IMG/VR virus record: IMGVR_UViG_3300042355_000033
Coordinates: 1 to 25,137 of that record
DNA from: a virus
Strand: one strand, 5' to 3'
DNA length: 25,137 nt
Shown here: one piece after another, positions 1 to 25,137 of the stretch
How positions within the stretch are numbered: position 1 is the stretch's first letter
Layout of the letters: the number at the start of each line of letters is the position of its first letter
Made by a program: the position numbers and the translations under genes
The notes under the pieces: model-generated
Seen by the model: the letters and a program-made list of their open reading frames with translations, nothing else
What the model was told of the DNA's origin: nothing
Database searches by the model: none

Positions 1-2
1 AG

Positions 3-89
3 CAGGACAGGTCGGCAAAGCTGCTGGCAGAGTGCTTGTCAGAGTTGTCGAGAATTAAAAGGGTGGTGAATGGATCAGCCTACGCCTGA
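3..89 (+). CDS. Possible 3' end of an upstream gene (frame uncertain)
   Basis: The first bases have no start codon and are most simply the tail of a gene lying upstream of the window. Two readings are possible. The frame starting at base 3 runs to TGA at 87-89 and gives a helical, charged tail (ending SRIKRVVNGSAYA) that would overlap the next gene by 20 bases. The frame starting at base 2 stops at TAA 56-58 and gives a short basic tail ending VRVVEN, leaving a normal gap with an SD before base 70. I cannot decide between them, and no function can be given. Confidence 0.25.
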   Translation, partial: QDRSAKLLAECLSELSRIKRVVNGSAYA

Positions 90-330
90 GGAGAAGTACC
101 GAGAGGAGTTATTGCTGTCCAGAACGGTTCTCAGAAATGAGATGAGAAGGGCGTCACACGCTTACACGCCGAAAGACAGGCGGGAGTTAGTGAAGACCTG
201 GAATGAGGTCTACAAGCCTGAGATCGCAAGAGAACTGTTGCGGGTAGCAAGGAACAAAGAGGCAATGTATCGCATTGCTAACTGGAACTTAGGTGAGTTT
301 GATAAGGAGCGTCGTGGTGGCAAACGATAA
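70..330 (+). CDS. Small charged hypothetical protein upstream of the packaging genes
   Basis: An 86-residue protein, not recognised. It is rich in Arg, Lys and Glu with no membrane segment and looks almost entirely helical; a YRIANWNLGEF stretch near the C-terminus is the only aromatic patch. The ATG at 70 has AAGGG/GGTGG 4-8 bases upstream. It sits two genes before the large terminase, where small terminase subunits often lie, and its size and charge would allow a DNA-binding packaging role, but I see no clear helix-turn-helix, so this is only position-based. Its 3' end overlaps the next gene, whose SD lies inside it. Confidence 0.7.
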   Translation: MDQPTPEEKYREELLLSRTVLRNEMRRASHAYTPKDRRELVKTWNEVYKPEIARELLRVARNKEAMYRIANWNLGEFDKERRGGKR

Positions 331-1111
331 GTATTCTGATATTACGGTCGTTGCCATTTATGGCGATGGGCGAGGACGTATAGCCCTGCCAGCTTTGAAG
401 AAGACTGCGGCAGCACTGCCTGGCAGCAAGCAGTTGCTGATTACCAATGTAGCGGTAGATGCAGACGTTCCGCAGAAACTGGTGGCGCATGGGCTGGACT
501 ACCATGCTTATTCTGAGTTTGTGCTGTACGGGCTGCATCACTACATTGACACGCCTTATGCCTTGATCGTGCAGCATGACGGTTGGGCGCTGAATCCTGA
601 TAACTGGCGAGATGAATGGCTGACCTACGACTATGTGGGTGGGCTGACACACGCAGCCTTAACGTCCTATGGCCTCTACAAGACCATGTACACCTGGTGG
701 GGCGAGTCAGATATCAGGATAGTACAGAACGGCGGCTTTAGCCTGCGTAGTAAGGCCATGCTGGAAGCGCCTTCTAAGTACGGCATCATGCGTAATCAAC
801 AAGCCGAACCTATGTTGATGAATGAAGATGTTCAGGTCTGCTGCTTCATGCGGCCTGCGTTAGAGAATGTGGGTATTCAGTTTTGTCCTGATGAACTCTC
901 TAAATACTTTTCTTTTGAACATTTAGGCCCAACTCATGAGGGCATGGACTTGACCAAGGTGTTTGGTCATCACGCCAGGTTCAGACAGCTTATTGATGAT
1001 GACAAAGTATTGTGGAAGCTAACCAAGGAGCAAATGGAAGGCATTCAAGGCGAGGAAGCGGTTTACGATTTATTTTCTGATTACTATAAATATGAAATGC
1101 TAATGGCATGA
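317..1111 (+). CDS. DUF5672 family protein, glycosyltransferase-like
   Basis: Resembles the DUF5672 family, thought to be GT-A-fold glycosyltransferases; sugar donor and acceptor are unknown. Counting from GTG 317 (264 residues), the family landmarks appear in order: TVVAIYG at the N-terminus, IVQHDGW at about 84-90 in the place of a metal-binding motif, NGGFSLRS at about 138-145, the acidic MNEDV at about 168-172, YFSFEH at about 197-202 and FGHHA at about 216-220. An in-frame GTG exists at 293, but GTG 317 has AAGGAG at 304-309 with 7-base spacing, so 317 is the better start. The gene overlaps the terminase gene by four bases (ATGA), suggesting co-expression. It could glycosylate a virion or host-surface component; the target is inference. 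Confidence 0.82.
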   Translation: MANDKYSDITVVAIYGDGRGRIALPALKKTAAALPGSKQLLITNVAVDADVPQKLVAHGLDYHAYSEFVLYGLHHYIDTPYALIVQHDGWALNPDNWRDEWLTYDYVGGLTHAALTSYGLYKTMYTWWGESDIRIVQNGGFSLRSKAMLEAPSKYGIMRNQQAEPMLMNEDVQVCCFMRPALENVGIQFCPDELSKYFSFEHLGPTHEGMDLTKVFGHHARFRQLIDDDKVLWKLTKEQMEGIQGEEAVYDLFSDYYKYEMLMA

Positions 1112-2874
1112 AATTTAATCTCGCGCAGTTTTACAAGTTTTGCTCACAGTTAAAGATTGAAACCAAAGAGCAGGGCTTAAAGAAGATGGATGTGCTGTTA
1201 GGCACACAAACGTATGTGATGGATGAGATCACAAGAGGGCTGGCTGAAGACATCCACTTCTTTGTGATCCTAAAAGGGCGGCAGCTTGGTATTACTACTA
1301 TCTCTTTGGCTTTAGACCTTTACTGGCACTTCATACACAATGGACTCCAAGGCACACTCACCACAGACACAGAAGAAAACCGAGATATGTTCCGATCAAC
1401 CCTTGCCATGTACATGGAAGGTCTACCCAAGGAATACCGGATACCGCTTCTTGCCCACAACCGGAATCAACTTCAACTCAAGAACCGCAGCCGCCTCTTT
1501 TATCAAGTTGCGGGGCTTAGAGCAAAAGGTAGCCTTGGTCGCGGTAAAGCCATTACCTTCCTACACGGAACTGAAACTTCGTCCTGGGGCGATGAAGAAG
1601 GTCTAGCCTCTCTGCTGGCATCTTTAGCTGAAACCAACCCGAACCGTCTGTACATCTTCGAGTCCACTGCGCGTGGCTTTAATATGTTCCACGATATGTA
1701 CGTCACTGCGAAACGCGCAAGAACACAAAGAGCAATCTTCTGTGGCTGGTGGCGTAACCAGTTCTATTCTGTTGATGCTGATTCACAGATTTACAAAGTC
1801 TACTGGGATGGCAAGCTAACGCCAGAAGAAAAAGAGTGGACACGCGACATTAAGAAACTCTACGACGTAGAGATCAATAGTCGGCAAATGGCTTGGTGGC
1901 GCTGGAAGTTGCATGAGGGCATCAAAGATGATGCGCTGATGTATCAGGAATTCCCGCCTACTGAAGACTACGCATTCATCATGACGGGAACTTCGTTCTT
2001 CTCGAACGCCCGTTGTACGGACATGATGAAGATCGCCAAGAAGATTGGTTGCGACTACTATCGCTACAGCATGGGCGCAAACTTCGTAGATACAGAAGTG
2101 GTGAAGTCTACGGAACGCTTGGCAACTCTGAAGATATGGGAGGAACCCGTTGATACGGCTTATTACGTTATTGGGGCAGACCCTGCTTATGGCAGTTCTG
2201 ATTGGGCTGATCGCTTTTGCATACAAGTCTACCGTTGCTACGCTGACGGTATGGAGCAAGTTGCAGAGTTTGCGACACCGGAGATGAACACCTATCAGTT
2301 CGCGTGGGTGATCGCCCACCTTGCTGGCGCTTACAAGAACTCGACATTGAACTTGGAAGTTAATGGCCCTGGTCAAGCAGTCATCAACGAACTGAGAAAC
2401 CTAAAGCGGCAGGCAGCTATGCTGACAGGCCAACAAGGGTATGACTTGATGAACGTGCTTGGTAGCATGAGCAACTATATCTGGCGTCGTAACGATACCT
2501 TGGGCGGGATCAGTAACAGCATCGGCTGGATTACAACATCACAGACCAAAGAGCGAATGCTGTCGTACATGAAGGATTACTTTGAGCGCAACATGATGGC
2601 GATCTATTCGACCGAGTTGATTGATGAGATGAAGACCATTGTGCGTGAAGGCTCTAGCATCCAAGCAACTGGCAGAAACAAGGATGATCGTGTGATGGCC
2701 TCTGCTTTGGCTTGCGCCGCATTTGCCGAGCAGGTACAGCCGAAGCTAATCAACATGAAAATTACCCGTGAGATGAGCAGAAAGACTGATGACATGACGC
2801 CAGAGCAAGTGGCGGTTGGTAGGAACGTATCTGATTACTTGAAAAGGATTGGTATTTATGGAGGCAGTGCGTGA
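1108..2874 (+). CDS. terL: Terminase large subunit (packaging ATPase/nuclease)
   Basis: A 588-residue DNA-packaging motor protein. The N-terminal ATPase shows a Walker A-like LKGRQLGITT at about 55-64, a Walker B region around AITFLHGTE (148-156) followed by SSWGDEE, and a coupling motif FESTARG at 184-190. The QEFPPTEDYAF segment (about 280-290) is the usual linker before the nuclease. The RNase H-like nuclease has GADPAYGSSD (D358), LNLEVNGPG (E417) and a C-terminal KDDRVMASALA where the third acidic cluster is expected. Length and order are normal for TerL, so the motor looks intact. It cuts the concatemer and drives DNA through the portal encoded at 3735. ATG 1108 overlaps the preceding stop (ATGA), implying translational coupling. 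Confidence 0.96.
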   Translation: MKFNLAQFYKFCSQLKIETKEQGLKKMDVLLGTQTYVMDEITRGLAEDIHFFVILKGRQLGITTISLALDLYWHFIHNGLQGTLTTDTEENRDMFRSTLAMYMEGLPKEYRIPLLAHNRNQLQLKNRSRLFYQVAGLRAKGSLGRGKAITFLHGTETSSWGDEEGLASLLASLAETNPNRLYIFESTARGFNMFHDMYVTAKRARTQRAIFCGWWRNQFYSVDADSQIYKVYWDGKLTPEEKEWTRDIKKLYDVEINSRQMAWWRWKLHEGIKDDALMYQEFPPTEDYAFIMTGTSFFSNARCTDMMKIAKKIGCDYYRYSMGANFVDTEVVKSTERLATLKIWEEPVDTAYYVIGADPAYGSSDWADRFCIQVYRCYADGMEQVAEFATPEMNTYQFAWVIAHLAGAYKNSTLNLEVNGPGQAVINELRNLKRQAAMLTGQQGYDLMNVLGSMSNYIWRRNDTLGGISNSIGWITTSQTKERMLSYMKDYFERNMMAIYSTELIDEMKTIVREGSSIQATGRNKDDRVMASALACAAFAEQVQPKLINMKITREMSRKTDDMTPEQVAVGRNVSDYLKRIGIYGGSA

Positions 2875-3263
2875 ACGACGTTATTCCTAAAAAGGAATTA
2901 TTAAAAATTATCAAAGCATTTGTGGCTGATGAAAGGCGCGGTATTCCGTTAGAGTTGTTTTCCGAACTTTGTGGCGTTGATCGCAAAACGCTCTACAACG
3001 TCTTCATTGTTGAGAAGTACCCAATGACAGAGTTAGTCCAGCGCAGGGTGTCGAAAGGCTATGAGTCCTGGCGCGATGGCGAGATTGCTGTGATGGAGCG
3101 CTACGGCAAGAAGTGGTTTGAGTTTCGCAAGACACCCAAGGTAAGAATGGTTAGAGGCTATGGACTTACGGTTAAAGATGGCGAGATCAAACTGGATATT
3201 GGTATTAAGAATCGTCTTGATTATGCTGGTTATTCACTTGATGATAAATTGAAGGGGATATGA
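2871..3263 (+). CDS. Hypothetical protein with possible helix-turn-helix
   Basis: A 130-residue protein of unknown function. Residues about 25-48, centred on LFSELCGVDRKTLYNVF, have the spacing and the Gly-Val turn of a helix-turn-helix, so DNA binding is plausible. The C-terminal part is basic and aromatic (KKWFEFRKTPK, then VRMVRGYGL). The GTG start at 2871 overlaps the terminase stop and has GGAGG at 2860-2864, six bases upstream, so this start is well supported. Placement directly after terL could fit a packaging or regulatory accessory role, but small terminase subunits are usually before terL and the order here is unusual for that. Function is unproven. Confidence 0.75.
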   Translation: MNDVIPKKELLKIIKAFVADERRGIPLELFSELCGVDRKTLYNVFIVEKYPMTELVQRRVSKGYESWRDGEIAVMERYGKKWFEFRKTPKVRMVRGYGLTVKDGEIKLDIGIKNRLDYAGYSLDDKLKGI

Positions 3264-3748
3264 TTATGGGAATATTGCGTGATTATCATTGTCAGACGCA
3301 CGGCTACTTTGAGTCGTTTGACGCCAAGTGTCCAATGAAAAGCTGCAATGAAGAAGTGTCTATCGTGCATCTTCAGCCGGTAGGTTTAAAGTCTGACAAG
3401 ACTAAACACAATGACAAGACCTTGAATCAGTTGGCGATGGACTTCGACATGACCGACATCAAGTCAGTGCGCGAGGGCGAAAGCCAATCAGGTTATCTAA
3501 CACGCAACAATAAGACGCCGCCGGAAGCGCCAAAAGAGCAGCGCCCTGGTGACGCTGTGATGTGGGGGAACACGTCCGGAACTCGCTGGAATTTGGACAG
3601 CCTGGTGAAGGGCAATGGTTATCGTTCTATTAACGGCGAATCCGTTGGCGTGAACCCTAAAGACCTTGGTAACTTGACAGCACCCAAGACTGCGAGTTAT
3701 ATAGCCGACCATGACAACCTGCAAATAAATCCAAATGCGGATACCTAG
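3260..3748 (+). CDS. Hypothetical protein with N-terminal zinc-ribbon-like motif
   Basis: A 162-residue protein. Near the N-terminus C11-x2-H14 and C24-x4-C29 form a likely CCHC zinc-ribbon-like knuckle in the segment from YHCQTHGYF to CPMKSC. The rest is polar and probably partly disordered in the middle (KTPPEAPKEQRPGD), then gives way to a Gly/Asn-rich C-terminus with SGTRWNLDSL. ATG 3260 overlaps the previous stop and has AAGGGG at 3252-3257; a second ATG at 3266 is also possible and would remove two residues. It lies between terL and portal and overlaps the portal gene by 14 bases. Small zinc-ribbon proteins between terminase and portal occur in other podovirus-like genomes without a known role. 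Confidence 0.75.
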   Translation: MIMGILRDYHCQTHGYFESFDAKCPMKSCNEEVSIVHLQPVGLKSDKTKHNDKTLNQLAMDFDMTDIKSVREGESQSGYLTRNNKTPPEAPKEQRPGDAVMWGNTSGTRWNLDSLVKGNGYRSINGESVGVNPKDLGNLTAPKTASYIADHDNLQINPNADT

Positions 3749-5357
3749 CAACCCACTACAGCGTGAGGAGTTCTATCTGGACTTGATCCAGAAGTGCTTT
3801 GTGTCACGGGAGGAGCGCAAGGCTGATTACTCCGCACTTCGATCCTATTATTTGTTTGGTGCAGCGCCGGAAGAATCACCGGCGCTTTTTAACAAGATTT
3901 TCCCGCATATCGACCAGTTGACCTCGTTCCTGTATTCCGCAGAAACGACACGGTTTACCATCAACCTCGGTGCTGAAGTTAGTCCTCAAGAACATCGGAA
4001 GATTCCGGTTCTGACTAACAAGCTGAACGACGAATGGCTAAACAGCAACTGTGATCAGGTCTTCTCTACCGCCCTGACCTGGGCGCTGTGTTTCGGCACA
4101 ACCTACGTCAAGCTGATCGTCAACAACGGCATCCACCCGTACATGGTGGAACCGGCAGGTATTGGCGTACTGCGTGAGGATGTTCCGTACACTGACCGCC
4201 AAGAAGCGATAGCGCAAACCTATTACATCACCAAGTCGGAACTCTACGCCCGTCTGTACTCTCATCCCAGGCGTGATGAGATTGTGAAGCGCGTAACGTC
4301 TTCCTACCAGCCGCAGCAACTAGAAATTCCTGATGGCATTGACCGCATCATCATGTCACAGACCAACCCAACGATGACCGGCACGGTCAACTTGGACTTG
4401 TCTGGCATGAACCGCTACAAGGCGCGGGTGTCAGAAGACACGGTAGAGATGACCGAGTTGTGGGTGTGGAACGATGAAACGATGGACTACCAGGTGGTTA
4501 CTATCGCCGATCCAGACGTCATCGTCTACGACCGACCAGGTGAGCAGGTATTTTTGAAGGGTGAGTTGCCATTCATTCAACTTTGCCCTAACCCAATGTA
4601 CGATTACTACTGGGGGCAGAGCGAAGTACAGCGTTTGGTGTTCTTGCAGTCGTTGCGAAACAAACGGATGACGGAGATTCTGGACTTGCTATCTAAGCAA
4701 GTTAATCCTCCTACAGCGCTAATTGGCTTTACTGGCATCTTAGATGAGAAAAGTTTTGCGTTAAATCGGGCGGGTGGTTTGCTGGCAACCGATATGCCTA
4801 ACTCCAAAGTCGAGAAGATGGCTCCGCAAATGCCAGGTGACTTGTTCGAGGTGATCCGTGAAGTGGATGCGATGTTCGCGGAAGCGTCAGGTATTACAAG
4901 CGTACTCTCAGGACGTGGAGAAACCGGCGTCAGAAGCCAAGGTCACGCCTCCCAACTTGCCCGACTCGGCTCCTCCAGAGCAAAAAAACGTGCGCTCATC
5001 ATTGAAGATAGCCTCGAAAAAGTATCCACGCTGTTCTTAAAGCTGATTCAGGCCTATGATGACACCAAGTTGGTCGATGCAGAGGGTGTGTCATTTATCG
5101 CAGAACAGTTCACCAACAACTATGTGGTGAAGGTGGACGCTCACTCGAATAGCCCGATCTTTACTGAAGACCTGCGACAGCTTGCCTTCAATATGTTTAA
5201 GGCTGGCGCTATCGATAAGGAATCTCTGATAGATTTGCTTGAACCGCCGATGAAGCAGTTGCTGAAAGAAAAGTTGAAGGTAATGGAAGCAAAGCAGGCG
5301 CTGCAACCGCAGCCGCCGCAGCAAAGTAAACCTGACTTAAAAGCAGTGGGGGAATAA
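3735..5357 (+). CDS. Portal protein (head-tail connector)
   Basis: A 540-residue protein with the layout of podovirus-type portals, close in length to T7 gp8 (about 536). Supporting features are the N-terminal helical clip start (DYSALRSYYLFG), the wing segment ALCFGTTYVKL at about 119-129, the mid-domain WVWND...VTIADPDVIVYDRP, the FIQLCPNPMYDYYWGQSE segment before the long tunnel helices, and GITSVLSGRGETGVRS near residue 390, which is very typical of portals. The C-terminus is Gln/Pro rich and charged. The dodecameric portal sits at one capsid vertex and is the DNA channel and terminase dock. The ATG at 3735 lies inside the preceding gene and lacks a strong SD, so expression probably depends on coupling to that gene. 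Confidence 0.95.
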   Translation: MRIPSNPLQREEFYLDLIQKCFVSREERKADYSALRSYYLFGAAPEESPALFNKIFPHIDQLTSFLYSAETTRFTINLGAEVSPQEHRKIPVLTNKLNDEWLNSNCDQVFSTALTWALCFGTTYVKLIVNNGIHPYMVEPAGIGVLREDVPYTDRQEAIAQTYYITKSELYARLYSHPRRDEIVKRVTSSYQPQQLEIPDGIDRIIMSQTNPTMTGTVNLDLSGMNRYKARVSEDTVEMTELWVWNDETMDYQVVTIADPDVIVYDRPGEQVFLKGELPFIQLCPNPMYDYYWGQSEVQRLVFLQSLRNKRMTEILDLLSKQVNPPTALIGFTGILDEKSFALNRAGGLLATDMPNSKVEKMAPQMPGDLFEVIREVDAMFAEASGITSVLSGRGETGVRSQGHASQLARLGSSRAKKRALIIEDSLEKVSTLFLKLIQAYDDTKLVDAEGVSFIAEQFTNNYVVKVDAHSNSPIFTEDLRQLAFNMFKAGAIDKESLIDLLEPPMKQLLKEKLKVMEAKQALQPQPPQQSKPDLKAVGE

Positions 5358-5524
5358 TGGCTCAAGACGCTATCGCACCAAAAGCAGATCAACCAAGGGC
5401 GGGAACATCAGCGCCTATGGATGACTCGCCCCGCCAGCCAACCTTGCAATATCGGGTGCAGGGCATAAGAAGTTTCGACCGTAGCCCGTCTATGCGGACT
5501 TACGGGAGATCAGTAAGGGGATAA
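5357..5524 (+). CDS. Small hypothetical protein (55 residues) after portal
   Basis: ATG 5357 overlaps the portal TAA by one base (TAATG) and is preceded by GGGGGA at 5348-5353, so initiation is credible. The product is 55 residues, polar and proline-containing at the N-terminus (MAQDAIAPKADQPRAG) and Arg-rich at the C-terminus (GIRSFDRSP to RTYGRSVRG). No membrane segment or known motif. The strong SD, exact coupling to portal and lack of any competing ORF argue that it is real; the function is unknown. Confidence 0.6.
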   Translation: MAQDAIAPKADQPRAGTSAPMDDSPRQPTLQYRVQGIRSFDRSPSMRTYGRSVRG

Positions 5525-5543
5525 GTCTAGCTAGGAGATGAAG

Positions 5544-5585
5544 ATGTACAAGAAAATGATGCGCGGTCGCAAAACTCGTCGTTAA
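5544..5585 (+). CDS. Tiny basic peptide 1 (13 residues)
   Basis: A 13-residue ORF, MYKKMMRGRKTRR, with AGGAG at 5533-5537 six bases before the ATG. Eight of thirteen residues are Lys or Arg counting the doubled ends, giving a protamine-like charge. It is far below normal gene-calling size and would be ignored alone, but a second similar ORF with its own SD lies 73 bases downstream. A nucleic-acid-binding or leader-peptide role is possible. In-frame ATG 5538 also exists but sits too close to the SD. Confidence 0.45.
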   Translation: MYKKMMRGRKTRR

Positions 5586-5658
5586 TCACCCCTAAAAGGG
5601 TAAAAGGGTGTGGCTGCTTGCCCATGAACTAGGTGGCCGCTGCTTAATGGAGGCTGTA

Positions 5659-5700
5659 ATGGCACGCAAAGCACGCAAAGGTCGCAAGGCCTGCAAGTAA
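5659..5700 (+). CDS. Tiny basic peptide 2 (13 residues)
   Basis: A second 13-residue ORF, MARKARKGRKACK, with GGAGG at 5649-5653 five bases before ATG 5659 (an in-frame ATG at 5647 overlaps the SD and is less likely). It matches the upstream peptide at M1, K4, G8, R9 and K10 and conservatively at positions 3, 7 and 13, which suggests tandem duplication. Both stop codons continue as TAATC. Seven of its residues are basic. Unknown function; DNA condensation, capsid-associated packing peptide or translational leader are the options. Confidence 0.45.
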   Translation: MARKARKGRKACK

Positions 5701-5720
5701 TCCTTTCGGAGTAATCCCAA

Positions 5721-5780
5721 AGGGGCGGGGAAATGAAATATACGCCCCTGCTTGACAAAAGCTATTAAAAAGCTTACTTC
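5721..5780 (+). promoter_or_regulatory. Inter-operon control region: hairpin plus TTGACA box
   Basis: Between the tiny peptides and the gene at 5807 lies the longest stretch without an ordinary ORF. AGGGGCG at 5721-5727 pairs with CGCCCCT at 5743-5749 (7 bp, 15-base loop); no U-run follows, so it is not a standard intrinsic terminator. A perfect -35-like TTGACA occurs at 5752-5757, but the best -10 at 17-base spacing (TACTTC, 5775-5780) is poor. An additional weak hairpin, CACCC 5587-5591 with GGGTG 5606-5610, lies between the two peptides. This could be a promoter for the capsid genes or an RNA processing site; confidence is low. Confidence 0.3.
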
Positions 5781-5806
5781 TATCGGCAAAATTTATTGGG
5801 GTATTT

Positions 5807-6250
5807 ATGAGCGTACCACCGGATCAACTGATGCAGATGATGCGTAGCGAGCGAAGCCCTCAGCAGCCATCGCCTATGGACTCAGAGGCGTCTGCAACGG
5901 ATATGACGCCCCCAATGTCTGCCCCAATGTCTACGCCAGAACCCCAAATGGGCAATCGCGAAGGCGCAATGGTCAATTTAGGCCTGGCAATGGACTTAAT
6001 TCAAAGAGCGCTACCGGCTTTGGGTAGCAGTTCGCCGGAAGGCGTTAAAGTCTTGTCTGCGCTACGCACTTTGACTGGTGTAATTGGTAGCAAGAAAGAA
6101 TCCATTGACGAATTGAAGCAATCTGAGATTCTTCAGATGCTACAGGCACTTCCACAGGCGGGTGGCGCAACGCCGGAAGGTAAGGCTTTGGCAGCAGCGC
6201 CAGCAATACCTGGTATGCAGATGCCAGGCGGAACCCCTCAAACAATGTAA
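5807..6250 (+). CDS. Hypothetical Pro/Met-rich protein between portal and scaffold
   Basis: A 147-residue protein. Residues 1-50 are disordered-looking and rich in Pro, Met, Ser and Gln. Residues about 54-115 form helices (MVNLGLAMDLIQRALPALG, then SPEGVKVLSALRTL and DELKQSEILQMLQALP), and the C-terminus is again Ala/Pro/Gly/Met-rich. The helical core resembles small proteins found between portal and scaffold in other podovirus-like genomes, where it is usually unannotated. GGGG at 5798-5801 precedes ATG 5807 by five bases. It could act with the scaffold in head assembly; this is position-based. Confidence 0.8.
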   Translation: MSVPPDQLMQMMRSERSPQQPSPMDSEASATDMTPPMSAPMSTPEPQMGNREGAMVNLGLAMDLIQRALPALGSSSPEGVKVLSALRTLTGVIGSKKESIDELKQSEILQMLQALPQAGGATPEGKALAAAPAIPGMQMPGGTPQTM

Positions 6251-6259
6251 GGAGAAATC

Positions 6260-6445
6260 ATGGATTTATTTAAGCCACGCGGCGCTTCCGCACCTCGCCG
6301 CCCTACCGACAACAACCAGCAGAATGGTCAAATCGTTAATACTCCCCGTTTTTCGGAGTTTGGCGGTCTGAAGAACGCTGGCGCAGCAGGCAGCAAGAAC
6401 AAGATGCAAGTTCAGAAGCCTGGTGACGGTAAGCGGGTTGTTTAA
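6260..6445 (+). CDS. Small basic hypothetical protein (61 residues)
   Basis: A 61-residue polar, basic protein with no hydrophobic core. The start MDLFKPRGASAPRRP and the FSEFGGLKNAGAAG stretch are the only landmarks. AAGGAG lies at about 6249-6254 before ATG 6260. It is probably disordered and may be a minor head component or assembly factor, given its place between portal and scaffold. Not recognised. Confidence 0.7.
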   Translation: MDLFKPRGASAPRRPTDNNQQNGQIVNTPRFSEFGGLKNAGAAGSKNKMQVQKPGDGKRVV

Positions 6446-6463
6446 TTTATTAAGGGGATAATC

Positions 6464-6994
6464 ATGTCATTAGAAGACCTAACACCAGAAGCCCGTGACG
6501 AACTGGCTTTGCTTGCAAAACAACTGTCCGAGAATCCTGAAACGCGCAAAGACTTTCTGCGTCAAGTGAAGAAGGTCAAGCCGGAGATGCCGATTCCCGA
6601 ACTGGAAATTGAAGACTACACGCGCCATGCTGTCGAAAAGGCAAATGACCGTGTTGCTCAATTGGAAGCAAGGCTTCGTGAAAAGGATGCGATGGATGAA
6701 CTCAACAAGCGTCGCAGCAAGTTGAAGTCCAAAGGTCTGATTGACAATGATGATGACATTCAAGAAGTGGAGAAAGTCATGCTAGAAAAAGGCATTACTA
6801 ACCACGAAGCAGCAGCGGAATACTGGCGCTGGATGCAGCAGTCTGCCGCACCTACGCCAACTGGTTATAACCCGTCAGCTATCAACAAGTTCGACCTGTC
6901 GAAATACTGGAAGAACCCTGTTGCTGGCGCACGGGATGAAGCAGCAAAAGCACTCAATGAGTTGCGGAAAAACCCGCGACCCATTGGTTTGTAA
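6464..6994 (+). CDS. Putative scaffolding protein
   Basis: A 176-residue highly charged, predominantly helical protein directly before the major capsid gene, the standard place for a scaffold. The central region (about residues 50-115) is a strong coiled-coil candidate with KANDRVAQLEARLREK and DELNKRRSKLKSKG. The C-terminus (about 140-176) is basic with KYWKNPVAGARDEAAKALNE; scaffolds commonly use a basic C-terminal helix to touch the capsid protein. Scaffolds help capsid subunits form a procapsid and are then released or cleaved. SD AAGGGG at about 6451-6456 precedes ATG 6464. Identification rests on position and composition rather than a specific motif. Confidence 0.72.
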   Translation: MSLEDLTPEARDELALLAKQLSENPETRKDFLRQVKKVKPEMPIPELEIEDYTRHAVEKANDRVAQLEARLREKDAMDELNKRRSKLKSKGLIDNDDDIQEVEKVMLEKGITNHEAAAEYWRWMQQSAAPTPTGYNPSAINKFDLSKYWKNPVAGARDEAAKALNELRKNPRPIGL

Positions 6995-7024
6995 ACAAGG
7001 GGATTTTTGACTCGGAGATAAACT

Positions 7025-8026
7025 ATGCCTATTGGTGGCGGTATTCTTCCGGCAACGGGTAGTACGCAATTTACGGAACTAACTTACGTTACCCGTAGGG
7101 CGTTTATCCCGAAGCTGGTCGTACAACTCTATAACTCGACACCGCTGATGGCGGCTCTGATTGCTAACTCGCAACAGGCTTCCGGCGGTGTTTCCTCTGT
7201 AACTGTTCCTGTTCAGGGTTCACAGTTCGTAAACGCTCAGTGGTCAGACTACAGCGGCTCGTTCGCTCAACCGTCTGTTCAGCAGGGTGCTTACAACGCT
7301 GAATTCAACCTGAAGCTGATGATTGCCCCAGTACCGTTCCTCGGTATGGAAGGCGCAGTCCAGCAAGACGCAGCTATCATTCCTCTGATCGAAGCGCGTA
7401 TGAACGACGCGACTAACGTCATGATGGATGCAATGGCTACTGCCTTGTACACCAACACAAGCAACACGCAACAGTTCACTGGTCTACCGGCTGCTGTTTC
7501 GTCATCGGGTACTTACGGTAACATCGACCGTTCGACCTATACCTGGTGGCAGTCGAAAGAGTATGCCGCTGGTTCGGTCAACCCAACTCGTCAGAACATC
7601 CTTCAGTACATCAGCGGAACCGTGAAGAACGGCGCTGAAGTACCGTCGTTTGGTGTTTGCGGCTTCGGTACTTGGACATTGCTGGCTCAAGACTTTGTTG
7701 GTCAAGAGCAGTACATGATCACTCCAGGTAACGGCTTTGATGGTGACTCCAATGGCCCACAAGCAGCTTTCCGTGCTTTGATGGTCGCTGGTGTGCCAAT
7801 TTATCCTGATCCTTATTGCCCTGAAGGTACTGTTTACTTCCTGAACAGCAACTACCTGTCGCTCTACATTCATGAGCAGGGTTCGTTCGTGTTCACGGGC
7901 TTTGAATCGACCCTTCCGAACTGGCAGATTGGCTATGTTGGCGCAGTGCTGACGATTGCTGAATTGGTCAATACGAAGCCTAAGTCGATGACCAAGGTCA
8001 CGGGCTACAACTCTTTGACACTGTAA
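7025..8026 (+). CDS. Major capsid protein (HK97-fold type)
   Basis: A 333-residue protein that forms the capsid shell. The N-terminal part (ELTYVTRRAFIPKLVVQLYNSTPLMAAL) matches the N-arm/first-helix region of phage capsid proteins, followed by VTVPVQGSQFVNAQWSDYSG. The long alpha-helix region around residues 115-145 (IPLIEARMNDATNVMMDAM) corresponds to the HK97 spine helix. The C-terminal part has ALMVAGVPIYPDPYC and VYFLNSNYLSLYIHEQG, typical of the domain where capsid proteins describe a strand-rich P/A domain. Length is close to T7 gp10A (about 345). It follows the scaffold gene; CGGAG lies at about 7013-7017, eight bases before the start, and an extra AAGGGG lies further upstream. Expected to be among the most strongly expressed genes. 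Confidence 0.93.
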   Translation: MPIGGGILPATGSTQFTELTYVTRRAFIPKLVVQLYNSTPLMAALIANSQQASGGVSSVTVPVQGSQFVNAQWSDYSGSFAQPSVQQGAYNAEFNLKLMIAPVPFLGMEGAVQQDAAIIPLIEARMNDATNVMMDAMATALYTNTSNTQQFTGLPAAVSSSGTYGNIDRSTYTWWQSKEYAAGSVNPTRQNILQYISGTVKNGAEVPSFGVCGFGTWTLLAQDFVGQEQYMITPGNGFDGDSNGPQAAFRALMVAGVPIYPDPYCPEGTVYFLNSNYLSLYIHEQGSFVFTGFESTLPNWQIGYVGAVLTIAELVNTKPKSMTKVTGYNSLTL

Positions 8027-8039
8027 AGGAGAAATAGTC

Positions 8040-8372
8040 ATGGCTCTTGGCTTAAACAAAATTCTGCTTGCTAACTCGGCAACTGGTGGTGACGGTTCGT
8101 ACTTCCAGCCTTACTCTGCCGGTAATGCAACTGTTGTTCTTGATGCTGGCACTTATTACATTGCGCCGACCGCAAACGTCACCATCGAACTGAACACCAA
8201 TACGTCTGGCAACATCAGCAACGCTTCTTGGGCTGTTGTTGTTGCTAACAATACTGGTGGTCTGTTCATTGCTGACGGTACTAACGTCCGTGCAAACGTG
8301 CTGTCAGGTACGCCGACCATTACCCTCTACACCGTCAATGGTGGCGAGGATGTGGGCAGCACCTACGCATAA
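8040..8372 (+). CDS. Small beta-rich virion protein, possible head decoration
   Basis: A 110-residue protein rich in Asn, Thr, Val and Gly with alternating beta-strand-like pattern (TVVLDAGTYYIAPTANVTIE, then SWAVVVANNTGG). There is no signal peptide or membrane segment. It follows the major capsid gene with AAGGAG at about 8026-8031, so it is very likely a head component; decoration or head-stabilising proteins occupy this position in many phages. The family is not recognised, so the role is inferred from position. Confidence 0.75.
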   Translation: MALGLNKILLANSATGGDGSYFQPYSAGNATVVLDAGTYYIAPTANVTIELNTNTSGNISNASWAVVVANNTGGLFIADGTNVRANVLSGTPTITLYTVNGGEDVGSTYA

Positions 8373-8381
8373 GGAGCAAAC

Positions 8382-8792
8382 ATGAACGCAAACCATGTAG
8401 GTTCGCTCTATCCAGACGGGTTTGGTAGCTTTGCTTTCGGTAAGGCAGTTGGCGTTAGTGTCGCTGCTACCGGAAACGCAGTTGCTCAAATTCCCGTCGT
8501 GGGTGGTTCGGAGTACATTGTTCGCAGGATTGTTGTCGCTAATGCAAACAAAAGCATTGCTGCGGCTAACGTGACGATTTTGACATCGAATGATGGCAAT
8601 GCGTCCAATGCTGTTAGCAATGCGACTGTTCTGTCTTCTGTTGATGGCACAACCAAGTACCAGGATGTTACGCTGGCAACTGGCACTGCTACGACGGTTT
8701 ACTCTGCTGGTTCAATGTATGTAAAAGTGAACACAGCAGTTAGCGGCGGCACTTGCGACATTACTGTGTACGGTGACATCGTTACTCTATGA
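8382..8792 (+). CDS. Small beta-rich virion protein, possible head decoration or fibre
   Basis: A 136-residue protein with the same Val/Ala/Thr/Asn-rich style as its upstream neighbour. It carries YIVRRIVVANANKSIAAANV and TVYSAGSMYVKVNTAV strands and ends CDITVYGDIVTL; the pattern is that of a compact beta-sandwich. AAGGAG precedes ATG 8382. It overlaps the next gene by four bases (ATGA). A decoration or head-completion role is likely from position; no specific family is recognised. Confidence 0.75.
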   Translation: MNANHVGSLYPDGFGSFAFGKAVGVSVAATGNAVAQIPVVGGSEYIVRRIVVANANKSIAAANVTILTSNDGNASNAVSNATVLSSVDGTTKYQDVTLATGTATTVYSAGSMYVKVNTAVSGGTCDITVYGDIVTL

Positions 8793-9127
8793 CAACTGTA
8801 TATGTGACTAATCGGGGCGAAAAGGCTCTGATCCAAAACTACGCTTTTAAGGACTATACGTTTCCTGTAAACGAACCAGTTGAGATCAGTGTAGTGATGG
8901 CACGTCATGTATTTGGTTATGAGCAGGAAAATAAACTTCCTGCGATGGTGATGCTTGGGTTATGCAAATCAACTAACGAGATCGAAGAAGGTTTGACCAA
9001 GTTAGCGAAGTTTCAGATAACCCAAGATAAGCCGGAACAGAATCGCTTTTTATCCCCTGGCGATGACTCAGTAACCCCCCTTGTGCCTAAAGCACATAGG
9101 GGGCGAACAGTCGTTAAAGCCGCTTAG
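8789..9127 (+). CDS. Hypothetical protein between head and adaptor genes
   Basis: A 112-residue protein. The first 60 residues look like a small beta domain (TTVYVTNRGEKALIQNYAFK, then FPVNEPVEISVVMARHVFGY), and the rest is helical then basic and disordered (HRGRTVVKAA). A resemblance to small head-proximal proteins of other podovirus-like genomes is an impression only. ATG 8789 overlaps the previous stop. The 3' part of the gene encodes a strong RNA hairpin, listed separately. Function unknown. Confidence 0.75.
   Translation: MTTVYVTNRGEKALIQNYAFKDYTFPVNEPVEISVVMARHVFGYEQENKLPAMVMLGLCKSTNEIEEGLTKLAKFQITQDKPEQNRFLSPGDDSVTPLVPKAHRGRTVVKAA
9076..9103 (+). other. RNA hairpin inside the 3' end of the 8789 gene
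   Basis: CCCCC (9076-9080) pairs with GGGGG (9099-9103) and TGTGC (9082-9086) pairs with GCACA (9092-9096), with a five-base CTAAA loop and a small internal bulge. This is the most stable-looking local stem I noticed in the window. There is no U-run, so it is not a plain intrinsic terminator; an RNA processing or mRNA-stability element between head and tail genes is possible, or it may be chance plus coding constraint. Confidence 0.5.
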
Positions 9128-9140
9128 ATATGGGTTTTAA

Positions 9141-9986
9141 ATGGCAACTCTTAACAGCTATATCACGGAAGTCCGTAGGCTGTTGCATGATGCAAACGGG
9201 AATTTCTATTCCGACTCGGAACTGACTGATTACATTAATGGTGCGCGTGATCGTGTTGCCAGAGATACCGGCTGTCTAAGAAAACTACAAGTTGCTCAAA
9301 CACCAATAGCGCCCGTAGGCTATTCTGGTAATCCAGTTATCTGGACTGCAAACACCTTCTACGCCGCCGGTGCTTTAGTTTTTTCAAACATCTTTATTTA
9401 TGTGGTTACTGTTGCCGGAACGACAGGTGACACGCCACCGCCTTATCCAGATAACTACACCGCTTACCCGCCTTCAACGCCTTTTATGAATGGCACGGCA
9501 GAGTTTCGTTACGCTGGTAATTGCGAGATTATTCCTTACGACAGTTTGCCGGAAACTGGGCAGACGCTTGATATTCTGAACGTGAATGTGTTTTGGGGGA
9601 ACAGCCGTTATCCGCTGTCTTATATGCCCTGGACGCAGTTCAACGCACAATTGCGCTATTGGCAGAACTACATTGGTCGGCCTGTAGCATTTTCTGTTTT
9701 CGGGCAGAACCAGATTTACATTTCTCCGATTCCTGACCAGGTTTACACCATCGAAGTCGATACAACGATTTTGCCTGTGCCGCTGGTTAATGGCGCAGAG
9801 GTGGACAGCATTATTGATCCGTATACAACACCTGTTGCTTACTACGCAGCGTATACGGCGAAGTTCAAAGAACAGTCTTATGGCGAATCCGAAATTTTCT
9901 ACCAGCAGTATGTCAGCAAGGTTCGCTCTGTACTCAACACGACGTTCACAAGGCGAATGCCTGACCCTTATAGCACTCCGTTCTAA
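9141..9986 (+). CDS. Head-tail adaptor protein
   Basis: A 281-residue protein. The N-terminus (LNSYITEVRRLLHDANG, then YSDSELTDYINGARDRVARD followed by TGCLR) matches a conserved adaptor pattern in which helices pack on the portal ring, as in gp4/gp6-type adaptors. The middle (about 60-130) is Pro/Tyr/Thr-rich and beta-like; the C-terminal part (VNGAEVDSIIDPYTTPVAYY, then YYAAYTAKFKEQSYGES) is helical again and typical of this family. It bridges portal and tail nozzle. Its place just before the long nozzle-like gene supports this. The SD is weak (GGG 9131-9133). Confidence 0.8.
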   Translation: MATLNSYITEVRRLLHDANGNFYSDSELTDYINGARDRVARDTGCLRKLQVAQTPIAPVGYSGNPVIWTANTFYAAGALVFSNIFIYVVTVAGTTGDTPPPYPDNYTAYPPSTPFMNGTAEFRYAGNCEIIPYDSLPETGQTLDILNVNVFWGNSRYPLSYMPWTQFNAQLRYWQNYIGRPVAFSVFGQNQIYISPIPDQVYTIEVDTTILPVPLVNGAEVDSIIDPYTTPVAYYAAYTAKFKEQSYGESEIFYQQYVSKVRSVLNTTFTRRMPDPYSTPF

Positions 9987-9988
9987 CT

Positions 9989-11956
9989 ATGGCTGCGACA
10001 GAGCAAAAGAAAAGCTACGAGGTAGTCAAGAACTTCAGGGGTGTAAACACCAAGGCTAACCGCACGGCTATCGATAAGGATGAGTTTTCCTGGTTGGAAA
10101 ACGCCATGCCTATTGGGTACGCGAACTTAAAGATTGTTCCGACCTACACCACTGCAAACGTCACATTTGCCAATACCGTTACAACCCTAACATCCTGCAA
10201 CATCAACAATTCGGATTTAATTTTAGGGTTTTGCGAAGACGGTCGTGCTGAAGCGGTCAACTTAACCGATTACACAAAAAGCAATGTTGCTGTTACTGGC
10301 ACGTTCTCCAATAGCGGAATTAACGTCACGCAGTGGAAAAGTGAAAGGGCGCTCATTGGTGATCCCCAAAAAGGCGTTTATTCTTGGGATGGCACTAATC
10401 TTGTGTCTATTGGTTCTGTTGGATCAATAGCGATCACTAAGGCTGGAACTGGGTACACAAGCACACCCGCTGTTATTATCTCGGCCCCCAATGAAACTGG
10501 TGGCGTTCAAGCAACGGCTCAAGCGACGGTTACTGCTAATGCGGTTACGTTTATCACGCTAACAGACGCCGGATCAGGCTACACATCACCTCCGACTATT
10601 ACGATTACTGGAGGCGGCAGTAGCAACGCAGCCACAGCTATTGCCAGTTTGTCTACATTTAAGACAGGCACTGTGTCGGTGCTGGTAACGAATGGCGGTA
10701 CTGGTTATACCAACGCAGCCAACACAACCGTTACTTTTTCTGGTGGTGGTGGTGCTAATGCGGCAGGCACAGCGATCTTGTCCGGCGGTCAGGTTGCCCG
10801 TGTGATCATGACCAATCCTGGTGATGGCTACACCAACAACTCGAACATTACCGTTACGATTGCGGGTGGAGGAGGCAGCAATGCGACAGCCAAAGCAGTC
10901 ATCCTTACCGACCCAATCTCAGGAATTGAAACCTTCTCAGGGCGAACTTGGGTTAGTCAGGGAAGAACGATTACTTATTCTGCTGCTGATAGCTACAGCG
11001 ACTTTACAAGTGTTTCTGCTGGCGCACTTACTCTGACGGATAACACGCTTCATAGCAATATTGTTCAAATTCTGTCTGCTAATAACTTTTTGTACATTTT
11101 TGGCGAAGACAGCATTAACGTCTTTTCTGATGTAAGAGTTACAGGCCTTGGCACGACGATTTTCACAAATACCAACGTCAGCGCGTCAGTAGGCACTCGA
11201 CTGCCAGGCGCTATTTTCCCGTTCTTCCGTTCAGTATTGTTTATGAACGAATACGGTGCTTATGCACTAGTAGGCTCGACCACATCAAAAATCTCAGACC
11301 CGTTAGATGGAATCTTTCCAGGAATTGATTTCACCACAGCAGTAATTACTGGCGGTCAGGTGCTAGTCAATAACATTTTGTGCGCGGCATTCAATATCCG
11401 CTATAACTACAACGGAACTTATCGGTATATCCAAGCGGTCTTCTTTGATAAAAAATGGTTCTTCACTAGCCAGAACTCAAATCTAAAGCTGATCACTTCT
11501 TTGCCTGTTGCTGGCAAGATTAATATGTACGGCACAACCGGAACGGATTTGATTTTCCTGTATTCCGATCCGACCAGTCTGATAGAAAGCATTATCGAAA
11601 CGGCATTAATGCCGATGACCGATCCGATTAGAACAAAACAAGCGTTAAAGATTGGCATAGAAGCAACTATTGTTAATAGCGGTCTTTTGTCTACGACGGT
11701 TGATAGCGAAACAAGTTCAAGCCCACCTTATCTGCTTGGAAATCTTGTTGATTGGATTAATAATTTCGGTAGTGTAATTTCTTGGATTAATAATTCATCC
11801 GCAGAAATTGATTGGATTGGCGGTCAAGGTTATGTTTTATACAAGACTGACGCGCAACAATGGGGTAAGTATCTTGGTATGACCGTTACTTCTAATTCAT
11901 CAGCAATGGTGATTAACGGTTTTGAGTACGAACATGAATTGAGAGTGAGGTTCTAA
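9989..11956 (+). CDS. Putative tail nozzle / tubular tail protein
   Basis: A 655-residue protein following the adaptor, the place of T7 gp12- and P22 gp10-like nozzle proteins. The N-terminus KNFRGVNTKANRTAID and the ENAMPIG segment fit the start of such proteins, which are beta-propeller-like; the second half (FRSVLFMNEYGAYALVGSTT, then LDGIFPGIDF and FFDKKWFF) also fits. Residues about 147-306 hold an insertion of four ~40-residue Gly-Tyr-Thr repeats. The ATG at 9989 has no visible SD, and translation may restart from the adaptor stop two bases upstream. It probably closes the tail tip and holds the genome until ejection; assignment is by order and general sequence style. Confidence 0.78.
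   Translation: MAATEQKKSYEVVKNFRGVNTKANRTAIDKDEFSWLENAMPIGYANLKIVPTYTTANVTFANTVTTLTSCNINNSDLILGFCEDGRAEAVNLTDYTKSNVAVTGTFSNSGINVTQWKSERALIGDPQKGVYSWDGTNLVSIGSVGSIAITKAGTGYTSTPAVIISAPNETGGVQATAQATVTANAVTFITLTDAGSGYTSPPTITITGGGSSNAATAIASLSTFKTGTVSVLVTNGGTGYTNAANTTVTFSGGGGANAAGTAILSGGQVARVIMTNPGDGYTNNSNITVTIAGGGGSNATAKAVILTDPISGIETFSGRTWVSQGRTITYSAADSYSDFTSVSAGALTLTDNTLHSNIVQILSANNFLYIFGEDSINVFSDVRVTGLGTTIFTNTNVSASVGTRLPGAIFPFFRSVLFMNEYGAYALVGSTTSKISDPLDGIFPGIDFTTAVITGGQVLVNNILCAAFNIRYNYNGTYRYIQAVFFDKKWFFTSQNSNLKLITSLPVAGKINMYGTTGTDLIFLYSDPTSLIESIIETALMPMTDPIRTKQALKIGIEATIVNSGLLSTTVDSETSSSPPYLLGNLVDWINNFGSVISWINNSSAEIDWIGGQGYVLYKTDAQQWGKYLGMTVTSNSSAMVINGFEYEHELRVRF
10427..10907 (+). repeat. Four tandem ~40-residue GxGYT repeats inside the nozzle protein
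   Basis: Four consecutive units start at roughly residues 147, 188, 229 and 271 of the 9989 gene. Each carries G[TS]GYT or GDGYT (KAGTGYTSTP, DAGSGYTSPP, NGGTGYTNAA, NPGDGYTNNS), then a V-x-I/V strand, a Gly/Asn-rich turn, and an Ala/Thr-rich strand. The units are clear at protein level but diverged at DNA level, so the duplication is not recent. Similar repeats occur in other phage structural proteins; they probably form small beta domains on the tail. Confidence 0.8.
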
Positions 11957-12502
11957 ATGCCAGTTCCAAATACATTTGCCACTGCAACGGCGTCGATACC
12001 GCTGTCGCAGTTGGATGCCAATTTTGCTACCCCTATCACGTTAGGCAATACAGCGATTCAGCTTGGTAACACGGTTACGACGCTGAACAACATGACGCTT
12101 GCTAACGTCACCATTAACAGTGGCTCTATTAGCGCAAACGTGGCAAACGCAACCACCGACAGCGTGAACGTTGCAGGCTATATGGGCTTGCCGCAGAATA
12201 GCCAAAACGGTAATTACAACGTGGTTATTGCTGATGCTGGTAAGCACATTTATCACCCAACAGGTGAGGCGGCAGCAACTTACACTTTTCCCGCAAACTC
12301 AAACGTCGCGTTTACGGTGGGTTCGGCAGTGACGATCATTAACGGCTCTGCGAACAACGTGACGATTTCTCTGACAACAGATACCCTGTACTTGTCATCG
12401 AATGGCGCAACTGGCAGCAGAACATTAACTCAGTGGGGTGTGGCAACGGCAGTCAAGATTGCTAGTACAACCTGGGTTATCTCTGGATCGAATCTCACAT
12501 GA
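11957..12502 (+). CDS. Fibre-like structural protein with shared beta module
   Basis: A 181-residue Thr/Asn/Ala/Val-rich protein. The N-terminus (ASIPLSQLDANFATPITLGN) resembles starts of phage fibre-type proteins. Residues about 27-70 (TLGNTAIQLGNT then MTLANVTINSGSISANV) match a module in the gene at 15729. The C-terminal half has YTFPANSNVAFTVGSAVTII and ends WVISGSNLT, a pattern of a beta-prism or C-terminal fibre head. GAGG lies before ATG 11957. It is followed by the glycine-rich adhesin with ATGA overlap, so the two may assemble together at the tail. Probably a tail fibre or appendage protein. Confidence 0.7.
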   Translation: MPVPNTFATATASIPLSQLDANFATPITLGNTAIQLGNTVTTLNNMTLANVTINSGSISANVANATTDSVNVAGYMGLPQNSQNGNYNVVIADAGKHIYHPTGEAAATYTFPANSNVAFTVGSAVTIINGSANNVTISLTTDTLYLSSNGATGSRTLTQWGVATAVKIASTTWVISGSNLT

Positions 12503-14178
12503 CCGGCATCCTACAAGCGCTTTTGATGGGGTATGGTGCTGCCGGAGGTGGCGGCGGTTTAACCATCATTGAAACCTTTAATGCCACTGGCACATGGACT
12601 TGCCCTGATGGTGTGACGCAGGTGGACTACCTTGTGGTTGCTGGTGGCGGCGGTGGTGGTGGAAATGTAGCTGGTGGCGGCGGCGGTGCTGGTGGATTTC
12701 GCACTGGAACTGGTTTGTCGGTTACTGCTGGAACCACTTATACGGTTACCGTTGGTGGTGGCGGTGGTGGCGCAACCACGGGGGCAAGAGGAACAACGGG
12801 TTCAGATTCCGTATTTAGCACAATTACATCTAACGGAGGTGGAGGCGGCGGTGGTTTTACGTCAACTCCAAATAATAATGGTGCTAGCGGTGGTTCTGGA
12901 GGTGGCGCTGGCATATTAAGTGGCCCTCCTTATTCTGGCGGCATAGGTGGAGCAGGAAACACGCCATCAACATCTCCCTCCCAAGGCAACAATGGTGGCA
13001 ATGGTGAGGGTTCTGCTTCTTATGGTTTTGGTGGTGGTGGAGGCGGTGCAAATGCGACAGGCGTGTCTGCTACTCCAAGCAGTGCTGGTAACGGTGGTAA
13101 CGGTACTGCATCATCAATCGGTGGATCGTCCGTCACTTATGCTGGTGGTGGCGGCGGTGGGGCAGATTCTCGCGCACCATCAACTACTGGTGGAACTGGT
13201 GGTTCTGGAGGCGGTGGCGCCGGTGGTAACGGTGTAAGTGGTCAAGTCAATGGAACTGCTGGAACGACAAATAGAGGTGGCGGTGGCGGTGGCGCTGGCT
13301 ACTTAAATAGCCCTCAAACTTTTGGCAACGGCGCTTCTGGCGGCTCTGGCATCGTCATCATTAAGTACACAACACCAGCTAACCGCATCCTTACCTTCAA
13401 AGGCTCATCTCAATGGACTTGTCCAACAGGTGTGACCAGCGTTGATTATCTGGTCGTGGCTGGCGGTGGTGGGGCTGGCGGTTCAAGCTCAAGCACTCAA
13501 GCAGGTGGTGGCGGTGGCGCTGGCGGATTTAGAACTGGTACAGGATTATCAGTATCTGCTGGAACGGCTTATACGATCACTGTTGGCGCAGGAGGCGCAG
13601 GGCTTGCTGCGGGAACGACCGATCCTGGGAATCCAGGGTCAAGCTCTACGTTCTCAACGATAACGTCAGCCGGTGGCGGTTTTGGTGCTTATGCTGCTGG
13701 CAATGGCGGTTCGGGCGGTTCTGGCGGCGGCGGCGCAGCAGGTTCTAGTGGCTCTGGTAATGGCGGCGTAGGAAACACGCCATCTACAAGCCCCTCACAA
13801 GGTAGCAGTGGTGGAGATGGATTAGGAAGTGCTAGCGGCGGGTGCGCTGGCGGTGGTGGTGGGGCTTCTGCTGCTGGGGGTGATGCGTCATCGACCCCGC
13901 GTTCAGGTGGAGCAGGCGGCGCTGGTACGGCGTCTTCAATTAGTGGCGCATCTGTTACATACGCTGGTGGTGGAGGCGGCGGAAATGCACATACAACTGG
14001 CTCTATAGCCCCAGGCGGTGCTGGTGGGGGCGGGAATGGCGGTCAAGATGCGTCTCCAGCAACAGCGCCAACACCAGGCACAGCAAATACAGGTGGCGGT
14101 GGCGGCGGAGGTGCGGCTAGTGGGTTTGCTTCTGGATCAGGCGGCTCGGGTATTGTGATTATTAAACTCAACTCATAA
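12499..14178 (+). CDS. Glycine-rich tail adhesin with two tandem domains
   Basis: A 559-residue protein with very many runs of 4-7 glycines. It contains two copies of one domain: residues about 23-290 and 298-557. Each begins with WTCP-x-GVT-x-VDYLVVAGGGG, then GGAGGFRTGTGLSV and AGTxYTxTVG, then Gly-rich stretches including NTPSTSPSQG and SVTYAGGGGGG, and ends SGGSGIVIIK. This fits the glycine-rich domain found in phage adhesins, where glycine runs form packed polyglycine type II helices and loop residues make receptor contacts (known for the gp38 adhesin of Salmonella phage S16). It is likely part of host recognition. There is no strong SD; it overlaps the previous gene by ATGA. Confidence 0.85.
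   Translation: MTGILQALLMGYGAAGGGGGLTIIETFNATGTWTCPDGVTQVDYLVVAGGGGGGGNVAGGGGGAGGFRTGTGLSVTAGTTYTVTVGGGGGGATTGARGTTGSDSVFSTITSNGGGGGGGFTSTPNNNGASGGSGGGAGILSGPPYSGGIGGAGNTPSTSPSQGNNGGNGEGSASYGFGGGGGGANATGVSATPSSAGNGGNGTASSIGGSSVTYAGGGGGGADSRAPSTTGGTGGSGGGGAGGNGVSGQVNGTAGTTNRGGGGGGAGYLNSPQTFGNGASGGSGIVIIKYTTPANRILTFKGSSQWTCPTGVTSVDYLVVAGGGGAGGSSSSTQAGGGGGAGGFRTGTGLSVSAGTAYTITVGAGGAGLAAGTTDPGNPGSSSTFSTITSAGGGFGAYAAGNGGSGGSGGGGAAGSSGSGNGGVGNTPSTSPSQGSSGGDGLGSASGGCAGGGGGASAAGGDASSTPRSGGAGGAGTASSISGASVTYAGGGGGGNAHTTGSIAPGGAGGGGNGGQDASPATAPTPGTANTGGGGGGGAASGFASGSGGSGIVIIKLNS
12565..14175 (+). repeat. Tandem duplication of the glycine-rich domain
   Basis: Unit 1 is about 12565-13371 and unit 2 about 13390-14175 within the adhesin gene. 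The protein copies align over most of their length with conserved anchors WTCP, FRTGTGL, FSTITS, GNTPSTSPSQG, ASSI-x-G-x-SVTYAGGGG and GSGIVIIK. Codons for identical residues differ in many places, so the copies are old rather than fresh repeats. The most different parts are the short loops between the glycine runs. Confidence 0.85.
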
Positions 14179-14180
14179 CT

Positions 14181-14432
14181 ATGAAAAAAATATACCGTTT
14201 CTACGGCATCGACGTTGCAATGCAAATGTTGCGTCCTGGCGCTAAATGGGAAATCAGCAACAACGTCTTTACTCGTTGGGATGATCCTAGACCTTGCCCA
14301 AGCATGGAAGAAGTCTACTGGGTGATGGAAAAGATTAAAGAGTTTGAGGAAAGCATTCCAACAATTTGGTTGACTGAACAATTAGAGCAGCAGAAGCAAG
14401 ACGAAGAAGAACTAGAAAAGGCACTCGCATGA
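14181..14432 (+). CDS. Conserved phage hypothetical protein (83 residues)
   Basis: An 83-residue protein with MKKIYRFYGIDVAMQMLRPG at the start and FTRWDDPRPCPSMEEV in the middle, followed by an acidic helix. Similar small proteins are frequent next to fibre genes in uncultured aquatic phages, as I recall; no function is assigned. ATG 14181 has no visible SD, and it starts two bases after the adhesin stop, so it probably relies on reinitiation. It overlaps the oxygenase gene by four bases. A fibre assembly or chaperone role is possible from position only. Confidence 0.75.
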   Translation: MKKIYRFYGIDVAMQMLRPGAKWEISNNVFTRWDDPRPCPSMEEVYWVMEKIKEFEESIPTIWLTEQLEQQKQDEEELEKALA

Positions 14433-15031
14433 ATATGCACAACCTATTTCCTACGCCAATCGGTATGTTCGACTTAGACCGAGAATTTACTGATGAGGAA
14501 TTGTTGTTTGTTCGCGGTCAGGAAACTAGAGCGAATGAAGGTAATACCACTAGCGTTAATAACTTTGTATTGCGCGATCCGACGATGACTTCTCTGCGGG
14601 ATTGGGTAGAGGGTTGCGTTGCTGAATACTTTAAGGCTACTAGCGATCCAAAGCACGACGTTGATTTGAGAATTACTCAGTCTTGGTTTAACTATTCAGA
14701 GCAAGGGCAGTGGCATCACAAACACGCTCATCCAAACAGTTTTGTATCAGGCGTGTTTTATTTGAATACCAACCCTGATGACCGTATTTACTTTTATCGT
14801 TCAGGCTGGCAACAAATAAAGTTTCCACCTGAAAACTGGAATTTGTATAACTCTGAATCGTGGTGGTTTGAGGCGGTAAAAGGGCGGCTAATTTTATTTC
14901 CATCATCACTTGAGCATAACGTGCCGACTGTTAAAGGTGAAGATGTTCGCATTAGCATGAGTTTTAACACCTTCCCTGTTGGCATTGTTGGGGATGAGAT
15001 GTCGTTGACTGGTTTGAAATTGGAGGCTTGA
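14429..15031 (+). CDS. 2OG-Fe(II) oxygenase family protein
   Basis: A 200-residue protein of the putative 2OG-Fe(II) oxygenase group common in aquatic phages, which couple 2-oxoglutarate and O2 to hydroxylation of a substrate. Landmarks are NLFPTPIG at residues 5-12, the HHKHAHPNSFVSGVFYL segment at 96-112 with candidate iron ligands H99 and H101, FPSSLEHNVP at 157-166 with the distal H163, and R174 in EDVRISMSFN as the probable 2-oxoglutarate anchor. The core motifs look intact, so activity is plausible. The substrate is unknown; its neighbours are fibre genes. It overlaps the upstream gene by ATGA and ends one base before the next ATG. Confidence 0.87.
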   Translation: MNMHNLFPTPIGMFDLDREFTDEELLFVRGQETRANEGNTTSVNNFVLRDPTMTSLRDWVEGCVAEYFKATSDPKHDVDLRITQSWFNYSEQGQWHHKHAHPNSFVSGVFYLNTNPDDRIYFYRSGWQQIKFPPENWNLYNSESWWFEAVKGRLILFPSSLEHNVPTVKGEDVRISMSFNTFPVGIVGDEMSLTGLKLEA

Positions 15032-15400
15032 ATGGCGCACTTTGCTGAACTTGATAGCAACAATGTTGTGTTGCGAGTTGTTGTGATTGACAACAAAGAT
15101 ACGGCTGACGCCAGCGGTATTGAGAAAGAACACATTGGCGCTGCATTTTGCGAACGACTATTTGGCGGCACTTGGAAACAAACTAGCTATAACGGGAACA
15201 TCCGCAAGAACTATGCGGGTGTTGGTTACAGTTATATGCCTGCGCCTATTGATGGTTTTGCTCCTCCTCGCCCATATCCAAGCTGGAATCTTGATCCTGA
15301 TGATTGCCAGTGGGTTGCGCCAGTACCTATGCCTACCGATGATCAGTCTTACGCTTGGAATGAAGAAACGCAATCGTGGGAGGTGACAAATGGGAATTAA
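15032..15400 (+). CDS. Conserved phage hypothetical protein (122 residues)
   Basis: A 122-residue protein with the sequence style of a widespread cyanophage and aquatic-phage family: MAHFAELDSNNVVLRVVVID at the start, TWKQTSYNGNIRKNYAGVGY in the middle, then PPRPYPSWNLDP and CQWVAPVPMP. It is often located in tail-fibre regions and lacks an assigned function. ATG 15032 is immediately after the oxygenase stop with GGAGG at 15022-15026, so the start is secure. The Trp/Tyr/Pro-rich C-terminal part may bind carbohydrate or another fibre protein, which is speculation. Confidence 0.85.
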   Translation: MAHFAELDSNNVVLRVVVIDNKDTADASGIEKEHIGAAFCERLFGGTWKQTSYNGNIRKNYAGVGYSYMPAPIDGFAPPRPYPSWNLDPDDCQWVAPVPMPTDDQSYAWNEETQSWEVTNGN

Positions 15401-15719
15401 TGCTTTTACCAAAACTGGTAACACTGTCACGTTCTTGGCAGCCACCACTGCCCCGACTGCGGTTCAGTGTTCGTCTACAACTATTGGCGGCAATCAATAT
15501 CGGATTATTAACGCAGGAACCATTACTGTATTTCTAGGTTATGGCACGACTGCTGACGCAGCTAATAGTTCGGCGCAAGTTGTTACCAGTAGCCAAGCGG
15601 CATTTCCGCTGTTGCCAAACACGGATGAGATTCTGACGTTTGTTCCAAATGCGTATTTCACTGGCATCACGTCATCCGGCACAGCGACTGTGTACATCAC
15701 ACCTGGCGATGGCCTATAA
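15390..15719 (+). CDS. Small beta-rich virion/fibre-associated protein
   Basis: A 109-residue Thr/Ala/Val-rich protein with a beta-strand pattern (FTKTGNTVTFLAATTAPTAV at the N-terminus, ITSSGTATVYITPGDGL at the C-terminus). It has no Lys/Arg-rich segment or membrane helix. The GGAGG before ATG 15390 is strong, and the gene overlaps the end of the previous one by 11 bases. Composition resembles the small proteins at 8040 and 8382 and the fibre-like genes nearby, so it is most likely a virion component. Not recognised. Confidence 0.72.
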   Translation: MGINAFTKTGNTVTFLAATTAPTAVQCSSTTIGGNQYRIINAGTITVFLGYGTTADAANSSAQVVTSSQAAFPLLPNTDEILTFVPNAYFTGITSSGTATVYITPGDGL

Positions 15720-15728
15720 GGAGTAATC

Positions 15729-16358
15729 ATGCTAAAGGTTGCAGGCGGTGTAAGCGGTGGTGGTTCAGGCACAGTAACCCAAGTTAATACAGGTACTGGC
15801 TTAACTGGTGGCCCTATTACGACCTCCGGTACGATTGCGCTTGCAAACACAGCAGTCACCGCAGGTACTTATGGCACTGCAACCCAGGTTTCCCAGGTAG
15901 TAATAGATGCCCAAGGCAGAATCACCAGCGCCTCTAACGTAGCTATCGCTATTTCTAACAGCGCTGTGTCTGGCCTTGGCACAATGTCTACGCAAGATGC
16001 CAACAATGTCACGATCACTGGCGGCACTGTCGGAAATGCGACACTTACCAACGTCAACATTACCAGTGTTGCCGCTACGTTTCCAAATAACTACTTAGCA
16101 AACAGTTCAACGACACTGGGTAATGCTGTTCTAACGCTAGGCAGCACAACTAGCAGCGTTGGCAATCTTACGCTTTCCAATGTCACCATTTCTAGCGGAT
16201 CAGTAACGGCAAATGTAACGTCAAGCAATGTCAATTTGACAGGCACAACGTCTGCTAACGCTACTTTTGCGACTTCTAGTCTGCCATTAGTACCAGAGGG
16301 CTACATTACCGTCCAAATTGGTGGTGTAAATAAGAAAATTCCTTATTACGGTGTGTAA
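15729..16358 (+). CDS. Fibre-like structural protein with shared beta module
   Basis: A 209-residue protein. The N-terminus includes VNTGTGLTGGPITTSGTIAL, a pattern widespread in phage tail fibres, followed by QVVIDAQGRITSASNVAI. Residues about 95-170 hold repeats such as NNVTITGGTVGNATLTNVNI and LTLSNVTISSGSVTANV; the latter matches the 11957 gene. The C-terminus YITVQIGGVNKKIPYYGV resembles the ending of many fibre proteins. SD AAGGAG lies at about 15718-15723. It is likely a trimeric tail fibre or appendage shaft. It is short for a full fibre, so it may add to another subunit. Confidence 0.75.
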   Translation: MLKVAGGVSGGGSGTVTQVNTGTGLTGGPITTSGTIALANTAVTAGTYGTATQVSQVVIDAQGRITSASNVAIAISNSAVSGLGTMSTQDANNVTITGGTVGNATLTNVNITSVAATFPNNYLANSSTTLGNAVLTLGSTTSSVGNLTLSNVTISSGSVTANVTSSNVNLTGTTSANATFATSSLPLVPEGYITVQIGGVNKKIPYYGV

Positions 16359-16583
16359 ATGGAAGGTCAGATGCTATTTAATCTTGTTGTTGGTGTCGCT
16401 GCCTTCTTTGGTGGCTGGACATTAAACAACATTACACGGATGTTGAACCGTTTGGATGAAGATATTCGGGATTTGCCGCACTTGTACGTCAGTAAAGACG
16501 ATTACAAGAACGACATCCATGAAATTAAAGGAATGTTAGGCAAGATTTTCGACAAACTCGAAGGTAAGGCTGACAAAGTATGA
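16359..16583 (+). CDS. Small membrane-anchored protein, possible lysis component
   Basis: A 74-residue protein with one N-terminal membrane segment, LFNLVVGVAAFFGGWTL (about residues 6-22), followed by a charged helical tail that looks like a coiled coil (LDEDIRDL, then EIKGMLGKIFDKLEGKADKV). This layout occurs in phage proteins sometimes annotated as holin-like or spanin-like, but no lysin or spanin partner is next to it, so a lysis role is tentative. ATG 16359 starts right after the previous stop and has no SD; translation is probably coupled. Confidence 0.7.
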   Translation: MEGQMLFNLVVGVAAFFGGWTLNNITRMLNRLDEDIRDLPHLYVSKDDYKNDIHEIKGMLGKIFDKLEGKADKV

Positions 16584-16924
16584 ACATGGAGACTCTTAGC
16601 ATCGTGAAGTTCGGCGATAAGGACTCGCTAGGAGAGTTTTTGTTCGAAAACGGTGTTCAGCACAAGTTATTCCAAGAAACCTTCATGGATGCAGGCTTTA
16701 CAGTGCCTGTTTTTCCTCTAATTGACGCCGATATCGACAATTTGGATGACTGGTTGCAGGTTCATCAGGTTGAACACCAGGCTTTTGCGAACCTTTTAGG
16801 GCTGAATAATCCCTTCAATTTGATCGATACAGACTGGAATAGAGAAGAAGATTTCTATGACTGGATAGCCAGTCACTTGTACATTCATGAACAGATTGTT
16901 GCTGCCCTTGAATTGGAAAATTGA
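16580..16924 (+). CDS. Conserved acidic phage hypothetical protein (114 residues)
   Basis: A 114-residue acidic protein rich in His, Trp and Phe. Landmarks are SLGEFLFENGVQHKLFQETF, the FPLIDADIDNLDDWL segment, and EEDFYDWIASHLYIHEQI. The pattern repeats the idea of WL/His-helix pairs (DWLQVHQVEHQAFANLLGL, then DWIASHLYIHEQI), which may be an internal duplication. Similar proteins occur near structural genes in other phages as far as I recall. ATG 16580 overlaps the previous stop. No function can be assigned. Confidence 0.78.
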   Translation: MNMETLSIVKFGDKDSLGEFLFENGVQHKLFQETFMDAGFTVPVFPLIDADIDNLDDWLQVHQVEHQAFANLLGLNNPFNLIDTDWNREEDFYDWIASHLYIHEQIVAALELEN

Positions 16925-16926
16925 TT

Positions 16927-17259
16927 ATGGCTATGCTTCCCCAACCAAATAGAAATGTTGCGATGCAACAAAACGCTGATGTTATGCAAGCCATGCAAGG
17001 TGGCGGCGGTGCTATGAGCAATCCGCAAACGCAGCAGGCTAGGGAAATGATTATGCAGCTTATGGAGCAGACTGGTCTAAACGCTAATCAGCTAAAAGAG
17101 TTGGGAAAGTTGGCAGAAATGAGCATCCAGGATCAGCAGGTCTATCCAATGTTTATGGAAAGACTTAGACGCTTTGGATTAAGCGATGCTGAAGGGTTGC
17201 GCGGTGATATTGATTACCAAGCGCTTGCGATCTTTGCAACTGCTGCGAAATTGATTTAA
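16927..17259 (+). CDS. Hypothetical Met/Gln-rich helical protein
   Basis: A 110-residue protein from ATG 16927; the reading frame also opens with TTG at 16921, but GGA at 16915-16917 fits ATG 16927 better. The first 40 residues are Gln/Met/Asn-rich with a GGGG turn. The rest is helical (REMIMQLMEQTGLNANQLKE, then LGKLAEMSIQDQQVY). It precedes the four large internal-protein candidates and may be a minor virion protein of the same group. Not recognised. Confidence 0.72.
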   Translation: MAMLPQPNRNVAMQQNADVMQAMQGGGGAMSNPQTQQAREMIMQLMEQTGLNANQLKELGKLAEMSIQDQQVYPMFMERLRRFGLSDAEGLRGDIDYQALAIFATAAKLI

Positions 17260-17270
17260 GGGAAAACAAC

Positions 17271-19538
17271 ATGGAAGCTTCTCAGCACGTTGCCAGACTG
17301 TTCCTGCGGGATTTGGGTAGAACGCCAGACCCTGCTGGACAAGCATTTTGGGAAAATAGGGCAAAAGAAGTTTCTCCTGCCCAACTAAATGTCGAGTTTC
17401 GTGAAGCCGCTAAACAGGAAAACCCGCAGGCTGGTCAGCCGCGAGGTAGCGGCATGGGAACCGATCCTTACTCAAGAATTGCACTTCCTGGAGAAGAAGG
17501 TTATAGACCAGATAAATCAACCAACTTTTTCCAGCAGCTTGCTCCTTTTATTGTTCCCATTATTGGCGCTGTTGCTCCTGCGTTACTTCCCGCTATTGGT
17601 TCTGCGTTAGGCGCTACAGGCGCTGCGGCAGCGGCTGTGGGCGCTGGTGTTGTTAATGCCGGAGTTACTGCCGCTACAGGTGGCTCTGCAAGTGACATTC
17701 TAAAAGCAGGTCTTGCGGCTGGCGCTGGTACTTATGCTGGTAGCGCAGCAGGCCAGGCTGTTAAGAGCGCTCAACAAGCGGGAACTCTTAGCGGAACTGT
17801 AGGCGGTAGCGCTACATTACCTGCGGTTGCTGCTGGTGCGGCTGGCGCTGGCACTGGTACGTTGATTCAAACGGGCGATCTTGGTCAGGCAGGATTGGCT
17901 GCGATTGGTGGTGGTATTGGTCAAGGAATAGGTGGCGCGGCGCTTGATGTGCTGCCGGATGATGCGAATCTCACGCTGAAGTCTGGTTTAGCTTCTGCTG
18001 CTGGTGGTGCTGGTGAAGCCGCTGTCACAGGCCAAGACATCGGCGCAAGCGCTCTTGTAAGTGGTTTGGCGGGCGCTGGTCAGGATTACATCACCGAACA
18101 AAGACTAAGGGCTGCTGAAACGGCAGCTACGCCATCAGCAAATCAGTTTGCCAACATTGAAGACATCATCAAACAAGCCTACGTTGATCCATCTTCCAAG
18201 GTAGAGGTTGCTCAAGCTATGGGAGCGCCTGCTGGCGGTGCAGCTTTGGCAAACGCAGTAGAAGCTTCTATTGTTAGAAACATGGTCACACAGCTACCAC
18301 AGTCGATACTGGATAAGATCGTTGCTAATAGCACACCGTTGCAACAAGTGTTGGCTGAGACTGAGCGCCAAAGATTAATACAGAGCGGAGCATCGACGCT
18401 AGATAAAATCGTTTCTGCTACTGAGCGACAAGGCGCAGGATCGCTGCTAGATAGAATCATAAGCACCGCAGAAGGTAGATCGCAGTTGCTTAAAGACATA
18501 ATTGCGAACACGCCTGAGTTTGCTAAGAAATATGGCAACGAAGCAACAATTCAGTCTTTGTCAGACGCTGGCGCTTCTACTGCTGCTAGAACAATTGGTG
18601 GCGCTGCTGCTTTGCTAACCCCTGGCAATATTTTTCAAGAAACGAATGAAGAAGCAGAGTTGGCTGCACGTCGACTCGGCGATCCCAACTTTAATCCAGC
18701 CGAGGTTTTGCCTACTGTAGAGGTTATTGCCCCTCCTGGAGAATTTGGCGTAGACCTTACAAGAACTGTGCTGGTTCCGAGGACTGGTGGCGGCATTGAT
18801 CCATTTGGCAACATTTCTCCACAGCGTGATTCGGTTCAATCGCTTTATGACCGTTACTTAAATCGTGAAGCAGATCAGGCTGGACGCGAGTTCTGGCAGC
18901 AAAGGGCTACAGAAGTAAGTCCTGATCAATTGCAAAGAGAGTTTGAAGAAGCGGCAAGACGCGAATTGACTGCGCCTGGCACACAGGCCGGAACACAAAC
19001 TCAAACAAATACGCAGACACAAACCGCAACACAGACGCAGCCATCGACACAAACTCAAACCGGAACACCTAGAGGTAGTAGCGGCGGCGGTGGTGGCGGC
19101 GGTGGAACGGCAGGCGGCACTACATCAACCATTACTGATCAAGATAGAGAAATTATCAATCTGACAGGAATTGACAGTGAAGGCCCAACGGTAACTGGCC
19201 CACCCGCACCTACCGATACTACTGGCGGTGACGAAACCGGTGGCGATGAGACTGGTGGCGATGAAACGGCTGAAGCAGACACTGGCGCTGAATCAACTGG
19301 TAGAACGCCTATCAGAAGAAAGAAGCGCAGAGGAACGGTTGAAACTAAGATGGTTCCGCTAACAACTTTATTGGGAGCGCCGCTTATGATGCCTGGCTCA
19401 AGCGCGTTAGCCCAAGCATTGAGTGTTGGTGACGCTGGTGGTTCTTATATGGATAAGAAGGGTAGAAAGCGTCAGCCTGTTTGGAACGTCGAATCGTTGA
19501 AACTATCAGATGAATTAGGGGGCAGTGGCTATGACTAA
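17271..19538 (+). CDS. Large internal virion/ejection protein candidate with two DUF4214-like motifs
   Basis: A 755-residue protein. Residues 2-48 contain VARLFLRDLGRTPDPAGQAF and residues 521-566 contain LYDRYLNREADQAGREFW; both resemble the DUF4214 repeat and share the ending EVSP-x-QL-x-x-EF-x-EAA. Residues about 85-275 are Ala/Gly-rich with glycine-zipper-like hydrophobic segments (FIVPIIGAVAPALLPAIGSA) that could insert in membranes. Residues about 345-410 have repeated LDKI/LDRI-ATERQ units. The C-terminal third is low complexity: a Thr-Gln run near 575-595, a GGGG run, and three TGGDE copies, then a basic KKRRG stretch. It is first of four large genes at the place of ejection proteins. 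SD AGGGAAA precedes ATG 17271. Confidence 0.78.
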   Translation: MEASQHVARLFLRDLGRTPDPAGQAFWENRAKEVSPAQLNVEFREAAKQENPQAGQPRGSGMGTDPYSRIALPGEEGYRPDKSTNFFQQLAPFIVPIIGAVAPALLPAIGSALGATGAAAAAVGAGVVNAGVTAATGGSASDILKAGLAAGAGTYAGSAAGQAVKSAQQAGTLSGTVGGSATLPAVAAGAAGAGTGTLIQTGDLGQAGLAAIGGGIGQGIGGAALDVLPDDANLTLKSGLASAAGGAGEAAVTGQDIGASALVSGLAGAGQDYITEQRLRAAETAATPSANQFANIEDIIKQAYVDPSSKVEVAQAMGAPAGGAALANAVEASIVRNMVTQLPQSILDKIVANSTPLQQVLAETERQRLIQSGASTLDKIVSATERQGAGSLLDRIISTAEGRSQLLKDIIANTPEFAKKYGNEATIQSLSDAGASTAARTIGGAAALLTPGNIFQETNEEAELAARRLGDPNFNPAEVLPTVEVIAPPGEFGVDLTRTVLVPRTGGGIDPFGNISPQRDSVQSLYDRYLNREADQAGREFWQQRATEVSPDQLQREFEEAARRELTAPGTQAGTQTQTNTQTQTATQTQPSTQTQTGTPRGSSGGGGGGGGTAGGTTSTITDQDREIINLTGIDSEGPTVTGPPAPTDTTGGDETGGDETGGDETAEADTGAESTGRTPIRRKKRRGTVETKMVPLTTLLGAPLMMPGSSALAQALSVGDAGGSYMDKKGRKRQPVWNVESLKLSDELGGSGYD

Positions 19539-20625
19539 ACAAATTGCAAAACTACTGAAGGCTACTTTCCAAGAGAGTAGCGACCTCAAGCAAATCGCTA
19601 AAGAACTCGCCGGAAAAGGCAGGGGTGGTGACAGTATGCTTGTGCATATAACGCCCAAAGAAGCGTATATGCTGAAAAATGCTGGTGGTGCTGGCACGAT
19701 CAACCCTGATACTGGGCTGCTAGAGTTTTACGATGGCGGCTTCAAACTAAGTGATTACGCCGATTTTGAAGCGCCTAATGTCAGCACTGGTGGATATGGA
19801 AGTTCAAGAACGGCGTCAGTAGCAACTCCAGAAGTAGGTGAATTTACTCCTGTTTCCCCTTATAGTTTTTCGTCTAACACGCCACAAATAGATTTAACGC
19901 CACCAGAGACAGCGCAGTATTACGGCGCAGACCTTCCACAACAACGGTTGTATCCATCAGTTAATTTTACGCCCCGTCCTGCGCCTATTGACGTGAGTAC
20001 GGACACAGGTTTTGTTCCTTCCACTCGAACGCTAGATGTTCAGAATCCTTATGGCCCTGGCAGTCCTACAGAATATGGTTTTGAACCAGTTTCTCTGTCA
20101 GAGAGAGTTAAGTCCACACTGACTAGCCCAAGAGTTCTTGAAAACATAACTATGGGTGGTTTAGCAGCGTTGCCTGGCATTATTGCTTCTCGCAATGCGG
20201 CTAAACAAGGTCAGCGTGCTAGAGAAGATATGGAGAAGATGGCTACGCCTTATCGTCAGCGCAGCGCAGAGTTACTTGCTCAAGCGCAGTCTGGTGAACT
20301 AAGCGCTGGAGAACAGCAGCAAATCCAAGCCATGCAAGCGCGACTAGCACAGGGCGCTGCCGGTCGTGGAGGCCCAGGCGCAGAACAAGCGCTGAATCAA
20401 TTAGAAGTCTTCCGTCAGCAGTTGTTGACTGACAAATATAGATTAGGCCTGCAAGTAGCTGGAATTGCTGATCAGATTGCAACTGGCGCTATTAAGGCAG
20501 GGTTGCAGGCAGATCAGTATGTTAGCGAATTGACAGGTAACTATTTCTCTAATGCTATGCAAATGGCAATGCAGGGAATGACTGGTAATCAGCCAAGCAT
20601 GGCTAGAAGACAGCTAGGAGCGTAA
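19531..20625 (+). CDS. Structural/internal virion protein (INPDTGL motif)
   Basis: A 364-residue protein from ATG 19531; GTG at 19525 is in frame, but AGGGGG at 19517-19522 sits eight bases from ATG 19531 and only two from the GTG. Residues about 34-67 contain DSMLVHITPKEAYMLK and GGAGTINPDTGLLEFY, a motif common in phage structural proteins. The middle is Pro/Ser/Thr-rich and probably flexible, then a short hydrophobic stretch (GGLAALPGIIAS, about 208-219) and a long helical C-terminus with Gln/Ala coiled-coil character. It overlaps the previous gene by eight bases. The arrangement suggests an internal or tail-adjacent virion protein. Confidence 0.78.
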   Translation: MTKQIAKLLKATFQESSDLKQIAKELAGKGRGGDSMLVHITPKEAYMLKNAGGAGTINPDTGLLEFYDGGFKLSDYADFEAPNVSTGGYGSSRTASVATPEVGEFTPVSPYSFSSNTPQIDLTPPETAQYYGADLPQQRLYPSVNFTPRPAPIDVSTDTGFVPSTRTLDVQNPYGPGSPTEYGFEPVSLSERVKSTLTSPRVLENITMGGLAALPGIIASRNAAKQGQRAREDMEKMATPYRQRSAELLAQAQSGELSAGEQQQIQAMQARLAQGAAGRGGPGAEQALNQLEVFRQQLLTDKYRLGLQVAGIADQIATGAIKAGLQADQYVSELTGNYFSNAMQMAMQGMTGNQPSMARRQLGA

Positions 20626-20627
20626 TC

Positions 20628-22073
20628 ATGGCAGCGATGTTTCCAACTGAAAGATCAGGCGTTCCGATGTTCGGCATGGACACGGCTGTAGACAAGGCTG
20701 CTTCTCGTAGGCAATCAGCTACTGCTGCGCCAGAAACGGCGGCTGATAAGGTTTTGTCTGACCCTATGTACCAGCAGTTTGTGGGTGAGCCTAGAGCCAA
20801 GTTGGAGAAGGCGCAGAAAGAGTATGGTTCGTTCGAAGGTGAATTAGCGGCTGATAAGGCAGCGCGTGAATCTACGCAACTAGGTCGTAGACAAGAAGCT
20901 TTTGATACTTACGCAGAAGCAGTAAAAGCGCCTGAATTACGCGCTGAACGTACTCAGTTGGAAGAACGCGCTGGTGAAGCGTTTGTGCCAACGCAAGAGA
21001 ATGTTCAGGACATGACAACCATCTTTAGCTTGATTAGTGTGCTTGGATTCGCGATTGGTGCTGGTGGCAAGAGTAATGCTATTGGCGCAATGAATGCTAT
21101 GAACGGCATGATGCAGGGATACCAACAAGGCAGGCAAGATCGTTACTTGCGCGAAAAGGACTTGTTTGAAGCCAACGCTAAAGCCATTAAGACCAAGATT
21201 GATTCGTTAAACAGCCGCATGGTAGACATTGCCAAGCTTGCTGCGGTGGATATGGAAAAGGCAAACATGGAAGCAGATATGCTGTTTGCCCAAGAAGGTG
21301 CTGATTTCCTAAAGCAGTACAAAGACAAGGTTGGCTTGGTCAACACCATCAAGATGTTGCAAGAGCAGGTCAAGGGTGGAGAGAAACTATTTGAGTTTAT
21401 CGAAAAAGAAAGAACCCGTGCTGCTGAGAAAGAGTCGCAACGTAAGTTCCAGCAAATGATGCAAGAAGACCGTCAGCAGAATGCGCGTGATATGAAATAT
21501 CTTGCTGCCAGCTTGAGAGGTGATGGCGGTAGAGGCGGTCAAAAACTTACTGAAAAAGATCGTTCGGCGCATCGTCTGCGTGAGAACTTGATTCCTGAGT
21601 TAGAAGAAGGTATTGACACTCTTGACCGCTTGAACAAAGAAGGTCAATGGACAAAGATGACTGCCCTGCTAGGGTTGGACACCAGAGCCGCAGAAGCAGC
21701 ATTCAAGGATGATCCAGAAGCCCTAAAGCTAATTAGAACTTTTGCCTTCTTCCGTAGTAAAGAATTTGAAACTGGCGGTAAGGCGCTGACCAGAATAGAA
21801 GATCGAATTCTTGCCCCACTGTATAGGTCGGACTGGCGTGTTTATGAGGCAGTCAGAAATGCAATGGTTCAAGGCGTATCTGAAATGTCGAGAGAGAAAT
21901 CAAGACTGGAGGAACAATTCCCAGGCTTGGGTGGTGGCAGTGATCGTCGCAACGAAATGCCAGCCCCTAAAGCTATGCCAAGCGGTGACAAACTGAAGGC
22001 TTACTCGGATGCTAACTTTGGTGGCGATCAAAACAAAGCTAGAGACTTCTTACGTTCACAGGGGTATCAATAA
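20628..22073 (+). CDS. Internal virion protein candidate, coiled coil with membrane segment
   Basis: A 481-residue protein. Residues about 40-115 are charged helices, residues 131-166 form a hydrophobic Gly/Ala/Met-rich segment (TIFSLISVLGFAIGAGG, then AIGAMNAMNGMMQGY), and residues about 175-300 form a long coiled coil rich in Lys, Glu and Gln. The C-terminus ends SDANFGGDQNKARDFLRSQG plus YQ, a motif I recall at the ends of other phage internal proteins. This is the layout of an ejected podovirus protein that crosses the host envelope. SD AGGAG at about 20616-20620 precedes ATG 20628. No enzymatic motif is seen. Confidence 0.78.
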   Translation: MAAMFPTERSGVPMFGMDTAVDKAASRRQSATAAPETAADKVLSDPMYQQFVGEPRAKLEKAQKEYGSFEGELAADKAARESTQLGRRQEAFDTYAEAVKAPELRAERTQLEERAGEAFVPTQENVQDMTTIFSLISVLGFAIGAGGKSNAIGAMNAMNGMMQGYQQGRQDRYLREKDLFEANAKAIKTKIDSLNSRMVDIAKLAAVDMEKANMEADMLFAQEGADFLKQYKDKVGLVNTIKMLQEQVKGGEKLFEFIEKERTRAAEKESQRKFQQMMQEDRQQNARDMKYLAASLRGDGGRGGQKLTEKDRSAHRLRENLIPELEEGIDTLDRLNKEGQWTKMTALLGLDTRAAEAAFKDDPEALKLIRTFAFFRSKEFETGGKALTRIEDRILAPLYRSDWRVYEAVRNAMVQGVSEMSREKSRLEEQFPGLGGGSDRRNEMPAPKAMPSGDKLKAYSDANFGGDQNKARDFLRSQGYQ

Positions 22074-24424
22074 TGGCTGTTGACATTAGCGATCTACCAA
22101 AACCGTCGCAAACAGACTTCAGCGACCTGCCGACACCTAAAGCGCCTTCAGCGCCTAAAGCTTCGACAGCTTCACCTGAAAAGCCGTTTGAGGATCGGCT
22201 GAAAGACATTGGTGGCGCAACCGCATTTGGTACTGCCGCTGGCGCTTTCTCGCCGGAGATTGCTTTTGGCGCAGGCCAGGTGTTAGAGAAGGTTCCGTAT
22301 GCGCCAGTAAGAGCCGCAGGCACAGCAATGAAGGCCGCAGCCCCGTCTATGACTGGCGCTAAAGGTCGTGCGCTTGGTTCTTTGGCTGGTGGCTTTGGTG
22401 GGTTGACTAGCGAAACAGCAGGCCAGGCGGCTGAGTTGTTTGGCGCTTCTCCACCTGTTGCTGAGAGCGCTAGGATTGTTGGCGGTCTGCTGCCGCTTGA
22501 AGCGGTGACTAGCGGCACTAGAGGTGTTGGATCATTGATTAGTATGGTCAAGCCTGGTGCTGGCACTGCCTACAATATGATGAGAAGTGTCATGCAAGAT
22601 GTTGGCGTGGCTAATCTCGCAGGCAAGCAGCGTGAACTGGTTATGCAGCGGATTGAAGAACTCCGCAAGTCACCTTTTACAACTGATGCTCAGAGAAAGA
22701 TTTACGACAGTATTTCTGATTCTGTTAGCAAAGCTACCAACCTAGCAGAAGCGGAAGCCAACTTAGCTAGAAGCACGGCTGGAGCGCAGGCGAGTGGTGT
22801 TCGCAGCACGGCACAGCAGGTATCTAAAGAAGAACGTGAGAAGGGTGTTCGCTTGGCTGCTACTAGAGGCGAGTTAGAGGAAACCAAAAAGACGCTGCTA
22901 GACAGAGCAAAGAGTGGATTGCGTGAGGTGGGTGACGCAACTGTTGAACTGTCGCAAATGGGTGCAACACTGCGTGACAGGATTTTGCAAAGGTTTGAAA
23001 CCGGATCACTGGAAAGGTCAGAGGCTTACAAGCAGCAGAAGGCTTTGCGTGATCAGGCTGTGGCTGCAAAAGAAAGCCAAGGTGTTTTTGTTGAATCGCT
23101 GGAAGAATATAAAACACTTGTACAAGACCTGCGTAACAAGTTGTTAAAAGGTCAAATCGCTCGACAACAAAAAACAGCGCCTGTGACTGAACCAGGCGTG
23201 TTGAAAGCTTATAAAAACATTTATGACGCAGTAACAGCGCGTAAAGTGGAAATAGGCATGAATGAAATGGGGAAGCCGGTCTACAAGACGTTCCCTACTT
23301 CGTTTGATGCTCTGGATGATGTGCGTAGGCGTTTGGGTGACGCCGCTTTTGGCAAGCAAGCAGAAGGATATGAAGCGCTTGGGCAGAAAATAGCGCAAGA
23401 GTATTACGCAAAAATTAGCGATATTCAGTCTAAGTTTGCAGGTGACGCGCATGATGTGTTGCAAAAGGAATATGAGATTGCTTCACGTTTGCTAGAGAAG
23501 TTTAGAACCAAGGCTGGCGCAAAAGCTACTGCAATGGATCGGATTGATCCGACTCAGTTCAAAGCCGATGCCAAGTCATTGCCTGCTGCGTTATTCAACA
23601 GCCAGCAATCAGTTGCAGACGCTATTGCGCTAACAGGTGATCGGAACCTGGTTCTTCAAGAGGCCAAGAACTATGTGGCTAAGAACCTTGCCAACATGGA
23701 TGCCAAGGCAGCAAGGAACTGGCTGACCAGCAAGCAGAACTCAGATTGGCTGACTGCCCTGCCGGAAGTGAGAACTAGCGCCAACAACTACGTTATGAAC
23801 CTAGAGCGTGCTGAAGGTATGGCTGCGGGTGCTGGCAAGGTTGCGACAAGGAAAGAAGCGTTAGAGCGTCAGGCTGGTAGAGAAGCTGGAAAGGCGCTGG
23901 ATATTGGTGAGAAAGAGGCTGGCAGGCTGGTTAAAGAAGGCGAGAAGGCTGCTGGAGCGATTACCGATGCAGCTAGGAAAGAAGCCTCTACTATCCTGAG
24001 TACCGCTGAACCTGCCGCCCGTGTCCAAGAGATCATTACGTCAGGTGACAGAACCTTGTGGGATCGGGTTGCGCCTGCGATTGCGGCTAGTCCTAATGGT
24101 AAGCAAGTCTTGGAACAGGCTATTCGTCAGGTCATGTCTGACAGGGCGCAGCAGGGCGTATTTGGCGCACAGCGTTTCTGGCAAACTAGCCTGAAGGATT
24201 CATTAGCCAGAACAGGTTTGATGCCTACTAATAAGATTAACGAAATCAGTCAGCAGCTAGATGCTATTGCTAATTCCGCACTGCCAGAGCAGCAAAAGCT
24301 TAGTTTGTTTGGCAGAACTCTGAAGAATTTAGCTGTGACCTATGTAGCGCCCCAGGTAGGTTTGTCTGCTTACCAAGCGCTTACAGGTGCTGGCAAGCCA
24401 ACTTCTATGCAACCAGGGAGGTAA
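22073..24424 (+). CDS. Large internal virion/ejection protein candidate
   Basis: A 783-residue protein. Residues 1-45 are Pro/Ser/Lys-rich, residues about 48-165 are Gly/Ala-rich with several weakly hydrophobic helices, and most of the remainder is long charged helix (for example EEREKGVRLAATRGELEETK, and the 595-655 region AGREAGKALDIGEKEAGRLV). There is no visible lysozyme or transglycosylase motif, although such activity is present in some ejection proteins such as T7 gp16. ATG 22073 overlaps the previous TAA by one base with AGGGG at 22060-22064. By size and position it is the last of the presumed ejection set. Confidence 0.77.
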   Translation: MAVDISDLPKPSQTDFSDLPTPKAPSAPKASTASPEKPFEDRLKDIGGATAFGTAAGAFSPEIAFGAGQVLEKVPYAPVRAAGTAMKAAAPSMTGAKGRALGSLAGGFGGLTSETAGQAAELFGASPPVAESARIVGGLLPLEAVTSGTRGVGSLISMVKPGAGTAYNMMRSVMQDVGVANLAGKQRELVMQRIEELRKSPFTTDAQRKIYDSISDSVSKATNLAEAEANLARSTAGAQASGVRSTAQQVSKEEREKGVRLAATRGELEETKKTLLDRAKSGLREVGDATVELSQMGATLRDRILQRFETGSLERSEAYKQQKALRDQAVAAKESQGVFVESLEEYKTLVQDLRNKLLKGQIARQQKTAPVTEPGVLKAYKNIYDAVTARKVEIGMNEMGKPVYKTFPTSFDALDDVRRRLGDAAFGKQAEGYEALGQKIAQEYYAKISDIQSKFAGDAHDVLQKEYEIASRLLEKFRTKAGAKATAMDRIDPTQFKADAKSLPAALFNSQQSVADAIALTGDRNLVLQEAKNYVAKNLANMDAKAARNWLTSKQNSDWLTALPEVRTSANNYVMNLERAEGMAAGAGKVATRKEALERQAGREAGKALDIGEKEAGRLVKEGEKAAGAITDAARKEASTILSTAEPAARVQEIITSGDRTLWDRVAPAIAASPNGKQVLEQAIRQVMSDRAQQGVFGAQRFWQTSLKDSLARTGLMPTNKINEISQQLDAIANSALPEQQKLSLFGRTLKNLAVTYVAPQVGLSAYQALTGAGKPTSMQPGR

Positions 24425-24426
24425 TC

Positions 24427-24564
24427 ATGCCACTGACAAAAGGATTTAGTCAGAAGTCGATTAGTAAGAACATTCGTCGTGAGATGAATCGTGGGAGGCC
24501 ACAGAAGCAAGCGGTGGCTATTGCTCTTAGTGTTGCTCGAAAAGCAAAGAAAGGAAGAAAATGA
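24427..24564 (+). CDS. Tiny basic protein (45 residues), DUF6496-like
   Basis: A 45-residue basic protein. The N-terminal part (KGFSQKSISKNIRREMNRG) and the core RPQKQAVAIALSVARKAKK resemble small phage proteins of the DUF6496 kind, in which a Gln-Ala-[IV]-Ala-Ile-Ala helix is flanked by lysines. Function unknown. GGGAGG at about 24416-24421 precedes ATG 24427. It overlaps the following gene by ATGA. The conserved core and the SD make it credible despite its size. Confidence 0.7.
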   Translation: MPLTKGFSQKSISKNIRREMNRGRPQKQAVAIALSVARKAKKGRK

Positions 24565-24689
24565 TCCGCAATGACAGACCCCAAGAAGCCGGTGTTGGCG
24601 ATGAAACCCCGCCACCAACCATGATTCAACCAACCCGCAAGATGAAGCGCCCAGAGCAGGCCGTGCAGAAGCGTAAAGCCAAGCGATGA
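24561..24689 (+). CDS. Tiny hypothetical protein (42 residues)
   Basis: A 42-residue protein. The start is polar (MIRNDRPQEAGVGDETPPP) and the end is Lys/Arg-rich (TRKMKRPEQAVQKRKAKR). ATG 24561 overlaps the previous stop, its own stop overlaps the next ATG, and AAGGAAG lies at about 24551-24557. The precise ATGA coupling on both sides is the main argument for its being a gene. Not recognised; probably disordered. Confidence 0.6.
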   Translation: MIRNDRPQEAGVGDETPPPTMIQPTRKMKRPEQAVQKRKAKR

Positions 24690-24886
24690 GCAAGAAGACC
24701 AAGGGGATAAATCCAGAGTTGGAGAGGGCAATCGGTGATCTGCTAAAGGCCACCATGTCCGATCCAACCGCCAGTTTGACCGACAAGTCAAAAATCATCG
24801 ACAGAGCGTTAAAACTTGAACAACTAAAAGCCAGGATATCGGATGATGATTGGGGTTCAGGGTTTGCTGATGATGAGGATGAGTAG
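24686..24886 (+). CDS. Small helical hypothetical protein (66 residues)
   Basis: A 66-residue charged helical protein with NPELERAIGDLLKATMSDPT near the start, then TDKSKIIDRALKLEQLKARI and an acidic DDDWGSGFADDEDE end. The pattern recurs in uncultured phages as I remember it, without a known role. The size and helical, charged nature are compatible with a small DNA-packaging or regulatory subunit, which is untested. ATG 24686 overlaps the preceding stop (ATGA), continuing the tiny-gene chain. Confidence 0.75.
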   Translation: MSKKTKGINPELERAIGDLLKATMSDPTASLTDKSKIIDRALKLEQLKARISDDDWGSGFADDEDE

Positions 24887-24923
24887 TAAGATATGAGTAT
24901 CCATTTAGAAAGGGGATACAAGT

Positions 24924-25137
24924 ATGGATGCTATATCACTGGTGCGTTTGGCTTTGAGCGTCATCAGCGAGAGATTGCTTGTGATTCTGGCTTTGTGCCT
25001 GAATTTCGCGCTCGCTTGCTGGACAATGTGGGGATTGATGTGGGAGAGGCTGGTAGCGTTAGCCGTGTTTGCGTTATTCAGCTACCTTTTGATAAGAATG
25101 GAAAGGAATAAAGATGCGCGACAAGAAAGACCTAACG
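24924..25137 (+). CDS. Small membrane protein, holin candidate (3' end outside window)
   Basis: Reading from ATG 24924 gives at least 71 codons with no stop before the window ends. AGGGG at 24911-24915 lies eight bases before the ATG. The product has two predicted membrane helices, LLVILALCLNFALACWTMWG (about 19-38) and LVALAVFALFSYLLI (about 44-58), after a short amphipathic start (MDAISLVRLALSVISER), and ends in a charged tail (RMERNKDARQERPN). This is the layout of small class II-like holins or holin-like phage membrane proteins. The overlapping ORF at 24893-25111 in another frame looks random. The role in lysis is inferred from topology. Confidence 0.7.
   Translation, partial: MDAISLVRLALSVISERLLVILALCLNFALACWTMWGLMWERLVALAVFALFSYLLIRMERNKDARQERPN
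25114..25137 (+). CDS. Start of a further gene (truncated by the window)
   Basis: ATG 25114 is preceded by AAAGGAA at about 25102-25108 and reads MRDKKDLT before the window ends. It lies in a third frame and overlaps the tail of the membrane protein gene. A next gene starting here would fit the tight packing of the window, but eight codons cannot identify it. Confidence 0.35.

Follow-up and report, generated by a model that had tools for sequence, protein, structure and literature searches.

Lysine- and arginine-rich peptides of 9–15 residues, and a predicted RNA pseudoknot, beside the portal gene of podovirus-like phages

Downstream of its portal gene, the viral record IMGVR_UViG_3300042355_000033 of IMG/VR (the whole stretch of 25,137 nucleotides analysed here is hereafter called the window) contains two tandem open reading frames of 13 codons, each encoding a highly basic peptide. 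Two questions are raised by this locus: whether such short frames are genes at all, and what peptides of this kind might do. The upstream frame, pep1 (positions 5544–5585), encodes MYKKMMRGRKTRR and follows the Shine-Dalgarno (SD) sequence AGGAG (5533–5537) with a 6-nt spacer, while the downstream frame, pep2 (5659–5700), encodes MARKARKGRKACK and follows GGAGG (5649–5653) with a 5-nt spacer, all on the plus strand. Both frames and their SDs are thus as given in the original prediction, which was also correct in that the peptides have M1, K4, G8, R9 and K10 in common. At 13 residues, the net charge is +6.5. Across the family the consensus is MYKKMKRGRKTRR for pep1, the upstream member in two-peptide intervals, and MARK[AGS]RKGRK[AGS]RK for pep2; the Cys at residue 12 of the window pep2 is atypical, since 51 of the 54 distinct sequences of 13 codons have Arg there.

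The window includes terminase, portal and major head protein (MCP) genes, in the order terL, p130, p162, portal, p55, pep1, pep2, p147, p61, p176, MCP (pN denoting a protein of N residues). The portal matches the SU10_portal family (PF23899; 42.4 bits, cut-off 30), and the MCP is a tailed-phage major head protein of phrog_9953. With the SU10-like phages (Kuravirus and relatives), the window has in common this portal family and the order terminase, portal, scaffold, MCP; in SU10, however, the gap between the portal and the gene that follows is only 9 nt, leaving no room for the peptides, and the SU10-like genome is 77 kb long, against ∼35 kb in the named relatives of the window. The peptide carriers are a widespread, mostly uncultured group of podovirus-like tailed phages. 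Four contigs of the group (L199, L200, L201 and L202) were binned in bacterial genome assemblies, two from betaproteobacteria, one from a Balneolaceae and one from an alphaproteobacterium, a weak basis for host assignment. Further along the window, a Gly-rich protein of 559 residues with two similar halves is encoded in the tail region (12499–14178), and a 200-residue frame (14429–15031) may be a phage protein of the 2-oxoglutarate/Fe(II) oxygenase-like type, which its sequence recalls.

Directly upstream of pep1 and overlapping the portal stop lies p55 (5357–5524, plus strand), a small basic protein (pI 10.8) with the sequence pattern DQPR ... LQYRV ... R, matched by tblastn in 145 loci and retained in loci that have neither pep1 nor pep2. 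It probably belongs to the peptide module. Where pep1 is missing, the C-terminus of p55 is often basic (KSRR, SKR), and pep1 may for that reason have arisen from, or merged with, the p55 tail. A second small basic protein, the conserved p61 (6260–6445; 61 residues, pI 11.0), is encoded between p147 and the scaffold-like p176. No Pfam or PHROGs family was found for p55, p147 or p61, and peptides under 20 residues are outside the reach of such libraries. Structure prediction of the MCP (pLDDT 30.4) gave no structural clue from the head.

Relatives were gathered by portal searches, by an MCP search of bacterial and archaeal genome contigs, from named phage records, and with a degenerate MARKxRKGRK DNA pattern, yielding 231 distinct portal-to-p147 intervals. 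Micro-ORFs were defined as frames of 8–25 codons with an ATG or GTG start, an SD and at least 40% Lys/Arg. At least one is present in 208 of the 231 intervals (two in 147, one in 55 and three in 6), with sizes of 9–15 residues, against 0.65% of shuffled intervals, none of which had two or more, and 0/231 on the reverse strand. The original prediction had proposed comparing this interval in related phages for conserved frames with a third-position bias, and this is what the relatives display, at dN/dS values of 0.15–0.25: in loci found without the peptide pattern, pep2 gives 0.25 for 13-mers and 0.18 for 12-mers, and in portal-search loci pep1 gives 0.145, compared to 1.9–2.0 in its two other frames (1.9–13 for the peptide sequences as a whole). 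The third codon position is the most variable, and lengths differ among the 9–15 codons often by one RKx unit more or fewer, always in frame.

The translation signals are conserved as well. Of the intervals obtained independently of the peptide pattern, 100 hold at least two peptides; AGGAG is their commonest pep1 SD (63/100), and 72/100 have a 6-nt spacer. SD spacers cluster at 5–8 nt, and the pep2 spacer is of this size in all 142 loci counted. The continuation of both stops as TAATC, pointed out by the original prediction, holds in the window and is only partly conserved in relatives, where pep2 ends in TAATC in 110/208 and TAATT in 57/208 loci, and pep1 mostly in TAATT, TAATC or TAAGN.

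Chance frames are ruled out by the shuffles, the reverse strand, the dN/dS of shifted frames and the portal tree, on which peptide presence changes twice among 69 representatives (this is a quick tree, whose deep branches are long and uncertain). Ascertainment through the pep2 pattern was addressed by repeating the statistics with only the portal- and MCP-search loci and phage records; 142 of the 165 loci found without the peptide pattern are positive. Conversely, when 2.9 million viral contigs were searched with the pep2 DNA pattern, all 115 loci kept, among the matches listed, carry the neighbourhood genes of this phage group, and a general basic-peptide pattern returned one locus, already in the set. 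Purifying selection on the amino acids, in-frame length changes, and conserved starts, stops and SDs are features of protein genes, and sequence comparison strongly supports pep1 and pep2 as real protein-coding genes.

In the core group, pep2 reads M-A-(R-K-x)n, where x is a small residue, with four RK units in the 13-mers and three in the 10-mers. Arg and Lys rarely swap: in a set of 54 sequences that includes pattern-selected loci, Arg 3, 6 and 9 and Lys 7 and 10 are each present in 54/54. Pep1, unlike pep2, exchanges the two residues. Five loci (L092, L118, L125, L137 and L159) have a third peptide, whose resemblance to pep2 suggests a local duplication. Conservation extends far: L147 encodes MARKHRKGRK despite identities of 27% in the portal and 37% in the MCP, and L133 (portal 43% identity) encodes MARKSRKGRKARR and keeps pep2. 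The L217 group (portal ∼51% to the named relatives) encodes MARRKRRGRKSKR-like peptides and lacks p55. Phages with remotely related MCPs (Mx8, Mx9, BUCT555, ppBjS10J-1, MW202803, Mwe-JY13 and the TM7 phage) yielded no convincing similar peptide.

Broken frames, named in the original prediction as evidence against the genes, occur as isolated start losses (a changed pep1 start in L037 and a pep2 start replaced by ATA in L346), beside one clade without the two peptides. This clade is supported on the portal tree (L201, L223, L233, L250, L254, L271) and keeps p55 only; L202 is also without peptides. The function of the peptides would thus be dispensable, or otherwise supplied, in these phages. 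Two members, L250 and L254, have longer basic frames after p55 (MGGYGKAKMPMKRVTPRRTQRS; MYGKMPKPMKKPMKRDTKRK), which are possible intermediates.

Two elements missed by the original prediction bear on the function of the peptides. The first is a predicted H-type RNA pseudoknot between pep1 and the SD of pep2 (5604–5644, plus strand), recognised by covariation and by a model match. Its stem S1 pairs 5606–5608 with 5621–5623, and S2 pairs 5612–5619 with 5631–5638, extended by a pair of 5620 with 5629 past a bulged U5630. S1 occurs as GGG/CCC and in variants such as AUGG/CCAU, CCGG/CCGG and GAGG/CCUC; S2 consists of GGCUG[C/A/G].. and its complement, and the pair past the bulge swaps between U-A, C-G and G-C. 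In a 40-sequence MAFFT alignment made without use of the structure, 92.1% of paired cells can pair, against 36–63% in slid controls; two-sided changes number 61, against at most 9 when slid and a mean of 16 when shuffled; and the covariation score is 0.314, against at most 0.126 when slid. The structure was read by eye from the same sequences, which makes the slid control somewhat favourable to it, yet the count of two-sided changes in this alignment is hard to explain otherwise than by a pseudoknot. The minimum-energy folding of the region is no more stable than that of shuffles (z 0.3), so the case for the pseudoknot rests on covariation.

A covariance model finds the pseudoknot in the window at 51.4 bits (E 2.9e-12), as the only convincing site, and once in each of the other positive loci tested, with no second convincing site. 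Its end lies 18–23 nt before the pep2 AUG in ∼160 of 169 loci. A known RNA family was ruled out, Rfam giving no match in the window at E up to 5 and only chance-level matches in L083. By comparison of the relatives, this appears to be a new, undescribed RNA element tied to one microprotein. It is kept in L133, while the L217 group and other distant relatives carry a peptide without it, indicating that the pseudoknot is not essential to the peptide. A short frame inside it (MAAFP..) was rejected as a gene, since its start codon and length vary while the base pairs covary; pseudoknot-driven readthrough or frameshifting at pep1 was rejected because the two are separated by a stem-loop and the pseudoknot is retained in loci that lack pep1.

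Short Arg/Lys-rich peptides often bind RNA. With peptides of this composition and a covarying pseudoknot directly upstream of pep2, it is conceivable, if somewhat doubtful, that they act purely as RNA-binding regulators, binding the pseudoknot or other mRNA and controlling late-gene translation without any role in the head. The model for such an arrangement is phage T4, where the product of gene 32, downstream, binds an operator pseudoknot and represses its own translation (PMC535899). As in the operators of T4 and RB69 (PMC535899), the pseudoknot found here lies 5' of the SD of a gene whose product binds nucleic acid, a presumed property in the case of pep2, and by this analogy its position suggests that pep2 may regulate itself through it. 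The gene 32 operator differs in having more than 40 unstructured nt with UUAAA repeats before the AUG, whereas here there are ∼20 nt, no UUAAA and another sequence. Against purely RNA-binding regulators, one pseudoknot per positive locus tested makes no visible regulon, pep1 has no such element, and the peptides of distant relatives do without it.

The second element is a TTGACA promoter box (5752–5757, plus strand), downstream of both peptides and before p147 and the capsid-side genes. In 206/231 intervals, against 20/231 shuffled, TTGAC is found ∼53 nt upstream of where p147 starts, and in 183/208 loci it follows the last peptide and precedes the capsid-side genes. Directly before it in the window is a terminator-like GGGGCG/CGCCCC hairpin (5722–5748, plus strand) with no clear T-run, and 177/206 relatives have a hairpin of 5 bp or more no further than 50 nt upstream of TTGAC. 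Members of the peptide-less clade (L223, L227, L246, L252, L265 and relatives) have, after p55, a perfect intrinsic terminator, with a TTGACG box immediately next to its T-run. No complete sigma-70 promoter was called when the window was scanned with a strict consensus, and the promoter-box call therefore rests on conservation. With this arrangement, the peptides appear to be the last genes of the terminase-portal unit and not the first of the capsid unit.

The box thus argues against the peptides being leaders of the capsid genes, as the original prediction had proposed among other roles. Such leader or attenuator peptides would control the downstream p147, p61, p176 and MCP, and the locus does offer two short frames and RNA structures at the right place: a stem-loop (ACCC/GGGT, 5588–5601, plus strand) lies just past the pep1 stop, a stem of 4 bp or more starts no more than 8 nt past that stop in 93% of distinct loci (22% when shuffled), and stem-loops often follow each peptide stop. 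Read-through transcription past the box may also occur. However, the terminator of the peptide-less clade occupies this same place, L133 (a locus on the reverse strand) has more than 1 kb of extra frames inserted between pep2 and p147, and conservation reaches the amino acids rather than codons or RNA alone. Control of the capsid genes by leader peptides is accordingly disfavoured, and I regard it as improbable.

The best reading, from sequence comparison, is that pep1 and pep2 form one family of Lys/Arg microproteins of 9–15 residues whose genes come last (3') in the terminase-portal transcription unit. Comparison shows that the translated peptides are under selection, that their SDs and location are conserved, and that a pseudoknot is present. 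Selection on the peptide, the fixed place by the packaging genes and the charge of +6.5 together point to nucleic-acid binding; composition suggests the binding itself, and genomic place and conservation suggest DNA and the head as the site of action. With evenly balanced confidence, I propose that these are nucleic-acid-binding microproteins, acting most likely on phage DNA inside or close to the head, with pep2 translation probably gated by the pseudoknot. That the head or the packaging machine is the likeliest place of action is a judgement held about as firmly as it is doubted. The peptides would be made late, together with the terminase-portal genes, and would be "micro-protamines", nucleic-acid binders whose foremost target is the phage DNA in the head or next to it; the Arg-Lys-small triplets of pep2 may lie extended along the DNA, and the pseudoknot may gate pep2 translation, perhaps via the peptide itself.

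Several viruses provide precedents. The J proteins of the Microviridae (phiX174 J and relatives) are small and highly basic, bind DNA in the head, and are encoded in the structural region. The original prediction had likened the peptides to these, and the composition, extreme conservation and fixed place by the portal fit such a packing role, while homology to J does not hold: J proteins have ∼24–40 residues and an aromatic, capsid-binding C-terminus and belong to ssDNA phages, whereas the peptides have 9–15 residues, no aromatic tail, and belong to dsDNA tailed phages. Judged by the sequence features of J, they are not J homologues. The adenovirus core peptide mu is likewise very short, Arg-rich and associated with viral DNA; it is cut from a precursor by a viral protease, whereas the peptides here would be direct translation products. 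The T4 internal proteins IPI–III are basic and packed in the head with DNA, and differ in being ∼10 kDa, cleaved by the prohead protease and unrelated in sequence.

As a counterpoint to DNA, RNA or ribosomes would be fitting targets for short basic peptides too. Some ribosomal proteins, such as eL41 and bTHX, are themselves very short and basic, and small, highly basic peptides with strong SDs could, on this precedent, be directed at the host late in infection, binding ribosome, nucleoid or membrane. I consider this unlikely, given that a fixed place between portal and p147 at 27–100% portal identity and such wide conservation are unusual for host-takeover genes, and that the peptides have no hydrophobic face. 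Binding to protein rather than DNA is a further alternative: the portal gene adjoins, and portal, p147, p176 and MCP are all acidic, so basic peptides might act on acidic head proteins as co-factors of portal, terminase or scaffold; the original prediction had itself named a scaffold-capsid co-factor as one candidate role. This is very improbable, acidity leaving unexplained the strict Arg-Lys-small order of the core-group pep2.

The peptide genes are absent from current annotation. In two named relatives, MW202753 and MW202825, they are unannotated, and minus-strand hypothetical CDSs lie across them (4740–5038 in MW202753.1, L083; 6779–7039 in MW202825.1, L082), which are probably false calls. 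The peptide strings tried were not found printed in the papers searched; the large catalogue that Fremin et al. (2022) published on small genes of phages may list them, without function.

Genes of 9–15 codons, far under the limits of gene callers, can thus persist under strict selection across very diverged phages, and with these peptides the idea that dsDNA phages use minimal nucleic-acid-binding peptides becomes testable. More tentatively, RKx-triplet peptides may be packaged with, or loaded onto, the genome as a micro-protamine system, one of them setting its own dose via the pseudoknot ∼20 nt upstream. If true, these directly translated peptides of 10–15 residues would count among the smallest known phage proteins that are both conserved and functional.
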